Positions 1 to 64,000 of a stretch of 64,000 nucleotides of DNA are shown here, one piece after another. Every line of letters starts with the position of its first letter. Within the stretch, counting starts at the first letter, position 1. The DNA comes from Saprospiraceae bacterium (lineage in GTDB: Bacteria > Bacteroidota > Bacteroidia > Chitinophagales > Saprospiraceae). The notes beneath the pieces are model-generated. The model made no database searches, was not told where the DNA came from, and saw only the letters and a list, made by a program, of their open reading frames with translations. Location: NCBI GenBank assembly GCA_030729925.1, contig JANQWK010000004.1:18052-82051 (forward strand), in the 5' to 3' direction. A program made the translations under genes and the position numbers.

Positions 1-306
1 CCCAAAAACCCACGACCCATTGGGTTCGAACTCCTTCCCCGCAAGTTTACCCTCACCGAGCTGCAACACCTGTACGAGGCTATCTTGGAAACTGAACTGG
101 ATAAGCGGAATTTCCGCAAAAAGATCCTGAGTATGGATCTGCTGATTGACCTGGATGAAACCCAGGAAGGAGTGGCACACCGGCCGGCTAAGCTGTATAA
201 GTTCGACAAAGAACGCTACAAAGAACTCGAAGCTTCCGGGTTTAGTTTTGAATTGAAAGATGGCAGGCGCAACAAAGCCAAAGGCATGCTGGTCAATTCC
301 GACTAA
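1..306 (+). CDS. NUDIX hydrolase / NrtR-type regulator, C-terminal part (5' truncated)
   Basis: The reading frame is open from base 1, so the gene begins outside the window. The visible ~101 residues start with a [18 protein letters not shown]-like stretch and continue through RNFRKKI and a HRPAKLYKF motif. This pattern is the C-terminal winged-helix segment that follows the NUDIX domain in NrtR-like and related Bacteroidota proteins, which often regulate NAD or sugar metabolism. The NUDIX box itself lies upstream and cannot be checked, so hydrolase activity and regulatory targets remain inference. It ends 11 bases from the convergent lipoprotein gene. Confidence 0.75.
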
Positions 307-316
307 TTGATCCCGC

Positions 317-1099
317 TTACAGAAGTTGCCCCCGCCAGTTGGTCAGGTGGATAGATAATTGCTCGGTTGCGTACCGGCTGCGGTAGTGCTGCAGGATAGT
401 TTGCAACTGATCCGTTCCCTCTCTTTGCAGGTTGATCAACACCGGAAGAAACAATTGCTTTTCCGGCGACTGCCGGATGCTCAACTGATCGTCACTCAGT
501 GTAAAATGCCCGTAATAGCCCCGCTCAAAATTTCGCCCGCTCGATAATTTGCTGATTTCTCCGACTACCTCCGAGGCTACTTGTTGTGTCGTAGCCGAGT
601 ACGCAATCCAACCCCAGATCGTTTGTTCGGGAATTTTCAACAATTCCCTATGCAAAATTTGTATGCCATTTTCTGTCTTCAGGTTGAGCCGGTAAGAACT
701 TGCGCCATTAACCAGCGTACCGGGGTTCTTGATGGTTTGTGACAAATCAATGGAAAAATCAAAGTTGCCTAAGCTCACCTTGCCAAGATTGATAGCAGCC
801 CGAGCCGGGGCATTGCCCTCCTGACAATTGACCGGAATGACAATTTTATTGAGTGAAACCCCAATTTGTCTGCTATTTTGAGAAACTCTATAGTCTATTT
901 CCGCATTTGCACACGATTCTTCCCGGATGGTCTCGACCTGAAGCGTCAGGTAATTTCCCTCCATATCCAAAATTTCGAGCAGGTCTATGGTAAACTCCCG
1001 CTCAATATCCGCCACAATAATAGGATCCTTCATGGCATCACTTTGGCAGGCAGACACAAATAGCACCATCGCAGTCAACGTCGTTACAGCGTATTTCAT
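317..1099 (-). CDS. Hypothetical lipoprotein, ~260 aa
   Basis: The ATG at 1099 is chosen because it gives a short lipoprotein signal: a basic start (MKYAVT), a hydrophobic stretch and the lipobox LFVSAC, so the mature protein should begin at Cys and sit in the outer membrane or face the periplasm. An upstream in-frame start would add 26 residues before the signal and is less likely. The mature part is rich in beta-prone segments and has a second Cys pair region (EESCANAE, VNCQEG). I do not recognise a catalytic motif or family. Its 3' end faces the NUDIX gene. Confidence 0.7.
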   Translation of the reverse strand: MKYAVTTLTAMVLFVSACQSDAMKDPIIVADIEREFTIDLLEILDMEGNYLTLQVETIREESCANAEIDYRVSQNSRQIGVSLNKIVIPVNCQEGNAPARAAINLGKVSLGNFDFSIDLSQTIKNPGTLVNGASSYRLNLKTENGIQILHRELLKIPEQTIWGWIAYSATTQQVASEVVGEISKLSSGRNFERGYYGHFTLSDDQLSIRQSPEKQLFLPVLINLQREGTDQLQTILQHYRSRYATEQLSIHLTNWRGQLL

Positions 1100-1226
1100 T
1101 CGTAGGGTTTCTTTGTTGTTGATCGTGTATCTTTTACAGTAACGCTGCAAGATAAAAAGTGCTGCCTTTTTACCCACCGCTGTAAAAATTTAATTTTTGA
1201 CTAACTTTATTCCCAAAATCAAATTT

Positions 1227-2234
1227 ATGGCTACGCAAGAGGAGATACTGGATTACTGGCAACAACATATTGAAGCCGCACAGGAACGGATAGCTCCATA
1301 TATCAGAGAAACACCCCTGGAGTACGCACCCTACCTCAGCCGCCTTACCGGGGTAGAGGTTTGGTTAAAAATGGAAAACTGGCAGGTCAGCGGTTCTTTT
1401 AAAATCAGAGGGGTGTTCAATAAGTTGCTGTCGGTTCCCGAGGCTACCCGAAAGTCAGCGCTTTTTGTCGCGGTGAGTACCGGCAACCATGCGTCCGCTT
1501 TTGCCTATGCCTGCAATTTGTTGGGCCTCAACGGCAAAATTTTCCTCCCGACAACCGTGGCTTCCGCCAAATTGCAATACATCCAGTCTTTTGGCATCCC
1601 CTACGAACTCTATGGTCGGGAAAGTCTGGAAACGGAACTGTATGCAGGGGAGTATGCCCGCAAGCATGGAGCTGTTTTGGTTCACCCCTACAACGATCCG
1701 GATATCGTGGCCGGCCAGGGTACCATTGCACCTGAGCTGCTGCGCGCGCATTCTTCGCTGGATGCCGTGTTTATCCCGGTGGGCGGCGGTGGACTGGCTT
1801 CCGGAATTGCCACTTACCTGTCTGCAAAGGCTCCGGAAGTGGCCAGAATAGGTTGCCAACCCAAAAATAGCCCCGAAATGCATGTCTCTATCCGCAAAGG
1901 CAGCATCATCACCGAGTCCATTACCAAACCCACCCTGTCCGACGGTACTGCAGGGGGGATAGAACCCGGCTCCATTACCTTCGAACTTTGCAGGGACTAC
2001 CTGCACGATATCGTGCTGCTGTCCGAAAAAGAACTCCGCCAGGCACTTCACTGGATGCTGGCCAACCACCAGCAGATGATCGAAGGTGCAGCCGCCAACT
2101 CCCTGGCAGCGTTGTTCCAACAACAGGATCAGTGGAAAGGCAAACAGGTGGCACTCGTCCTCTGCGGCAAAAGGTTGAGTATGGACAAACTGAAAAAGGT
2201 GGTACTTCCCTCCTGGATGAGCCGCTGGATCTGA
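1227..2234 (+). CDS. Threonine/serine dehydratase-like PLP enzyme
   Basis: Fold-type II pyridoxal-phosphate enzyme of about 335 residues. It has the PLP-lysine motif SGSFKIRG (Lys near 59), the STGNHASAFAYA substrate loop and the phosphate-cradling glycine loop VGGGGLASG (about 185-192). No C-terminal ACT regulatory domain is present, so it resembles the catabolic threonine dehydratase / serine racemase branch rather than biosynthetic IlvA. The expected reaction is deamination of Thr or Ser to a 2-oxo acid plus ammonia, or serine racemisation; the sequence alone does not decide between them. The ATG at 1227 is preferred over the TTG at 1197. lepA follows after a short gap that carries its own promoter element. 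Confidence 0.85.
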   Translation: MATQEEILDYWQQHIEAAQERIAPYIRETPLEYAPYLSRLTGVEVWLKMENWQVSGSFKIRGVFNKLLSVPEATRKSALFVAVSTGNHASAFAYACNLLGLNGKIFLPTTVASAKLQYIQSFGIPYELYGRESLETELYAGEYARKHGAVLVHPYNDPDIVAGQGTIAPELLRAHSSLDAVFIPVGGGGLASGIATYLSAKAPEVARIGCQPKNSPEMHVSIRKGSIITESITKPTLSDGTAGGIEPGSITFELCRDYLHDIVLLSEKELRQALHWMLANHQQMIEGAAANSLAALFQQQDQWKGKQVALVLCGKRLSMDKLKKVVLPSWMSRWI

Positions 2235-2326
2235 TTTTTTTATCGTTTAATCCGCATGAACCCGCAACATGTAAAAAATGTTATGCCTGGGTTGCATTTG
2301 TTCAATTCCTCAAAATGAATTTGACG

Positions 2327-2334
2327 TATATTTG
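2327..2334 (+). promoter_or_regulatory. -7 promoter element for lepA
   Basis: TATATTTG matches the Bacteroidota -7 consensus TAnnTTTG exactly and ends only 6 bases before the lepA ATG, which predicts a leaderless or nearly leaderless mRNA. No TTG sits at the usual ~20-base spacing (the nearest is 26 away). Confidence 0.5.
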
Positions 2335-2340
2335 TGGCCT

Positions 2341-4131
2341 ATGAAAAATATCAGAAATTTCTGCGTTATCGCCCATATTGACCACGGCAAGAGTACCTTG
2401 TCCGACCGATTGCTGGAATTTACCAAGACGATCTCCGATCGCGATATGAAAGACCAGGCCCTGGACGATATGGACCTGGAACGCGAACGGGGCATCACCA
2501 TCAAAAGCCATGCGATCCAGCTCAATTACAATAGCCCCTCCGGATCCAGCTATGTCTTCAATTTGATTGATACCCCCGGCCACGTGGACTTCTCCTACGA
2601 GGTGTCCCGTTCTATCGCCGCCTGTGAAGGCGCACTGCTGTTGATAGATGCTACCCAGGGTATCCAGGCACAGACGATCTCCAACTTGTATCTTGCCATA
2701 GATAACGACCTGGAGATTATCCCCGTACTCAATAAGATAGATATGCCCAACGCCATGATTGACGAGGTGTCGGAGCAAATTATCGAATTGATCGGCTGCA
2801 AGAAAGATGAAATTATCCACGCCAGCGGCAAAACAGGACAAGGGGTAGCCGAATTGCTCGAGGCAATCGTGGCGCGTATCCCTCCCCCGGTAGGCGATCC
2901 CAACGCTCCCCTGCAGGCACTGATCTTTGATTCCGTGTTCAACTCCTTCCGCGGAGTGATCGCTTATTTCAAAATTATCAACGGAACGATCAAAAAAGGG
3001 GATAAGGTACGCTTCTTCCATACCGGAAAAGAGTATGAGGCCGATGAAGTGGGTATCCTCCGACTGAATCAGGAACCCAAAAAGGAGTTGAGCGCAGGAA
3101 ATGTAGGTTACATCATTACCGGGATCAAAAATTCAAAGGAAATTAAAGTGGGCGATACGATCACCCATGTAGAAATTCCCTGCGATAAAGGCATACAGGG
3201 CTTCGAAGAGGTCAAACCCATGGTTTTTGCCGGGATTTTCCCCATCGAAAACGAAGATTTCGAAGACCTCCGCGAGAGTCTTGAAAAGCTACAGCTCAAT
3301 GATGCTTCCCTGGTGTTCGAACCGGAAACTTCCAACGCCCTTGGATTCGGCTTCCGCTGCGGATTCCTGGGAATGCTCCACCTGGAAATTATCCAGGAAA
3401 GGTTGGCCCGCGAGTTCGACCAAGATGTGATTACGACCGTGCCCAACGTGTCGTATGTGGCCTATACCCGAAAAGAAGAAAGAATGGAGGTGCGCACGCC
3501 CTCAGAACTCCCCGATCCGACTTTCCTCGAGCGGGTGGAAGAACCTTATATCTCCGCTCAGGTAATTACGAAACCAGAGTATATCGGTGCCATCATGACC
3601 CTTTGCCTCGAAAAGCGTGGGTACCTCGTGAAACAGCATTACCTGACACCGGAACGCGTCGAACTTACTTTCGAACTTCCGCTCGCCGAAATCGTATTCG
3701 ATTTCTACGATCGCCTGAAGTCCATTTCCAAAGGCTACGCTTCCTTCGATTATGCCCCCCTCGATTATCGGGCATCAGATCTGGTGAAGCTGGATATCCG
3801 ACTCAATAATGAACCCGTAGATGCACTTACCGCATTGGTTCACCGCGATAAGGCCGAATACCTGGGCAGAAAAATATGCAAACGCTTAAAAGACCTGCTG
3901 CCCCGGCAACAGTTCCTGATCGCAATCCAGGCCGCCATAGGCGCTAAAGTGATCGCCCGCGAAACGATCTCCGCCCTGAGAAAGGATGTTACCGCCAAGT
4001 GTTACGGAGGGGATATTTCCCGTAAACGAAAACTACTCGAAAAACAAAAGAAAGGGAAGAAACGTATGCGACAAATCGGTAATGTGGAAGTGCCCCAAAA
4101 GGCTTTCCTCGATGTACTGAAACTGGAATAG
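2341..4131 (+). CDS. lepA: Elongation factor 4 (LepA), ribosome back-translocating GTPase
   Basis: 596 residues, the normal length for LepA. The GTPase motifs are intact: G1 AHIDHGKST at the N-terminus, the switch I region [11 protein letters not shown]3 DTPGHVDF and G4 NKID. They are followed by EF-G-like domains II, III and V and the LepA-specific C-terminal domain rich in Lys/Arg ([18 protein letters not shown]). Known role: a membrane-associated translation GTPase acting on ribosomes, important under ionic or cold stress and in 30S biogenesis. The ATG at 2341 is chosen because the protein then begins [16 protein letters not shown], as in the family. A hairpin terminator lies about 40 bases after the stop. 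Confidence 0.97.
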
Positions 4132-4172
4132 TCCACTCGCAAACTTCACTCCCTCCACAACTGATACAGTAC

Positions 4173-4220
4173 ACCGGCAGGGCGCAATCTAAATAGTTGC
4201 CCCTGCCGGTTTCGTTTTAT
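4173..4220 (+). terminator. Intrinsic terminator after lepA
   Basis: A perfect 10-bp stem, ACCGGCAGGG (4173-4182) with CCCTGCCGGT (4201-4210), encloses an 18-base loop and is followed by TTTCGTTTTAT. It is well placed to end the lepA transcript. Confidence 0.7.
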
Positions 4221-4306
4221 AGAAAGCGACGTACGCCCGGAAAGCCCTCTTATGCTGCTAAATACTATTTTGGAGATTTGAAATATTCGGGAGAACCCCG
4301 GCTTAC

Positions 4307-4423
4307 CCTTCAGGAAAAACTGACATAATCATAAGAAAAAATATGCGTAGCCTCTCAAAGCAGATATTTTTTGCGTGCTTATGGATCTTCTGATCAAATT
4401 ATGCCAGTTTTTTTCGCTGAAGG
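4307..4423. repeat. 117-bp imperfect inverted repeat (long hairpin)
   Basis: The ends CCTTCAG (4307-4313) and CTGAAGG (4417-4423) are perfect complements. Pairing continues inward through GAAAAACTGACATAAT with ATTATGCCAGTTTTTTTC, CATAAG with CTTATG, and AAAAAATAT with ATATTTTTT, leaving a central loop near 4345-4362. It lies immediately 3' of the small minus-strand ORF and could be the folded 3' end of that transcript, a free small RNA or a MITE-like relic. I see no clear target-site duplication, and the window holds no second copy. Confidence 0.5.
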
Positions 4424-4430
4424 ATCTGGT

Positions 4431-4532
4431 TTAATAGTACATCCTCTTAGGGCTGGATGTCATAATATTTGTCAAGGTGACCAGACCACCTCCAATAACG
4501 AACGCACCTGTAGCGATGTAAAGAATCAACAT
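4431..4532 (-). CDS. Possible 33-aa single-pass membrane peptide
   Basis: A short ORF beginning MLILYIATGAFVIGGGL and ending KRMYY: one hydrophobic helix with a GGG kink, then a polar basic tail. An upstream in-frame ATG at 4640 would give 69 residues, but the extra N-terminus looks unstructured. There is no clear ribosome-binding site, as is usual in this genome. It sits between a large inverted repeat and the anti-sigma gene on the same strand. The function is unknown and the coding status is uncertain. Confidence 0.3.
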   Translation of the reverse strand: MLILYIATGAFVIGGGLVTLTNIMTSSPKRMYY

Positions 4533-4665
4533 AGTCAATTGGATTGATTGTGTTAAAAAAAAATACAGGATGTGTTCATGAGGATTGTCAAACGCTGATA
4601 TGTTCATGGAGGGACTGCTAAAATGAGCATTTTCCGCCAATAATCCAACTTATTTTAAATTTTTT

Positions 4666-5337
4666 TTACCAATTAAGTTTGCCGGAGGCATATAACCTGG
4701 AGGTATCGGGTTGAAGAGGGGTTTCTTCGGGCTGGAGGGTAACAAAAAAGCTACGGGCACCGGGGATGAACCGGAGTTCCTGAAAGGTATTCAATACTAA
4801 GGCTACGATCCCGGCGTGGAGGGTTTTTCCATTGGAAATGGCCCAGATATGGTAGCGCAGCGCTTTCGGAGGAGAAGGGAAGACTTCGAGGTAGAGCGTA
4901 CATTGTTTCATGGCCTCGTTGTAATACAGCTTTGCCTGACAGGGATTGTCCGGGTTGCTACTTTCGAGGGAAACCAAGTGGGTAGCGGAGTGTTCAAGCA
5001 AAGTGGGTTGTGCCTCTATGGACGGGAGATTAGGGTTGTTTGGCATCTGCTGAGTAGTCTGCCTTTTTAACAAGAGCAAACCAACAATAAAAAGGACTGC
5101 AATGCCTAAGAGTACACTCGGCTGAATGGATTTTGCAGGAGCAGCGGGAATTGCGCTCAATTCTACCGTCTGCTTACGGGCATACTGCATCATTTCCGAC
5201 CGCATCTGGGCTACCTGCCGCTTTAAGCCGGGGTTTTTTCGCAGGTGGGACTCCACCAAATGCGTTTCATCGTCATCGGTTAGCCCAAGGACGTATAGCT
5301 CGATCATACCAGCCTCGATAAAATCATGTTCATTCAT
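4666..5337 (-). CDS. Anti-sigma-K factor RskA-like membrane protein
   Basis: 223 residues. The N-terminal ~55 residues (IELYVLGLTDDDETHLVESHL) form the zinc-free anti-sigma helical domain that normally clamps an ECF sigma factor. One transmembrane helix follows (about 73-90, SVLLGIAVLFIVGLLLL), then a C-terminal RskA-type domain with the YHIWAISNGKTLHAGI motif outside the membrane. Anti-sigma factors of this type usually sit beside their sigma gene; none is present on either side here, so the partner must be encoded elsewhere. The gene is divergent from the S9 peptidase gene. Confidence 0.8.
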   Translation of the reverse strand: MNEHDFIEAGMIELYVLGLTDDDETHLVESHLRKNPGLKRQVAQMRSEMMQYARKQTVELSAIPAAPAKSIQPSVLLGIAVLFIVGLLLLKRQTTQQMPNNPNLPSIEAQPTLLEHSATHLVSLESSNPDNPCQAKLYYNEAMKQCTLYLEVFPSPPKALRYHIWAISNGKTLHAGIVALVLNTFQELRFIPGARSFFVTLQPEETPLQPDTSRLYASGKLNW

Positions 5338-5561
5338 GCCTCAACCAAAATTCAGTGACTTGTTTTTAGATCTTTTTGCTATGCTTGCATTTGCTTTAAG
5401 GGCAGTGGGAATAGCTTTACCCCTATTCCGAACGCGAAGTGCTAAAAAAGGTTTACAGCAAGTTGGTGATTTTTGCTTTTCAAAGACAAAGCAAGCCAGA
5501 AACAGCAATTTTTTTTCTAATTTTCCTTCATTCTGGATTGTTGATTAAAATTATACACAAC

Positions 5562-7568
5562 ATGAGGTATCGCAATATCTTATTTTTTGTTTTTTGGAGC
5601 TTTACTTTCCTGGCTTTCAGCCAAAAACGTCCCATGACAACCGATGATGGGCTAGAACTGGTTAATCCCGGCAATGCAGGTATTCATCCCGGAGGGGGTT
5701 TTGTCTGGTTTGAGAAAAGCGAATTGGATTGGGATGCGAATAAGCGAAAATCGTCTTTCTGGTACCTGTCAGCCGATGCAGCCGAGACCTACCCCTATCT
5801 GGGTGAGGCAGGCGGAACCGATATTCGGTTTTCCCCGAAGGGTACCTATTTGAGCTTTAAACGCAAGTCAGATACCAAACAACAACTTTTCCTGCTTCCG
5901 ACTCAAGGCGGTGAGGCTTTTCGCGTGTCTGAACACAGCAATAATGTGGGATCTTATGTCTGGACGGCAGATGAATCCGCAATTTATTTCCTCTCGGATC
6001 ATGAAGTGGATAAGGAGGCTGCCGCCGAAAAGAAAGCGGGAAGCGATTCGTATTACGTGGATGAAGGACCTAACGGACAGACCGAGGATGCCTGGAATGA
6101 TGTCTGGAAACTCGATGTGCAGCGCCAGACGATTACAAGAGTGACTACCGGAGAGCATCTGCTGCGCAATCTGACCGTTTCCGCCGATGGCGCAATGCTG
6201 GCGTTTACTCGGCGAACCGAAAACCGACGCAACCAAGGCAATCTTTCCGAAATCTGGATGTACGATCTGTCTAAGGGGACGATGGAGCAACTGACTTCCA
6301 ACGAGGCACCCGAAGGCGATCTGGCTTGGTCTCCGGATGGCAAGTGGCTCGCTTTTTCGGCGCCAGACGACAAAACCTACGAACTAAAGAATGACAAAAT
6401 CTGGCTGATCCAACCTGCAACTAAGGCAATTACCCTGGTTTCCGGGGCTTTCGAAGGGAATATCAGCAACTTTTTTTGGTCCCCGGACAGCAAGTCTGTC
6501 GTGTTCGCCGGCCTGCAGGGAACCAACGCCAACCTCTACCGCCTACAAATCGAAAACAAAAAATTGCAACAGCTGACCAATAAAACAGGCCAACTCCGCC
6601 TCTACGGTCTGGATGCTGCCCATACCCGCGCACTGGTGAGCTTGTCCGATCTCCAAAACCCCACCGATCTTTTTTTGGTGGATATGAAAACCCTGGCCTT
6701 TGAACAGCTGACCCAACTGAACCCACAGGTGCCAACAGATTTCGCGTTAGGAAAGTCAGAAGTGGTGCGCTGGAAAAGTAAAGACGGACTGGAAATAGAG
6801 GGCATCCTGATGTATCCCGCCAACTACGAACCCGGCAAAAAATATCCCCTTTTACTGCATATCCACGGTGGTCCTGCAGGGGTTTTTACCAATGCTTTCC
6901 GCGCTGCTTACCAGGTCTGGGCAGGCCTGGGGTACGTACAATTGATGCCCAACGTACGCGGTAGTTCCGGCTACACCGACGCCCTGCTCCGCGGTAACAT
7001 GCAGGACATCGGCGGGATGGACTACGAAGACCTCATGACCGGCGTAGATGCACTGATCGAAAAACAACTGGTAGATCCCGACAAAATGGCCGTCAGAGGC
7101 TGGAGCTACGGCGGTATCCTGGGCGGGATGACCATTACCAAAACAGACCGGTTCAAATCCGCCAGTCTCGGAGCAATGGTGTCCGACTGGACCTCCGAAT
7201 ACGGAATCGGATTCAACCACGATGTGCGCTTGTGGTACATCGGCGGTACCCCCTGGGAAAATGCCGAAGCGTATCGCGCCAAGTCTCCCCTTACCCATGT
7301 GGATAAGGTGAATACCCCCGTTCTGCTCATGCACGGCCTCGATGATACGACCGATACCGAAGCCCAGAGTATGATGTTCTTCAATGCCCTGAAAGATATG
7401 GGCAAGGCCGTGCGCTATATCCGATTCCCCCGCGAACCACACGGATTCAGAGAACCCCGACACCAGCGTACCCGCGATGTGGAAGAAATCCGATGGGTGC
7501 AAAAATATACCCTCGGGATTGACTGGTCACCCCAAAGTCCCGCCTTCGGCAAAAAAGCTAAACCCTGA
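5562..7568 (+). CDS. Secreted S9 family prolyl oligopeptidase (DPP-type)
   Basis: 668 residues with an N-terminal signal peptide (MRYRNILFFVFWSFTFLAFS). The first ~400 residues contain TolB/WD40-like propeller repeats (LAWSPDGKWLAFS, FFWSPDSKSVVFAG). The C-terminal alpha/beta hydrolase domain has the nucleophile Ser515 in GWSYGG, an Asp at 594/595 in HGLDD and His627 in EPHGF, so the catalytic triad is complete. The family removes dipeptides or cleaves oligopeptides, often after Pro, in the periplasm; exact specificity is unknown. The ATG at 5562 is chosen for the signal peptide. The gene is followed by copy 1 of the palindromic repeat. Confidence 0.92.
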   Translation: MRYRNILFFVFWSFTFLAFSQKRPMTTDDGLELVNPGNAGIHPGGGFVWFEKSELDWDANKRKSSFWYLSADAAETYPYLGEAGGTDIRFSPKGTYLSFKRKSDTKQQLFLLPTQGGEAFRVSEHSNNVGSYVWTADESAIYFLSDHEVDKEAAAEKKAGSDSYYVDEGPNGQTEDAWNDVWKLDVQRQTITRVTTGEHLLRNLTVSADGAMLAFTRRTENRRNQGNLSEIWMYDLSKGTMEQLTSNEAPEGDLAWSPDGKWLAFSAPDDKTYELKNDKIWLIQPATKAITLVSGAFEGNISNFFWSPDSKSVVFAGLQGTNANLYRLQIENKKLQQLTNKTGQLRLYGLDAAHTRALVSLSDLQNPTDLFLVDMKTLAFEQLTQLNPQVPTDFALGKSEVVRWKSKDGLEIEGILMYPANYEPGKKYPLLLHIHGGPAGVFTNAFRAAYQVWAGLGYVQLMPNVRGSSGYTDALLRGNMQDIGGMDYEDLMTGVDALIEKQLVDPDKMAVRGWSYGGILGGMTITKTDRFKSASLGAMVSDWTSEYGIGFNHDVRLWYIGGTPWENAEAYRAKSPLTHVDKVNTPVLLMHGLDDTTDTEAQSMMFFNALKDMGKAVRYIRFPREPHGFREPRHQRTRDVEEIRWVQKYTLGIDWSPQSPAFGKKAKP

Positions 7569-7613
7569 TCGCCTATAACCGACCAAATACCTGATCCCTT
7601 ACCTTACCCGAAA

Positions 7614-7722
7614 GGTTACTTTTTAACAGGAAACGGTATTAATAAAGGTATTCAGGTGCAAGGCACTTTAAGGTGCCTTGCACCTGTGTTTTAAAATTCT
7701 GTTATTCAATGAATTAAGTCTG
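7614..7722 (+). repeat. Palindromic intergenic repeat, copy 1
   Basis: Core palindrome 7653-7686: arms CAGGTGCAAGGCAC and GTGCCTTGCACCTG pair over 14 bp around TTTAAG. The 5' flank (GGTTAC, a T-rich stretch, then GTATTAATAAAGGTA) and the A-rich 3' flank are shared with copies at 27640 and 48498. The element lies just after the S9 peptidase gene. Confidence 0.85.
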
Positions 7723-8095
7723 AAAAAACCAAAAAAATCCCCTCTTTTTTTCTCGTTTTTCATTGCTGCAGGGGACTTTCGAGGTAAAAATGGACTACAG
7801 GATCGGGGTCGTACCAACATTTTTTTGAGCATCTTAAACTAAATTTTGCAAAAAGTCATTCTTAGTATGGCTGATCTGCACAACGGTGTAGCCGGGCAAT
7901 TTTTCCCATAAACATAACCCGAACAACTGCATGCTTACATTACTGGTATTTTGGACCTTGCTGAATGTGTTTCGAAAATCCAGAAATCTTCCTCCCCTGG
8001 GATTTCCTTCACCCCAAACGGTACGCCACTTTTTTCGCCTGAAAGGCGCAGGGGCTTTGCCGTAAAGGGCATGCGCGATTTACATCAAATAGTGT
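7723..8095. other. Intergenic region without a recognisable gene
   Basis: About 370 bases between repeat copy 1 and the kdsA promoter. It has several T-runs and a weak small stem CGCCT/AGGCG near 8037-8050, but no ORF with family resemblance, no tRNA-like sequence and no clear promoter. Confidence 0.5.
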
Positions 8096-8103
8096 TACTT
8101 TTG
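8096..8103 (+). promoter_or_regulatory. -7 promoter element for kdsA
   Basis: TACTTTTG fits TAnnTTTG and ends 19 bases before the kdsA ATG, so the leader would be very short. No -33 TTG is seen at the expected spacing. Confidence 0.45.
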
Positions 8104-8122
8104 CGGGAAAAATACCTTGTTC

Positions 8123-8944
8123 ATGAAGTATATCATTCCCCGCCTGAAACACCTGCACTCGGGCAATTTTTTCCTGATCGCGGGACCTTGTGCCATCGAA
8201 AGTGAAGCGGTTGCTTTCGAGGTGGCCGAACGCGTAACGGCGATTTGCCAGCGTTTGGAGATTCCTTATATTTTCAAAGGGTCTTACCGCAAAGCCAACC
8301 GATCGAGGGTAGATTCTTTCACAGGTATCGGGGACGAACAGGCGCTCGAAATTTTAGGAAAGGTGCGCGAACATTTCGATGTTCCTACGACTACCGATAT
8401 CCATGCCGATGAGGAAGCCGCAATGGCTGCTCCCTTCGTGGACATCCTGCAAATTCCCGCTTTCCTTTGCCGACAGACCAGTCTGCTGGTGGCAGCTGCT
8501 CGTACAGGTAAGGTAGTGAATATCAAGAAGGGGCAGTTTTTGAGCGCCGATGCTATGCTTTATGCCAGGGATAAAGTCTGGGATTCGGGTAATGATCAGG
8601 TGATGCTGACCGAGCGGGGCACAACGTTTGGTTACCAGGATCTGGTAGTGGATATGCGTGGAATCCCTGTGATGCAACAGCTGGATGTGCCGGTGGTGCT
8701 GGATTGTACCCACTCGCTTCAACAACCCAATCAGGCCAACGGCGTTACCGGTGGCAAACCGGCACTGATCGAAACCATCGCCCGCGCGGGTATTGCTGTG
8801 GGAGCCGATGGTCTTTTTATCGAAACCCATCCCAATCCCGCTGTGGCTAAGTCCGATGGGGCAAATATGTTGCCGCTTGACAAACTGGAGCCCCTGCTGG
8901 AAAAATTAGTGGCGATTCGGGCAGCAATTCGGTCTTTTGATTAA
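8123..8944 (+). CDS. kdsA: 3-deoxy-D-manno-octulosonate-8-phosphate synthase
   Basis: 273 residues. It condenses phosphoenolpyruvate with arabinose-5-phosphate to make KDO-8-phosphate for lipopolysaccharide inner core. Diagnostic motifs are IAGPCAIES, the KGSYRKANRS substrate loop, TTDIH, IQIPAFLCRQT, KKGQFL and ETHPNP. Cys23 in AGPCAIE replaces the Asn of the metal-free E. coli type; together with the His of DCTHS, the Glu of ETHP and the Asp of KSDGAN it completes the ligand set of the metal-dependent class. The ATG at 8123 gives the family N-terminus; a TTG two codons upstream is less likely. The next gene follows after a 9-base gap. Confidence 0.96.
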   Translation: MKYIIPRLKHLHSGNFFLIAGPCAIESEAVAFEVAERVTAICQRLEIPYIFKGSYRKANRSRVDSFTGIGDEQALEILGKVREHFDVPTTTDIHADEEAAMAAPFVDILQIPAFLCRQTSLLVAAARTGKVVNIKKGQFLSADAMLYARDKVWDSGNDQVMLTERGTTFGYQDLVVDMRGIPVMQQLDVPVVLDCTHSLQQPNQANGVTGGKPALIETIARAGIAVGADGLFIETHPNPAVAKSDGANMLPLDKLEPLLEKLVAIRAAIRSFD

Positions 8945-8953
8945 ATAGTTACC

Positions 8954-9355
8954 ATGATGAAACCTACCGCTGTTTTGATCCTGTTCTGCTGGTTGTTGTT
9001 GCCCCTGTCTTCCCTGCAGGCTCAGTTTACCCAGATCCTGTATCACACGGAGACGCTGGATGCAAAAGATAGTTTGGTGCTGGATTTCGATCCGACCGTC
9101 AGCATGGAGACCTGGGCCAGCAATCAGGTGTTGGTCGAAACGACCATCCGGCTTTCAAAGGTCAATACCGGTTTGTTGGAACACCTGGTAAAAAGCGGTC
9201 GCTATGCGTTGGAGGTGCATAAAGGCGAGGCTTCCCTTCGCCTCGCACAAAAGCCGATCAATCCGCTGGCCGCTCCGGCACTAGAACAGATTAGCGTGAA
9301 GTTGTATATTCCGGATAGTTTTAAACCCATAGGGGAAGGGGTTTGGCTCAGATAA
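8954..9355 (+). CDS. Secreted hypothetical protein, possibly DUF4097/adhesin-like
   Basis: 133 residues with a clear signal peptide ending LQAQ. The mature region alternates hydrophobic and polar residues and contains VLVETTIRLSKVN and VKLYIPDSF. This resembles repeats in DUF4097-type beta-rich proteins, where short strands measure covariation between residues, but the match is weak. It is probably exported to the periplasm or surface. It overlaps neither neighbour: kdsA ends 9 bases upstream and the FAD dehydrogenase ATG is 11 bases after its stop, which suggests one transcription unit. Confidence 0.65.
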   Translation: MMKPTAVLILFCWLLLPLSSLQAQFTQILYHTETLDAKDSLVLDFDPTVSMETWASNQVLVETTIRLSKVNTGLLEHLVKSGRYALEVHKGEASLRLAQKPINPLAAPALEQISVKLYIPDSFKPIGEGVWLR

Positions 9356-9366
9356 GTCGCAAACGT

Positions 9367-10926
9367 ATGATAAAGGAAATAGAGGTTAAGGTGCTGCCCG
9401 CTAACATGAATGATGAAGCGGCGCTGCGACAGGCAGTTTTGAAAAAAACCGGCTTCGATCCGAAACGAATAAAAGGAGTCAGGTTGATCCGGCAGTCTAT
9501 TGATGCAAGAGGAGCCAGACCGTTCTTTTTATGTAGGTTTGAGGTATTTGTGGATGAAGAACCCACGGAAGTACCGCGCTTGCTGGATGCTTTCCAACAG
9601 GTGAGCCATCGCCCCGAGGCAGTTATTATCGGAGCGGGCCCTGCAGGGTACTTTGCGGCTTTGGAATTGATAGAACTGGGCGTGAGGCCCATTATCTTCG
9701 ATCGCGGAAAGGATGTCCGGGCGAGAAGAAGAGACCTGCGTGCGATCCAGCAGTTTGGCGTGGTTGATCCCGATTCGAATTATTGCTTCGGAGAGGGTGG
9801 GGCAGGTACGTATTCCGATGGCAAACTCTATACCCGCTCGCACAAGCGGGGAAATATTTACAAAGCGCTCAAATTACTGGTAGAACACGGAGCAGATCCG
9901 GCTATTCTAATTGATGCGCATCCCCATATCGGATCCAATAAACTTCCCAAAGTAGTCGCTAATATCAGAGAAACGATTCTTCAATTCGGAGGGGAAATCC
10001 ACTTCGAACACCGACTTACCGATATCCTGATCCGAGATGGGCGTTTGCACGGAGTGGTACTCAACGGGGAAAAGGAATTTGCCTGTAAGGCCATGATCCT
10101 GGCAACCGGACACTCCGCCCGCGATATTTATCAGTTGCTGCAGGCCAGAGGGGTTTACATGGAGGCCAAACCTTTTGCACTGGGCGTGCGGATAGAACAT
10201 CCCCAAATGCTGATTGATGAGATTCAATACCACCAAAAGGTCAGAGAACCCGAGCTTCCTGCTTCGAGTTATCGCCTGAATTGCCAGGTGGACGGACGTG
10301 GCGTGTATTCTTTTTGTATGTGCCCCGGCGGATTGGTGGTACCCGCCGCAACCGCTCCCGGAGAGATCGTAGTCAATGGAATGTCCATGTCGCGACGGGA
10401 TTCCGCTTATGCCAACTCCGGCACAGTGGTGGCTATCGAACTGGAAGATATCCCCGAGTACCACCAATATGGTGCCTTAGCCTGCCTGGAGTTCCAGAAA
10501 GATGTCGAACAACACATTTTCCAGGCAGGAACCGGAAGCCAGCAGGCACCCGCCCAACGCCTCAATGATTTTGTGAACGGCCGATTGTCGGCCAACCTCC
10601 CTGCGACTTCCTATATCCCCGGATTGTATTCGGCAGAACTATCCGGCTTACTTCCAAAATTTGTTTATGAACGATTGCAGAAAGGAGTGCAGATTTTTGG
10701 TAAAAAGATGCATGGATACTACACCCAGGAGGCTAATGTGATTGCTACCGAAAGCCGTACCAGCGCCCCCGTGAAAATTCCCCGGAATAGTAGTACCTTC
10801 ATGCACGAAGGAGTGGAGGGCTTGTTTCCCTGCGGAGAGGGCGCCGGATACGCAGGAGGCATTATTTCCGCAGCCATGGATGGCCAAAACGTGGCCCGGG
10901 CACTCGCAAAATTTTTACAATCCTGA
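9367..10926 (+). CDS. FAD-dependent dehydrogenase (COG2509-type)
   Basis: 519 residues. An N-terminal ~80-residue domain precedes a Rossmann FAD-binding motif IIGAGPAGYFAALEL (about 87-101). Further motifs are FGEGGAGTYSDGKLYTR, a typical signature of this uncharacterised flavoprotein group, ILATGHSARD, and the C-terminal FPCGEGAGYAGGIISAAMDG that completes the flavin site. The family is conserved in Bacteroidota and Clostridia and is often called an uncharacterised FAD-dependent dehydrogenase; the substrate is unknown. The ATG at 9367 is preferred to the TTG at 9343, which would run into the upstream gene. A DoxX-like gene follows after 23 bases. Confidence 0.9.
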   Translation: MIKEIEVKVLPANMNDEAALRQAVLKKTGFDPKRIKGVRLIRQSIDARGARPFFLCRFEVFVDEEPTEVPRLLDAFQQVSHRPEAVIIGAGPAGYFAALELIELGVRPIIFDRGKDVRARRRDLRAIQQFGVVDPDSNYCFGEGGAGTYSDGKLYTRSHKRGNIYKALKLLVEHGADPAILIDAHPHIGSNKLPKVVANIRETILQFGGEIHFEHRLTDILIRDGRLHGVVLNGEKEFACKAMILATGHSARDIYQLLQARGVYMEAKPFALGVRIEHPQMLIDEIQYHQKVREPELPASSYRLNCQVDGRGVYSFCMCPGGLVVPAATAPGEIVVNGMSMSRRDSAYANSGTVVAIELEDIPEYHQYGALACLEFQKDVEQHIFQAGTGSQQAPAQRLNDFVNGRLSANLPATSYIPGLYSAELSGLLPKFVYERLQKGVQIFGKKMHGYYTQEANVIATESRTSAPVKIPRNSSTFMHEGVEGLFPCGEGAGYAGGIISAAMDGQNVARALAKFLQS

Positions 10927-10949
10927 TTTTTGTCAAATACTACCCACTC

Positions 10950-11369
10950 ATGCGCGATGTCATTGATCTGATCGGAAGAGTCTTTTTGTCGTTTATCTTT
11001 TTCTACGATGCCTACGACACCATTTTTTATTTCAAGGATACCCGCGACAAAATGACCGAATACGGACTTACCTGGAACCAAGATCTTCTCTTATATGGTT
11101 CTATCTTTTTGCTCATCTTTGGCGGTACGATGCTCCTGATTGGCTACCGCGCGAGCTTGGGCGCTCTCCTCCTGCTGCTTTACTGGGTACCCCTGACTTT
11201 TATTGTCCACGCTTTCTGGAATGAACCCGAACCCATCCGACGCCTACAGGGCATCCTGTTCATGAAAAATATTGCCATTACAGGCGGTCTGCTGATGGTA
11301 CTGGTCAATGGCAGCGGAAAAATTAGCGTGCGAAAATTGGTCGAGACCATAAAAATTCCCAAATCCTGA
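10950..11369 (+). CDS. DoxX family integral membrane protein
   Basis: 139 residues with four predicted membrane helices (about 5-25, 45-68, 70-90 and 105-125) and the FFYDAYDTIFYF and GGTMLLIGYRASLGALLLLLY segments typical of DoxX/SURF4-like proteins. These small inner-membrane proteins are linked to redox or thiosulfate metabolism in some species, but here no partner gene supports a role. It is probably cotranscribed with the FAD dehydrogenase. Confidence 0.8.
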   Translation: MRDVIDLIGRVFLSFIFFYDAYDTIFYFKDTRDKMTEYGLTWNQDLLLYGSIFLLIFGGTMLLIGYRASLGALLLLLYWVPLTFIVHAFWNEPEPIRRLQGILFMKNIAITGGLLMVLVNGSGKISVRKLVETIKIPKS

Positions 11370-11496
11370 GCAAAGCACCATACTCCTAATGTACCCATGA
11401 CCCCAAATCGCTACCACTCCGTAAATATCCTGTAAATACTTCGGCACAATCTTAGCAGCATTGGAGTAAATTCAATATCTTCGCTATCCTATACAT

Positions 11497-11504
11497 TAAT
11501 TTTG
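11497..11504 (+). promoter_or_regulatory. -7 promoter element for the LytTR regulator
   Basis: TAATTTTG is an exact TAnnTTTG match and ends 36 bases before the GTG start at 11541. It supports that start, because the longer TTG frame at 11502 would begin inside the promoter. Confidence 0.5.
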
Positions 11505-11540
11505 TTATATGTAATTTTTAACCATTTAATCCTTCCCAGC

Positions 11541-12302
11541 GTGATTCGAGCCGTGATTATCGAAGATGAAGTCCATGGGTTAAACAACCTCAAAAATCTG
11601 ATCGCAGCAAACTGCGAGGAGCTGGAGATCGTCGGCGAGGCCTCAAGCATCGAAGAAGGACTGGAATTGTTTGCTGATGATTTCCTGGAGCCGGATGTGG
11701 CTTTCCTGGATATAAGCCTGCCCGATGGCCTGGTTTTTCAAATGCTCAATGCACTTCGCCCCATCCGTTTTGATGTGATTTTTGTTACCGCTTTCGAAGA
11801 ATATGCGATCAAAGCCTGTGAATACAGCTCTATTGGTTATATCGTCAAACCCATTGATCCCGATGCACTCAAAGAGGCCGTTGCCCGCGTAAAACCCCGC
11901 CGCAATAACGAAATCAACAACCGACTCGATATTTTTAATACCTTCTACAACAACCCCAATGCCTTCCGCAAAATGAGTATTTCCGCGCTGGATGGCATTT
12001 ATTTTATCAATATACAGGATATTGTACGACTGGAGGCAGAGGACAATTACACCCACGTGTACCTCCATACCTCCGAACGCATCACCGCTTCTAAAACGAT
12101 CAAGGCTTTCGAAGACCTGCTGGAACCTTTCAACTTCTACCGGGTTCATAAAAGACATGTGATTAACCTCAACTACATGCGCAAATTTGTAAAAGGCGAT
12201 GGGGGCTACCTGATCATGGACGATGATATCAAAATCGAAGTGTCCCGCAGACGACGACCCGCATTTATGGAGCAAATGAAAAAATTACAACAAGGGTTCT
12301 GA
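11541..12302 (+). CDS. LytTR-family response regulator
   Basis: 253 residues. The N-terminal receiver domain has the acidic pair in IIEDE, phosphoacceptor Asp57 in AFLDISLPD, the Thr of FVTAF and Lys103 in IVKPID. The C-terminal LytTR DNA-binding domain (about 150-250) shows VRLEAEDNYTHVYL, TIKAFEDLL and FYRVHKRHVINLNYM. Regulators of this kind are phosphorylated by LytS-type kinases with a conserved His; such a kinase is encoded just downstream at 12589. GTG at 11541 is chosen because it gives the family start VIRAVIIEDE and follows a good -7 element. A small double-glycine peptide gene with its own promoter separates it from the kinase. Confidence 0.93.
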   Translation: MIRAVIIEDEVHGLNNLKNLIAANCEELEIVGEASSIEEGLELFADDFLEPDVAFLDISLPDGLVFQMLNALRPIRFDVIFVTAFEEYAIKACEYSSIGYIVKPIDPDALKEAVARVKPRRNNEINNRLDIFNTFYNNPNAFRKMSISALDGIYFINIQDIVRLEAEDNYTHVYLHTSERITASKTIKAFEDLLEPFNFYRVHKRHVINLNYMRKFVKGDGGYLIMDDDIKIEVSRRRRPAFMEQMKKLQQGF

Positions 12303-12309
12303 TCAGCTT

Positions 12310-12338
12310 TTGGCACTTCGGATTTATTCGTATATTTG
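12310..12338 (+). promoter_or_regulatory. Promoter of the double-glycine peptide gene
   Basis: TTG (12310-12312), an 18-base spacer and TATATTTG (12331-12338) give a full Bacteroidota-type promoter. It would produce an ~80-base leader before the peptide ATG at 12423 and would also serve the kinase gene. Confidence 0.65.
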
Positions 12339-12422
12339 TATAACATTATACTGCCGTTTTAGCATATTACCCTCAAAATGCACACACCCAAAGGCTGACG
12401 CAATCAAATAAAAATACTTACT

Positions 12423-12563
12423 ATGGGCAACAAACCAAAAAAAGACCTGGAGGCACTTAAGAAGGGTCTCAAAATTCTCAATAAGGAGGAGATGAAAAAA
12501 ATTATTGGTGGAAAAAATAAAAAGAAATGGAACAATAGCTGTGGAGGGATTCTTCCTCAGTAG
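12423..12563 (+). CDS. 46-aa peptide with double-glycine leader (candidate signal or RiPP precursor)
   Basis: A short ORF that most gene finders would drop. The translated N-terminus is polar and Lys-rich and ends in LNKEEMKKIIGG. This fits the bacteriocin/ComC-type leader consensus (Leu-Ser-x-x-Glu-Leu/Met-x-x-Ile-x-Gly-Gly) cleaved by C39 peptidase ABC exporters. Cleavage after Gly30 would release KNKKKWNNSCGGILPQ, a basic 16-residue core with one Cys. The gene has its own promoter, lies 120 bases after a LytTR regulator gene and ends 25 bases before the TPR histidine kinase gene. By analogy with streptococcal pheromone loci it could encode an autoinducing peptide, but a modified natural product is also possible. 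No exporter is present in the window. Confidence 0.7.
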   Translation: MGNKPKKDLEALKKGLKILNKEEMKKIIGGKNKKKWNNSCGGILPQ

Positions 12564-12588
12564 ATATGCTTCCCATTGATGCTTCCTG

Positions 12589-14502
12589 ATGCTGGAAACC
12601 GGTTCGAGTTTAATTGAAACTGCAGTCCTGGAGGCCAAGCTTCGCAGCCAAAAGGATCCCTTACAAAGACTGGTACTTATTGACCAGCTGGCATCGTTTT
12701 ATGTGTTCACCAACGTAGTTCGTGCTCAGGAATTACTGACCGAACTTGCTCAGATCCTCAGCATCCACGATTTCCCCGATTTCCAACTGAATTATCATTT
12801 GTTTAGAGGGCTGGTCAACAACCAGCAGTATTTTTTCGATCAGGCACGTCACGAGTTTGTACAGGCTATTGCGTTGTTGCAAGAGCGAGGTACGGTAAAG
12901 CAACAGGCTGAGACCTACATAGATTATGCCGGGGTGTGTATGAACCTCGATGATATGGAGGGGGCAACCCAGTACCTGGACTTGGCGACCCGCCTGCTGA
13001 AAAATTTTCCCGATGAGGGATTACTGGCAAGGGTGATTTGCAGGGAGGGCTTCCTGAACTTGCATTATGCCAATTATTCCAGAGCAATAGAGCTACTGCT
13101 GGCCGCAGATAAAAAAATTACAACCCTGAACCGTGGGCTGGATCTGAAAGATTATTATTTCCTTACGCTGATCCATAGCGGTCTGGGTAAGATCTACGAG
13201 GTCAACGACGATCCGGAAAAGTGCGTGATGGCTTACCTGAAGGTGGTGAATATGTCGGAGGCCATGGAAATGCGTACCCGGATTTCCTGGCATTACCTGA
13301 ATGTGGGTACAGCTTACATTGCATTGGAAGAGTATTCGAGCGCAGAGCCTTATTTCAGAAAGGCCATCGAAACTTCTGATGATATGAGCCAGTATGCCAG
13401 GGCAAGTGCTTATGCGAACCTGGGGTACTGCTTCCTGGAAAATCGTTCCTATCCGGAGGCACTGGATTTTTTTGCCCGGGCAGAGGACTTGTACCGCGAT
13501 AGCGCCGAGGATGAGTTCTATAATTTTGCACTGATCGAGTCCTGGAGAGGGCGCTTGTATGCCGAAACCAATCAGGAAAAGTTAGCCATCAAACATTTTG
13601 CCCGGGCTTATGAACATGCCCAGACGATTAGCAATTTCAAATTGCTGGCAAATTTGTGCAGGGATATTGCTACTTTTTATGCAGAAAAATCCGATTACCA
13701 GAGCGCCTACGATTACCAACTGCTGAATGAGAAGTTTGCCGAGAAATACCTGGAACAGGCCAACTTGCGCAAACAGTCAGAACTGGAGGTGAAGTACGAG
13801 GCAGAAAAGAAGAAACAGGAAATGGAACTGCTTCGCCTTCAGGCTACCAAACTCCAATTGAAAGCCCTGCGCGCCCAGATGAATCCCCACTTCTTGTTCA
13901 ATGCGCTCAATGCAATACAAAATTTTATTACCTCCAACGATATTACTTCCGCTACCAAATACCTTGCCCGCTTTGCCCAGCTGATGCGCCAAAGTCTCGA
14001 TTATTCAGATATGGAGATCATCTCCCTGGAAAAAGAGATCGCCTTCCTTCGGGATTATCTGCAAATCAACGAAAAACTTCGCTTCAAGGATCGCCTGCGC
14101 TTCGATATCCTCGTGGACGAGGATATCGAAGAGGATATCCTCGGGGTGCCTACGATGATCGTGCAGCCGTATGTGGAGAATGCGATCGAGCATGGACTGC
14201 GCAGCCGCGAAAATGGTTTTGTAGAGGTGAAGTTTAGCCTGATTGATGATCATACGATCCTTTGTACGATCCGCGACAATGGGATAGGCCGCCGCGCCGC
14301 CCGCATGCAGCGACTTCAGGATCCCCAGTACCAAAACCACCGCTCCAGAGGGACGAGTATCACCGAAAAACGCCTGCAAATTCTCCATCAGGCCAAGGCA
14401 GATGAGGTCTTCGTGGAAACGATTGATTTGTACGATCCCGATTCCGGCGAGGTGCAAGGAACTATGGTCAAGGTGAAAATACCCGTTTTTGAGATCCAAT
14501 AA
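12589..14502 (+). CDS. Soluble TPR-containing LytS-type histidine kinase
   Basis: 637 residues. Residues 1-~380 form tetratricopeptide-like helical repeats (SWHYLNVGTAYIALEEYSSA, SAYANLGYCFLENRSYPEA). A coiled coil spans about 385-428. Next comes the His_kinase domain with the phosphoacceptor His434 in RAQMNPHFLFNALNAIQNF and the HATPase N-box VQPYVENAIEHG (about 525-536). The Gly-rich IRDNGIGRRAA follows. I see no membrane helix or signal peptide, so this is a cytoplasmic sensor. The LytTR regulator upstream is the obvious partner. TPR domains often bind peptides, so the adjacent double-glycine peptide is a plausible ligand (inference). The stop codon abuts the acylase start. Confidence 0.92.
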   Translation: MLETGSSLIETAVLEAKLRSQKDPLQRLVLIDQLASFYVFTNVVRAQELLTELAQILSIHDFPDFQLNYHLFRGLVNNQQYFFDQARHEFVQAIALLQERGTVKQQAETYIDYAGVCMNLDDMEGATQYLDLATRLLKNFPDEGLLARVICREGFLNLHYANYSRAIELLLAADKKITTLNRGLDLKDYYFLTLIHSGLGKIYEVNDDPEKCVMAYLKVVNMSEAMEMRTRISWHYLNVGTAYIALEEYSSAEPYFRKAIETSDDMSQYARASAYANLGYCFLENRSYPEALDFFARAEDLYRDSAEDEFYNFALIESWRGRLYAETNQEKLAIKHFARAYEHAQTISNFKLLANLCRDIATFYAEKSDYQSAYDYQLLNEKFAEKYLEQANLRKQSELEVKYEAEKKKQEMELLRLQATKLQLKALRAQMNPHFLFNALNAIQNFITSNDITSATKYLARFAQLMRQSLDYSDMEIISLEKEIAFLRDYLQINEKLRFKDRLRFDILVDEDIEEDILGVPTMIVQPYVENAIEHGLRSRENGFVEVKFSLIDDHTILCTIRDNGIGRRAARMQRLQDPQYQNHRSRGTSITEKRLQILHQAKADEVFVETIDLYDPDSGEVQGTMVKVKIPVFEIQ

Positions 14503-16695
14503 ATGCTATCCATGAAAACCAACTTTACCCTCTTTCTGCTTCCATTCTTATTCCTGTTTGCCGCTTGCGAACAGACGAGCAAGGATCCGGAGCTTTCCCG
14601 ATGGGAAAACCAAGCCGCCAATGTTACGATCATTCGGGACGATTTTGGGGTACCCCATATTTACGGAAAAACCGATGCCGATGCGGTGTTCGGCTTGCTG
14701 TACGCCCAATGTGAAGATGATTTTATGCGGGTGGAGCGAAATTATATTTGGGCCATCGGCCGATTGGCCGAGGTGGAAGGGGAGAAGTCTTTGTATAGCG
14801 ACCTGCGCGCTCAGCTGTTTATGACCCGGGAAGAGGCCCAACAGGCCTACGATGAAAGCCCCGATTGGCTGAAGGCACTTTGCAATGCTTTTGCCGACGG
14901 CATCAATTATTACCTGCATACCCATCCCGAGGTGAAACCGGCTTTGCTGACCCGCTTCGAGCCATGGATGCCTTTCTATTTTAGCGAAGGATCTATCGGC
15001 GGAGATATCGAAAGGGTTTCTACACAACGCCTGGAGGCTTTCTATGAAAATACGCCGGTGCCCGCCACTACTGAGTTGAGCTACCTCCATACCCTGGAGG
15101 AACCCCAAGGGTCAAATGGTATCGCAATTTCCGGCAAACTTACCCAGTCCGGCAATCCGCTGCTCCTGATTAATCCGCACACGACTTTCTATTTCAGACC
15201 CGAAGTGCATGTGGTGAGCGAAGAAGGTCTCAACGCTTATGGGGCTGTTACCTGGGGGCAATTTTTTGTTTATCAGGGATTTAACGAAAAAACAGGCTGG
15301 ATGCATACTTCCAGCGCCACCGATGTGATTGATGAGTTTGTCGAGGTGGTGGCCCAAAGGGATGGCGCGCTGCAATACCAGTACGGCTCAGAATGGCGAC
15401 CCGTTTCTGAAATGAACCTGAGCCTGAAATACCAGACAGGGGATTCCCTGGCGGAAAAATCTTTTTCGGTGTACCGCACTCACCACGGGCCTATTACCCA
15501 TGAACGGGAAGACCAATGGGTGGCAACCGCACTGATGTGGGAGCCTTCGATGGCGTTACAACAGGCTTTTACCCGCACAAAGTTGAGCAACCACGATGAG
15601 TTTCGCCAAATGATGGAGATGCGTACGAATTCTTCCAACAATACGGTGTACGCAGATGCTTCCGGCAATATTGCTTATTATCAGGGCAATTTCATTCCCC
15701 GAAGGGATACCCGCTTCGATTATGCTCAAGCGGTGGATGGGAGCGATCCGGCTACCGATTGGCAAGGATTGCACGATCTGAACGAGTGCCTGATCCTGCT
15801 TAATCCCGAAAATGGCTGGATACAGAATTGCAATTCTACTCCTTTTACGGCAGCTGGCACATATAGTCCCAAAAGAGAGGATTATCCCTACTATATGGCA
15901 CCGGAAGAGGAAAATTTTCGCGGGGTACACGCGGTTCGACTCCTCGAGCAACGCAAAGATTTTACCCTGGAAAGTTTACTCGAACTGGCCTATGATTCCG
16001 CTTTGCCAGCTTTCGAACAGATCATCCCCGGATTGGTATCGGCTTTCGATGCCAACCCTACCGCTTATCCTGATCTACAGGAGGCTATCGAATTGCTGCG
16101 TGCCTGGGATTTCAAGACTTCGGTCAGCTCTGTACCGATGACTTTGGCACATTATTATACGACCCAGTGCCTGCGCGATGGAAAAACACCACAGGGCTTG
16201 TCCTTCATGGATCGGGTAAATTATTTCGGCACAGCCGCTCCACTCCAAGAACGACTGGATATTTTTTCCGAAGTGGTGAAGCAATTGACCGCGGATTTCG
16301 GAACTTGGAATTTGCCCTGGGGCGAGGTGAACCGCTTCCAGCGGCTGAGCAATGAATGGGTGCCTCGCTTTGATGATAATGCGCCCAGTATTCCGGTGGG
16401 TTTCGCTTCCGGCAACTGGGGATCCCTGGCAGCCTACGGGATGCGGGGTAGCGTACAAGGCAATCCCAAAAAGATTTATGGTACCCGCGGCAATAGTTTT
16501 GTGGCCGTGGTAGAGTTTGGCGAACGGGTGCGAGCCAAAAGCATCCTGGCCGGAGGCCAGAACGGCGATCCCGCTTCTCCTCATTTCAACGATCAGGCTC
16601 AGCGATACGCGGAGGTGAATTTCAAAGACGTGGCTTATTATCGGGAAGATGTGGAGCAAAGAGCAGTGCGGACGTACCGTCCCGGCGAAAGATAA
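14503..16695 (+). CDS. Penicillin acylase / AHL acylase family lipoprotein
   Basis: 730 residues, Ntn-hydrolase fold. The lipoprotein signal ends in LFAAC (Cys near 22). The alpha-chain contains the motif IIRDDFGVPHIYG. The expected autocatalytic cleavage site is PQGSNGIAISG, with Ser204 as the new N-terminal nucleophile of the beta-chain; SNNTVYADASGNIAYYQGN later in the chain is also typical. Relatives such as PvdQ/QuiP-type enzymes hydrolyse acyl-homoserine lactones, and others cleave beta-lactams or lipopeptides. The ATG at 14503 directly follows the kinase stop (TAA-ATG), implying translational coupling; an ATG three codons on (14512) would also give a good signal. A strong terminator follows. 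Confidence 0.88.
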   Translation: MLSMKTNFTLFLLPFLFLFAACEQTSKDPELSRWENQAANVTIIRDDFGVPHIYGKTDADAVFGLLYAQCEDDFMRVERNYIWAIGRLAEVEGEKSLYSDLRAQLFMTREEAQQAYDESPDWLKALCNAFADGINYYLHTHPEVKPALLTRFEPWMPFYFSEGSIGGDIERVSTQRLEAFYENTPVPATTELSYLHTLEEPQGSNGIAISGKLTQSGNPLLLINPHTTFYFRPEVHVVSEEGLNAYGAVTWGQFFVYQGFNEKTGWMHTSSATDVIDEFVEVVAQRDGALQYQYGSEWRPVSEMNLSLKYQTGDSLAEKSFSVYRTHHGPITHEREDQWVATALMWEPSMALQQAFTRTKLSNHDEFRQMMEMRTNSSNNTVYADASGNIAYYQGNFIPRRDTRFDYAQAVDGSDPATDWQGLHDLNECLILLNPENGWIQNCNSTPFTAAGTYSPKREDYPYYMAPEEENFRGVHAVRLLEQRKDFTLESLLELAYDSALPAFEQIIPGLVSAFDANPTAYPDLQEAIELLRAWDFKTSVSSVPMTLAHYYTTQCLRDGKTPQGLSFMDRVNYFGTAAPLQERLDIFSEVVKQLTADFGTWNLPWGEVNRFQRLSNEWVPRFDDNAPSIPVGFASGNWGSLAAYGMRGSVQGNPKKIYGTRGNSFVAVVEFGERVRAKSILAGGQNGDPASPHFNDQAQRYAEVNFKDVAYYREDVEQRAVRTYRPGER

Positions 16696-16725
16696 CAGTT
16701 GACCGGATTCCAAGCAGGTCAGCAC

Positions 16726-16763
16726 ATTCCTGCACGGGGGCTTCTCCGTGCAGGAATTTTTTT
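16726..16763 (+). terminator. Intrinsic terminator after the acylase
   Basis: A 12-bp stem ATTCCTGCACGG (16726-16737) with CCGTGCAGGAAT (16746-16757) and an 8-base loop is followed by TTTTTTT. It should end the signalling-cluster transcript. Confidence 0.9.
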
Positions 16764-16846
16764 ACCATTTCCTCAGCTAAACTGACCACCTGACAGGATT
16801 ATTCCCCCACTTAGTAAAGTACCAAAAAGCGTATCGCTATACCCTG

Positions 16847-16932
16847 TATATTTGTTACGTGTAGTTTTCTCATAGTATGATGCGTGCTCCTACATCGGAA
16901 TATTTCCCCTTTCCTGATGTAGGAGCTTTTTT
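16847..16932 (+). ncRNA. Candidate ~70-nt small RNA with promoter element and terminator
   Basis: TATATTTG at 16847-16854 (exact -7 consensus; no -33 TTG at standard spacing) is followed within 80 bases by a terminator. The stem is GCTCCTACATC (16886-16896) with GATGTAGGAGC (16916-16926), loop 19 bases, then TTTTTTA. Nothing codes in between, and the upstream acylase gene already has its own terminator. A short independent transcript of about 16860-16931 is therefore likely, ending exactly where the convergent pbpC gene stops. Confidence 0.4.
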
Positions 16933-19321
16933 ATTTTCCAGATAGGATCTGGAAGCTACATTCCAGCCTCCGTCCGTTTTCATCTACTAAAATGAGCCGA
17001 TGAGTACCTGCTTTCGGGTAGAGTTCCATCGTATGCAGGTTACGGGTAAGTCCCAAATATTGCTGATCGAGGTGCCAAAAAATGGTTTTTTCCGGCTGCC
17101 GGTGGGCCACTTCAAATACCGTACGGGAGGGCTTTCCGTCTATGTCCAGGGGAACATATATCTTGGCGCCCGGTTTCGGATAGATGAGGTCCATGGTCTG
17201 CCCGGAGCTGCCTTCGTCCACACAATCCGATCGGAAAGGCGGCAGCGCCAGATGCTGCGGATTTTTTTGTCGGTAGTAATGACTTTCCAGCGGGGGAGCC
17301 TGAAAGACTACTTTTTCTGTTAGGTTTTCTTCACCTGCACAACCCTGGTGTACTTGGTATTTTTCGTCGGCAGACAAAAAGATGGTTTTGTGGTAACTGC
17401 AATGGGGGAGCCGCACCGCCTGAGGTGGCCCCCAAGTGCTTACGACAGGACAATGACGGCCTGCCCGGTAGCCACTTTCCCTGCAAATGTCGAGGTTGAC
17501 AAGGTCGTCGTAGGGCGGTTCAAATTTGTATATGGAAGGCAACAGTTCAAATAATTCGAATAGCACCGGAGCAGCTGCACTGATACCAGTGAGCAGCGGC
17601 CTGCCTTCCCCGTCGGCATTGCCTGCCCACACTCCAATGACATAGTCGCCGTTGATGCCTACCGCCCAGGCATCTTTGAACCCAAAACTGGTACCGGTTT
17701 TCCAGGCAATGTTTTGCGCAGATGCAAAGCGCTGCCACTGGCCAAATTGGTCGGGACGCTCCACTTCCTGCATGGCCCGCAAGGCAAGCCAGGAGGCGCC
17801 CGCTCCGATGAGAGGAGGGTTGTTTTGTAGTTGCTCGGCAACAGCAGGCATCGGCAAGCGTGGGGCAACAGGGCGGAAGTCGTCCAAAACATACTTGCTG
17901 TTGCGCTCCGCAAAATACCGCAGGGTGCGAGCCATACCGGTGTAGGCATAGCATACGTCCCAGAGTTTTACCTCTGCGCCTCCCAGAATGGCGGTAAGCC
18001 CGTAATGGCTTGCCGGAAAACGCAGGGTGCTGAAGCCCGCTTTTTGCAGCTGGTATAAGAATTTTTCGGTGCCAAATTCCTGTAACAGATATACAAAAGG
18101 GATGTTGAGGGAGCGCACAAGCGCTTTTTCCGTGCTGATCAGACCATCATAGGCGGTTTTGAAGTTTTCCGGGCGGTATCCGTTGAAATTGGTAGGCACG
18201 TCCGGCAGCAGACTTTGTGGCAATAGGATGCCTTCCTGCATGGCAAAGGCAGCGAGCAGGGGTTTGAGGATGCTACCGGAACTCCGGGGTGCCTGAATGA
18301 CATCTACCTGTTCCTGGTGACCGTTATTATTGGCCGTAATGTTGCCTATATAGACGAGGGGTTGTCGGGTAGCGACATCAATGACGAGAGCCGAGAGGTT
18401 GTGTATCTGGTTGAGCCGAAGTACCTGGTGGTGCCGCTCCAGAATATGCGCCATCCGGGTCTGGAGATCGAGGTCGAGGGTGCTCCGCACTCGGAACGTT
18501 TGATGCCTGAAATCGGAATACGCTTTTTCGAGGAAGTGGGGGGCAACAGCGGGTAGCGGAAAGACTTTGTCGGGCAGCGGTTCTTCCAAAGACAATTGGT
18601 AGGTGAGCTCGTCCAGGGTTCCCTTTTGCCGGAGTTTTTGGAGGAGCCGGTTTCTTTTTTGGAGGAGCCGATCTCTGTTTTTACCGGGATGAATCAGTCC
18701 CGGACTGTTGGGCAGCACAGCGAGCAAGGCAGCTTCCCCCCAGGAAAGCTGTCGGGGAGTTTTGTGGAAATACCGCCAGCAGGCCGCTTCGAGTCCAACA
18801 ATATTGCCGCCAAAAGGGGCATGGGTGGCGTAGTGGAGCAAAATCTCCTGTTTGGAAAAGGCGATTTCGAGCCGCGTAGCCAGGATCATTTCGATGATCT
18901 TGTTGGGCAGGTTCCGTTTGCGATGCCCAAGTGCCATGCGCATCACTTGCATGCTGAGGGTACTTCCTCCGCTCACGACCTTGCCGGCACGCAGGTTTTG
19001 AAGCAGTGCCCTACCCAGACTTAGCACATCTACGCCAGGATGGCGAAAAAAGCGCTGGTCTTCGAAGGCAATGAGCGCCTGCACATAGGCAATAGGCAGC
19101 GAATCCGCTGCGGGAAAACGCCACTGCCCGTCAGGAGCGATTTTTGCGCCGAGTAGGCGCCCCTGACGGTCTTCAAGGACAAAGCTGAGGGGCTTGTCGA
19201 ACAAAGGATCGGGCAAAGCCCATCCATAAGCCAGCAAGCCGCCCAGCAATGCAATCCATGCGTATGCAGCGCGTCTGGATATCAGGAAAGTCCGCCAATC
19301 ATATCTTCCGGTCTTACCCAT
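16931..19321 (-). CDS. pbpC: Penicillin-binding protein 1C
   Basis: 796 residues, bifunctional class A PBP. An N-terminal membrane anchor (about 19-36) precedes the glycosyltransferase domain with Glu87 in [18 protein letters not shown], and RKxxEMILA-like and PNSPG motifs. The transpeptidase domain has SxxK at Ser350/Lys353 (SGSILKP) and [12 protein letters not shown]. The C-terminal ~90 residues form the BiPBP_C domain found in PBP1C. It builds and cross-links peptidoglycan; PBP1C proteins often work with alpha-2-macroglobulin-like partners, not seen here. The ATG at 19321 overlaps the end of fumC by 40 bases on the same strand, which suggests cotranscription or a later start. Confidence 0.93.
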
Positions 19322-20676
19322 TCATCAAATTGTTCTGCGTTCAGGAGACCCAGTTCTATGGCAGCCTCCTTCAGGGTTTTGTTTTCGGCATGCGCCTTTT
19401 TTGCGATAGCAGCAGCATTGTCATAGCCAATCTTGGTATTCAAAGCGGTAACCAGCATCAGGGAATTGTTGAGGTGCTGCTGGATGCGCGGATAGTCGGG
19501 CTCTATTCCAATGGCACAGTGGTCGTTGAAGCTCACGCAGGCATCGCCAATGAGTCGCGCCGAGGTCAGAAAGTTGAAAATCATCATCGGCTTGAAGACA
19601 TTCAGCTCAAAATGGCCGTTCATGCCGCCTACATTGATCGCTACATCGTTGCCGATGACCTGGGCCATTGCCATGGTAAGGGCTTCGGACTGAGTGGGAT
19701 TGACTTTTCCCGGCATGATGGACGAACCGGGTTCGTTCGACGGGATGATGATTTCGCCAATGCCCGAGCGGGGACCGGAGGCGAGCATGCGGATGTCATT
19801 GCCAATTTTCATAAGCGAACAGGCAACGGTTTTGAGGGCACCGTGCGCCTCCACTACGGCATCGTGGGCTGCGAGGGACTCAAATTTGTTGGGCGCAGAC
19901 ACAAAGGGCAACTCGCTCAGTTCGGCAATTTTTTTGGCGACAGCCTCCGCATATCCCTTGGGGGCATTCAGACCTGTCCCTACCGCAGTACCTCCCAAAG
20001 CCAGCTCCGACAAATGCGCCATGGTATTTTTGATAGCTCGGATGCCGTATCCGATTTGCGCGGCATACCCGGAAAGCTCCTGACCCAGCGTGAGTGGGGT
20101 GGCATCCATGAAATGCGTACGGCCGATTTTGACCACCGACATGTATGCTTGGGATTTTTCGTGCAGGGTTTTTTGCAGCAACTCCAGACCAGGAAGGGTA
20201 GTGTGCACCAGAATATGATAGGCCGCAATGTGCATAGCGGTGGGGAAGGTGTCATTGGAGGACTGAGACTTGTTGACATCGTCGTTGGGGTGCAACACCT
20301 TCTGTGCATCGGTAAGTTGGCCGCCCTGAAGCACGTGTCCGCGATTGGCAATCACCTCATTCACGTTCATGTTGGACTGGGTGCCTGATCCGGTTTGCCA
20401 AACCACCAGCGGAAACTGATCATCCAGCTTGCCCGCCAGGATTTCATCGCATACCGCAGCAATCAAATTGCATTTCTCCTCGGAAAGGATACCCAGATCC
20501 CGGTTGGTCATCGCTGCCGCCTTTTTCAGGATGGCAAAAGCGCGTATGATCTCCACAGGCATGCGGTGCCCCCCGATTTTGAAGTTTTCCATCGAGCGCT
20601 GGGTCTGCGCAGCCCAGTACTTGTCGGCAGGGACATCAACATAACCAATACTGTCTTTTTCTTTTCTGAATTCCAT
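19282..20676 (-). CDS. fumC: Class II fumarate hydratase
   Basis: 464 residues, the typical length of the iron-independent fumarase, which interconverts fumarate and malate in the TCA cycle as a cytosolic homotetramer. The fumarase/aspartase signature [15 protein letters not shown] is intact. Other motifs are the substrate-binding [14 protein letters not shown]-like segment (here [10 protein letters not shown]), [22 protein letters not shown] and GTAVGTGLN. The C-terminus ends [17 protein letters not shown] -7 element lies upstream on the minus strand. pbpC starts inside its 3' end. Confidence 0.96.
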
Positions 20677-20713
20677 GTTTTGGGTTGGTTTAGCTCATGA
20701 ATTAGAAGTGTCA

Positions 20714-20721
20714 CAAAAATA
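20714..20721 (-). promoter_or_regulatory. -7 promoter element for fumC
   Basis: Reads TATTTTTG on the minus strand (TAnnTTTG), 38 bases upstream of the fumC ATG. A TTG lies only 12 bases further up, shorter than the usual spacing. Confidence 0.4.
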
Positions 20722-20796
20722 ACGGCTTTTTGACAATGGACTACGCGAAGAACCGGATTTTTGAAGGATATAATAGGTAGCCCCTGCTAAACTTAT

Positions 20797-20804
20797 TATA
20801 TTTG
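20797..20804 (+). promoter_or_regulatory. -7 promoter element for sod
   Basis: TATATTTG, an exact -7 match, 56 bases before the superoxide dismutase ATG. No -33 TTG at standard spacing. Confidence 0.45.
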
Positions 20805-20860
20805 ACATTGTTAAAACCCCAACGATATTGTTTATTCCATAACCATAAAAAAGTGCTATC

Positions 20861-21475
20861 ATGGCTTTTCAACTTCCGGATCTACCTTATGCATTCGATG
20901 CACTCGAGCCCAATATTGATGCCCGTACCATGGAAATCCACCACGGCAAGCACCACGCGGCCTATACCAATAACCTGAACGCTGCGCTTGCCGGTACCCC
21001 TGCAGCCGATCTGACGATCGAAGCGATTTTGGCGAATATTTCTCAATACCCTGTGGGCGTGCGAAACAATGGCGGTGGCTTTTACAACCACAACCTTTTT
21101 TGGGAAGTGATGTCGCCCAATGGCGGTGGTACACCTGCGGATTCCCTTTCGATTGCAGCTGCCATTAAGGACACATTCGGTACTTTCGACGATTTCAAAA
21201 CAGCCTTCAGCAATGCTGCAGCTACCCGCTTTGGCTCCGGTTGGGCATGGTTGTCTGTAGATGCGGCAGGTAAATTGTTTGTCAGCAGTACCCCCAACCA
21301 GGATAATCCCCTGATGGATATCGCCGAGCAAAAAGGTACCCCCGTATTGGGATTAGATGTGTGGGAGCACGCCTATTACCTCAACTATCAAAACAGACGC
21401 CCGGATTATATCGGTTCTTTCTTCAACGTGATCAACTGGGAGGAAGTAAACCGCCGCTTCGAGGCCGCAAAATAA
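20861..21475 (+). CDS. Superoxide dismutase, Fe/Mn family
   Basis: 204 residues, the standard length. Metal ligands are visible in the family contexts [11 protein letters not shown] (first His), [13 protein letters not shown] (second His) and [19 protein letters not shown] (Asp and His). It converts superoxide to oxygen and hydrogen peroxide in the cytosol. Residue patterns do not settle iron versus manganese; the [11 protein letters not shown] version is common in cambialistic and Mn enzymes of Bacteroidota. It is preceded by its own -7 element and followed by a strong hairpin terminator shared with a convergent lipoprotein gene. Confidence 0.95.
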
Positions 21476-21483
21476 GACCACAA

Positions 21484-21527
21484 AAAAGCCCCTGGAGGAC
21501 TTCTGTCCTCAGGGGCTTTTTCTTTTT
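21484..21527. terminator. Bidirectional intrinsic terminator after sod
   Basis: GCCCCTGGAGGAC (21488-21500) pairs with GTCCTCAGGGGC with one bulged G. The stem is flanked by AAAAAA on the left and TTTTTCTTTTT on the right, so it can end transcripts from sod and from the convergent lipoprotein gene. Confidence 0.9.
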
Positions 21528-21549
21528 CCCGTTTACGGGGGATCCTGCT

Positions 21550-22038
21550 TTATTTGGGTTGGTATTTGACCGCCTTATACATGTTTTCGACGTCTTCCAG
21601 CGAAAAAGTACCTACCAAGCCAGTCTGAAAAACATACTCCTTGTCGCCCTTGATCTGCACATACCGGAAACCATAACTGGTATTGGTAGAATCAATCGCA
21701 GATTCATAGATAAAGCCTTCTTCGTCCTCGCGGACAACTTTAGAAAAATAACGCATATCCTTGACCGTATTGAGCTGATCGCTTTTTACCCTGGCCAGAT
21801 CAGTAGTCGTGGCGTTACTGGCATAAATCTGAACAAAATACTTGTCCTCATCATTTTTCAGCGTAACGTCTTTCATCCAAGAGTAGTCCTGCGCACGCAC
21901 AATCACGCTGTCGGGACTAAGGATGGTAATGGGAATACCGTAAGTAATGAGATCTTTCGGCTTCCAGTTTTTACTGGGATCTTTTTCACAATTGGCAAGT
22001 AAAACAATAACCAGCAACCACAAGTAATTTTTGTACAT
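21550..22038 (-). CDS. Hypothetical lipoprotein, 162 aa
   Basis: The ATG at 22038 gives the lipoprotein signal MYKNYLWLLVIVLLANC, with Cys17 as the acylation site. The mature domain is small and beta-rich and contains RVKSDQLNTVKDMRYFSKVVREDEEGF and GFRYVQIKGDKEYVFQ. I do not recognise the family. A -7 element (TATTTTTG) sits about 33 bases upstream on the minus strand, divergent from the recN promoter, and the transcript ends at the terminator shared with sod. Confidence 0.75.
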   Translation of the reverse strand: MYKNYLWLLVIVLLANCEKDPSKNWKPKDLITYGIPITILSPDSVIVRAQDYSWMKDVTLKNDEDKYFVQIYASNATTTDLARVKSDQLNTVKDMRYFSKVVREDEEGFIYESAIDSTNTSYGFRYVQIKGDKEYVFQTGLVGTFSLEDVENMYKAVKYQPK

Positions 22039-22070
22039 AAAGGGCAGTTTTAGTTGTATGCTAAGAGCTA

Positions 22071-22078
22071 CAAAAATA
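22071..22078 (-). promoter_or_regulatory. -7 promoter element for the 162-aa lipoprotein
   Basis: Reads TATTTTTG on the minus strand, 32 bases before the ATG at 22038. It is divergent from, and close to, the recN -7 element. Confidence 0.4.
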
Positions 22079-22100
22079 ATGGATTTCTTTGCAAAAGCGT

Positions 22101-22108
22101 TAAATTTG
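22101..22108 (+). promoter_or_regulatory. -7 promoter element for recN
   Basis: TAAATTTG, an exact TAnnTTTG match, 28 bases before the recN ATG. Confidence 0.45.
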
Positions 22109-22136
22109 TTTCGCATTCAATAGCCCCCTTGATGAT

Positions 22137-23795
22137 ATGATCAAAAAATTACACATTCAGAACTACGCCATCATTGACGAACTCCGGATAGATTTTTCCG
22201 AAGGACTGACCATCATCACAGGTGAAACAGGGGCGGGTAAGTCTATTTTGATCGGGGCACTGGGATTGATTATGGGCAATCGAGCCGATACCAAGTCCCT
22301 GTACAACGAATTAGAAAAGAGCGTGGTAGAGGCGGTCTTCGATATCGGATCCTACGACCTGAAGCCTTTTTTTGAGGCCAATGAGCTGGATTATGATTCC
22401 GAACTGGTGATTCGCCGCGAGCTCAGCCCTTCAGGTAAATCACGGGCTTTTATCAATGATACTCCGGTCAACCTGGGTGTGCTGCAGCAGCTTTCTTCTA
22501 CCTTGATAGACCTCCACCAGCAGTTCGATACCCTGGATATCCACGAGACTTCCTTCCAGCTACGGGTGCTGGATGCCCTGGCGGAAAATAAAAACCTGCT
22601 GGCCGCCTACCGGCGACAATACCGTCAGTTTGAATCGGATAAGTCCCGACTGGCCGCTATGAAAGCGGCACAACTGAATGCGGCGAAGGAACAGGATTTT
22701 ATCGCTTTCCAGTTGTCCGAATTGGATACCGCTGCCCTGACAGCCGGCGAGCAGGATGCCCTGGAGGAGGAGCAGCTGCGCCTGAGCAATGCGGAAGATA
22801 TCAAGCGCAATTTGGCGGGGGCTTACCTGGCACTGAGCGAAAGCGAAACAGCCGTGGTGAGCCAGTTGGAAGAGGTGCTCCACGCTGTGCAGGCCGTGAA
22901 AAAGTTCGACAAGGAGATCGAGTCTATTTATCAGCGCCTGGAGGCAGCCCGGTACGAACTGGATGATTTGTCCAGAGAGTTGGAAAATTTGTCAGAACGC
23001 ACGGATTACGATCCCGGCCGGTTGAGCGAGATCCAGCAGCGCTTAGATCTGATTTATCGCCTGCAGGCAAAACACCAGGTGAAGTCCGTAGAAGAATTGA
23101 TATCCCTGCAGGAAAATCTGCGCTCCAGGATACAGGCCGTGGACGACAGAGCGGGAGAGATCGCAAAACTGGAGGAACTGATCGCCCGGCAACATAGTCA
23201 GCTGCTGGAAATTGCCGGCAATTTGTCGGACAGAAGGAAGTCCGTTACCGCAGATTTTGAGTCCCAGGTGATGGGTATGCTGCGCTTGCTGTCTATGGAA
23301 CACGCCCGACTGGAAGTGGCCATAGAGTACCTGCCGGATCCGGGTCCTACAGGCTTCGATGAAGTGAATTTTTTGTTTGCCGCCAATCTCGGGAGCCGAC
23401 TGCAAGCCATCAAAGATGTGGCTTCAGGTGGGGAAATTGCACGCCTAACGTTGGTGATCAAGTCGCTGGTGGCCAGTGCCATCCCTTTGCCTACCTTGAT
23501 TTTTGACGAGATAGATACCGGAATTTCCGGAGGGGTAGCCCTCAAAATGGGACAAATCCTGAGGGCGCTGTCCGATCAGCATCAGGTGGTGGCTATTACG
23601 CATTCGCCCCAGGTGGCGTCAAAGGCCGATGCACATTACTTTGTATATAAGGAAGTTATCGGAAATCGAACCGCTACGAATGTGAAACAGCTGGATATGG
23701 AAGGCCGCATACAGTCTATCGCCGTGATGCTGAGCCAGTATCCGCCTACCGAATCCGCGCTTAAAAATGCTAAAGAACTACTCGAATTGACGTAA
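22137..23795 (+). CDS. recN: DNA repair protein RecN (SMC-like ATPase)
   Basis: 552 residues, full length. The N-terminal ATPase half has Walker A GETGAGKSIL (about 30-39) after LHIQNYAIIDELRIDF. A central coiled-coil region spans about 160-360. The C-terminal half has the ABC signature ASGGEIARL, Walker B PTLIFDEID and the GISGGVALKMGQ and ITHSPQVA motifs. It takes part in recombinational repair of double-strand breaks by holding DNA ends or sister chromatids. A TAAATTTG element stands 28 bases before the ATG. fabI follows 41 bases after its stop. Confidence 0.96.
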   Translation: MIKKLHIQNYAIIDELRIDFSEGLTIITGETGAGKSILIGALGLIMGNRADTKSLYNELEKSVVEAVFDIGSYDLKPFFEANELDYDSELVIRRELSPSGKSRAFINDTPVNLGVLQQLSSTLIDLHQQFDTLDIHETSFQLRVLDALAENKNLLAAYRRQYRQFESDKSRLAAMKAAQLNAAKEQDFIAFQLSELDTAALTAGEQDALEEEQLRLSNAEDIKRNLAGAYLALSESETAVVSQLEEVLHAVQAVKKFDKEIESIYQRLEAARYELDDLSRELENLSERTDYDPGRLSEIQQRLDLIYRLQAKHQVKSVEELISLQENLRSRIQAVDDRAGEIAKLEELIARQHSQLLEIAGNLSDRRKSVTADFESQVMGMLRLLSMEHARLEVAIEYLPDPGPTGFDEVNFLFAANLGSRLQAIKDVASGGEIARLTLVIKSLVASAIPLPTLIFDEIDTGISGGVALKMGQILRALSDQHQVVAITHSPQVASKADAHYFVYKEVIGNRTATNVKQLDMEGRIQSIAVMLSQYPPTESALKNAKELLELT

Positions 23796-23836
23796 TTTGC
23801 GATTTTTATTTCTCCAGAACCATTTAATTGATACCT

Positions 23837-24640
23837 ATGTCCTATAACTTACTCAAAGGCAAGCGCGGTGTTATTTTTGGCGCACTCGATGACAAGTCCA
23901 TCGCCTGGAAGATTGCCGAGCGCTGTGTGGAAGAGGGTGCTCAAATTACCCTGACCAATGCACCCGTTGCCTTGCGATTTGGTACGCTCGATGCACTGGC
24001 CGAAAAGCTGGATGCCAAAATTATCCAAGCCGATGCGACGAGTTCCGAAGATCTGGACAATTTGTTCCGCGAGTCTATGGATGTCCTGGGTGGGCAACTC
24101 GATTTTGTACTCCACGCGATCGGGATGTCGGTCAATGTGCGTAAGAAAAAGGAATATACCGACCTGAATTACGACTGGATGATGAAAACATTCGATGTTT
24201 CTGCAATTTCTTTCCATCGTACGATGCAAAGCTTGTGGAAGTTGGATGCCATGAACGAGTGGGGGTCTATCGTGGGACTGAGCTATATCGCCGCCCAACG
24301 CGTTTTTCCGGATTATAGCGAAATGGCAGAGTCAAAGGCACTGCTGGAGTCCTTCGCTCGCAGCTTCGGCTACCACTACGGCAACCGCAAAAAGGTGCGC
24401 GTGAATACGATTTCTCAGTCGCCAACAGTGACTACCGCCGGTAGCGGGATCAAAGGATTCGACGATTTCTTCAACTATGCAGATAAAATGTCACCCCTGG
24501 GGAATGCTTCCGCCGAGGCTTGTGCCGCTTATTGCGTGTCCCTGTTTTCCGATCTTACCCAAATGGTGACGATGCAAAATTTATTTCACGATGGCGGATT
24601 TTCAACCATGGGTATGAATCCGGCTGTGCTTCATGGATAA
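23837..24640 (+). CDS. fabI: Enoyl-[acyl-carrier-protein] reductase [NADH]
   Basis: 267 residues, short-chain dehydrogenase fold. The nucleotide-binding loop is GALDDKSIAW, and the catalytic Tyr-x6-Lys context is YIAAQRVFPDYSEMAESKA. It performs the last reduction step of fatty acid elongation (trans-2-enoyl-ACP to acyl-ACP). Start at ATG 23837, in the family context MSYNLLKGKRG; the TTG at 23828 is not needed. The putative porin gene starts close to or within its 3' end, an arrangement consistent with an operon. Confidence 0.95.
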   Translation: MSYNLLKGKRGVIFGALDDKSIAWKIAERCVEEGAQITLTNAPVALRFGTLDALAEKLDAKIIQADATSSEDLDNLFRESMDVLGGQLDFVLHAIGMSVNVRKKKEYTDLNYDWMMKTFDVSAISFHRTMQSLWKLDAMNEWGSIVGLSYIAAQRVFPDYSEMAESKALLESFARSFGYHYGNRKKVRVNTISQSPTVTTAGSGIKGFDDFFNYADKMSPLGNASAEACAAYCVSLFSDLTQMVTMQNLFHDGGFSTMGMNPAVLHG

Positions 24641-24665
24641 TACCACTCCGTTTTCCTTTTTTGAA

Positions 24666-26678
24666 ATGGCGCGTTTCTTCCGATCGAGCTATGCCTCCCA
24701 CCGGGTTTTTCTGCTGATTTTTGCTTTTTGCATGACTGCAGCAGGAAAACTCGGAGGACAGGTGCGACAGCCCGTGCAGCGCGATGGCGGCATGTTCGAC
24801 CAGGGGCGGTCAGAACGGGGGGATATGCGGAGCCAGGGTGATTTTGACGAGACCCTGGATACTTTCGGGGTGTTTCCTTTTTGGGCTTCCAATCCGGCCA
24901 AGTTCGAACGGCTCCGCGATACGACACTGGATGCCTGGCTCCATCAGTACGATCCAACCCGGCAACGGCTTTTCGATTATCTGCACCTGGGCAATACAGG
25001 ATCCGCTCACCAGTCTGCACGATTGGAAGCGCCTTTTCGAGTGGGCCTCGATCTGGGCTTGCACCAGTTCGACTTGTATATGCTGTCTCCGGAAAAAATG
25101 CCTTTTTACCGACTGGAAAAGGCTTTCACGAATGTATCTTTTCTCCAGGTAGGCGAACAGTCAGAGTCTATCCTAAAGGCACAGTTTGCCCGCAATTTTT
25201 CAGATGGGATTCACCTGAGCGTGGATTACCATCGGATGAATATGTTTGGTACCAACAAGTATCCCGAACAGGATGTTCAACATACGTCGCTGGGTCTGGG
25301 CTTGTGGATCCAGGACGCAGAGGGCAGGTACGATGGCTTTCTGGTTTATACGGGCAACACCATACGACAGGAAAATAGCGGAGGGATCCAAACGCCTCCG
25401 TCAGGCACGGGTACTTTTTCGAGCGCGCAGTCGGCAGAGGTGTTTTTGTCGGATGCCGAGACGTTTCACGAACGCAATGCTTTGGCTTATACCCAGTATT
25501 ACCGGTTGAATAAAATTCGCAGCGATTCTCTGGGGACTTCTCCCGGAAGGGCTTTTTTGCTGGGGCACCACGGCACTTTTCAGTCCAATCGCTTCCGGTT
25601 TTTTGATGCGTTCCCAAGTACAACAGGGCCTACCGCCACCGATTCTTCGCATTATCAGGGTTTCCTGGTAGATGCCAGAGGGCTGCGCTTTTTTCTGGGA
25701 CAGCAGACCCTGGACAATACTTTTTCCCTGGCAACTACCCGGACGGGAAGAACCGGGTCTAATGGCCGATTGCCAGCCGATCAGAAGGATTTGCTGGAGG
25801 CCGCGCTACAACACCAGGTACACTGGCTGGAGATGGACCAGGGAGATACGACCTTGCAGTACTTGTTGCTCAAAGGCCGCTTGAATTTTTCCCCCAATCC
25901 GGGTCTGGATATTCAGACCTATGCCCACCTCGGGCTATGGGATCAGGCAGGGGATTACCGGATTTCAGGGAGTTTGTCGCTGGGACTGGGCAAGTTTGGC
26001 CGGTTTTCGGCGGAAGCCATTAACCAGTTGTACAGCCCCACTTTTATGGAGCACCAGTTTTCGGTCTCCCAGCGCAGCCTTTGGAAAACCGACCACAAGC
26101 GCACCCTCCATACGACGATTCGCGCTACTTACGCACACCCCTGGTCGGAGTTTTCAGCCGTCGCCACCTACCACCTGATCAACAATTTTATTTATTTCGA
26201 TACCAATGGCCAACCGGCACAGCTTTCCCGCCCCCTAAGCGTGGCGCAGCTAAGTCTGAGCAACCACTTGCAAATGGGTAGTTTTCACCTCGAAAATGCG
26301 GTGTTGTTGCAACAGTTCAGCGAGCAGGTGGTAGCCCTGCCCAAATTGTTTTCGAAACACAGCTTCTATTATGCCGGCAAGTGGTTCGGCGTATTGGATG
26401 TCAAAACAGGTCTGGACATCCGCCTTATTCCCGCTTACCAACCTGCCTACTATTTTCCGCTCAGCGGCCAGTTTCAGCTGCAGGAGGGTTTTGAAGCGCC
26501 TTTCTATCCTGCAATAGATGCCTTTTTTGCCATGCAGGTCAATAAATTCCGTGCTTTTGCCAAGGTCGAACAGGCAGCGGGATGGCTGGGTAACGATGCA
26601 CTTTACTACCAGACCGCCTATTATGCCCATCCGGGTACGGTCTTTAGGTTTGGCATCAAATGGCGTTTTGTCAACTAA
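24666..26678 (+). CDS. Putative outer-membrane porin (Porin_10-like)
   Basis: About 670 residues. The ATG at 24666 gives a basic n-region and a hydrophobic core ending around AGKLGGQ, a likely signal peptide; an upstream ATG at 24633 would overlap fabI. The mature protein begins with a flexible, polar region and then has dozens of amphipathic beta-strand pairs (LGLGLWIQDAEGRYDGFLVYTGN, FRFGIKWRFVN at the C-terminus), including a terminal aromatic, as expected for beta-barrels. It resembles the putative porin family that sits near fabI or DNA-repair genes in Bacteroidota. The substrate is unknown. Confidence 0.8.
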   Translation: MARFFRSSYASHRVFLLIFAFCMTAAGKLGGQVRQPVQRDGGMFDQGRSERGDMRSQGDFDETLDTFGVFPFWASNPAKFERLRDTTLDAWLHQYDPTRQRLFDYLHLGNTGSAHQSARLEAPFRVGLDLGLHQFDLYMLSPEKMPFYRLEKAFTNVSFLQVGEQSESILKAQFARNFSDGIHLSVDYHRMNMFGTNKYPEQDVQHTSLGLGLWIQDAEGRYDGFLVYTGNTIRQENSGGIQTPPSGTGTFSSAQSAEVFLSDAETFHERNALAYTQYYRLNKIRSDSLGTSPGRAFLLGHHGTFQSNRFRFFDAFPSTTGPTATDSSHYQGFLVDARGLRFFLGQQTLDNTFSLATTRTGRTGSNGRLPADQKDLLEAALQHQVHWLEMDQGDTTLQYLLLKGRLNFSPNPGLDIQTYAHLGLWDQAGDYRISGSLSLGLGKFGRFSAEAINQLYSPTFMEHQFSVSQRSLWKTDHKRTLHTTIRATYAHPWSEFSAVATYHLINNFIYFDTNGQPAQLSRPLSVAQLSLSNHLQMGSFHLENAVLLQQFSEQVVALPKLFSKHSFYYAGKWFGVLDVKTGLDIRLIPAYQPAYYFPLSGQFQLQEGFEAPFYPAIDAFFAMQVNKFRAFAKVEQAAGWLGNDALYYQTAYYAHPGTVFRFGIKWRFVN

Positions 26679-26775
26679 TTTGACTTTCAGAGGTTTGGAC
26701 GCACAAAGAATTAACCTGAGGACTTCGGGCTTAAAGTATATTTAATTTTTCATTTACGCGGGTTTTATACTGAAT

Positions 26776-26803
26776 GGTGAACTTGCAATAATATTTGTTC
26801 ACC
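26776..26803 (+). promoter_or_regulatory. Inverted repeat overlapping a -7-like element
   Basis: GGTGAAC (26776-26782) and GTTCACC (26797-26803) are perfect complements 14 bases apart. The right arm overlaps AATATTTG (26790-26797), one mismatch from the -7 consensus, 26 bases before the ATG of the phosphoesterase gene. It could be an operator or a leader hairpin. Confidence 0.35.
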
Positions 26804-26822
26804 GTTAAGTGTGGCTGCAGCT

Positions 26823-27641
26823 ATGAAAAGAAAACTCGATATTGCCGTGATTTCGGATGTGCACCTGGGAACCTACGGTTGCCATGCAAAGGAGTTGTTG
26901 CTTTATCTGGATTCCATTTCCCCCGATACGCTGATCCTCAATGGGGATTTTATTGATATTTGGCAGTTTCGCCGCCGGTATTTTCCCAAAGAACACATGG
27001 CTGTTATTCAGTGTATCCTGCGGATGTCTGCCAACGGGACTAAGGTGTATTATATCACCGGCAACCACGATGACGCGCTGCGCCGATATTCCGACTTTTC
27101 TTCCGGTAATGTACACCTGCGCGATCACCTGATTCTTCGTCTGAAAGAACAAACGTACTGGATTTTTCACGGGGATATTTTCGACCTGTCGGTCAAAATT
27201 TCTCCGCTTGTGGCCAAACTTGGGGGCAAGGGCTATGATTATCTGATCCTGCTCAACCGCTTTATCAACTGGTTGCGTGCGGGCTTGGGCATGGGAAAGA
27301 TGTCTTTCACGAAAAAAATCAAAGAACAGGTCAAAAAGGCAGTTAAGTTTATCTCGGACTTCGAGGAAACTGCCATCAACCTGGCAGCTTCCAACGATTA
27401 CGATTTTGTGATCTGCGGCCATATCCATCAGCCCCAGATCCGACAGGTGGAACGCAAAGGAAAAACCATCACCTACCTGAATTCGGGCGACTGGATTGAA
27501 AACCTCACCGCACTTGAATACCAGCATGGCAAATGGAGCCTGTACGAGTATTCAGCGTCCCACTACCCCCACGCCCGAATGACAGAAGACAGCCTTCCTT
27601 CCCTGGAAATTAATCTGCCCGAAGGAATGTTTATTGCTTAG
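26823..27641 (+). CDS. UDP-2,3-diacylglucosamine diphosphatase-like metallophosphoesterase
   Basis: 272 residues with the full calcineurin-like motif set: SDVHLG (Asp12, His14), NGDFID, TGNHDD and CGHIHQP. Together these bind two metal ions. The family includes LpxH/LpxG-type enzymes that hydrolyse UDP-2,3-diacylglucosamine to lipid X in lipid A synthesis, and general phosphoesterases; the LpxH assignment is inference from overall pattern. The ATG at 26823 is chosen over the GTG at 26811. Its stop codon overlaps the first bases of repeat copy 2. Confidence 0.85.
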   Translation: MKRKLDIAVISDVHLGTYGCHAKELLLYLDSISPDTLILNGDFIDIWQFRRRYFPKEHMAVIQCILRMSANGTKVYYITGNHDDALRRYSDFSSGNVHLRDHLILRLKEQTYWIFHGDIFDLSVKISPLVAKLGGKGYDYLILLNRFINWLRAGLGMGKMSFTKKIKEQVKKAVKFISDFEETAINLAASNDYDFVICGHIHQPQIRQVERKGKTITYLNSGDWIENLTALEYQHGKWSLYEYSASHYPHARMTEDSLPSLEINLPEGMFIA

Positions 27642-27749
27642 TTACCTTTTAATAGCTCGGGGTATTAATAAGGGTAATCAGGTGCAAGGCACTTTAAGGT
27701 GCCTTGCACCTGTATTACAAAAAATTGACAATCAAGATATTAATCAATT
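27640..27749 (+). repeat. Palindromic intergenic repeat, copy 2
   Basis: Core palindrome 27679-27712, identical to copy 1 over all 34 bases. The 5' flank GTTAC, TTTTAATAG and GGTATTAATAAGGGTA is conserved, as is the A-rich 3' flank with AAAATTG. It lies between two convergent genes. Confidence 0.85.
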
Positions 27750-27802
27750 TTTTCCGCATAAAAGCCCCAAAAATATCAGCTCATAGTCTATTTTCCGATT
27801 CC

Positions 27803-30208
27803 TCAGGTTTTTGGAGATTTGGCCGACAAATCCAGTTCCTGTGCCAGGGGCGCGAAAGTTTGCCTTGCGGTTTCCGGGTAGCTGTGGAGTAAGCTAAAAG
27901 CCAGGTTTTGACTCTTCCAGAGATCCAGTTTGTAGTGCTGCTTGCGCGATGCCTTGAGGATATTGTCGAGTAGGGCAACCCTGCCGCCAAAGTCTGCTGC
28001 TGTCGGATCGAGTTGCCGGATTTCCCGATAGATCCGTTCTCCGACGATCAGCGACAACTCAGGGTCGTCCATGAGGTGGATGTTCCATCTTTCAATTTCC
28101 TGAAAAAAGCGACTGATGGTTCTCAGCGACAAGGGTTCGGAGGAAAAATGTTGTTTCATGTCCTGCTGGATGACAAAACTTACCGCCTGAACATAAGCCT
28201 GCGGCACGGGAAGTCCCGATAGTTTGGCCACGGACATGGTCTGGTAGTTGTGCTTGTAAATTTCGCGCATGCTGAAATTGACGGGCGTGAAGTCTTCATC
28301 AATGATGCGCTGCAGAAATTGTCGTTTGACATCGTGAAAACAATCGGAAAAGGAAAATTTGTCCGACTGAAATTGCTGTTGCATGGTTCCTATGACCTTG
28401 CCGAGTTCCGCTTCCTGAAAGGCTTCCGAGAGCCGTCGCGCCGTTTCGGTAAATACTGCCAGCGGCATTTGGGTAGAGAGGTTGCCTACGATGTTCTGCT
28501 GACCGAGGTAGAGCGCCGCAAAACTAAAATGCTTTTGCGAGCGGGTTACTTTCGAGTGGATGTGCGTGCGTCCCATGACCAAAACGTGCTGACCGGCTTC
28601 GAGTTTTTCAAATACCTCACTGTCGGCACAAAAGTTGAAAAAGTCCAAACTTTTGGTGTAAGGATCAAAGATGGATTGTACCGCATAGTGAATACCTACC
28701 CGGTGAAGATTGACACTCGAAGGAATGACCTGACGGATGTATTGGTGCGCCCCGTTGTCGTAGATATTGCTCGGAATGGCGGTTAGGCGCTGCTGAAATT
28801 CCTGGTGCAGATCCAGGTGGCTGACTTGCTTGGCGTACTCAATAGCACGGTAGGCGTATTGGAGGATCTGGTTGGTTTCGAGGCCGGAGACTTCGTCAAA
28901 AAACCATCCGCAACTGGTAAACATCTGCATGGCCTGAAACTGCATTTCCAGCAGTCGCAGGGTTTGGGTCTGCTCGTCGGGATTAAGGGGACGGGAAGCG
29001 TGCCGGGCAAAAAACTGATCTATCACTTCAGGCCGTTTTTTGCGGAAAAACAGCAACTCGACATAATCGTTGCGGGCTGCCCATACATCCTGCAGCAAGT
29101 GAGCACCTTCCTGTTCAAATATGGGGATGAGACTGTCCCGCAACCAGTTGAGGGTTTCGCGCAGGGGCTTGCGCCAATGCTGGTTCCACCCGGAGTTTCC
29201 TCCCGTGTTGCAGCCGCAGTTGGCTCGCCAGCGCTCTATCCCGTGAACACAGCTCCAAGAACTGTTCTCATGGATCTGTACTTCGTATTCCGGAGGAAAT
29301 TGGGCGAGGTAAGCCCCGTAATTGGTCAGCGTTGCCAGCTGATTTTTTTCGATGTATTCCAGACAGTCCGCCAGCGCCATCTCCCCGTGTCGGTGATGGT
29401 GGCCGTAGCTCTCCCCATCGGTAGCAATGTGTACGAGTTGGGTCGAATCATCCGGATCGAACCCGCGGATCAGGGTATGTGCAAAATTTTTCCCACTGTT
29501 TAGCAAGCCTTTGAAAGCCACTCCCTGGGCAATTTCTCCGTCGTAAAAAAACAAAGCCATGGTTTTGCCGGAAGGCAGCTGCACCTGGTAAGGCCTTCGG
29601 GTATCTATATTCTGGGTAGGCAGCGGCGTCCATTCCGTCGCGCCAATCTTCCGGAAAGCCTTTGCCTGTTGTGGGGCAAGTATCGTAAATGAAATATTGT
29701 AGGTTGCGAGCAGTTCGAGGGTAGGAATATCCACGGCTGTTTCTGCGAGCCACATCCCCTCAGGCCTTCGGCCAAACCTGAATTCAAAGTCCCGGATACC
29801 CCATATAATCTGGGTTTCTTTGTCCTTGTCATTGGCCAGGGGCATGATGAGGTGTCCATACACCTGCGCAACGGCAGATCCATGGCCATCGAATTGTTCC
29901 CTGCTCAAAACATCTGCGTCCTGAATCGCTTTATAGGTAAGCGGATCGGCTTTTTCCATCCAGGATAGTAGGGTAGGGCCAAAATTAAAGCTGATTTTTG
30001 CGTAGTTGTTGACAATATCAATGATCTTGTGGTCGGCCGACAGAATACGCGCAGCAGCATTGGGAGCGTAGCACTCAAAATTGATCCGCTCGTTCCAGTC
30101 GTGAAAGGGAGCCGCCGAGTCCTGGACTTCTATGATGTCGAGCCAGGCGTTTTCCCGGGGCGGCTGGTAAAAATGGCCGTGGATACAAAGGTATTTATGT
30201 GCGTTCAT
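27803..30208 (-). CDS. Glycoside hydrolase family 57 protein with DUF3536
   Basis: 801 residues. The N-terminal GH57 catalytic domain begins YLCIHGHFYQPPREN. The putative nucleophile Glu156 is in GMWLAETAVD and the acid Asp264 in ATDGESYGHHH. A long DUF3536 helical region follows from about residue 400. GH57 enzymes act on alpha-glucans (amylase, branching or amylopullulanase types), usually by a retaining mechanism in the cytoplasm; no signal peptide is seen. No other glycogen genes are nearby. The gene is convergent with the phosphoesterase and separated from it by repeat copy 2. Confidence 0.9.
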   Translation of the reverse strand: MNAHKYLCIHGHFYQPPRENAWLDIIEVQDSAAPFHDWNERINFECYAPNAAARILSADHKIIDIVNNYAKISFNFGPTLLSWMEKADPLTYKAIQDADVLSREQFDGHGSAVAQVYGHLIMPLANDKDKETQIIWGIRDFEFRFGRRPEGMWLAETAVDIPTLELLATYNISFTILAPQQAKAFRKIGATEWTPLPTQNIDTRRPYQVQLPSGKTMALFFYDGEIAQGVAFKGLLNSGKNFAHTLIRGFDPDDSTQLVHIATDGESYGHHHRHGEMALADCLEYIEKNQLATLTNYGAYLAQFPPEYEVQIHENSSWSCVHGIERWRANCGCNTGGNSGWNQHWRKPLRETLNWLRDSLIPIFEQEGAHLLQDVWAARNDYVELLFFRKKRPEVIDQFFARHASRPLNPDEQTQTLRLLEMQFQAMQMFTSCGWFFDEVSGLETNQILQYAYRAIEYAKQVSHLDLHQEFQQRLTAIPSNIYDNGAHQYIRQVIPSSVNLHRVGIHYAVQSIFDPYTKSLDFFNFCADSEVFEKLEAGQHVLVMGRTHIHSKVTRSQKHFSFAALYLGQQNIVGNLSTQMPLAVFTETARRLSEAFQEAELGKVIGTMQQQFQSDKFSFSDCFHDVKRQFLQRIIDEDFTPVNFSMREIYKHNYQTMSVAKLSGLPVPQAYVQAVSFVIQQDMKQHFSSEPLSLRTISRFFQEIERWNIHLMDDPELSLIVGERIYREIRQLDPTAADFGGRVALLDNILKASRKQHYKLDLWKSQNLAFSLLHSYPETARQTFAPLAQELDLSAKSPKT

Positions 30209-30328
30209 GTTTGTTTTTTAGCGCTTCTGAAAAATAAAATTTTTCCCGACAGGGATCGAAAAACAGATCCTTTCTTTTTTTGGTAATTATTAACATGGAT
30301 TCAAAGCCCTTCTTGCAGTCAGGCTTTT

Positions 30329-30336
30329 TATCTTTG
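30329..30336 (+). promoter_or_regulatory. -7 promoter element for the PIG-L gene
   Basis: TATCTTTG, an exact TAnnTTTG match, 17 bases before the ATG at 30354. A TTG is present 13 bases upstream, a short spacing. Confidence 0.45.
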
Positions 30337-30353
30337 TAAAAAAAACATCCATT

Positions 30354-32900
30354 ATGGGCTTAATTTACAAAAACCTGCTAATTGGTATAAGTTTTTGCTT
30401 GTTAATTAACCCGGCCAATGCTTTTGGTCAGCAGCCGGAGAAATGGACGTCCACGCAAATTTACGAGGCTATCCAGCAATTGAATTTTCTGGGATCCGTC
30501 TTGTACGTGGCAGCGCACCCCGATGATGAGAATACGCGTCTGATTTCGTACCTGGCTAATGAAAAGAAGGCCAATGTGGTGTCGCTATCCCTGACCCGAG
30601 GCGATGGGGGACAAAACCTGATCGGCTTGGAAATGGGCTCGGCGCTGGGCGTGCTGCGCACCCAGGAGCTGCTGGCAGCGCGTTCGGTGGACGGCGGCAA
30701 ACAGTTTTTTTCCCGTGCCAACGATTTTGGCTTTTCCAAGCATCCGGATGAGACGCTGGAAATTTGGGGCAAGGACGCTATTCTGCAGGACGTGGTATGG
30801 GCAATTCGCAAATGGCAACCCGATGTGATCATCAATCGCTTTTGGCACGAGTACGATCCTGCGCTGGCAGGAAGGATGCACGGCCACCACACGGCTTCGG
30901 CGGCTTTGTCGAAGGAGGCTTTTGACCTCGCGGCAAGAACCGATGTTTTTCCGGAACAACTCCAATATACCCAGCCCTGGCAGCCTTCTCGGCTGTTTTT
31001 TAACATGTATTCCTTTTTTGCGCCGATAGGGGAGGAGGAACTCGCACGGGTGCGGGAAACAGGCCTTGCAAAGATGGACGTGGGGGTGTATTTTCCGCTG
31101 AAAGGGAAGTCGAATAACGAGATTGCAGCGGAAAGCCGCTCCATGCACAAATGCCAGGCTTTTGGTTCGGTAGGAACCCGGGGCAGCGAGACAGAGTACT
31201 TGCAGTTGCTGAAAGGGAACCGCCTGTCAGACGAGACCGCCGATATTTTTGAGGGCATCAATACGACTTGGACCAGGGTGGAAGGGGGCGCAGCAATCGG
31301 CAAACAGGTGTCCGACCTGATCCGGGATTTTGATTTTGTCCGCCCCGAGACCAGCATGGCCGCACTGCTCGGTATTTACCAAAATATAGCCGCACTGCCG
31401 CAAGGTTTCTGGCGCGACATGAAACTGGAGGAGACCCGCCGCGTGATCAAGGCTTGTCTGGCACTCTACACCGAGGCGATTGCCGCAGATTATACCGCTA
31501 CCCCCGGAGAACAGGTTGCGGTGTCGGTTGAACTGACCAATCGCGCCGAGGTGCCCGTGGCACTGAAGGGGATTTCTTTTTTTCCCGAAGGGAGAGATAC
31601 CCTCCTGGGCGTGCAACTGCCCAACAACAAGCCTTTTAAGGGTAAGTTTGCCTTGCAAATTCCCGCCGATATGCCTTTTTCCAATCCCTATTGGCTCAGT
31701 AATCCAGGTTCTTTAGGCCAATATCAGGTGGATGATGCGGCTTTGATCGGATTACCGGAGACCCCCGCACTGTTCCGCCTGGTTTATCACCTGGAGGTTG
31801 CCGGGATACCCCTTGAGCTGGAAGATAAGGTGGCGTTCAAGAAAAGAGATCCTGTAGATGGAGAGGTTTTCCGACCCTTCGAAATTACACCTCCTGTATT
31901 TGTGGAGGTGCAAGATCCAGTGTATGTGTTTACGACAGCCAGTCCGCAAAAAATAGATCTGGTGGTACAATCGGGCAAAGCAAATGTGAAAGGCCAACTC
32001 AGACTGGCGCTGCCCGCCGGATGGCGCTCCGAGCCGGAACAGATAGCCGTTGATATTGCGCTGAAAGGGGCAGAAATGCGTTTCAGCTTTATGTTGTTTC
32101 CGCCCGAACAGGCTTCCGAGGGATTTGTCAAACCGGAAGTGGTGGTGGATGGACAGACCTATTCCCGCTCCCTGCAATTGATCGCTTATGATCACTTCCC
32201 CGTTCAGACCTTGCTGAAAGATGCTTCCGCAAAGGTGCTGAAAATTGACCTGGATATCGCCGGCAAAAAATTGGGTTATATCATGGGTGCAGGGGACGAA
32301 ATTCCCGTTGCCCTGCGACAGATGGGGTACGAGGTGCAATTGATTGACCCGGAGAGCATGGGGCAGACCGATTTATCCGGCTTCGATGCTATCGTAGTGG
32401 GGATCCGGGCTTACAATACTATCGAGGCCCTGAAGTTTCAACAACCCCGACTCATGGATTATGTTCGCGAAGGCGGAACACTGGTGGTGCAATACAATAC
32501 CAGCAGCGGACTGGTGGTACCCGATGATCAGATCGGACCTTATCCGTTCAAACTGGGTAGAGATCGCGTGACCAAAGAAGAGGCCGAAGTGCGCTTCCTG
32601 GTGCCCGATCACCCGGTACTGAATTTCCCAAATAAAATAACCGCAAAGGATTTTGAGGGCTGGGTGCAGGAACGCGGATTGTATTTCGTGTCGCAATGGG
32701 ATGAACGCTATACCGCGCTGCTGTCAGCCAACGACCCGGGCGAAGACCCCAGAAATGGCGGATTGCTGGTAGCCGAACACGGGAAAGGACATTTCGTCTA
32801 TACCGGCTTCTCCTGGTTCAGAGAGCTGCCCGCAGGGGTTTCCGGCGCTTTCCGCATCTTCGCGAACCTCGTGTCGCTGGGTAATTCGGCCAAACCCTGA
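30354..32900 (+). CDS. Secreted PIG-L/LmbE family deacetylase, multidomain
   Basis: 848 residues with a signal peptide (cleavage near ANAFGQ). The N-terminal domain has the LmbE zinc motif AHPDDE (His55 to Glu59), the SLTRGDGGQN loop and the downstream HGHH that supplies the third ligand. The middle (about 380-640) is beta-rich, with Ig-like spacing. The C-terminal ~200 residues (DAIVVGIRAYNT, YVREGGTLVVQYNTS, HGKGHFVYTGFSWFREL) resemble a ThuA/class-I glutamine amidotransferase-like fold. It probably deacetylates an N-acetylated sugar in the periplasm. Large versions of this architecture are common in Bacteroidota. Confidence 0.88.
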   Translation: MGLIYKNLLIGISFCLLINPANAFGQQPEKWTSTQIYEAIQQLNFLGSVLYVAAHPDDENTRLISYLANEKKANVVSLSLTRGDGGQNLIGLEMGSALGVLRTQELLAARSVDGGKQFFSRANDFGFSKHPDETLEIWGKDAILQDVVWAIRKWQPDVIINRFWHEYDPALAGRMHGHHTASAALSKEAFDLAARTDVFPEQLQYTQPWQPSRLFFNMYSFFAPIGEEELARVRETGLAKMDVGVYFPLKGKSNNEIAAESRSMHKCQAFGSVGTRGSETEYLQLLKGNRLSDETADIFEGINTTWTRVEGGAAIGKQVSDLIRDFDFVRPETSMAALLGIYQNIAALPQGFWRDMKLEETRRVIKACLALYTEAIAADYTATPGEQVAVSVELTNRAEVPVALKGISFFPEGRDTLLGVQLPNNKPFKGKFALQIPADMPFSNPYWLSNPGSLGQYQVDDAALIGLPETPALFRLVYHLEVAGIPLELEDKVAFKKRDPVDGEVFRPFEITPPVFVEVQDPVYVFTTASPQKIDLVVQSGKANVKGQLRLALPAGWRSEPEQIAVDIALKGAEMRFSFMLFPPEQASEGFVKPEVVVDGQTYSRSLQLIAYDHFPVQTLLKDASAKVLKIDLDIAGKKLGYIMGAGDEIPVALRQMGYEVQLIDPESMGQTDLSGFDAIVVGIRAYNTIEALKFQQPRLMDYVREGGTLVVQYNTSSGLVVPDDQIGPYPFKLGRDRVTKEEAEVRFLVPDHPVLNFPNKITAKDFEGWVQERGLYFVSQWDERYTALLSANDPGEDPRNGGLLVAEHGKGHFVYTGFSWFRELPAGVSGAFRIFANLVSLGNSAKP

Positions 32901-32952
32901 TATTGTTAGGACATTTACGAAAAAATAGCTTACTCAAAAGAAAACTTACAGC

Positions 32953-33093
32953 ATGACAGATACCCCTAACCAGGAGGAATTGGATGATCAGCCACCTATC
33001 TTAGGCTCGTGGAAGAATCTCTACATCCTCGTACTGGTGGTACACGCTATTATTATTGTTTTGCTTTATCTTATTACCAGGGCTTATTCCTGA
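32953..33093 (+). CDS. Small membrane protein (46 aa) preceding the symporter
   Basis: The short ORF starts MTDTPNQEELDDQPPILGSW, an acidic head, and continues with one hydrophobic helix (LYILVLVVHAIIIVLLYLI) ending RAYS. A single-helix protein of this shape directly before a sodium/solute symporter gene is recurrent in Bacteroidota and may be an accessory subunit (inference). It starts 52 bases after the PIG-L gene and ends 39 bases before the symporter ATG. Confidence 0.65.
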   Translation: MTDTPNQEELDDQPPILGSWKNLYILVLVVHAIIIVLLYLITRAYS

Positions 33094-33132
33094 ACCGGGC
33101 AAGTGTTCGGCTAAACCATTATCCTACTGCAA

Positions 33133-34854
33133 ATGAATGTGATAGATTGGATTGTTATGCTCGGCACCCTGCTGGGGATCGTTATTTACGGCGTTTGGAA
33201 AACCCGTAATATTTCAAGTGTACAGAGCTACCTGCTGGGCGACCGGGATCTTCCCTGGTGGACGATCGGTCTTTCGATCATGGCTACCCAGGCCAGCGCC
33301 GTCACCTTTCTTTCTACCCCCGGTCAGGCCTACGAAGATGGTATGCGCTTCGCACAGTTCTATTTCGGATTACCCGTGGCGATGGTGATCCTGAGCATTT
33401 TCGTGATCCCCATCTACTACCGCTTGAAGGTTTATACCGCCTACGAGTACCTCGAGGGGCGCTTCGACCGCCGCACCCGCACCCTGACAGCGATCCTTTT
33501 TTTGTTGCAACGCGGATTGGCTGCCGGGATTACGATTTATGCGCCGGCGATTATCTTGTCGAGTATCTTGGGCTGGAGCCTGAACATCACGATTTTTTTT
33601 ATCGGATTGGTGGTAATTTTCTATACGGTGATGGGGGGAACCCAGGCGGTTAGCGTGACGCAAAAGCAGCAAATGATCGTGATCCTTACCGGAATGTTTG
33701 TGGCAGCCATAATTTTGGTGTATAAACTTCCCGAGCACGTGGGTTTTGGGGATGCAGTCGGGCTGGCAGGCAAATTGGGCAAGCTGAATGTGGTGGATTT
33801 TTCGTTTGATTTGAATAATCGCTATACTTTCTGGTCCGGTATGCTGGGGGGCGTATTTTTGTTTTTATCCTATTTTGGTACGGATCAGTCTCAGGTGCAG
33901 CGCTACCTGTCGGGCAAATCCCTGACGGAGAGTCGGCTGGGCTTGCTGTTCAATGGCCTCCTCAAGGTACCCATGCAGTTCCTGGTGCTTTTTGTGGGTA
34001 TCCTGGTGTTTGTGTTTTTTCAGTTCAATACCCGACCCCTGCATTTTAACGATGCGAATGTGGCGAAATTGATCGGGACACCCTACGAGCAAACCTATCG
34101 CGAATACGAAACTGCTTACCTGCAAGTTCAAGAGCGCGAATTGGGTATTGCAGAGCGGATTGTCGCAGCGAATAGAAGCGGCGATGAAGCTGCCCTGGAG
34201 GCCGCTCGGGAGGATTCCCAAGTGGCGGTAGCGGACGGGAAGCGCATCCGGGAACAGGTCGAGGCACTTATCCTGCAGGCCGATCCCAATGCCAAGACGA
34301 AAGATACCGATTATGTGTTTATCTCTTTTGTGATTTCTTTTTTGCCGGTAGGTATGGTGGGTTTGCTGCTGGCTGTGATTTTTTCGGCGGCCATGTCTTC
34401 TACTTCTTCCGAATTGAATGCGCTGGCGACGACTACCGTGATAGATCTTTACCGGCGCTCGATCGTAAAAAATCAAACCGACCGACACTACCTGCAAATG
34501 TCCAAAATTTTTACCATTGCCTGGGGGATCGTGGCCCTGATGTTTGCAGTGGTGGCCGACTTGTTTGAAAACCTGATCCAGGCCGTCAATATCGTGGGGT
34601 CTTTGTTCTACGGCTCCATCCTCGGCGTTTTTGTGGTGGCTTTTTTCATGAAACGGGTTGGCGGAAGAGCGGTGTTCTGGGGTGCTATCCTGGGAGAAAT
34701 TCTGGTCGTGACCATCTTCTTGCTCGATTATTACGAGTACCTGAACATTGCCTACCTGTGGCTCAACATGATTGGCTGTTTATTGGTGATGCTGCTGAGC
34801 TGGATATTTGAAAAATTGGGTTCCGGAGGTTCGTCAAGGCCCAAGTTAGCTTAA
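33133..34854 (+). CDS. Sodium:solute symporter (SSS family)
   Basis: 573 residues, about 13 membrane helices. The family pattern is clear at the N-terminus (SYLLGDRDLPWWTIGLSIMATQASAVTFLSTPGQAYEDG) and in the core (GLAAGITIYAPAIIL, YFGTDQSQVQRYLSG). A hydrophilic, charged insert of about 90 residues (roughly 305-395, including YEQTYREYETAYLQVQE) interrupts the membrane part before VFISFVISFLPVG. It imports a solute with Na+; the substrate is unknown. It is followed 25 bases later by the patatin-like gene and probably forms one unit with the small membrane protein upstream. Confidence 0.92.
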   Translation: MNVIDWIVMLGTLLGIVIYGVWKTRNISSVQSYLLGDRDLPWWTIGLSIMATQASAVTFLSTPGQAYEDGMRFAQFYFGLPVAMVILSIFVIPIYYRLKVYTAYEYLEGRFDRRTRTLTAILFLLQRGLAAGITIYAPAIILSSILGWSLNITIFFIGLVVIFYTVMGGTQAVSVTQKQQMIVILTGMFVAAIILVYKLPEHVGFGDAVGLAGKLGKLNVVDFSFDLNNRYTFWSGMLGGVFLFLSYFGTDQSQVQRYLSGKSLTESRLGLLFNGLLKVPMQFLVLFVGILVFVFFQFNTRPLHFNDANVAKLIGTPYEQTYREYETAYLQVQERELGIAERIVAANRSGDEAALEAAREDSQVAVADGKRIREQVEALILQADPNAKTKDTDYVFISFVISFLPVGMVGLLLAVIFSAAMSSTSSELNALATTTVIDLYRRSIVKNQTDRHYLQMSKIFTIAWGIVALMFAVVADLFENLIQAVNIVGSLFYGSILGVFVVAFFMKRVGGRAVFWGAILGEILVVTIFLLDYYEYLNIAYLWLNMIGCLLVMLLSWIFEKLGSGGSSRPKLA

Positions 34855-34879
34855 AAACCCTCATCAAAAATGTAACGCA

Positions 34880-35950
34880 ATGGAAGTGCTTCAGGTTTGG
34901 GCAGGGGAAAAGGCTTATCGCCAGATTCGGGACAATGGACTTCAGGCTTCCGATGTGTTTGCCGTGGCAGGTGCCGCCGGGGGACCTAAATGGATTACCC
35001 TGCAACAAATAGATAAATTTTTGTTTGGCGAGTGGTTTGCCGGCAGACAGGATCCCCTCTACCTCATGGGGTCTTCGGCGGGAAGCTGGCGCTTTGCCGC
35101 TGCCCTGGCTTTCGATGATCCTATCGAAGGCCTGCATCGCTTCAAAGAGGCTTATTTTTCTCAGGTTTATACGGGCAAACCCACCCCGGAGGAGGTGAGC
35201 CGCTTGTTTATCGCTGCTACCCGCGACCTGATTTCTCCCGAATCGGTTCAGCATATCCTAAGCCATCCCTATGGCAGGGTGGCTATTTTTACCGCCAGGG
35301 CAAAGGGATGGATGGCCAGCGAAAATCTTCAGGTGCAGGGCCTGGGCTTTCTGATGGCACTGCTGACCAACGCGGTTAGCCGCAATGCACTGGGCTACTG
35401 GTTTCAACGGGTGGTTTTTCAGGATGCCCGGATCCAAATGCCTTTGTTTCGCACCCACGAGTTTGATACCCGCCTTGCGCACCTCGATACGGCTAATTTT
35501 AGCGATGCGCTGATGGGGTCTTCGGCTATACCGCTGGTGCTGGCCGGGGTAAAAGATATTGCCGGCGCTCCCGTCGGGGTGTATCGCGATGGCGGAATGA
35601 CCGACTACCACATGGCGCTGCCTTATGTGGTTCCGGAAAACAAGGTGGTGTTGTTGCCTCACTTTTTTGCAGAGGTGATTCCGGGCTGGTTGGACAAATA
35701 CCTGAAACACCGCAAACCGCTGGCTAAGGACATGGAACAGGTAGTGCTGGTGTGTCCCAGCAGGGAGTTTATTGAGACCCTGCCTGGCGGCAAAATTCCG
35801 GATCGGAAGGATTTTGAAAAATTGTCCGATCGCGAACGCCTCCAGGCTTGGGAAAAGGCGTATCGCGATTGTGCCGTCCTGGGAGATACTTTCGCAACCT
35901 GGGTTCTCAATGGTAAAATAAGAGAAAAGGTTAAGCTATGGAAACTCTAA
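34880..35950 (+). CDS. Patatin-like phospholipase
   Basis: 356 residues. Patatin hallmarks are an oxyanion glycine region AGAAGGPKW near the N-terminus, the nucleophile elbow GSSAGSW with Ser66, and the dyad Asp in VYRDGGMTDYH (about residue 236). Patatin-like proteins hydrolyse acyl esters of phospholipids or glycerolipids. No signal peptide is seen. Its last 13 bases overlap the start of the sterol desaturase gene, implying translational coupling and a shared lipid role. Confidence 0.85.
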   Translation: MEVLQVWAGEKAYRQIRDNGLQASDVFAVAGAAGGPKWITLQQIDKFLFGEWFAGRQDPLYLMGSSAGSWRFAAALAFDDPIEGLHRFKEAYFSQVYTGKPTPEEVSRLFIAATRDLISPESVQHILSHPYGRVAIFTARAKGWMASENLQVQGLGFLMALLTNAVSRNALGYWFQRVVFQDARIQMPLFRTHEFDTRLAHLDTANFSDALMGSSAIPLVLAGVKDIAGAPVGVYRDGGMTDYHMALPYVVPENKVVLLPHFFAEVIPGWLDKYLKHRKPLAKDMEQVVLVCPSREFIETLPGGKIPDRKDFEKLSDRERLQAWEKAYRDCAVLGDTFATWVLNGKIREKVKLWKL

Positions 35951-37188
35951 GCCCCGTTATCCTCGCCATTCCGGTTTATTTTACCCTCATGGCGATCGAA
36001 CTGGTTATCGAAAAATTCAGCAAACATCATACCTACAGGGTGGATGACGCGATTACGAATATCAGCACAGGTGTGCTGCAGCAACTGACCGGCACTTTCG
36101 TGAAAATTGTCAAACTGGGTGTGTATGCCTTCGTGTTTGAACAGTTTGCGTGGTATGTCATCCCCGTGAATGCCTGGAGCTTCGCCCTGTTGTTTGTGCT
36201 CTGGGATCTTTGCTATTACTGGGAGCACCGCGTCGCGCATCGGGTGAGCTTGTTCTGGGGTGGCCATAGCGTACACCACCAGAGCGAAGTGTATAATCTT
36301 TCTGTGGCGCTCCGACAGAGTTCCACTTCTTTTCTCTGGGGCTTCCCGTTTTACCTGCCGCTGGCACTGATCGGGTTCGATCCGGTCCAGGTGCTTCTTG
36401 CAGGGGGCTTCAATTTGTTGTACCAGTTTTGGATCCATACCGAACACATTTCCAAACTCCCCCGCCTGCTGGAGTGGGTGCTCAACACGCCCTCCCACCA
36501 CCGGGTGCATCACGGGCGCGATCCGAAGTACCTCGACAAAAATTTTGCGGGGGTATTCATCGTCTGGGATAGACTTTTCAATACTTTTCAAGAGGAGGAG
36601 GAGCGCCCCAATTACGGAGTTACCAAACCGCTGCGAAGCTGGAACCCGGTGTATGCAAATGTCGCGCACTACGTGGATTTGTTTGGGTATCTGGGCAAGG
36701 CCCGCAGCCTGGGCGATGGCTTGCGCATCTTGTTTAAGCCTCCGGGGTGGCTGCCGGATTACCTGGGGGGCGTATCAGAGGTGCCCGTGGTAGCCGATGA
36801 TTATCAAAAATATGAGGTGCGCCTCTCCCTGCCCATGAAGGGATATGTCCTTGCACAGTTTTTGTTCGCCCTACTGGTCAATGCTTGGTATTTTTTCAAT
36901 TTTGAGGGACTGGATATGCCCGTGCAGCTCTTTTTTGCCGGCTGGATTATGCTGACTACCCTGGCTTTTGGTTTTTTGTTCGAGCAACAGGGACGGAAAT
37001 GGCTGTTCGGGATAGAAGGGATCCGCTTGCTGGCATTGCCTGTCGGCTATGTCGTCCTGCAAATACCCGCAGCAGGGTTACTCCCTTTTCTGAGTGTCTT
37101 TGCTGTGCTTAGCGTTGTTGTGTTCCTGCTGCTGCAAAGGTCCATCAGTCCCCGGAAAGCAACAGACTCAGCTCCCAGCTACCGGTAG
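35938..37188 (+). CDS. Sterol desaturase / alkylglycerol monooxygenase-like membrane protein
   Basis: 416 residues. The N-terminal 270 residues carry the fatty-acid-hydroxylase histidine clusters: HRVAH (97-101), HSVHH (110-114), HTEH (167-170) and HHRVHH (187-192), which bind a di-iron centre. Membrane helices flank them, and a further set of about four C-terminal helices (from ~300) resembles TMEM195/alkylglycerol monooxygenase rather than short desaturases. It probably hydroxylates or cleaves a lipid substrate, perhaps connected to the overlapping patatin-like gene. The 3' end overlaps the convergent SH3-like lipoprotein gene by 44 bases. Confidence 0.9.
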   Translation: METLSPVILAIPVYFTLMAIELVIEKFSKHHTYRVDDAITNISTGVLQQLTGTFVKIVKLGVYAFVFEQFAWYVIPVNAWSFALLFVLWDLCYYWEHRVAHRVSLFWGGHSVHHQSEVYNLSVALRQSSTSFLWGFPFYLPLALIGFDPVQVLLAGGFNLLYQFWIHTEHISKLPRLLEWVLNTPSHHRVHHGRDPKYLDKNFAGVFIVWDRLFNTFQEEEERPNYGVTKPLRSWNPVYANVAHYVDLFGYLGKARSLGDGLRILFKPPGWLPDYLGGVSEVPVVADDYQKYEVRLSLPMKGYVLAQFLFALLVNAWYFFNFEGLDMPVQLFFAGWIMLTTLAFGFLFEQQGRKWLFGIEGIRLLALPVGYVVLQIPAAGLLPFLSVFAVLSVVVFLLLQRSISPRKATDSAPSYR

Positions 37189-37969
37189 GAGTTTTGGAGA
37201 AAAATGCACGATAACCAAGAGGAGACTTGATGTACTTGCCAAAGATATAGCCTTCCTGACCCGCGTGCCGGATGTGGGCCCAAGGGTACGTCTCTCCCGA
37301 AAGGGTAGTCGAATCAGGGGTGAACGCAATAATATCCACTATATCGTGGGACAATTTATATACGGCAGCACTGCTTACATTGGCTTTTTCCCTTGCCCTG
37401 ACCCCCGTTCCTGTAACAATACCCTGAGTAGCAGGATCCCCGTTGCCGGGAAAACAGGCGAAAGTATAAGGCGCTACAAAATTACTGCCCCCTTCGGTGA
37501 AAATTCCCCCCTGCGCCAGTATCTCCGACAGGAGATCCCAGATAGGAGAGCCGGCAATTTCGACTGGATTATCCAGACCCCAGCGGCGCACAAAGCCCGC
37601 AGTGCCGTCGGTGCTGCCGTAGTCATACCGGATGTCCTTTGCCACTACGCTCATCAGCCCAAAAGCATCTCTGTCCCTGAGGGTCTGTCGCAGCGCTTCG
37701 CGAAAAACAAAAAAAGCAGTATCCAAAGGAGCTTCGTCCACCGGATACACTTTTCCAACCTCCGTGACCCGGGTAGCAGGCAACCGTTCCGCCTCCGTAG
37801 CAAGCCAGTAGTGGTTGTATTTTTCCCGAAGGATGAGGGGATCCTCTACAGGAGCGCTATTGGGCGGTTCTGGTACACCCCTTTCGGAATCGCTTGTACC
37901 GGAACTACAACTATTTAGCGCAGCAAAGCAACATAGCGCAAAAAAAATCATCCTGTAGCGGTCAGGCAT
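37145..37969 (-). CDS. Lipoprotein with C-terminal SH3-like domain
   Basis: About 274 residues. The lipobox is ALNSC, after MPDRYRMIFFALCCFA. The central part (about 50-170) is polar with no clear match. The C-terminal ~90 residues (VTGTGVRAREKANVSSAAVYKLSHDIVDIIA and EGYIFGKYIKSPLGYRAFF) fit bacterial SH3b domains, which often bind peptidoglycan. ATG 37969 is used instead of the TTG two codons earlier. The protein probably faces the periplasm. It overlaps the convergent sterol desaturase gene. Confidence 0.75.
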   Translation of the reverse strand: MPDRYRMIFFALCCFAALNSCSSGTSDSERGVPEPPNSAPVEDPLILREKYNHYWLATEAERLPATRVTEVGKVYPVDEAPLDTAFFVFREALRQTLRDRDAFGLMSVVAKDIRYDYGSTDGTAGFVRRWGLDNPVEIAGSPIWDLLSEILAQGGIFTEGGSNFVAPYTFACFPGNGDPATQGIVTGTGVRAREKANVSSAAVYKLSHDIVDIIAFTPDSTTLSGETYPWAHIRHAGQEGYIFGKYIKSPLGYRAFFSKTPTGSWELSLLLSGD

Positions 37970-38009
37970 TATCAAAAAATTTAGATCAGGCCCTCAAAAC
38001 CGGTTAACC

Positions 38010-39101
38010 TCATGAAGGAATACCCAGGGTTTGTTTGATGTAGCGGGAATATTTTTTGGTATATTTCCACTTGTAGGTCTTATAGATGCGTTTGATATAA
38101 TCGTATTGCGAATCCTGCTGATGTGCCTGGAAAAACCCTTGCTGGGCCATCCAGTCGTCGTTGTAAATCTTGTCGAGGTACCGGCTGCCGTGATCCGGAA
38201 AAAGCACTACGACCACATGCTCCGGTTGAAAGATCCGCTTGAGCTTGAACACGCCCTGAAGCGCAGCTCCGCTGGAATAACCCATGAGCAAACCCTCTTC
38301 CCGAGCCAGTTGCCGGGCGCGATGGGCGCTGTCTCTGTCGGTCACCTTGATAAAATCATCTATGAGTTCAAAGTGGACATTGTCCGGGATAATCGTTTTG
38401 CCCAGCCCCTCAATCTTATAAGGGAAAATCTCGTCGGGGTCAAATTCACCCGTTGCCCAATATTTTTTCAATACAGAGCCATAAGCGTCTATACCAATGA
38501 TCTTGATATCCGGATTCTTTTCCTTGAGGTATCGGGCAGTCCCCGAGAGGGTTCCACCTGTGCCGGCACAACAGACATAGTGGGTAATTTTGCCTTCTGT
38601 CTGCTCCCATATCTCCGGACCGGTTGTACGGTAATGGGCTTCAGCGTTATTTTCATTGAAGTTTTGTCCCAGGTAAAAGGAACCGGGGATTTCCTGATGC
38701 ATCTGCAACGCCCGCGAGTAGTAAGAACGGGGATCTTCAGGGGTTACATCGGCCGGACACACAATGACTTCTGCTCCCATAGACCGCAGCAGGGAAAGTT
38801 TGGCTTGAGAGGCTTTGCTGGTTACCGTCAGCACGCACTTATATCCCTTCATACTACAGATCATAGCTAAGCTGTAGCCCGTATTGCCGGAAGTCGCCTC
38901 GATAATCGTATCGCCAGGTTTGATCTGACCCGCGCGCTCCGCTTCTTCCACCATGTACAACGCAATTCTGTCTTTCGAAGAATTACCTGGATTGTACGCC
39001 TCAACTTTGCCATATACCGTGGCAGGTATCTCTTTGCATATCCTTGACAGCCTGATCATCGGGGTGCGACCAATGGTTTCCAGCACATTTTCGTAAACCA
39101 T
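38010..39101 (-). CDS. PLP-dependent cysteine synthase / cystathionine beta-synthase family protein
   Basis: 363 residues, fold-type II. The PLP lysine is Lys43 in NPGNSSKDRIALYM, with ATSGNTGYSLA and the phosphate loop CAGTGGTLSGTARYL. The KIEGLGKTIIPDN and EEGLLMGYSSGAAL segments resemble cystathionine beta-synthase more than CysK. The C-terminal ~50 residues (FFQAHQQDSQYDYIKRIYKTYKWKYTKKY) form an extra basic, aromatic tail without the CBS regulatory domains. It either makes cysteine from O-acetylserine or cystathionine from serine and homocysteine. A TACTTTTG element lies upstream on the minus strand. Confidence 0.88.
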   Translation of the reverse strand: MVYENVLETIGRTPMIRLSRICKEIPATVYGKVEAYNPGNSSKDRIALYMVEEAERAGQIKPGDTIIEATSGNTGYSLAMICSMKGYKCVLTVTSKASQAKLSLLRSMGAEVIVCPADVTPEDPRSYYSRALQMHQEIPGSFYLGQNFNENNAEAHYRTTGPEIWEQTEGKITHYVCCAGTGGTLSGTARYLKEKNPDIKIIGIDAYGSVLKKYWATGEFDPDEIFPYKIEGLGKTIIPDNVHFELIDDFIKVTDRDSAHRARQLAREEGLLMGYSSGAALQGVFKLKRIFQPEHVVVVLFPDHGSRYLDKIYNDDWMAQQGFFQAHQQDSQYDYIKRIYKTYKWKYTKKYSRYIKQTLGIPS

Positions 39102-39163
39102 ACAATTAGTTTTGGATAAAAAGAATCCGGGCGATATAGTTACTTAAGATAAGTTTATTTTCG

Positions 39164-39171
39164 CAAAAGTA
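39164..39171 (-). promoter_or_regulatory. -7 promoter element for the cysteine synthase-like gene
   Basis: Reads TACTTTTG on the minus strand, about 63 bases before the ATG at 39101. No -33 TTG at usual spacing. Confidence 0.4.
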
Positions 39172-39265
39172 CGAATGCAATAGTAAAAATAAAAGTGCTT
39201 CCTGCTACGACAGCTTTATCAAATGTGAGTTTGATATTCGTCACTCCAAATTACAAGGTAAAAAC

Positions 39266-39273
39266 TATCTTTG
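39266..39273 (+). promoter_or_regulatory. -7 promoter element for the NUDIX gene
   Basis: TATCTTTG, exact TAnnTTTG match, 26 bases before the ATG at 39300. It favours this ATG over upstream in-frame starts. Confidence 0.45.
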
Positions 39274-39299
39274 CCCAGGAACAACAATGTTTATGGCAA

Positions 39300-39725
39300 A
39301 TGTCTGAACAGAATGTCAAATTAAAAGCCCGGCTGATCCTTTATCACCGGGGTAAGATCTTGCTGCTCAAGCAAACAAAGCCACAAGGGGGCAATTACAC
39401 GCTTGTGGGCGGAACCATTGAGAGCAGTGAGTTTGCCAGGCGCGCCCTGATTAGGGAGAGCTTTGAAGAGGCAGGTATTTTGCTCAAAGAACAGGATCTG
39501 CGGCTGGTGCATGTCATGCACAAAATCAAAAAGGGCGAGCACCGACTGATTTTTTATTTCAAGGCCATAGAATGGGAGGGTAACCTTCGTGCCAAGGAGA
39601 AGCACAAATTCAAGAAAGCAGAATGGTTTGATTCTACCAATCTGCCCGAAAACCTTACCGAAACCGCAGCTCACGTGCTGGAACTATACCGGCACGGTAT
39701 CCTGTACTCGGAGGTTTGGCAGTAA
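39300..39725 (+). CDS. NUDIX hydrolase
   Basis: 141 residues. The NUDIX box is intact: GGTIESSEFARRALIRESFEEAGI matches G-x5-E-x7-R-E-U-x-E-E-x-G. The protein starts MSEQNVKLKARLILYHRGKILLLKQ, which is normal for the fold. It hydrolyses a nucleoside diphosphate linked to another moiety; the substrate is unknown. The ATG at 39300 is chosen because the -7 element at 39266 lies just upstream. It is divergent from the cysteine synthase-like gene and convergent with the amidase, with an 8-base gap. Confidence 0.88.
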   Translation: MSEQNVKLKARLILYHRGKILLLKQTKPQGGNYTLVGGTIESSEFARRALIRESFEEAGILLKEQDLRLVHVMHKIKKGEHRLIFYFKAIEWEGNLRAKEKHKFKKAEWFDSTNLPENLTETAAHVLELYRHGILYSEVWQ

Positions 39726-39733
39726 GGTATGCC

Positions 39734-40585
39734 CTACAACCCGTTTTGCTCGATTTCCAGGATGGCAGCCACGTGCGCGTCAGCAATTTTTTGTCGGCCT
39801 TCCTCGCTCATCAAAAAAAGAACCTCGGTTTTATTGTTGTAAAAGCCATTTTCGGTGAGGATGGCAGGCATAAGGGTTTTTTGGAGTACAAAAAATTGTT
39901 TGGTGGCCTGGGATTTAATCCCCCGGTTCCGAAATCCCGTTTTTTCACAGATATGTTTCTGAAATACGGCTGCGAGTTTCCTGCCGGAAACGCTGGTGTG
40001 ATAATACCAGGTTTCCGCCCCTGAGGCCATTGACCAGTCACGGGTGTCATCGGGCACCGGACCGGCATTGGCATGCACGGAAACAAAGCATTTGGGAAGC
40101 TGCGATGCCCAGTCGTTGGCCCGCGCTACTCTTCCTTCTAAAAAGTCCCCTATTTCTTCTTCTGGCACGACAACCAGGTGTTCAATGCCATGTTGCGTCA
40201 AACTCCGGGCGATGCGTTGCACGATGTCGCGGTTGAAGGCATATTCGAAAAACCGGGTGACCCCGTCGTCGAAAAGCGGTGAACGCTTGCCTGCGGTAAG
40301 TTTGCCGTGCCCGTTGTCCAAACACCACGCATACCGACCGGATGGCTTGGTTACGGGTACCTCAGGACTTGAGTCCAGGGTTTCAACCGGCTTGAGCGCC
40401 GCTGCCTGATCAATGACTTCCTCCAGCCGCTCAATGACGAGAAGGGTGTCGTTGGGTATGGGATCCAGCTCTGAGGCGTCCTGAGGCTTTTCAAGAGGAG
40501 GCTCGGCATTGATCCTTGGTGAAGGCGCTGAACCAAATATGGATTGGAAGAGGGCACGGATGGCCTGGATGATTTGTTGTAACAT
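39734..40585 (-). CDS. N-acetylmuramoyl-L-alanine amidase (Amidase_3)
   Basis: 283 residues. The first ~90 residues are a variable helical and Pro-rich region. The catalytic domain has the zinc-binding DNGHG, a Glu ligand in FFEYAFNRDIV, SVHANAG and the catalytic Glu in ILTENGFYNN. It cleaves the bond between MurNAc and the L-Ala of the stem peptide. No convincing signal peptide is seen, although the N-terminus (MLQQIIQAIRALFQSIFG) is amphipathic. The ATG at 40585 is chosen over the TTG at 40609. Confidence 0.88.
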   Translation of the reverse strand: MLQQIIQAIRALFQSIFGSAPSPRINAEPPLEKPQDASELDPIPNDTLLVIERLEEVIDQAAALKPVETLDSSPEVPVTKPSGRYAWCLDNGHGKLTAGKRSPLFDDGVTRFFEYAFNRDIVQRIARSLTQHGIEHLVVVPEEEIGDFLEGRVARANDWASQLPKCFVSVHANAGPVPDDTRDWSMASGAETWYYHTSVSGRKLAAVFQKHICEKTGFRNRGIKSQATKQFFVLQKTLMPAILTENGFYNNKTEVLFLMSEEGRQKIADAHVAAILEIEQNGL

Positions 40586-40669
40586 GAGCGGCAGGTTTGT
40601 AGGTGACAATACACCTTTTAAATATACGGAATTTTCCCTGCCGGGAAAACAGGATCCTCGAGGTTCCTG

Positions 40670-40713
40670 TAAAAAAGTGTTCCTGGCTCATCACGCAGCG
40701 ATGAGCCAGGAAC
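40670..40713 (-). terminator. Intrinsic terminator after lepB (minus strand)
   Basis: A 14-bp stem GTTCCTGGCTCATC with GATGAGCCAGGAAC (40679-40692 and 40700-40713, 7-base loop) is followed on the minus strand by ACTTTTTTAC. It lies just past the lepB stop codon. Confidence 0.9.
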
Positions 40714-40718
40714 GAGAT

Positions 40719-42485
40719 TTATTGCAGCTTGTTGCCCACAGGGCCGATGCGGGACCAGTTGATGCCATTCGACAGACTTCCTTCCCGCAGCGAAAACCAA
40801 ATGAACAGCGGCATACCTACAACGTGGTCTTCGGGGACAAAACCCCAGATCCGAGAATCTTCCGAGTTGTGCCGGTTGTCGCCCATCATCCAGTAATAAT
40901 CCATCTGGAAGGTGTAAGTGTCCGTTTCGATATCATTAATATATATTTTTCCATCGCGCTGCGCTACCGTATTGCCTTCATAGACCTCGATCACTCGTCG
41001 GTACATAGACAAATTTTCCGGAGTAAGGGCCAATGACGCTCCTTTTTTAGGAATATAAATCGGCCCGAAGTTGTCTATGGTCCAACCCGGGAAATAGTCT
41101 GGGGCATGGGGAAACAAACGCTGCTTGCCTAACTCGTAGTTTTGGACGACCAGCGATGTGTCAGCCCGAAGTTGCTCGGCTTGCGCATCGGTCAGCGAAA
41201 AAAACAGGCTGTTGGGACCCAATTCGCCGCGGAAACCCGACATGTCCAGCCCTTGTTCAAACAAACGAGCAGCATTGTATCCCTGCGGTGTATTGACGAG
41301 ATACTCCATGGTAGGGGCAGCCACAATTGCCGGATCCAGACTTCGCAACTGCGCTGCCTGTTTTTCCGACAGGATCAGCAGCATCGAATTACCGGACTGA
41401 TCGCTTTTCAGGACGTCCTCCCTCGAAATGCCCCAATTGGAAAACGAATTGGTGTTCAATCCATTAGGAGCACTTACATGATAAATGTATTGAATACCCG
41501 AAGGATTGGTCTGCTTCTCGCCGTTGATCCAGATGTCGCGGTTGATGATTTCCAGCGAATCACCCGGTAAACCTACACAGCGCTTGATGTAATGATCTTT
41601 TTTGTCCACCGGACGCGTTACCAATTTCTTGCTTCCCGATTCAATCTGCCGCTGTGCTTCTGTACCCGCCAAGGCACCATAGCGATAATCTTCTATGGTC
41701 CAGGTTCGATTGGGAAACACATATACCGAGTCACCCGCGGGAAAATTAAAAACCACCGGCGAATTGTGCTTGATGTTTCGGAGCGCAGGCAGTCGAGTAG
41801 GCTTCAACCTGGGACGCTTGAAGTAAGATTCGCTGTCGCCAAAAGGCAAGCGGTTGTGCAAGAGGGGCACCATCGCGACAGTCTCGGGAGTGCGTATGCC
41901 ATAACTGGCTTTGCTGACAAACAAAAAGTCTCCTACCATCAAGGATCCCTCCATCGAAGAGGTGGGGATCATGTAGGCCTCGATCAAAAACATGCGGATC
42001 AAAGCTGCCGCAAAAACAGCAAAGACAATGGATTCCGTCCATTCGCGCAAACCTGACTTTTTATACGGATTCTCCTGCTCGAGTTTCTGAACTTGGCGGG
42101 TCTTTTTTTCCTTACGCGCTTGTTCCAACTGGGCGCGATAGGCGCTTTCCTTCGGCAAAATAGGGCCGTCGTATTTTTCTTTGTCGCTCATGGCCAGGTA
42201 TAAAAAGTAAAATGGCGTTGCCACTACCGCTAACGCGCTGTGCCAGAACAACATTTTGTTGAAAGAACGCACCAGATCTACCGCCATCCCGGCGAAAATA
42301 AACACATTCACCAAGGGAACCAGCAACCAGGCCGCATGGGCATCTTTCCTCCCAATGATCCGGCAAAGTACCACAAAGTTCAAACCTGGAACCAAACCCT
42401 GCCAGGCTTGCTGGCCGACCTTCGGAAAAAGAAAGTAAAAACTGATGCTCAACAGCACATAGGTAACCAATAAGAAAAGACCCAT
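40719..42485 (-). CDS. lepB: Signal peptidase I, long Bacteroidota type
   Basis: 588 residues, roughly twice the E. coli enzyme. Several hydrophobic helices in the first ~100 residues form an N-terminal membrane module. The S26 domain has catalytic Ser177 in MIPTSSMEGSLMVGD and Lys301 in DHYIKRCVGLPGD, with a large insert between them, and a C-terminal box GDNRHNSEDSRIWGFVPEDHVVG. It removes signal peptides of exported proteins at the inner membrane. It has a full minus-strand promoter (TTG, 19 bases, TATTTTTG) and a strong terminator, so it is probably monocistronic. Confidence 0.95.
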   Translation of the reverse strand: MGLFLLVTYVLLSISFYFLFPKVGQQAWQGLVPGLNFVVLCRIIGRKDAHAAWLLVPLVNVFIFAGMAVDLVRSFNKMLFWHSALAVVATPFYFLYLAMSDKEKYDGPILPKESAYRAQLEQARKEKKTRQVQKLEQENPYKKSGLREWTESIVFAVFAAALIRMFLIEAYMIPTSSMEGSLMVGDFLFVSKASYGIRTPETVAMVPLLHNRLPFGDSESYFKRPRLKPTRLPALRNIKHNSPVVFNFPAGDSVYVFPNRTWTIEDYRYGALAGTEAQRQIESGSKKLVTRPVDKKDHYIKRCVGLPGDSLEIINRDIWINGEKQTNPSGIQYIYHVSAPNGLNTNSFSNWGISREDVLKSDQSGNSMLLILSEKQAAQLRSLDPAIVAAPTMEYLVNTPQGYNAARLFEQGLDMSGFRGELGPNSLFFSLTDAQAEQLRADTSLVVQNYELGKQRLFPHAPDYFPGWTIDNFGPIYIPKKGASLALTPENLSMYRRVIEVYEGNTVAQRDGKIYINDIETDTYTFQMDYYWMMGDNRHNSEDSRIWGFVPEDHVVGMPLFIWFSLREGSLSNGINWSRIGPVGNKLQ

Positions 42486-42521
42486 ACAATCAATATTTCG
42501 GGGAATGAATTACAAATGCAA

Positions 42522-42551
42522 CAAAAATAAAATTAAATCTAGGGCTTGCAA
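42522..42551 (-). promoter_or_regulatory. Promoter of lepB
   Basis: On the minus strand TTG (42551-42549), a 19-base spacer and TATTTTTG (42529-42522) form a canonical Bacteroidota promoter 36 bases before the lepB ATG. Confidence 0.6.
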
Positions 42552-42596
42552 AGGATATGCAAGCCTAAAGATAGATAATCCAGTGTCAATCTTCGA

Positions 42597-43070
42597 TTAA
42601 TTCTGGAATTCGGCAGACTTCTCCAGGATTTCCCAGGTGTGATCGGCCAATAATTTGACGGTTGCGATGAAAATGAGCGGAGACTTGGGCCCCCACTCCC
42701 TCGGACCCACCATCGAAAGCGTATGCTTGCCGTTGTTGCGCTCGTACAAATGGTAAATCTTCCCAATAAGCGGCTCAAAATTGATCTCGGCGTGATAAAT
42801 AAATTCCGAAATCTCCACCCGATCCTGGATGTACCTGGCTTGTTTGGCCAACAACTCCATCTGCTGGCGGATCTGATCCAGCTGCATGTCGGTTTGCTGA
42901 TACATCGAACTTACCGCCCGACCCTTGATCTTGCCCTTGTCTTCCGGCTTGATCACAAATCCACCCCGCGTGTGCGCATAAGGCAGTAGGTGCGGATTTT
43001 CAGCTACATCGTCCAGACGAATGGGATTGACGAACGTGTCGTCCACTTGCTCTTTTTTTTCTTCAGCCAT
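42597..43070 (-). CDS. DUF2452 family protein
   Basis: 157 residues. The sequence TRGGFVIKPEDKGKIKGRAVSSMYQQTDMQLDQIRQQMELLAKQA and the later FIYHAEINFEPLIGKIYHLYER and SMVGPREWG fit the DUF2452 family, cytosolic proteins widespread in Bacteroidota with no known function. ATG at 43070 is used, giving MAEEKKEQ. No strong terminator separates it from lepB downstream, but lepB has its own promoter. Confidence 0.85.
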   Translation of the reverse strand: MAEEKKEQVDDTFVNPIRLDDVAENPHLLPYAHTRGGFVIKPEDKGKIKGRAVSSMYQQTDMQLDQIRQQMELLAKQARYIQDRVEISEFIYHAEINFEPLIGKIYHLYERNNGKHTLSMVGPREWGPKSPLIFIATVKLLADHTWEILEKSAEFQN

Positions 43071-43165
43071 GATAGCACGGGTTAAATGCAATGCTAAGAT
43101 AACTAAACGCCTCTACTGGAAAAGTGTTTAAGGTTGACCCAACTACTTGCAAAACCATTAACCAC

Positions 43166-43204
43166 CACAGATATCCACAGATGGACACAGATTAAAGGGG
43201 GGGG
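43166..43204. repeat. Three 10-bp units with CACAGAT, plus a G8 tract
   Basis: CACAGAT occurs at 43166, 43176 and 43186, exactly 10 bases apart (one helical turn), followed by an 8-base G run at 43197-43204. It lies just 3' of the Rpn nuclease gene. It is too short and degenerate for a CRISPR. Confidence 0.5.
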
Positions 43205-43223
43205 TCACAAAGAGGCATGCGAA

Positions 43224-44111
43224 CTACCTGTTCAGAATTTGCTTTACGGTTTCTTCGGGCAAATCCACAGCAGCCGCTATTTGTGCTGCTGAAAAATTTT
43301 GATCCTTCATTCTGTGGATCGTATTGGTCTTTTCCTGTTCAATCCCCTGTTCCGTTCCTTTTTCAAAGCCTTCTGCAATAAGCTTGTCGTAGAATGATTT
43401 TACTTCTATAGCCATGGCCGGTTCAATTTGTTCGAGGATTTGTTCTTTGGTGTAGGTTTTTTCTAAAACCTTAAACATGTAAACAAAGATGCCGCGGGGC
43501 GAGTTCCCCGGACTTAATGTTTTGGTGATTAGCCTCAGGTTCAAGAATAGCTGCTTGGGGTTGAAACTAAATTTGAGGACAATTATAGCAGCCCGGAGAA
43601 GGAGGTATTTGATGCTGGTGATGTCGGTGTCGCTCATGTGCGTTAGACTGCGAAATTCGAATAAAAAGCGGGGGTTAAAAGGAAGTGCTTCTTCGTAGTC
43701 TTGGTCAAAAAGTTGGTCGAGCTGTTTGGCTTGCCAGTTGCTTTGCCCATGATAAATGACCATCGGGACGATAGGTCTCAAATAATAAGGCTTACCATCT
43801 TTGGGACGATTTTGCAGCTGGTGTTTGTATCCGGCTAACATATATTCCAAGACCTGGAGGGCAACAAATCGGTCGGGGCTGCTTTTGTGTTCGACCAGGA
43901 GCGCCAACTGGATCTTTTTGTTGCCCCGCCGACTTTTGTACTCGACATTAAAGACGACATCCAAAAAGTACTGTTGCAGGGTGTCGTCCACATAGGAATC
44001 TTGTGAAAATTCCAGGCTCTCTAATACCAGTCGCTCCTTCAACCGTTCGGGCAGCAGGGTGTCGAAAAATGCAGCGGGGAAACCCTGTTCTTGCATCAAC
44101 AACTTGATCAA
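43224..44111 (-). CDS. Rpn family recombination-promoting nuclease, frameshifted at the 5' end
   Basis: PD-(D/E)XK nuclease of the Rpn/transposase_31 group. The active-site region reads FLDVVFNVEYK followed by ALLVEHKSSPD. The C-terminal ~60 residues have the KGTEQGIEQEKTN linker and the helix-turn LPEETVKQILNR. In-frame codons begin only at a TTG (44111) or at ATG 44096. The canonical N-terminus (M-K-K-N-I-P-H-D-G-L, followed by IKLLMQ) appears if one A is removed from the A9 tract at 44128-44136, after ATG 44137-44139. The gene is thus either a one-base frameshift mutant, phase-variable, or read by slippage. Rpn proteins are linked to RecA-independent recombination and phage defence. Confidence 0.8.
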   Translation of the reverse strand: MIKLLMQEQGFPAAFFDTLLPERLKERLVLESLEFSQDSYVDDTLQQYFLDVVFNVEYKSRRGNKKIQLALLVEHKSSPDRFVALQVLEYMLAGYKHQLQNRPKDGKPYYLRPIVPMVIYHGQSNWQAKQLDQLFDQDYEEALPFNPRFLFEFRSLTHMSDTDITSIKYLLLRAAIIVLKFSFNPKQLFLNLRLITKTLSPGNSPRGIFVYMFKVLEKTYTKEQILEQIEPAMAIEVKSFYDKLIAEGFEKGTEQGIEQEKTNTIHRMKDQNFSAAQIAAAVDLPEETVKQILNR

Positions 44112-44216
44112 ACCATCGTGAGGGATATTTTTTTTTCATATCCCCAAAATATCAGGTAAAATCATAACAATCAAATAGTTGTCCAAAAGTGTCCAATTTT
44201 GGTAGAAAAGTGTTGG

Positions 44217-44285
44217 CTATATTTGCTTTACTGTTTCTTCAGGCAAAACAGAATTGAGTATCGCTTGGTAAGTTACGCCAGGCAA
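44217..44285 (-). pseudogene. Relic of a second Rpn C-terminus
   Basis: Reading the minus strand toward a TAG at 44219-44217 gives ILNSVLPEETVKQI followed by the stop. Eight of these residues (LPEETVKQ) match the tail of the neighbouring Rpn gene at protein level, and the DNA TTTGCTTTAC.GTTTCTTC.GGCAAA is nearly identical. No body of the gene remains upstream. This suggests an older, largely deleted paralogue. Confidence 0.55.
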
Positions 44286-44317
44286 TTCGTATCTTTAAAA
44301 TCCTAAAATTTGATGCT

Positions 44318-45073
44318 ATGCTGGATGGAATACCCTCTACCAACATTTTGTTTTTCGATATCGAAACGGTGTCTGCCAGTCCTTCGTTTGCTCAACTGGA
44401 CGAACCTTTCCAGGAACTGTGGAGATACAAGGCCAAGAGTATTACCCGCCAGCCCGATTTGCCGGATGAGGCTGAGGCTGCGGATGTGTACGGGGATAAA
44501 GCAGCGATTTATGCCGAATTTGGCAAGATTGTGTGCATTTCGGTGGGCATTCTTGCCGTGGATAAGTCCGACCAGCGCCTCCGCGTTCGCTTGAAGTCCT
44601 TCGCGTCGGAGGATGAGGCTGCATTGCTTGCCGATTTTGCAGAGCTGCTGAACAAACGGTACCACAATCCTCATACCCATTACCTCTGCGGACACAATAT
44701 CCGGGAATTCGACGTCCCCTACATCTGTCGCAGAATGGTGGTGCAGGGGGTTCCGCTGCCCGCCGCACTCGATATTGCAGGCAAAAAGCCCTGGGAGTGC
44801 AAACACTTTGTGGATACCATGGAGCTTTGGAAGTTTGGCGATTTTAAGAGTTTCGTCTCGCTCAAACTGCTTTCGGCCCTGCTGGGTTTTCCTTCTCCCA
44901 AGGATGATATTGACGGCAGCGAGGTGGGACGGGTGTTTTGGGAGGAAAAAGACCTGTCCCGGATCGCCCGCTACTGCGAAAAAGATGTGCTGGCCACCAT
45001 ACAGCTGTATATGCGCTACCGCAACGAGCCATTGATCGGAGACGATCAGGTGATCATTACTTCCGAAGACTGA
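44318..45073 (+). CDS. Predicted DEDDy 3'-5' exonuclease (PolB-like)
   Basis: 251 residues, ribonuclease H fold. The four acidic residues and Tyr of the DEDDy set are present: Asp14 and Glu16 in FFDIETVS, Asp132 in GHNIREFDVPY, and Tyr219/Asp223 in YCEKDVLAT. It resembles the predicted 3'-5' exonuclease group related to DNA polymerase B proofreading domains, found as stand-alone proteins in Bacteroidota. It probably trims DNA or RNA ends. A TATATTTG element at 44218 lies ~90 bases upstream but overlaps the Rpn relic, so its status is unclear. The 3' end overlaps the GHL10 gene by 17 bases. Confidence 0.85.
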   Translation: MLDGIPSTNILFFDIETVSASPSFAQLDEPFQELWRYKAKSITRQPDLPDEAEAADVYGDKAAIYAEFGKIVCISVGILAVDKSDQRLRVRLKSFASEDEAALLADFAELLNKRYHNPHTHYLCGHNIREFDVPYICRRMVVQGVPLPAALDIAGKKPWECKHFVDTMELWKFGDFKSFVSLKLLSALLGFPSPKDDIDGSEVGRVFWEEKDLSRIARYCEKDVLATIQLYMRYRNEPLIGDDQVIITSED

Positions 45074-46649
45074 TTTTCCCGGTGCTACCGGGCCATTTTA
45101 CCCGCTGGAAGCCCTTGTCGTCCGTCCAGATTTGCACCCCTTCCGAGGAGCGCTTCTGGTGCCGGCGATCGGCTCCTACCAAGACGTAGCGGTAAATCCT
45201 ATCCCGCGCCAAGCCGGAGTCCTGGAACGTCATGCGCCGCCCGGAAGGCTGGAAGGGGGAAATGTATTGGATAAACCTTCCGTCTTCGAAGTTGTCGGTT
45301 TGTTTTTCTTCAAACCGGTACAGCACATAATAAAAATGAGGGGACTGTTTGTCGGTTTTCCACACCAGCAAGGGGTTTCCTGCTTTGTTGCGAATCTTTT
45401 TGATGTTGGGCGCCTTCGGCAAAACAGGTGATCCGGACTGTTCTCCTGCAGGTATCAGCGCCGGATACCGAAAATAGACCTGCAGCGAGTCTTTCAAGCC
45501 CAGGGAGTTGCGCAATATCGAGTTGGCACTAAAAAAAGCACTGCCACGAACAACGGGATTGCTGCGGTTGAGCTGTATTTGTCGGCCAATTTCAGCCGGA
45601 TCCTGCCAGGTGCTGACGGGGTTGTTGCCCACCTTGTAAGCAGCTTGTCCGATCAGCAACTGAACGTCCGGCACAGTGCGGGCCCACCAGGCCAGCAGTT
45701 GCGCGTAATCGGCCGGTTCGTAACCGATATTCCAGTACAATTGTGGGAGCAGATAATCAATCCAACCCATGCGCGCCCATTTGACGACATCGGCGTACAG
45801 ATCATCATAGCTGGTTGCGCCGGCACGGGTAGGAGAGCCAAGTGGATCTCTTTCCTGGTTGCGCCATACCCCGAACGGACTTATGCCGAATTTCACGTGC
45901 GCTTTCTTTTCCCGGATTTTTTCTGACAACAGTTGAATCAGTGCATCCACATTGGCGCGGCGCCAGTCTTCAATGCGGGTATATCCTCCGCCGTACTGCA
46001 AGAATGTCGCTGAATCGGGAAAGGGAACTCCTGCAATGGGATAAGGATAAAAATAATCATCCACATGAATCGCATCCAGATCGTACTTGACCAGCAGCTC
46101 TTCCACGACCTGGACGATGTGTTGCCGAACCTCCGGAATACCTGGGTTCAGGTACAGTTTGTCGCCATAAGTCAGTCCCCAGGACGGATGTTTTTTGAGT
46201 ACATGACCCTCTACTAATCTGTCCGTATTGGTACTCATCGCCGCCCGGAAAGGATTGATCCAAGCGTGGAACTCCATGCTGTTTTGGTGCGCTTGCCGGA
46301 TCATAAACGCCAGCAAATCCGATTCAGGCAGTGGGGGTAAACCCTGACTCCCGGTAAGGTAAGCCGACCAAGGCGCCATTTCGCTGGGATAAAACGCATC
46401 GGCCACCGGGCGCACCTGCACAATAGCCGCATTAAACCCATAGGATTTGAACTTGTGCAGCAAGTTCTTAAACTGCTCTTCATGGGCTATGCTATTGGGG
46501 GTGGGGGTCTTGGGGTAATCAATATTATTTACCGTAGCAATCCAAACGCCCCGAAACTCCTCTGCCGGACTACCCGTTTGTCCCTGAAGACCGAAACCCA
46601 TGCAAAGGATGAGTATTCCACCAAAAAAAAATTTTAAAGGCCTATCCAT
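45057..46649 (-). CDS. Family 10-like glycosyl hydrolase (GHL10/DUF187)
   Basis: 530 residues with a signal peptide (MDRPLKFFFGGILILCMGFGLQGQ). The GHL10 domain is clear: EFRGVWIATVNNIDYP at the start, VQVRPVADAFYPS, FHAWINPFRA, IHVDDYFYPYP and the SPFGVWRN and LLPQLYWN stretches. The C-terminal ~110 residues resemble a fibronectin-III-like module. Members are extracytoplasmic and thought to act on glycans; some remove or cut peptidoglycan-associated sugars. The ATG at 46649 is chosen for the signal peptide. It lies 10 bases after the upstream 475-aa gene on the same strand, so they are likely cotranscribed. Confidence 0.88.
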   Translation of the reverse strand: MDRPLKFFFGGILILCMGFGLQGQTGSPAEEFRGVWIATVNNIDYPKTPTPNSIAHEEQFKNLLHKFKSYGFNAAIVQVRPVADAFYPSEMAPWSAYLTGSQGLPPLPESDLLAFMIRQAHQNSMEFHAWINPFRAAMSTNTDRLVEGHVLKKHPSWGLTYGDKLYLNPGIPEVRQHIVQVVEELLVKYDLDAIHVDDYFYPYPIAGVPFPDSATFLQYGGGYTRIEDWRRANVDALIQLLSEKIREKKAHVKFGISPFGVWRNQERDPLGSPTRAGATSYDDLYADVVKWARMGWIDYLLPQLYWNIGYEPADYAQLLAWWARTVPDVQLLIGQAAYKVGNNPVSTWQDPAEIGRQIQLNRSNPVVRGSAFFSANSILRNSLGLKDSLQVYFRYPALIPAGEQSGSPVLPKAPNIKKIRNKAGNPLLVWKTDKQSPHFYYVLYRFEEKQTDNFEDGRFIQYISPFQPSGRRMTFQDSGLARDRIYRYVLVGADRRHQKRSSEGVQIWTDDKGFQRVKWPGSTGKISLRK

Positions 46650-46659
46650 AGCAAAGTTG

Positions 46660-48087
46660 TTAATGACATTCTTCCAAAAGCCAGTAGCGGTTAAACAAAT
46701 TTTCGGTCTTTTCAATTTGCGACCGCAACTGCATAATTTTTTTCGACAAATCTTCTCGGGCATAGGTAAAGTCGTGGTGCTTCAACATCACTAACTTTTT
46801 CGCGAAGCGGAGAAAATTAGTGTAGCCCCGCTTTTGTTCCGTCGGGATTTTGCGGTTGCGAATCACGAAAATGCGGAAAGCCTCGATCAGATACAGCAGC
46901 GCTTCGGTATCCCGGAGCGCATAATAACTCCGCAACAACAAGAGATTGGCGTTGATGTAATACTTGGGATCCGTAAACTGAACGTCCTTCAGGGCATCCT
47001 TGACCTCATTGAACATATTCTTGTGGAAGTACAAATTGGCCAGGTTGTAATTATAGGCGTTCTCCCGTTTGTCCTCGGGCAATTTGTCGCGGTATTCCTC
47101 AATAAACTGCTCTGTCCAGTTAAACTCCTTTAACACACAACCCAGGGTGGTGATGTTTTTGTACTGCCACTCGGAAATCGTATCATTAGTGAGCAATAAA
47201 TTGTACTTCAATCCCTCTTTATACCATTCGAACAACTCGAGCCGGTACTCGTTTTCGCCTTTGTTGATCTTGGCAATACAAAAATTATAAGCAGCTGCAT
47301 ACAAATTTGCCCGCTCTTCCTGCTCAAACCCCTTCAATTGATCTGCCAACAACATTTTTAGGTTGAGGTAGTACAAGGGATTGTCACCGTCCCGCTGGCT
47401 CATCAGAATATTGTAGTACAAATGAATCAGCCGGTTTTGCTCCAGTAACTCCGGATGCTGATGGATGTAACCAAGCGTAAACTCCAAAAAACTGAAATCG
47501 TATTCCGAATTGCTGACCATCGTGTAGGCCATCAAACTGCAACTCAGTTTGAGCTGCTCTGCCAGAAAAAAATGATTCAAATACCCAATCATCCGCTTTT
47601 GCTGCCCAATGGTCTCTTCGTCCAGATCCTCTTCTCCCGTATTGCTCAGCAAATAATTGAGCCGATATCCCACGAAAGAATCCTGAATGTTACGGGTAGG
47701 TTTGTTGTTGAGCAACTTCTCCAATTGCTGCGACCGGTTGAGCAGCAACTCCTCGTTGCCCAGGTACGAAAGCTGCTCCAGCGCAAACAACTGCTGCAGA
47801 GGCTCGTTGGCTTCCAGTTGCTGGTACGACAAAAACTTGACGTACAATTTCTTTAAGGAAGAAAACAAATTGTGCAGCCGCTGCTCTTCAAACAATTCCC
47901 CCGGATGCAAGTGCCCGAATAGCTTTTTCCGATCCTCCAGCAAACGCGGTTTGTGCAGGATACACTCCAGCAGCTGAATCGTCTTCGCATGTTGGTTGAA
48001 ACAAGGCGAAATGACATATTGATGAAATTTTTCTTGCTCCTTGCGCGAAAGCGACTGTATATACCGAACAATCTTACTTTGCTCCAT
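46660..48087 (-). CDS. Unknown 475-aa helical protein
   Basis: I do not recognise this family. The protein is almost entirely alpha-helical by composition, rich in Leu, Glu, Lys and Tyr, with TPR-like spacing in ENAYNYNLANLYFHKNMFNEVKDALKDV and YNFCIAKINKGENEYRLELFEWYKEGL. It has no signal peptide or membrane helix. The N-terminus MEQSKIVRYIQSLSRKEQEKFHQYVISPCFNQ resembles a short recurring motif in large Saprospiria-specific proteins (inference from memory, not searched). It is probably cotranscribed with the GHL10 gene 10 bases downstream. A role as a helical-repeat scaffold or regulator is possible. Confidence 0.75.
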   Translation of the reverse strand: MEQSKIVRYIQSLSRKEQEKFHQYVISPCFNQHAKTIQLLECILHKPRLLEDRKKLFGHLHPGELFEEQRLHNLFSSLKKLYVKFLSYQQLEANEPLQQLFALEQLSYLGNEELLLNRSQQLEKLLNNKPTRNIQDSFVGYRLNYLLSNTGEEDLDEETIGQQKRMIGYLNHFFLAEQLKLSCSLMAYTMVSNSEYDFSFLEFTLGYIHQHPELLEQNRLIHLYYNILMSQRDGDNPLYYLNLKMLLADQLKGFEQEERANLYAAAYNFCIAKINKGENEYRLELFEWYKEGLKYNLLLTNDTISEWQYKNITTLGCVLKEFNWTEQFIEEYRDKLPEDKRENAYNYNLANLYFHKNMFNEVKDALKDVQFTDPKYYINANLLLLRSYYALRDTEALLYLIEAFRIFVIRNRKIPTEQKRGYTNFLRFAKKLVMLKHHDFTYAREDLSKKIMQLRSQIEKTENLFNRYWLLEECH

Positions 48088-48390
48088 TTGGTCAACTTTA
48101 TTCCAGTTTTTTGAGTGTTTTTTGCATGTAAGCTCTTGAAAATAATTGCTTTAATTTAAAAAATGAAGTTAAAACAATTTCAGAAATTTTCAAAAATGTA
48201 CTTATTAAAACAAAAAATAATATGGAATATTGTATTGTCACTCACCATGAAGCACTAAAACAAAGGTGAGCCAGTCATCAGATCATACAGCCAGGCGGTT
48301 CTGTTGATGTAATTAAGCCAGTAATTTAAAGATATTCCTGATATTTTACCGCCGGCAAGGTTTTTCTGGTAGCAACTTGTCCTTTGTGAG
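48088..48390. other. AT-rich intergenic region; one weak 31-aa ORF
   Basis: A Lys-rich ORF at 48163-48258 on the plus strand (MKLKQFQKFSKMYLLKQ at its start, 31 residues) is the only coding candidate. It lacks a promoter match and I do not trust it. Otherwise I see no gene. Confidence 0.3.
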
Positions 48391-48429
48391 AAAAAGGGTT
48401 TCGGAAACAACGGAACCCTTTTTTCTTTT
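48391..48429 (+). terminator. Terminator-like hairpin
   Basis: AAAAAGGGTTTC and GGAACCCTTTTTT pair over 7 GC-rich positions plus A/T flanks (48391-48424, 9-base loop), then TTTTC. It could end an unannotated plus-strand transcript from 48.2-48.4 kb. Confidence 0.5.
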
Positions 48430-48497
48430 GCTGCCCATCTTTCCTACATCCCATGCGCTGCTTTTTTTATACGCTGCAAATTTTATCCCTTTGTTCC

Positions 48498-48605
48498 GGT
48501 TACGTTTTGGCAGACCGGGGGATTAATAAGGGTAATCAGGTGGAAGCCACCTTAAGGTGCCTTCCACCTGATTGCTAAAAAATTGAAATTCAAATCTTTA
48601 AGTGG
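48498..48605 (+). repeat. Palindromic intergenic repeat, copy 3
   Basis: Core 48537-48570: CAGGTGGAAG and CTTCCACCTG form the outer stem. Compared with copies 1 and 2, a C-G pair is replaced by G-C on both arms, so the pairing is kept; one inner mismatch (C at 48547) is new. The flanks GGTTAC, GATTAATAAGGGTA and the A-rich 3' part are shared. Confidence 0.85.
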
Positions 48606-48867
48606 ATTTTTTTGAAATTCGGCCATTCCCGGATTGGCCTTGGACGGCGGGTCAGCTGCTTTGCCAATTTACCTGGCTGGAAGATTTTTTGCCAAAACCC
48701 ACATAAAAAAAAGAGTTTTTTTTTGAGGTAAAGACAAAAAAAATTCCAGTAGCCTGAATAACTTTTAACGATTAAAAGTTGAATATCAATTTTTTGGATA
48801 AAAAAAGGAGGTAAAAGAGAGTACAGTATTTGGGTTTTTTGTACTTACCTACGCCTGAGAAGTGTCG

Positions 48868-49091
48868 CATATTTGTAATGTCAAAAGGAGATAACGACCA
48901 AACAACCTTACGACCAACGCTGATAACAAATCATAATCTCGTGGAACTAATCCTCAAGACGACAAAGGTAATTAGTTTCACGGACAAATCATAATCTAAG
49001 ATTTTGGGAATATCAAAGGATATTTCCATGGTATGTAGATAGCCTCTCAAAGCTCTTTGTGAACCGGTTGGAAACCCCAACCGGTTTTTTT
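48868..49091 (+). ncRNA. Candidate structured non-coding RNA upstream of rpe
   Basis: CATATTTG (48868-48875, one mismatch from the -7 consensus) precedes about 210 non-coding bases with three hairpins. First, CGTGGAACTAAT (48940-48951) pairs with ATTAGTTTCACG (48971-48982) and is flanked by exact copies of ACAAATCATAATCT at 48926 and 48984. Second, GGGAATATC pairs with GATATTTCC around an AAAG loop (49006-49027). Third, a terminator stem lies at 49062-49086. There is no ORF of credible length. It is either a free small RNA (6S-like functions are possible) or an attenuating leader of rpe, whose ATG is 11 bases past the T-run. Confidence 0.45.
49062..49091 (+). terminator. Strong intrinsic terminator directly before rpe
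   Basis: AACCGGTTGG (49062-49071) pairs with CCAACCGGTT (49077-49086) around a 5-base loop and is followed by TTTTTTTATTTTT. It ends 11 bases before the rpe start codon. Confidence 0.9.
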
Positions 49092-49102
49092 ATTTTTGCT
49101 CC

Positions 49103-49783
49103 ATGAAAAGAAAACATTTAATTGCGCCTTCTCTGCTGGCCTCTGATTTTTCTGATTTGAGGGCAGTGTCTCGCTTGTTGAACGAAAGTGAAGCGGACTG
49201 GTATCATTTGGACATCATGGATGGTGTCTTTGTTCCCAATATTTCTTACGGTATGGATTTGGTTCGGGTATTCCGGAGGTTAACGGACAAGCCTTTGGAT
49301 GTTCACCTGATGATTGTGGAGCCGGAGAAGTACATTCCGGTTTTTCGGGATGCCGGGGCAGACATGATCACGGTTCATTATGAGGCATGCAGGCACTTGC
49401 ATCGCACCCTGGAACAAATTCGGCAGACGGGAGCGGGAGCGGGAGTAGCTTTGAATCCGCACACGCCTGTGAGTTTGCTGGAGGATGTCTTGGAAGACCT
49501 GGACATGGTGTTGGTGATGTCGGTGAATCCGGGTTTTGGCGGTCAAAAATTCATTTACCAGTCTTTGTCAAAAATTCAGCGTTTGCGGGCCATGATGGAC
49601 GAGCGCAATATTTCTGCTTATATTGAGGTTGATGGGGGAGTAGGGATGCAAAATGTCGAGCGTTTGCTTCAGGCAGGTGCGGACGTACTGGTTGCGGGAA
49701 GCAGTATTTTCCAGGCACCCGATCCTATGGCTATGATAAGGGATATGAAAGCACTGGGAAGAGATTTTACCGAGTTTGTTTAA
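49103..49783 (+). CDS. rpe: Ribulose-phosphate 3-epimerase
   Basis: 226 residues, TIM-barrel. Motifs are IAPSLLASDF, the metal/catalytic stretch YHLDIMDGVFVPNISYG, VHLMIVEPEKYI, MSVNPGFGGQKFI and the phosphate-binding VDGGVGMQN with VAGSSIF. It interconverts ribulose-5-phosphate and xylulose-5-phosphate in the pentose phosphate pathway. The ATG lies 11 bases after a strong terminator, so expression depends either on read-through from the upstream RNA (attenuation) or on an unseen promoter within it. The TonB receptor gene follows after 22 bases. Confidence 0.95.
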   Translation: MKRKHLIAPSLLASDFSDLRAVSRLLNESEADWYHLDIMDGVFVPNISYGMDLVRVFRRLTDKPLDVHLMIVEPEKYIPVFRDAGADMITVHYEACRHLHRTLEQIRQTGAGAGVALNPHTPVSLLEDVLEDLDMVLVMSVNPGFGGQKFIYQSLSKIQRLRAMMDERNISAYIEVDGGVGMQNVERLLQAGADVLVAGSSIFQAPDPMAMIRDMKALGRDFTEFV

Positions 49784-49805
49784 TGTCAGATAATTACTAC
49801 AATTA

Positions 49806-52340
49806 ATGTTGCGAAACATCCTTTTGCTTTTGGGTTTGGTGCTGGTTTGCGCTTCAGGACTTTCCGGGCAAGGTGTCCGCAGGGCCTCTTTGTCGGGGAT
49901 TGTGACTGATGGGGTTTCGGACAAGCCGATTGGCTTCGCAACGGTATATGTACAGGATTCTTTTCTGGTGACAGAGACGGCCGAAAATGGGCGTTTTAAG
50001 CTGGATGTTCCTGCGGAAAAATCTTTTCTATTGGTGGTTACCCGGATCGGCTACAAGGAGGTGAGGATTCCCGTGGAGGCGATGCCCGTTGGGAGTAGTA
50101 AGCAGATAGATATTGGTCTGGCACCTGCCGACGCATCCATTGAGGTGGTCGTGCGGGAGAGTAAGCTGGAGTCGGGTGGCATGGTTCGGGAAACGATGGA
50201 GCAGTTGAAGCTCATTCCTTCTACTTCCGGTAATTTTGAGAGTTTACTGCCGAGCATAGCCCTGGGCACAAGCGGCGGTACGGGTGGCGAATTGAGTTCT
50301 CAGTACAATGTCCGGGGAGGCAATTACGATGAAAACCTGGTGTACGTCAACGATTTCGAGATTTATCGCCCTCAGTTGGTTCGCGCAGGCCAGCAGGAGG
50401 GGTTGAGTTTTCCCAACGTGGATCTGATTCGAGATGTTTCCTTTTCTTCCGGAGGTTTTGAAGCTCGATACGGCGACAAACTTTCCTCCGTGCTGGATAT
50501 CAAATACAAAAGACCGGATACGCTCCGAGCCTCTTTGAGCGGGAGTATGCTGGGGGCTGCTGCCCACCTCGAGGGAAGCTGGGCACCCGGCGGGGATGCC
50601 TCCAGGAAGTTGCGCTACCTGATGGGCGCACGGTACAAGACGACCCGTTATTTGCTGGGTACCCTGGATGTAAAAGGGGAGTATGTACCGGATTTTTCTG
50701 ATATACAGGCCTATGTTACGTATGATTTCAATCCCGATTGGCAGCTTGGCCTGATGGGCAATTACAATAGGAGCGTGTATAATTTTGTTCCTTCCGAGCG
50801 AAGTACGGCCTTGGGACTGATTAATTATGCCCTCGAGTTGTTCAGCGTATTTGAAGGCCAGGAAGTGGATGATTTTACCACGAGTATGGGAGGGGTGTCC
50901 CTGACCTATATCCCGGATCGCAAACGCAATCCGCTTTTCCTGAAATGGTTGGCCTCCACCTTTGCGAGCGATGAAAACGAACGCTTCGACATCCTGGGCT
51001 ATTATAGTTTGCGCGAAATTGAGTCCGGTCTGGGTAGCGATAACCTGGGCGAGGTGCTGAGCGAGTTGGGCAATGGCATCCAACACCTGAATGTGCGCAA
51101 TTTTTTGGACATCAATGTGGCTAATATCGAGCATAAAGGCGGATTGGAATGGCAGCCCAACAACGACGAGGGTGCCAGTCATTTTTTCCAGTGGAGCCTG
51201 AAATGGCAGCACGAACAGATACAGGATGAAATCAAGGAATGGGAGCGACTGGACTCCGCCGGATATTCCCTGCCTTACGATCCGGAAGTGGTGCGGCTGT
51301 ACAATGTACTGCGCGCCAGTAATACCTTGTCATCGAACCGTTGGAGCGCTTATTTTCAGGATACCTATACCTTTAGAAACCCACAGTCGGGCGAATGGCG
51401 CATCTCAGCAGGTGTGCGGGCAGGTTACTGGGACCTCAACAGGGAATGGTTGTTTTCACCACGGGTGCAGTTGCTGTACAAACCTTTGCAGTCCGATAAA
51501 GATATTTCTTACCGGTTTGCAGCAGGATGGTACGTGCAGCCGCCGTTTTACCGGGAATTGCGAGGCCTTGATGGCTCGATCAACACAGCTCTCCGTGCCC
51601 AGAAATCCTTGCACTTTGTCGGGGGACTCACCTGGGACTTTTATATCGGAAGAACCAACCCCAAAAAATTCAAATTTATTACAGAGGCCTATTATAAAAG
51701 TATGTGGGATCTGGTATCCTACGATATCGAAAATGTAAGGATCCGCTACTCCGGACAGAATGACGCCGAAGGGTATGCCATGGGATTGGACCTGCGCTTA
51801 AATGGTGAGTTTGTCCCGGGCGCAGAGTCTTGGATCAATCTTTCCCTGCTCCGAACCCGCGAGCGCTTACTGGATGTCCAGCATCTGCAGCGGGAAGTCG
51901 GACAGGAAAGCGCCGTTGAAGTCGCAGATGTGCCCCGACCCACCGACCGACTGTTCAACCTGTCCATGTTCTTCCAGGATTACCTGCCTAAAAATGAAAA
52001 TTTCAAAATGCACCTGAACCTTACCGTTGGGTCAGGACTTCCTTTTGGCCTTCAGGGCAACAACCGGATCTATCGCAACACCTACCGGTTTTCTCCCTAC
52101 CATCGCGTAGATATCGGCTTTTCCTATGCCCTCTGGACGGAGGCCCGACGCGCTTCCAAACCCGACCACTGGTTGTCCTTTACCCGAAATGCCTGGATGA
52201 GCCTCGAGGTCTTTAATTTGATGCAAGTGCAAAACGAAGCAGGCAATACCTGGATCAAGACGGTATTCAACCAGCAATACGCTATCCCCAATTACCTGAC
52301 CTCCAGAAGGATCAATTTGCGCTTGCGCGTAGATTTATAG
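49806..52340 (+). CDS. TonB-dependent outer-membrane receptor with CarboxypepD_reg-like domain
   Basis: 844 residues. A signal peptide ends near GLSGQ. An Ig-like CarboxypepD_reg domain follows (about 27-110: LSGIVTDGVSDKPIGFATVYVQD and RIGYKEVRIPV), then a plug domain (LPSIALGTSGGTGGELSSQYNVRGGNYDENLVYVNDFEIY) and a 22-strand-type barrel ending in RRINLRLRVDL. It imports a large or scarce substrate through the outer membrane. No SusD partner is adjacent, so this is probably not a SusCD pair. The ATG at 49806 starts a normal signal sequence. Confidence 0.92.
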   Translation: MLRNILLLLGLVLVCASGLSGQGVRRASLSGIVTDGVSDKPIGFATVYVQDSFLVTETAENGRFKLDVPAEKSFLLVVTRIGYKEVRIPVEAMPVGSSKQIDIGLAPADASIEVVVRESKLESGGMVRETMEQLKLIPSTSGNFESLLPSIALGTSGGTGGELSSQYNVRGGNYDENLVYVNDFEIYRPQLVRAGQQEGLSFPNVDLIRDVSFSSGGFEARYGDKLSSVLDIKYKRPDTLRASLSGSMLGAAAHLEGSWAPGGDASRKLRYLMGARYKTTRYLLGTLDVKGEYVPDFSDIQAYVTYDFNPDWQLGLMGNYNRSVYNFVPSERSTALGLINYALELFSVFEGQEVDDFTTSMGGVSLTYIPDRKRNPLFLKWLASTFASDENERFDILGYYSLREIESGLGSDNLGEVLSELGNGIQHLNVRNFLDINVANIEHKGGLEWQPNNDEGASHFFQWSLKWQHEQIQDEIKEWERLDSAGYSLPYDPEVVRLYNVLRASNTLSSNRWSAYFQDTYTFRNPQSGEWRISAGVRAGYWDLNREWLFSPRVQLLYKPLQSDKDISYRFAAGWYVQPPFYRELRGLDGSINTALRAQKSLHFVGGLTWDFYIGRTNPKKFKFITEAYYKSMWDLVSYDIENVRIRYSGQNDAEGYAMGLDLRLNGEFVPGAESWINLSLLRTRERLLDVQHLQREVGQESAVEVADVPRPTDRLFNLSMFFQDYLPKNENFKMHLNLTVGSGLPFGLQGNNRIYRNTYRFSPYHRVDIGFSYALWTEARRASKPDHWLSFTRNAWMSLEVFNLMQVQNEAGNTWIKTVFNQQYAIPNYLTSRRINLRLRVDL

Positions 52341-52388
52341 AGAAAATACTTTAATTAACACGCTCTGGCAATTCGATAGCTGAATAAC

Positions 52389-52419
52389 TTGTCAATTCGG
52401 ATTTAATGAACTAAATTTG
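52389..52419 (+). promoter_or_regulatory. Promoter of rpsP
   Basis: TTG (52389-52391), a 20-base spacer and TAAATTTG (52412-52419) make a canonical Bacteroidota promoter, giving a ~65-base leader to rpsP. Confidence 0.65.
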
Positions 52420-52490
52420 CACCTCGTTAAAAACCCTTAGCTTGTTCAGCAAGGTAAAGGGGTATGGTTTAACCTATAATTTTAACTTTA

Positions 52491-52988
52491 ATGGCCGTAA
52501 AAATCAGACTTCAAAGAAAAGGAAGAAAGCAAAATCCTTTTTACCACATTGTGATTGCAGATGCAAGATCACCTCGTGACGGTAAGTTTATCGAAAAAAT
52601 CGGTACTTACAACCCAATGACCAAGCCAGCGACAATTGATCTTGATCGCGATAAGGCTTTTGACTGGATGGAAAAAGGAGCACAGCCAACGACTACTGTT
52701 CGTGCTATCTTGCGCTTCAAGGGTGTGTTATACCGCAAGCACTTGATGCGTGGTGTGAAAAAGGGTGCCTTTACGCTGGAGCAGGCGGAGGAAAAGTACC
52801 AAGCATGGATTGACGGCAAGGAAAATAAAATTTCTTTGCGCATCCAGCAAACTGCCGAGGAGAAAGCAGCTTTCCACAAAATGGTTTCTGGTACAGCTCC
52901 TGCACCTAAGCCGGCACCTGTGGCAGAAGCGGCTCCTGAAGCTCCTGAAGCAGATGCTCCTGAGCAACAGGAAGAAGCAGGCGAGTAA
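52491..52988 (+). CDS. rpsP: 30S ribosomal protein S16 with long C-terminal tail
   Basis: 165 residues, against ~80-90 in most bacteria. The N-terminal S16 domain is standard ([40 protein letters not shown]). Residues from about 90 on form a helical section ([19 protein letters not shown]) and an Ala/Pro/Glu-rich tail ([20 protein letters not shown]) likely to be disordered. Long S16 tails are typical in Bacteroidota. The gene has its own promoter and no other ribosome-linked genes (rimM, trmD) follow, unlike the usual gammaproteobacterial operon. Confidence 0.97.
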
Positions 52989-52994
52989 GCATAG

Positions 52995-53024
52995 TTGTAT
53001 TTTTTTGCAGTACAATTACATTTG
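52995..53024 (+). promoter_or_regulatory. Upstream promoter (P1) of the 467-aa unknown gene
   Basis: TTG (52995-52997), 19 bases, TACATTTG (53017-53024). It is the first of two good promoters before the gene at 53143. Confidence 0.55.
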
Positions 53025-53039
53025 CCCCTAAATATTTTA

Positions 53040-53070
53040 TTGCGACTTAAGGCTTAAGTCGTTATATTTG
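53040..53070 (+). promoter_or_regulatory. Downstream promoter (P2) with palindrome in the spacer
   Basis: TTG (53040-53042), 20 bases, TATATTTG (53063-53070). The spacer is filled by CGACTTAA (53043-53050), GGC, TTAAGTCG (53054-53061), a perfect inverted repeat in the ideal place for a repressor or activator dimer. Confidence 0.65.
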
Positions 53071-53086
53071 TTGTAAATGATTTAGA

Positions 53087-53120
53087 GACCTGGTAACACC
53101 AAGATGGCTGTTACCAGGTC
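53087..53120 (+). promoter_or_regulatory. 5' leader hairpin of the 467-aa gene
   Basis: GACCTGGTAACA (53087-53098) pairs perfectly with TGTTACCAGGTC (53109-53120) around a 10-base loop, ~10 bases after the expected P2 start site. No T-run follows, so it is more likely a stabiliser or binding site than a terminator. Confidence 0.6.
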
Positions 53121-53142
53121 TTAATTTTAAATTCAACCTGTT

Positions 53143-54546
53143 ATGTACGAATTAGATCAGAAATATATCGCAGCACTGGAGCAGTGTGCTGAGGACATTC
53201 AGAATGCCGAGGAATTGCAGCAGTACTTGGAGGAGGAGGAAGAGTCTCATTATTTGCAGCTAAAGGAGCGCTTCGAGCCTGTGCTTGGGGCGATTTACGA
53301 GGAAGTTGCAGCGCAGAATCCCTTGCAGTTGATCAGCTTGGAGTCAATCCTTCTGGATCCTTTATTTGAGGGTTTGTTTTTGCCCAGGATTCTGGGGTAT
53401 TCGGTGTTGCGGGGAGAAGTGGACGCGCAATGTAAGTATTATCTTCCGCAGGAGCATTTCAAAAGTGTGCTGTTGGCGATCTGTCAGTCGGCCAATTTTG
53501 ATATCCTTCGCAAGCGCATTGGGCAGGCTATCCAGGTAGGGTTTGCGCTGAGCAGCGATATTTGGGTAACGAACCTGATTAATAGTTTGGACAACAAACG
53601 GGTGAGGTACTTTTTGCAAAGCCAAAAACTGGAAAAATACCGCAACAGTCAGGATCGCTGGACGGGTTATGAGCGCTTCAAGCGCCAGTTTACCCACGAC
53701 AATTACCTTACTGCGAGTTTTCCAGGAAGTGAAGCAGAGCTGAAGCTACTTTACCTGCATCTCAAAAATTTCTTGTTGTACCGGGTGGGTCAAAAACTGG
53801 ACAATACCAGTATTATTCCGCATCTGCATACTTTTGTTTCCAACAAGTCGCTGTATGCTTCCAAGGAATTTTTGCATATCCTGATGATTTATGGCAGCTA
53901 TTTTGATTTGGAACCTGCAAAGCAGGAAGATGTGAAGGCTATTTTTGGGCAGCTGCAATCAACGCTACCTGAATATGAGGAGCATTTTATGGCGTTTTTG
54001 CTGGAACTACATCATTACCAAGGCAACCTTGATCGCGTGGCGGCGGATAATCGGATGGCTATAGTAGCAGGATCATCCGATAAGGGGATGTTGGGCGAAT
54101 ATTACCGTTTGGTGAATATGATTCATCAAAAGGGTTACACCAACGACGAGGTACACCAGGCTATCCGGGATTTTTACAACCAGCATGAAGGGCTGTCCGC
54201 AGTGAATGATTGCCTGCGACAAACGATCCTTCATTATTTCAGGGGTTTCATCCCGAATCTCGAGCCATCGGATTATCCGGAGTTGTTTGAGATTTCAAAG
54301 TTGTATTCCATTTATATCCACTTGTTTGTCAATCAGAAATTCACACAGGAAATCAAGGAAATGTGTATGGATTATGTGCAGTTGCTGATCAAGCACTTTA
54401 CGGACAAACGGGGAAGGGATTATCAGGATATCAAAAAATTTGTTTCGGGAACCTTCCCGGATCTTGGTTTTTTGAAAGAAAAGGAAATAGTAGAGTTGTT
54501 CAAAACGCGTCGTAAGAGCAGTGCAGGTGCTGCGGAGGGGAAATAG
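53143..54546 (+). CDS. Unknown 467-aa helical cytoplasmic protein
   Basis: I do not recognise the family. The protein is mostly helical and rich in Leu, Phe, Tyr, Glu and Lys. The N-terminus MYELDQKYIAALEQCAEDIQNAEELQQYLEEEEESHYLQLKERFEP is strongly acidic and coiled-coil-like. Later regions such as YYRLVNMIHQKGYTNDEVHQAIRDFYNQHEG suggest helical pairs. No signal peptide, membrane helix or catalytic motif is visible. Two promoters, an operator-like palindrome and a 12-bp leader hairpin stand upstream, so regulation looks elaborate. The gene ends 14 bases before the EI24-type gene, likely in one transcript. Confidence 0.8.
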   Translation: MYELDQKYIAALEQCAEDIQNAEELQQYLEEEEESHYLQLKERFEPVLGAIYEEVAAQNPLQLISLESILLDPLFEGLFLPRILGYSVLRGEVDAQCKYYLPQEHFKSVLLAICQSANFDILRKRIGQAIQVGFALSSDIWVTNLINSLDNKRVRYFLQSQKLEKYRNSQDRWTGYERFKRQFTHDNYLTASFPGSEAELKLLYLHLKNFLLYRVGQKLDNTSIIPHLHTFVSNKSLYASKEFLHILMIYGSYFDLEPAKQEDVKAIFGQLQSTLPEYEEHFMAFLLELHHYQGNLDRVAADNRMAIVAGSSDKGMLGEYYRLVNMIHQKGYTNDEVHQAIRDFYNQHEGLSAVNDCLRQTILHYFRGFIPNLEPSDYPELFEISKLYSIYIHLFVNQKFTQEIKEMCMDYVQLLIKHFTDKRGRDYQDIKKFVSGTFPDLGFLKEKEIVELFKTRRKSSAGAAEGK

Positions 54547-54560
54547 GGCGCAACAAAAAA

Positions 54561-55310
54561 TTGCATATCGTGGTAGGTTCTTTCGTACAGGGGATAACGG
54601 CTTATGGTCGAGCGCTGGAGTTTATTAATCGCCACAGGCTTTGGTCGTATGTTCTGGCGCCGATGTTGATTAGCCTGGTTTTAGGCTTGTTGGTATTGAG
54701 TACGGCTTGGGCATATTCGGACGATCTGGGTCAATGGATCATGGAAAAGTATCCCTGGCAGCGTGGGAAATCGGCACTTGAAAGTGCTTCTTCGTTTTTA
54801 GGGGGATTGATTTTTGTGGTTTTCGGTCTGCTTGTTTTTCGCCATGTGGTGATGGCTTTGTCGGCACCGGTGATGAGCCCCTTGTCGGAAAAAATAGAGG
54901 AAATTGTTACAGGCCGACACGGACAGGTGTCGTTTAGTGTACAAAAGGCCATAGGAGATTTGGTTCGGGGCATCCGGATCAGTCTCCGTAATGTGCTGCG
55001 CGAGTTGGTGCTTACCTTATTGCTTTCTTTGTTTGGACTGATCCCGGTGTTCAGTATTTTCAGTGCAGCGGGGATCTTTCTGCTCCAATCTTATTATGCG
55101 GGCTTTGGCAATATAGACTTCACGCTGGAGCGCCACTATGGCGTACGAGATGCCGTTCGGTTTGTGCGCCGCCATGCGGGTCTGGCGATCGGCAATGGGG
55201 TGGTGTTTATGTTGTTGTTGTTTACGGGGATAGGTTTCGTGCTGGCGCTGCCATTGGGAACGGTGGCGGCCACGCTGGAGACAGTCAGGCGCCTGGATGG
55301 CGAAAACTAG
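54561..55310 (+). CDS. EI24 / CysZ-like membrane protein
   Basis: 249 residues with four to five hydrophobic helices: about 28-52, 80-102, 145-172 and 210-238. The central charged loop LSAPVMSPLSEKIEEIVTGR and the LLQSYYAGFGNIDFTLER segment fit the EI24 domain family, which includes the sulfate transporter CysZ and other proteins of unknown function. Only TTG (54561) or GTG (54570) starts are available; the TTG is used here. The gene is convergent with the response regulator with a 4-base overlap. Confidence 0.82.
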   Translation: MHIVVGSFVQGITAYGRALEFINRHRLWSYVLAPMLISLVLGLLVLSTAWAYSDDLGQWIMEKYPWQRGKSALESASSFLGGLIFVVFGLLVFRHVVMALSAPVMSPLSEKIEEIVTGRHGQVSFSVQKAIGDLVRGIRISLRNVLRELVLTLLLSLFGLIPVFSIFSAAGIFLLQSYYAGFGNIDFTLERHYGVRDAVRFVRRHAGLAIGNGVVFMLLLFTGIGFVLALPLGTVAATLETVRRLDGEN

Positions 55311-55996
55311 GCCTCTGGTTCCGTAAATTTATAGCCTACGCCACGGACAGATAAAAAGTACACCGGATTTTTGGGATCCTGTTCGAAGTATTTCCGGAAG
55401 GAGAGGATAAAATTGTCTATGGTTCGGGTAGAGGGATATACGTCATATCCCCAGACAGCTTGGAGGATTTCATTTCGGGAGACCACCTGATTTTTTTTGT
55501 CAATCAGCAGCTTAAGCAGCAGGGCTTCTTTTTTGGTCAGTTGAAAGTGCCCATTATCACCGGTGGCTTCGTAGGTAGCAAAGTTGACGGTATTGTTTCC
55601 AAACTGATAGATGCTCAGGTTCATTTCTTGTTCCCTGGAGGTTCGCTTGAGCAGGTTTTTGATGCGAAGCAAAAACTCTTCCAGCACAAAGGGTTTGGTG
55701 AGGTAATCGTCGCCCCCTTTTTTCAGACCCTGTATGATATCTTCAGAACTATCCTTGGCTGTCAGGAAGATGATGGGGGTTTTGACATTGCTTAGTCGGA
55801 TTTGTTCGCAAACCTGGAACCCATTCATTTCGGGGAGCATGACATCCAGTACGACCAGATCGAAATGTTGTTCGTGGAAAAGCTTTACCGCATCTTTACC
55901 GTTAGAGGCAGTAACCACTTCATAAGCCTCCATTTCGAGGTTGAGGCGGATCAGGCCTCTCAGGTATTCTTCGTCTTCAACCAGTAGGATTCTCAT
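55307..55996 (-). CDS. OmpR/PhoB-type response regulator
   Basis: 229 residues. The receiver domain has the acidic pair in LLVEDEE, phosphoacceptor Asp51 in VVLDVMLPE, the Thr of FLTAKD and Lys in YLTKPF. The winged-helix domain (about 130-225) reads LTKKEALLLKLLI, SRNEILQAVWG, RTIDNFILSFRKYF and the C-terminal beta hairpin FLSVRGVGYKF. It is transcribed after the sensor kinase gene (16-base gap) and forms a two-component pair with it. Target genes are unknown. Confidence 0.94.
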   Translation of the reverse strand: MRILLVEDEEYLRGLIRLNLEMEAYEVVTASNGKDAVKLFHEQHFDLVVLDVMLPEMNGFQVCEQIRLSNVKTPIIFLTAKDSSEDIIQGLKKGGDDYLTKPFVLEEFLLRIKNLLKRTSREQEMNLSIYQFGNNTVNFATYEATGDNGHFQLTKKEALLLKLLIDKKNQVVSRNEILQAVWGYDVYPSTRTIDNFILSFRKYFEQDPKNPVYFLSVRGVGYKFTEPEA

Positions 55997-56012
55997 AGTG
56001 CTATATTCTTTA

Positions 56013-57014
56013 CTAAGCGATTTGGGCGTTATTTTGCCGAAGGGGTAAATTGATTATAAAGCGGGTGCCCGAGGGCAGATTGTCCAGTACGCTGATGCTG
56101 CCTTTGTGTGCGCGTACAATCTCTGCCACGATGTACAGACCCAAACCGGTACCTTTTGATTTGCGGGTATCTTCATTTCCGATTCGGTAGAACTTGGTGA
56201 AGATGCGCTTTTTTTCTTTGTCGGGGATGCCGTAGCCCTCATCCGCTACCACAATGTCGAGGTTTGAATCGCTGGGCTTCAGACTGATGAGCAACCGAGC
56301 ATTTTCCGGAGCGTATTTCAGCCCATTTTCGATTAGATTGGTCATGATGGAGGTGATGCCAGTCTTATCGGCCACCATGGATATGGTCGCAGCGTCACAC
56401 TGCAATTGAATATTTTTACCAGGATAGTTTTGGAGGATATCCTGGATCAGGCTGCAAAGTTCAACCATCTCCAGGTTGGGCTGATAGGCCGTTTCGAGTC
56501 GCGCAGACAGCAACAAATCATTGACCAGGGCAAGCAGCCTCTCCGTCTCCTTCAACCCATTGCGACTGAGACTACGAATAGTGTCCTCCGGCAGGGTGCG
56601 TTTGATGAAGGTATCCAGTACCAGTCGGATAGTAGCAATCGGCGATTTCAGCTCGTGGGTGATCGAGAGGATAAAGTTTTTTTGCTGCTGCGCAGCCGTC
56701 ATCTCCTTATAATAAGCCCGGTTAATCAGCCAGATGCCGATCATCAAACTAATTACAAAGAAAAGACCCTCGCCCAGAATCATCCATTCCTGTCGCTGAA
56801 AACGGCTTTTTAACTCCTGGAACAGCCGACTCTCTTCAAATTCATCACCGAGATCCGGATGCTCCAACTGGTATTGCAGTTGCAGCAAATCGGCCTTAGC
56901 CTGGAAGGTATCCCTGTTTTTTTGGTACAGGAGCACAGACCACCAGGCGAAGGCAAAGAGCAGGTAGATGATCACTACATTGGAAAGCAAGCGGATTTTT
57001 GTGTTCGTCTGCAT
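56013..57014 (-). CDS. Membrane sensor histidine kinase
   Basis: 333 residues. Two membrane helices (about 10-29 and 79-98) enclose a short ~50-residue periplasmic region, so the sensing input is small or membrane-based. The HisKA domain has His120 in FILSITHELKSPIATIRLVLDTF. The HATPase has the N-box NLIENGLKYAPENA, G1 VADEGYGIPDKEKKRIFTKFYR and G2 KGTGLGLYIVAEIVRAH. No HAMP domain is evident. It phosphorylates the OmpR-type regulator encoded immediately after it. ATG at 57014, with a TACATTTG -7 element about 25 bases upstream. Confidence 0.93.
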   Translation of the reverse strand: MQTNTKIRLLSNVVIIYLLFAFAWWSVLLYQKNRDTFQAKADLLQLQYQLEHPDLGDEFEESRLFQELKSRFQRQEWMILGEGLFFVISLMIGIWLINRAYYKEMTAAQQQKNFILSITHELKSPIATIRLVLDTFIKRTLPEDTIRSLSRNGLKETERLLALVNDLLLSARLETAYQPNLEMVELCSLIQDILQNYPGKNIQLQCDAATISMVADKTGITSIMTNLIENGLKYAPENARLLISLKPSDSNLDIVVADEGYGIPDKEKKRIFTKFYRIGNEDTRKSKGTGLGLYIVAEIVRAHKGSISVLDNLPSGTRFIINLPLRQNNAQIA

Positions 57015-57038
57015 AGACCGTTTCCGTTTTTCTAATAC

Positions 57039-57046
57039 CAAATGTA
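57039..57046 (-). promoter_or_regulatory. -7 promoter element for the kinase/regulator pair
   Basis: Reads TACATTTG on the minus strand, 24 bases before the kinase ATG at 57014. No -33 TTG at usual spacing. Confidence 0.4.
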
Positions 57047-57089
57047 GGCAAATCCCTTTTTGTCGGCACGATTGCCGATAAGCCGCAGG

Positions 57090-57554
57090 CTAAAAATTAA
57101 AAATTTTGCGGATCGCCTTTTCCCGATAGGTGAAAATCTGATTTATCCGGCCTTCCACAAACAGCTTATCTGCAATAGTGCCAATAAAACCATAAGGCAC
57201 CTTGTAGTGCAGGATGTCTTTCATCTGCACCCCATTGTCCACCTCGGCAAAGTGGTGCTGGTGGTGCCACAGGGCGTAGGGGCCAAATCGTTGCTCGTCA
57301 ATAAAATAAACCCTGTCCCTGACATGCGTGATCTCAGTCGTCCAGTCCATTTTGACACCCGGAAAAGGACTCACCTTATACTGTATGATCATACCCTGAT
57401 ACATGGGTTGCTGCGGATCCAACTTCGTCAGGATCTGAAACGACATATCCTCCGGCGTGATGGCGTCCAGGTTTTCAGGTCTGGAAAAAAAATGCCAAAC
57501 TTCATCCAAAGGCCTCGGAATAAAGCTTTCCCATTCCTTACATTTAATATTCAT
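57090..57554 (-). CDS. SRPBCC family protein
   Basis: 154 residues. The opening WESFIPRPLDEVWHFFSRPENLDAITPEDMSFQIL and later YKVSPFPGVKMDWTTEITHV and VPYGFIGTIADKLFVEGRINQIFTYRE match the START-like SRPBCC/ligand-binding fold (coenzyme Q-binding or SulA-related group). The fold is a hydrophobic-pocket lipid or small-molecule binder without obvious catalytic residues. It is monocistronic, cytoplasmic and of unknown ligand. Confidence 0.85.
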   Translation of the reverse strand: MNIKCKEWESFIPRPLDEVWHFFSRPENLDAITPEDMSFQILTKLDPQQPMYQGMIIQYKVSPFPGVKMDWTTEITHVRDRVYFIDEQRFGPYALWHHQHHFAEVDNGVQMKDILHYKVPYGFIGTIADKLFVEGRINQIFTYREKAIRKIFNF

Positions 57555-57819
57555 GATTATTTTTTTTCGAAAACCATTTTTGGCATCATTATTGATTTAT
57601 ACCTGTCGTACATAAAATTGATTTTTCTGCGAATTGTTCAGCCAGATCATCACCCTGGCCCAGATTTGCAGCAAATGTTTTCATAGCTGTTGATTATCAA
57701 ACTTATAAATTTTTGCTTATGCGTGTCAAAATAGGCAATTTGTCAAAATTATTGATATTAGATAAATTTATATCTATTTTTTACCCTAAATCGGGTATAG
57801 ATAAAAAAAGCTTAAGGTC
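57555..57819. other. AT-rich intergenic region without a gene
   Basis: About 265 bases with long A/T stretches; no ORF, hairpin or promoter match before the TATATTTG at 57820. Confidence 0.5.
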
Positions 57820-57827
57820 TATATTTG
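57820..57827 (+). promoter_or_regulatory. -7 promoter element for the 39-aa ORF
   Basis: TATATTTG, exact -7 match, about 58 bases before ATG 57886. There is no TTG at standard spacing. Confidence 0.4.
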
Positions 57828-57885
57828 TTCCGTCGGAAGTTATACCGGCAAATAGAAATCAGTTATCCCTTAAACCGTACATCCC

Positions 57886-58005
57886 ATGACATTGAAATTA
57901 AACTTTTCTATGGACGACCCTCCGTGTTGTTCATTGGCTTCAAGCCAGTCAAATTTAAATTTTCCCTACGTAAAGCAACAGTTTTCAAAATTTTTTAGTC
58001 GTTAA
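57886..58005 (+). CDS. Possible 39-aa peptide with adjacent cysteines
   Basis: The ORF starts MTLKLNFSMDDPPCCSLASS and ends KQQFSKFFSR. It has a CC pair and no membrane helix. A -7 element (TATATTTG) lies 58 bases upstream, and nothing else explains that promoter. Coding status is uncertain; it could be a short secreted or regulatory peptide, or chance. Confidence 0.3.
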   Translation: MTLKLNFSMDDPPCCSLASSQSNLNFPYVKQQFSKFFSR

Positions 58006-58289
58006 ATTTTTTGTCCCGTTTTGGTCACGCCTCTTTTTTGTCGTTGATCATTTTCGGGTCGGTATTGGAGTATTTGTACTCAAACAGATGGTTTTTCCAG
58101 GATCGTGGTGTATGACTGCTATTCCTACCTATTCTTTGTGCAACAAAGCAAATGGGAACGGCTGAGGTTTGAATAATCCTGATAAATATCTGTTTGTCAA
58201 TAGGTTGAAAAAATAGACTCAAATATATATTGGTTTTTGGTCTTTTAATTCCCCGCTGTAAGCAAGTGAGGGAAGCTGGCTGGGTTATG

Positions 58290-58479
58290 TCTTGGCCGGA
58301 ACAAGAAATAGTTGGGGGCTACGGCAAAAGATTTTCGGTGAGTGACAACAAAACAGGGTATATCCCCTATGATTACACAATTTGGCCGTAGCACTCCCAA
58401 CTTCACAGGAAGGTAAATTTGTTAAGGGTTTCTCATACAGGACTGAAGGTGGAGGGACTATCCCTCCGCCCTTTTTTTT
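58290..58479 (+). ncRNA. Candidate structured non-coding RNA
   Basis: AGTTGGG and GCTACGGC (near 58309-58325) pair with GCCGTAGC and CCCAACT (near 58384-58401), a helix of ~15 bp with a small internal bulge that encloses ~58 bases. About 45 bases later a terminator follows: GGTGGAGGG (58448-58456), loop ACTAT, CCCTCCGCC, then CTTTTTTTT. The region has no credible ORF. The shape, a long closing helix plus a 3' terminator, is that of a small regulatory RNA; no known family is recognised. Confidence 0.4.
58448..58479 (+). terminator. Intrinsic terminator of the candidate RNA
   Basis: GGTGGAGGG with CCCTCCGCC (one T-G pair), 5-base loop, followed by C and eight T's. Confidence 0.85.
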
Positions 58480-58687
58480 CACAGGTACCTTGTCGCCACG
58501 TATCCGGGTCTGTTTTAAAGCTCCGGATAGATGCTAACAGGTGTTATAGTGATCCATTTCGATAAAAGTGGCCATGAGCCACTTTTATTTTTTTATGCAC
58601 ATCCCATCTCAATCCTTGTCTTTTTCGGGGGCTTCTTCATAACTTCGGAGTTTTGAATCTGATTTTTTACTGCTCAAATCAACCCCT

Positions 58688-59044
58688 ATGTCACTGGTTC
58701 AAGACTTTAACGCCTATCGGGCAAAGATGAACGACAAGCTCCTTGCCGAAGACAACAAGGTGCTGAAACGATTTTTCAATTTGGATACCAATACGTATCA
58801 GGATGGGGCGCTGAGTGCCAAGGTAAAGGAATTACTGGGCTTGGTTGCTTCTATGGTACTCCGCTGCGACGATTGCGTCCGCTATCACCTCGGGACTTGT
58901 TACGAACTGGGCGTGACGCGGGCGGAGTTGTTTGAGGTTTTTGCCATCGCCAATTTGGTGGGCGGTTCTATTTGTATTCCCCATACCCGCCGAGCCCTGG
59001 AATACTGGGAGGCATTGGAAGCAGAAACAAGTCAACAGGCATAA
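58688..59044 (+). CDS. Carboxymuconolactone decarboxylase / AhpD-like protein
   Basis: 118 residues. The CMD fold signature is KELLGLVASMVLRCDDCVRYHLGTCYELGVTRAE: the CxxC (CDDC) and the following His are the redox-active residues of AhpD-type peroxidase adaptors. It may reduce or receive electrons from a peroxiredoxin, or act on a lactone; the CxxC-His set favours the redox role. No partner gene is nearby. The UvrD helicase gene starts 24 bases later. Confidence 0.85.
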   Translation: MSLVQDFNAYRAKMNDKLLAEDNKVLKRFFNLDTNTYQDGALSAKVKELLGLVASMVLRCDDCVRYHLGTCYELGVTRAELFEVFAIANLVGGSICIPHTRRALEYWEALEAETSQQA

Positions 59045-59068
59045 TTTTTTTTCAGAAAATAAGGAATC

Positions 59069-61351
59069 TTGAATTTTTTAAACGAACTCAACGATATCCA
59101 AAGGGAGGCGGTCGTGGCAAACGATGGTCCCGTGCTGGTGGTCGCAGGCCCCGGTTCGGGGAAAACGCGTGTACTGACCTACCGCATTGCGTGGTTGCTG
59201 GCGGAAGATAAGGCAAAAGCAGACGAAATTTTGGCCCTGACTTTCACCAACAAAGCCGCTCGCGAGATGAAAGAGCGGATTCAAAGGGTGGCAGGGGAAA
59301 GCGCAGGCCGACTCTGGGCGGGTACGTTTCACTCGATTTTTGCGCGCATTCTTCGCACAGAGGCTGCTCATATCGGCTATCCCACTAATTTTACGGTGTA
59401 TGATACCGATGATACCAAGAGCTTGCTTTCCACGATCATCAAAGAGATGAATCTCCCCCGGGAACAGTACAATGTGAATGGGGTGCGCGCACGTATTTCC
59501 TGGGCGAAGAGCAAACTGATTACGCCCAAGTTATATGTCGAGGACGAGGAGTTGCGCCGGGAGGACAAACAAAAGCAACAGCTGTATATCTACGAAATTT
59601 ACGCCCGCTATACCGCCCGCTGCAAAATGGCAGGAGCTATGGATTTTGATGACCTGCTGTACCGTACTTACGAGCTGCTGCAGACCAAACACCCTGAGAC
59701 AAAGGAGTACTTTATTGCAGAGAAGTACCGCAATCGGTTCAAGTACATCCTGGTGGATGAGTTTCAGGATACGAATACCCTGCAGTACGCGATTATTCGA
59801 AAGCTGGTGAATCCCGAGAACCATAATATATATGTGGTAGGTGATGACGCACAGAGTATCTACGGTTTTCGCGGAGCGACCATCCAAAATATCCTCGATT
59901 TTGAACAGGATTATAAGCCTTTCGGGATTAAAACGGTCAAATTGGTGCAGAATTACCGGTCCACCGCCCCGATTGTTCAGGCGGCCAACCGCGTCATCGC
60001 TTTCAACCGACAGCAGATTCAAAAGCAGATTCGCTCGGAAAAAGGGGAGGGCCAAAAAATCCGGATTGTGAGGGCCATGACCGATGATGAGGAGGCCAGA
60101 CGGGTGGTAGATGCGATCCTGGAACAAAAGAACCGCGATCACCTTCAAAATAAGGATATTGCTATCCTCTACCGGACAAATGCCCAGTCGCGGAGTTTTG
60201 AGGAAAACCTGCTGCGATACGATATTAAGTACAAGATTTTTGGCGGGGTTTCTTTCTACCAGCGAAAGGAAGTGAAGGATCTGATCGCTTACCTGCGCGT
60301 GGCGGTAAACCCGAAGGATGACGAGGCCTTGAAGCGGGTTATCAATTATCCGAAACGGGGTTTTGGAAAAACTTCCATGGACAAAATAGAGGCACTGGCA
60401 GCAGCTCAGCAACTGCCGTTCTGGGACGCTTTGGGGCTTGCTCAACTCGGCGGACGGATGGAGCAGACGGTGCTGGATTTTAAAAGTATTTTCAAGGAGG
60501 CCCACGAGAATATGGCCAATGCAGATGCAGCGGTGCTGGCTCGATCCATTGTACTGGAGTCGGGGCTTTTGCGCGAGCTAAAGGAAGATACGACACCCGA
60601 GGGCAAGTCTCGACTGGAAAATGTCAATGCGTTGCTGGATGGGATCCAGGCTTTTGTCGAAGACGATACCCTGATTGATATCGAGACACTGCCGGATAAA
60701 ACCCTGGCGACTTATCTACAGAACGTGGCTTTGATGACAGATATGGACAGCGATGAGTCGGACCAGGACTACGTGACGCTGATGTCGGTCCACGCGGCAA
60801 AAGGACTTGAGTTTAAGTCAGTTTTTGTGGTGGGGATGGAGGAAGATCTTTTCCCGTCTTTTATGTCCAAAGAGTCCCTGGATGCGGTGGACGAAGAGCG
60901 GCGGTTGTTCTACGTGGCGATTACCCGTGCCGAGCAACTGCTTACCCTGACCTATGCCAACAGCAGGTACCGTTTTGGGAAAATGCAATACAATTCACCC
61001 AGCCGCTTTTTGGAAGAGCTTCCTCTGGATCAAGTGGAAAATGCCGGACAGGTGTTTGGGGGGGAGCCTTCGGCGAAAAAAACGCCTACCGGGGCTTCTG
61101 TGAGTGGCAATTTCAGCAGGCGTACGGCTATCACGAATACAGTACCCAGGATTGATCCGGCTACTTTTCAGCCGAGTCCTTCCGATGCCATCCAGGCAGG
61201 TATGGAGGTGTTGCACCTGAAGTTTGGAAAAGGGAAGGTGCTGCACATTGACGGGGGGGCTCAAAACAGAGTGGCTACCATTGTGTTTGAGGCATCCGGA
61301 GCGGAGGAAAAGCGGATTATGCTGAAGTTCGCAAAGTTGCAAATCCTCTGA
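59069..61351 (+). CDS. UvrD/PcrA-type superfamily I helicase
   Basis: 760 residues. Motifs are the Q-motif (LNDIQREAV), Walker A AGPGSGKTRVL (about 26-36), motif II LVDEFQDTN, motif III VGDDAQSIYGFRGA, motif IV VKLVQNYRS, motif V LMSVHAAKGLEFKSVFVVGMEE and motif VI RRLFYVAITRAEQ. It is a 3'-5' DNA helicase for repair and replication restart, with a short Tudor-like C-terminal tail (VLHLKFGKGKVLHIDGG). Start at TTG 59069, supported by AAGGA six bases upstream, an unusual visible Shine-Dalgarno. queG follows with a 1-base gap. Confidence 0.95.
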   Translation: MNFLNELNDIQREAVVANDGPVLVVAGPGSGKTRVLTYRIAWLLAEDKAKADEILALTFTNKAAREMKERIQRVAGESAGRLWAGTFHSIFARILRTEAAHIGYPTNFTVYDTDDTKSLLSTIIKEMNLPREQYNVNGVRARISWAKSKLITPKLYVEDEELRREDKQKQQLYIYEIYARYTARCKMAGAMDFDDLLYRTYELLQTKHPETKEYFIAEKYRNRFKYILVDEFQDTNTLQYAIIRKLVNPENHNIYVVGDDAQSIYGFRGATIQNILDFEQDYKPFGIKTVKLVQNYRSTAPIVQAANRVIAFNRQQIQKQIRSEKGEGQKIRIVRAMTDDEEARRVVDAILEQKNRDHLQNKDIAILYRTNAQSRSFEENLLRYDIKYKIFGGVSFYQRKEVKDLIAYLRVAVNPKDDEALKRVINYPKRGFGKTSMDKIEALAAAQQLPFWDALGLAQLGGRMEQTVLDFKSIFKEAHENMANADAAVLARSIVLESGLLRELKEDTTPEGKSRLENVNALLDGIQAFVEDDTLIDIETLPDKTLATYLQNVALMTDMDSDESDQDYVTLMSVHAAKGLEFKSVFVVGMEEDLFPSFMSKESLDAVDEERRLFYVAITRAEQLLTLTYANSRYRFGKMQYNSPSRFLEELPLDQVENAGQVFGGEPSAKKTPTGASVSGNFSRRTAITNTVPRIDPATFQPSPSDAIQAGMEVLHLKFGKGKVLHIDGGAQNRVATIVFEASGAEEKRIMLKFAKLQIL

Positions 61352-61352
61352 T

Positions 61353-62306
61353 ATGGACCTGAAGGAGCGGACGCATTGGCTAAAGTCGGCCGCAGCAACG
61401 CTTGGATTTGCGTTTGTGGGGATTTCCAAAGCGGAATCGCTGGATGAGGAGGCAAGGTACTTGGAAAAGTGGCTCGCAGCCGGCCATCAGGGCAATATGG
61501 GGTACATGGAGCGGAATTTCGACAAGCGCATTGATCCCCGCAAATTGGTGCCGGGAGCACGCTCGGTGATTAGTTTGATGTATAATTATTATACTCCCGA
61601 CAAACCTGCAGATCCCGATGCTCCCAAAATGGCTACTTATGCCTATGGCGCAGATTATCACCATGTGATTAAAGCCAAGCTTCGCACGCTGATGGCGGGA
61701 CTACAGGAACAAACGGGTGCTTTTGAAGGGCGTTGTTTTGTGGACAGCGCTCCCGTGATGGAGCGGGATTGGGCTAAACGCAGCGGTCTGGGCTGGATGG
61801 GGAAGAATACCCTGCTGATTCACCCCCGCGCAGGATCCTTCTTTTTTCTGGCAGAGATTATCCTGGACTTGGATTTTGAGTACGATGGCCCGATCAAAGA
61901 TTATTGCGGGACCTGCAGGCGTTGTATAGAGGCTTGTCCAACCGGTGCTATTGCTCCCGGCGGATACCAATTGGATGCCAGCAAGTGTATTTCCTATTTT
62001 ACCATCGAATACAGGGAGGAGCTGATCCCGGATGCTTTTCAGGGCCAGTTTGAAAATTGGATGTTCGGTTGCGATATCTGTCAGGATGTTTGTCCCTGGA
62101 ATCGCTTTTCTACCCGCCACCAGGAGCCGGAGTTTGAGCCGAAAGCCGAGCTGTTGCAGCTTCGCCAGTCAGACTGGATCGAACTTACCGAGGAAATATT
62201 TGGCCGCTTGTTCCGACACACAGCAGTCGAGCGAACCGGATTCAAGGGCTTGCAACGCAATATTCGCTTTTTGCAGCTTCCTGCACCCGAAGCGACAAAG
62301 GAGTAA
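61353..62306 (+). CDS. queG: Epoxyqueuosine reductase
   Basis: 317 residues. The N-terminal cobalamin-binding part begins LKSAAATLGFAFVGISKA and contains VDSAPVMERDWAKRSGLGWMGKNTLLI. Two [4Fe-4S] clusters are bound by CGTCRRCIEACP and CDICQDVCPWN. It reduces epoxyqueuosine to queuosine in the wobble position of tRNA. The normal C-terminal HEAT-like region is short. It starts one base after the helicase gene stop and is followed by the SGNH-like lipoprotein after 3 bases, so the three genes are probably one unit. Confidence 0.95.
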   Translation: MDLKERTHWLKSAAATLGFAFVGISKAESLDEEARYLEKWLAAGHQGNMGYMERNFDKRIDPRKLVPGARSVISLMYNYYTPDKPADPDAPKMATYAYGADYHHVIKAKLRTLMAGLQEQTGAFEGRCFVDSAPVMERDWAKRSGLGWMGKNTLLIHPRAGSFFFLAEIILDLDFEYDGPIKDYCGTCRRCIEACPTGAIAPGGYQLDASKCISYFTIEYREELIPDAFQGQFENWMFGCDICQDVCPWNRFSTRHQEPEFEPKAELLQLRQSDWIELTEEIFGRLFRHTAVERTGFKGLQRNIRFLQLPAPEATKE

Positions 62307-62309
62307 ACC

Positions 62310-62861
62310 ATGAAGCAACTGGTGATCCTAATCGGCTTGTTTGTTGTAGGGATGGCCTGTCAGCCTGATTTACAGGATGCTTTTGTACTGGAAAAGGGTG
62401 ATGTTTATGTGCTGGGCAGTTCTTGGTCTGTTGATGGGAGCCTGCCTTCTTCGCGTTTGTTTTCTGCTTTGATGCACAGACGAACAGGAGCCCGCGTAGT
62501 ACATCTCGGCATTGCAGGGGAGTCGGCAGATCTGACATTAGCGCGACTGTCGCGCTTGTCTTACCCCATGCCTGCACTGATCATTATCGAAGCGGAAGGG
62601 TATGTACAGCCTGAAAAATCCGATCTGTCGGGATTTTTGTCGGAGCTGAGAAGGCTTTTTCCGGAGGTACCCTTGTGCATCCTGTATCTGAACAAGATTC
62701 CGGAGGCACACAAGCGATCCGCACAGGACTTGGACAACCTTACCTGGATTGATCTGCACAAGGTGCGGCAAGAATGGTCGGACAAAAAGCCGATATCCGG
62801 CAATGGGCGCTTTCACCAATACCTGGCGGACTATTTGTCGGATAAGTTTTTAGTCCACTGA
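62310..62861 (+). CDS. Lipoprotein with degenerate SGNH/TesA-like fold
   Basis: 183 residues. The lipobox is VVGMAC (Cys near 17). The rest follows the order of a TesA-type SGNH hydrolase: VYVLGSSWSVDG (block I, GDS replaced by GSS), VVHLGIAGESADLTLARL (block II-like), LIIIEAEGYVQ where GxND is expected (block III, Asn missing), LTWIDLHKVR, and GRFHQYLADYLS in place of DGxHPNxxG (block V). Key catalytic residues seem altered, so this may be an inactive binding protein. The 3' end overlaps mutA by 12 bases. Confidence 0.65.
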   Translation: MKQLVILIGLFVVGMACQPDLQDAFVLEKGDVYVLGSSWSVDGSLPSSRLFSALMHRRTGARVVHLGIAGESADLTLARLSRLSYPMPALIIIEAEGYVQPEKSDLSGFLSELRRLFPEVPLCILYLNKIPEAHKRSAQDLDNLTWIDLHKVRQEWSDKKPISGNGRFHQYLADYLSDKFLVH

Positions 62862-63986
62862 TTCCTGAAAAAATTGCCAGGCAGTCTGTGCGATTTGCGC
62901 GGTCCATTGCTCTACCAACCGGCTTCCCGCTGCGGGATCAACTACCTTGTCGAGAAAAGCCTCATATCGGAGCACGTGTTGCAAATTGCGCGCAACCCTC
63001 CTGCTAAACTCAGTTCCGTCGAGGTTTTCCCGGATGTCTGAGGGCAATACCAGCAAGCGTTGTACGCCGCCCATTACGGCCGACATGCTTTGCGTGGAGG
63101 CAGTGATCATATTTTGGTAGCTGTCAAGATCCAGGCTGTCGGGATTTTGGAATGCCGTGATGGGGGCTTGTTGGGGAGCCATTCCCCTGGCCTGCAGGTA
63201 ATTGGCCCAAAGGATATGAAAAGCTCGGATGCTGGCGAGTTCGAGGAAAAAATCACGCCCTGAAGGCCAGAAAAAGTGCATTGCCCCGATAGACAAGGCA
63301 GGGTCAACGCCCGCTCGATGGAGTACACGGGTAACTTCCTCTGCCTGCAACAAAAGGGTAGCCAGTTGCCGGGTAGGGGTCAGGATCCCATCAGTCCGGC
63401 TGAATGCCATGATTTTAGATCCGGGAAAGATATTGCAGAAGCGGCAGCTGTCTGCCAATTGATCTATATAGCCTGCTTGGATCCACTGCAAGGCATCTAT
63501 ACCCCACAAAACGGATAGTCCGGCTGCCGGGTAGCTGCTTGTCAGGTGTGTTTGCAAGGCTTCAAAGTTGTGCCACTGATCCGCGACACTGCCGGTGCAG
63601 GTCACCTGCAACTGGATCATATCGAGGTGGATGCCCTTGAGAAAAAGCGCAAAGTCTGCAACTTCCCAGCGATGAGGTAGTACTATCCATATACATTCGG
63701 CTCCTCCTGTCAGGGCCTCCATAGCCAGACCATGCGCCTGCACAGGGTCGGCCGACAAAATTTGTACCGTAACCGCCCAGTTGTTATCGCTGCGCCCCTG
63801 ATTCAAAGGCCCGGGAACTTCCTTTGGCCCAAGATCGGGATGGATATAGGGACTCATCCGCAATCCGGGCTCCGGTTCCGTGAAAAGCGATTCGAAAGAT
63901 TTGCCTCGCAGCTCAGCCTCGAGCTTCGCTTTCCAGGTTTCAAAAGATACCGGCGGGAACGCCGAAAACAATTGTGCTGTTGACAT
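62850..63986 (-). CDS. mutA: Methylmalonyl-CoA mutase small subunit
   Basis: 378 residues. The sequence is similar along its length to the large-subunit TIM barrel (FPPVSFETWKAKLEAELRGKSFESL; AFRTDG-like ALIGAMHFFWPSGRDFFLELASIRAFHILW), but it lacks the C-terminal B12-binding domain, as expected for the non-catalytic small subunit of the heterodimeric mutase. The complex interconverts succinyl-CoA and methylmalonyl-CoA in propionate metabolism. The large-subunit gene is expected downstream, but on this strand the next gene is the overlapping lipoprotein on the other strand, so it must lie elsewhere or the pair is split. Start ATG 63986, 14 bases from the window edge. Confidence 0.9.
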   Translation of the reverse strand: MSTAQLFSAFPPVSFETWKAKLEAELRGKSFESLFTEPEPGLRMSPYIHPDLGPKEVPGPLNQGRSDNNWAVTVQILSADPVQAHGLAMEALTGGAECIWIVLPHRWEVADFALFLKGIHLDMIQLQVTCTGSVADQWHNFEALQTHLTSSYPAAGLSVLWGIDALQWIQAGYIDQLADSCRFCNIFPGSKIMAFSRTDGILTPTRQLATLLLQAEEVTRVLHRAGVDPALSIGAMHFFWPSGRDFFLELASIRAFHILWANYLQARGMAPQQAPITAFQNPDSLDLDSYQNMITASTQSMSAVMGGVQRLLVLPSDIRENLDGTEFSRRVARNLQHVLRYEAFLDKVVDPAAGSRLVEQWTAQIAQTAWQFFQESVD

Positions 63987-64000
63987 ACCGTGCGGAATTG

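What the first reader, a model, noticed from the sequence alone, without database searches (positions are those of the whole stretch)
11497..14502. Double-glycine peptide encoded between a LytTR regulator and a TPR LytS-type kinase: candidate peptide-signalling system
Seen directly: a 46-codon ORF (12423-12563) with a leader ending LNKEEMKKIIGG and a basic 16-residue core with one Cys. It has its own TTG-N18-TATATTTG promoter and lies between genes for a LytTR response regulator and a soluble TPR histidine kinase. Known: double-glycine leaders are cut by C39 exporters, and ComC/BlpC-like pheromone genes sit beside LytTR regulators and kinases in Firmicutes. Inference: this is a Bacteroidota counterpart. 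The kinase has no membrane domain, so the peptide would have to be imported, act intracellularly via the TPR region, or be a cargo rather than the signal.
Basis: partly seen in the sequence, partly recalled or inferred. Interest (0 to 1): 0.78.

Follow-up and report, generated by a model that had tools for sequence, protein, structure and literature searches.

The report
Conserved secretion-type peptide beside two-component switch
A tiny gene encodes a short peptide, with the tag of an exported one, that is inherited across a bacterial family together with a two-protein switch and an export pump, so it looks like an undescribed peptide signalling system that can be tested with a synthetic peptide.

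Summary
The 46-codon ORF (12423-12563) is a real gene: homologues in 160 of 398 genomes of the family, pN<pS in 42 of 42 close pairs (median ratio 0.12), and 46 of 62 distinct homologues lie between the same LytTR regulator and TPR kinase. The most constant part outside the Gly-Gly leader is the C-terminus, consensus C-G-G-I-[VL]-P-Q-stop (Pro 63, final Gln 58, Cys 51 of 65). Where the operon is split, the missing partner was elsewhere in the genome in all but one tested case. A C39 peptidase domain is present in 57 of 57 genomes with peptide or regulator and in 8 of 51 without; the window's genome has one. Best reading: a Gly-Gly peptide exported by a C39 transporter, whose tail is read by the soluble TPR kinase, which signals to the LytTR regulator. 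Export, binding and signalling are inferred; a cytoplasmic receptor needs re-uptake or recognition before export. Rivals: a secreted effector controlled by the pair, or a purely intracellular ligand.

The parts
11541..12302 (+). LytTR response regulator gene (GTG start chosen from homologues; the ORF listing gives a longer TTG-start version from 11502)
   Evidence: Pfam LytTR 4e-19 and Response_reg 3.4e-13, both over cut-off; 92% identical orthologue in the same-genus relative L042, 49-79% in the other orthologues
12310..12338 (+). Bacteroidota-type promoter of the peptide gene (TTG-N18-TATATTTG)
   Evidence: -7 element in 39 of 47 relatives' intergenic regions
12423..12563 (+). double-glycine peptide gene: leader 1-30, core 31-46 KNKKKWNNSCGGILPQ
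12589..14502 (+). TPR LytS-type histidine kinase without membrane domain in Pfam (TPR about residues 10-390, His_kinase 423-503, HATPase 524-633)
   Evidence: Pfam; AlphaFold2 model, pLDDT 87-96 in most ten-residue blocks of the TPR part, pTM 0.60 overall; H434, N531 and the G-box residues invariant in 10 of 10 sequences

Best explanation
The ORF encodes the ligand of a family-wide two-component signalling module. The precursor is made from its own promoter, its leader is cut after Gly-Gly by a C39 peptidase-ABC transporter (in this genome the unlinked C39-ABC/HlyD pair on contig C8), and the short basic peptide leaves the cell. Its C-terminal tail (C-G-G-I-[VL]-P-Q-COOH) is recognised by the concave groove of the TPR domain of the cytoplasmic kinase, either after re-uptake or, on precursor not yet exported, inside the producing cell. 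This changes phosphorylation of the LytTR regulator. Shown: the gene is real and under selection, its place is conserved, the four components co-occur, and the kinase has a TPR domain resembling peptide receptors. Inferred: export by this transporter, binding to the TPR domain, kinase-to-regulator signalling, direction of the response.
For: Conservation and purifying selection. Flanked by both partners in 46 of 62 and by at least one in 59 of 62. Split operons keep the set: a kinase orthologue elsewhere in 11 of 12 genomes tested (not G360; the one in G081 is cut by a contig end), the regulator elsewhere in 10 of 10. Of 61 genomes without a hit of the first profile, 8 have a strong regulator orthologue (E<=1e-70), and 7 of these 8 carry a small peptide ORF beside it, one of them without Gly-Gly (none found in G063). 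C39: 57 of 57 against 8 of 51 genomes, 42 of 42 against 8 of 48 genera (Fisher). In genus g7, G006 has all four components and G241 none. Own genome: one C39 and one such peptide. The Pro-Gln end persists where the rest diverges, also in two Gly-Gly-less ORFs (Pro-His and Pro-Gln). TPR helix A is more conserved than helix B in 9 of 9 hairpins. Rap and NprR receptors are among the best fold matches.
Against: No experiment. The TPR match is generic: eukaryotic LGN scores as high, and no control TPR family was run for the helix comparison. A distance-matrix test found no TPR-specific co-divergence with the peptide (core against TPR r=0.06, 86 of 300 permutations as high); the excess there was lay with the kinase domain (core r=0.29, 0 of 300) and the receiver domain (tail r=0.20, 4 of 300). 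The exporter is unlinked to the peptide in this genome, and many genomes have several C39 proteins. LytTR-type half-site pairs are not in excess upstream (7 of 47 against 10.0 in shuffles). Gly-Gly-less ORFs occur in G026, which has no C39, and in G079/L009, which has one, so export may not be essential everywhere. G026 has a kinase orthologue but was counted among the genomes without the system; counted as a carrier, the C39 figures become 57 of 58 against 8 of 50. The near-invariance of Gly-Gly and of the tail is partly built in, because homologues were found with profiles that contain both. Shared ancestry makes the counts non-independent.
Confidence: 0.55

Rival explanations
1. The peptide is the output, not the input: a C39-exported effector (bacteriocin-like, adhesion or biofilm peptide) whose gene is the main target of the LytTR regulator and its kinase.
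For: Gly-Gly leader, basic core, C39 co-occurrence; own conserved promoter directly downstream of the regulator; regulator adjacency (54 of 62) is at least as persistent as kinase adjacency (51 of 62); Gly-Gly proteins of a cyanobacterium take part in biofilm development (PMC4997328, abstract); no TPR-specific co-divergence.
Against: A single match in 154 of the 160 positive genomes, strong purifying selection and a nearly fixed C-terminus, whereas bacteriocins usually diversify (recalled); no further gene between regulator and kinase in the window that could be an immunity gene; Cys replaceable.
Confidence: 0.3
2. The peptide works inside the producing cell as a ligand or brake of the TPR kinase, and the Gly-Gly leader with C39 serves to remove it, so that the module reports export capacity rather than neighbours.
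For: Kinase without membrane domain in Pfam; the C39-free genome G026 has a small ORF ending CGVSTPQ directly before its kinase orthologue although it has no Gly-Gly leader; L009 likewise lacks Gly-Gly but ends CGDLLPH.
Against: L009's genome has a C39. Both Gly-Gly-less ORFs are too diverged for a profile (G026 E=6.8; the L009 ORF, present again in L164, was not listed, and L164 was fetched), so their homology rests on place and tail. Gly-Gly is kept in the 60 aligned homologues (found with Gly-Gly-containing profiles) and in 4 of the 5 genomes whose peptides were found beside a regulator after the profile had missed them (G046, G059, G075, G103, not G079).
Confidence: 0.13
3. The ORF is spurious or a non-coding relic.
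For: None found.
Against: 42 of 42 pairs pN<pS; homologues across the family.
Confidence: 0.01

Closest known systems
ComC/BlpC pheromones with ComDE/BlpRH (Bacillota; recalled)
   Same: Gly-Gly leader peptide, C39 exporter in the genome, LytTR response regulator next door
   Different: Kinase is of the TPR-LytS type without a membrane domain in Pfam; exporter unlinked in this genome; one C-terminal consensus across a family; Bacteroidota
RRNPP receptors and their peptides (Rap, NprR, PlcR; Bacillota)
   Same: TPR receptor beside a small peptide gene; kinase model matches RapI Z 25.3, RapF with peptide Z 24.6, NprR Z 23.6
   Different: Output is a LytS kinase domain; precursor has a Gly-Gly leader, not a Sec signal (recalled for RRNPP); the RRNPP_detector survey speaks of complete Firmicutes genomes (PMC10075063, two passages seen)
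TIGR04149 rSAM-modified RiPP precursors
   Same: Leader similarity (window peptide 21.3 bits)
   Different: Below the curated cut-off of 25 bits; conserved C-terminus; two-component genes on both sides
EbfG proteins with PteB of Synechococcus elongatus (PMC4997328, abstract seen)
   Same: Gly-Gly proteins of a cyanobacterium that depend on a peptidase transporter with a conserved cysteine and act in a group behaviour
   Different: The abstract names no kinase-regulator pair beside the genes; four such proteins in one strain
Bacteroidales RiPP cluster BGC5 of PMC10352776 (section 3.2 read)
   Same: Peptides with residues of the Gly-Gly motif together with a histidine kinase and a response regulator
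   Different: Has rSAM and LanC-like enzymes, two precursors with long cores and no transporter

Membership tests
C39-processed double-glycine leader peptides | Leader with Gly-Gly at the cleavage site | tested here: met
   TIGR01847 16.7 bits against cut-off 15.7 for the window's peptide; Gly-Gly in 60 of 60 aligned homologues (profile-selected); only 3 of 60 reach E<=0.01 for TIGR01847; two Gly-Gly-less ORFs at the same place in G079/L009 and G026
C39-processed double-glycine leader peptides | C39 peptidase-ABC exporter in the genome | tested here: met
   one in the window's genome, with ABC domains and an HlyD gene beside it; C39 domain in 57 of 57 genomes with peptide or regulator
C39-processed double-glycine leader peptides | Cleavage after Gly-Gly and secretion | not testable with these tools
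   needs mass spectrometry
TIGR04149 rSAM-modified RiPP | Score over the curated cut-off | tested here: not met
   21.3 bits against 25; 11 of 60 homologues at E<=0.01
TIGR04149 rSAM-modified RiPP | Radical SAM maturase beside the gene | not tested
   none named among the five window genes scanned; other genes and the rest of the genome were not scanned for maturases
ComC/BlpC pheromone systems | LytTR response regulator beside the peptide gene | tested here: met
   54 of 62 homologues
ComC/BlpC pheromone systems | Membrane-embedded pheromone receptor kinase | tested here: not met
   Pfam shows TPR, His_kinase and HATPase domains and no membrane domain; no transmembrane predictor was run
RRNPP | TPR peptide-receptor fold | tested here: met
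   Rap and NprR chains among the top matches; LGN matches equally well, so this is the fold and not proof of peptide binding
RRNPP | HTH or Rap-type output domain and Sec-exported propeptide | tested here: not met
   output is a His_kinase/HATPase module; precursor has a Gly-Gly leader
Class II bacteriocin | Pfam Bacteriocin_IIc score over cut-off | tested here: not met
   17.5 bits against 27.1
Class II bacteriocin | Antimicrobial activity and immunity gene | not testable with these tools
   activity needs a bench test

The most novel reading that the evidence does not exclude
A complete peptide cell-cell signalling system of Bacteroidota: a ComC-style Gly-Gly peptide exported by C39, received RRNPP-style by a cytoplasmic TPR domain that is itself part of a histidine kinase, with a C-terminal Gly-Gly-Ile-Val/Leu-Pro-Gln code shared across genera of a family rather than strain-specific pherotypes.
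Probability: 0.42. Interest if true: 0.88.

Novelty: new variant of a known kind. Interest (0 to 1): 0.77.

Why it matters
Peptide signalling is well described in Gram-positive bacteria and, as far as I know and could find, hardly in Bacteroidota. Here the parts list is short (peptide, regulator, kinase, exporter), the likely ligand is a 16-residue peptide that can be synthesised, and the likely receptor is a soluble kinase that can be purified. The question whether Bacteroidota use exported peptides as signals, and whether a cytoplasmic TPR kinase can read them, becomes directly testable. A C-terminus shared across genera would mean a signal understood between species.

Tried and rejected
LytTR half-site pairs: tested against dinucleotide shuffles, no excess (7 of 47; mean 10.0; 55 of 60 shuffles as high).

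Peptide-to-receptor co-divergence: partial distance-matrix test on 47 loci gave no TPR-specific signal; not used as support.

Lanthipeptide, disulfide or rSAM product: not favoured because the Cys is replaced in 14 of 65 and TIGR04149 is below cut-off; maturases elsewhere in the genome were not sought.

Penicillin amidase gene downstream (14503-16695) as part of the system: rejected, found in the stretch around only 1 of 62 homologues, a same-genus relative. The DoxX gene and the long gene at 9343-10926 upstream recur in 24 and 19 of 62, limited by how much flank was fetched.

Gly-Gly loss tied to C39 loss: attractive after G026, but L009's genome has a Gly-Gly-less ORF and a C39, so not claimed.

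Outside the family: among 248 genomes drawn from the order one weak partial match lay outside (G502, E=3.7e-4). The output does not say how many of the 248 are outside, and class and phylum were not searched (cap reached).

Motif discovery (7 loci dropped as near-duplicates or unlinked) returned the promoter element and A/T-rich start-site motifs and, at larger widths, codons of the regulator's 3' end; the latter were discarded.

Rows left out elsewhere: L057, L061 and L062 are not in alignment A2. The regulator was not sought in G110 (L090) and G262 (L096), whose peptides have only the kinase beside them.
Full report
What is there. The window carries, on the + strand, a LytTR response regulator (11541-12302), a 46-codon ORF (12423-12563) and a 637-residue TPR histidine kinase (12589-14502). 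The ORF reads MGNKPKKDLEALKKGLKILNKEEMKKIIGG/KNKKKWNNSCGGILPQ. Its leader scores 16.7 bits on the double-glycine model TIGR01847 (cut-off 15.7) and 21.3 on TIGR04149 (cut-off 25, so not a member). As a bare pattern it is not significant (2 found, 0.74 expected), but TANNTTTR stands 45-130 nt before the start in 39 of 47 relatives' intergenic regions against 8.8 in shuffles.

It is a gene. A scan of public genomes with the kinase gave nine relatives. Eight have a small ORF between regulator and kinase; one of these, L009, lacks the Gly-Gly. In the ninth (L006) regulator and peptide are not upstream, but its contig length identifies it with genome G051, which carries the peptide beside its regulator on another contig (L066). 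A profile of eight found matches in 160 of 398 genomes and 55 of 112 genera of the family (E<=0.01; weak ones were not all inspected, and diverged peptides are missed, see below). 154 of the 160 have a single match. In 42 of 42 pairs that passed a similarity filter there are fewer non-synonymous than synonymous changes per site, median ratio 0.12; many synonymous distances are saturated and the pairs overlap.

Anatomy. In 60 aligned homologues (window plus 59; three unlinked copies left out) Gly-Gly is invariant and Met1, Pro45 and Gln46 are at least 90% conserved. In 65 homologues the last residue is Gln in 58 and the one before it Pro in 63; Ile at -4 in 47, Gly at -5 in 50 and at -6 in 53, Cys at -7 in 51. 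These homologues were found with profiles that contain Gly-Gly and tail, which inflates both figures. The stretch between varies in length and sequence. So the constant part of the presumed mature peptide is its C-terminus, and the Cys is not essential. Two ORFs at the same place lack Gly-Gly but keep the tail: L009 (ending CGDLLPH) and one ending CGVSTPQ directly before the kinase orthologue of G026 (profile E=6.8, so its homology rests on place and tail).

Place. Of 62 distinct homologues examined, 54 have the regulator directly upstream, 51 the kinase directly downstream, 46 both, 3 neither (L057, L061, L062). Where the operon is split, the missing partner was sought: a kinase orthologue was found in 11 of 12 such genomes (not in G360; the one in G081 is cut by a contig end) and the regulator in 10 of 10; G110 and G262 were not tested. 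In the reverse direction, of 61 genomes without a hit of the first profile, 8 have a strong regulator orthologue (E<=1e-70, a limit set after seeing the values; G015 and G016; G046, G059, G063, G075, G079 and G103). 7 of these 8 have a peptide ORF beside it that the first profile had missed, that of G079 without Gly-Gly. For G063 none was found beside either of its two regulators. Of the 26 genomes with neither peptide hit nor strong regulator that were also searched for the kinase, 25 have no orthologue reaching into the TPR part; the exception is G026.

Exporter. The window's genome has a single C39 domain, in a 729-residue C39-ABC protein followed by an HlyD-family gene, on another contig. 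Across the genomes tested, a C39 domain (E<=1e-10) is present in 42 of 42, 9 of 9 and 6 of 6 genomes with peptide or strong regulator: 57 of 57. It is present in 5 of 26 and 3 of 25 without: 8 of 51, two of these with weak or fragmentary matches (G013, G056). If G026 is counted as a carrier because of its kinase and Gly-Gly-less ORF, the figures are 57 of 58 against 8 of 50. By genus I count 42 of 42 against 8 of 48 (my tally; Fisher 8e-18). I chose these genomes from the listings, for completeness in the first set and by running number in the second, and shared ancestry makes the P value nominal. One within-genus contrast supports a real link: in g7, G006 has all four components and G334 peptide and C39, while G241 (rated 100% complete) lacks the peptide, a close regulator, the kinase and C39. 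A search with the whole exporter (E<=1e-100) gave 38 of 42 against 3 of 26. Genome size alone does not explain it: carriers include genomes of 2.8-3.8 Mb.

Receiver. The kinase has the His_kinase/HATPase module of the LytS class, with H434, N531 and the G-box residues invariant in ten sequences. AlphaFold2 models residues 10-390 as helical hairpins at high confidence (pLDDT 79-96 by block from residue 11); I pair the helices as nine TPR hairpins. The best structural matches are LGN bound to partners (Z 26.7) and the RRNPP receptors RapI (25.3), RapF with its peptide (24.6) and NprR (23.6). These are all TPR superhelices, so the match shows fold, not function. In 47 orthologues helix A is more conserved than helix B in all nine hairpins, and nearly invariant polar residues (N78, N119, R152, D188, R231, N277, N312) lie on or at the ends of A helices, which line the groove in TPR proteins (the last point is recalled, and no control TPR family was run). 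A test for co-divergence between peptide and TPR domain was negative; the peptide core co-varied with the kinase domain instead (r=0.29, 0 of 300 permutations).

How it probably works. The simplest account of four genes that come and go together is one pathway: the precursor is cleaved and exported by the C39 transporter, the tail is recognised by the TPR kinase, and the kinase signals to the LytTR regulator. A cytoplasmic receptor requires re-uptake, or recognition before export. The output may be a loop on the peptide's own promoter, but no LytTR-type repeat was enriched there. A different element, AATAAAAAWATGTR, picked by eye from these sequences, stands 101-182 nt upstream of 11 of 62 homologues and occurs only 4 more times in 585 kb of loci; it is absent from the window's short intergenic region. 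The main rival is that the peptide is a secreted effector under control of the pair.

What is known. No paper in the held library holds double-glycine, Bacteroidetes and LytTR together or Saprospiraceae and LytTR; one genome paper holds tetratricopeptide, histidine kinase, LytTR and Bacteroidetes (listing only). Other searches were judged by titles and the starts of abstracts and showed nothing that describes this module; most subscription journals are not in that library. PMC10352776 (passages; section 3.2) describes Bacteroidales RiPP clusters, one with a kinase-regulator pair but with modifying enzymes and no transporter. PMC10075063 (two passages) concerns RRNPP systems in complete Firmicutes genomes. 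PMC4997328 (abstract) shows Gly-Gly proteins and a cysteine-peptidase transporter acting in biofilm formation of a cyanobacterium. This is therefore best called a new variant: export as in ComC systems, reception as in RRNPP systems, output by a LytS-LytTR pair.

Noticed in passing
upstream of the peptide gene in L005, L043, L055, L060, L066, L076, L078, L085, L088, L091, L099: Element AATAAAAAWATGTR (up to 1 mismatch), in four of them preceded by TTATGNG, 101-182 nt before the peptide start on the same strand: 11 of 15 occurrences in 585 kb of loci lie there. Candidate operator of a subgroup; not in the window's intergenic region.
   Followed up: partly
window 12420-12425 and relatives: The triplet before the start codon is ACT in 32 and GCT in 13 of 63 upstream regions; it might be a translation signal.
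   Followed up: partly
L161 2668-2838 and 3033-3239 (reverse-complement coordinates): Genome G046 has two different Gly-Gly peptides in tandem between regulator and kinase.
   Followed up: no
L057 4923-5093: Genome G136 has a second, unlinked copy of the peptide gene with a similar tail.
   Followed up: no
L061, L062: In genus g41 the peptide gene has left both partners and, in the two loci read, sits directly upstream of an ORF resembling the nicotinamide transporter PnuC (name recalled from the sequence). The regulator was found elsewhere in 7 of 7 g41 genomes tested, a kinase orthologue in 3 of 4.
   Followed up: partly
window 14503-16695: Penicillin amidase family gene (Pfam 4.4e-124; weak similarity to the acylase PvdQ, 69 bits against cut-off 950) starts at the base after the kinase stop codon; found near only 1 of 62 homologous loci.
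   Followed up: partly
L012 9103-9939: A Hydrolase_4 (alpha/beta hydrolase) gene overlaps the start of the only C39-ABC gene of this genome, so the exporter is probably cotranscribed with it.
   Followed up: no
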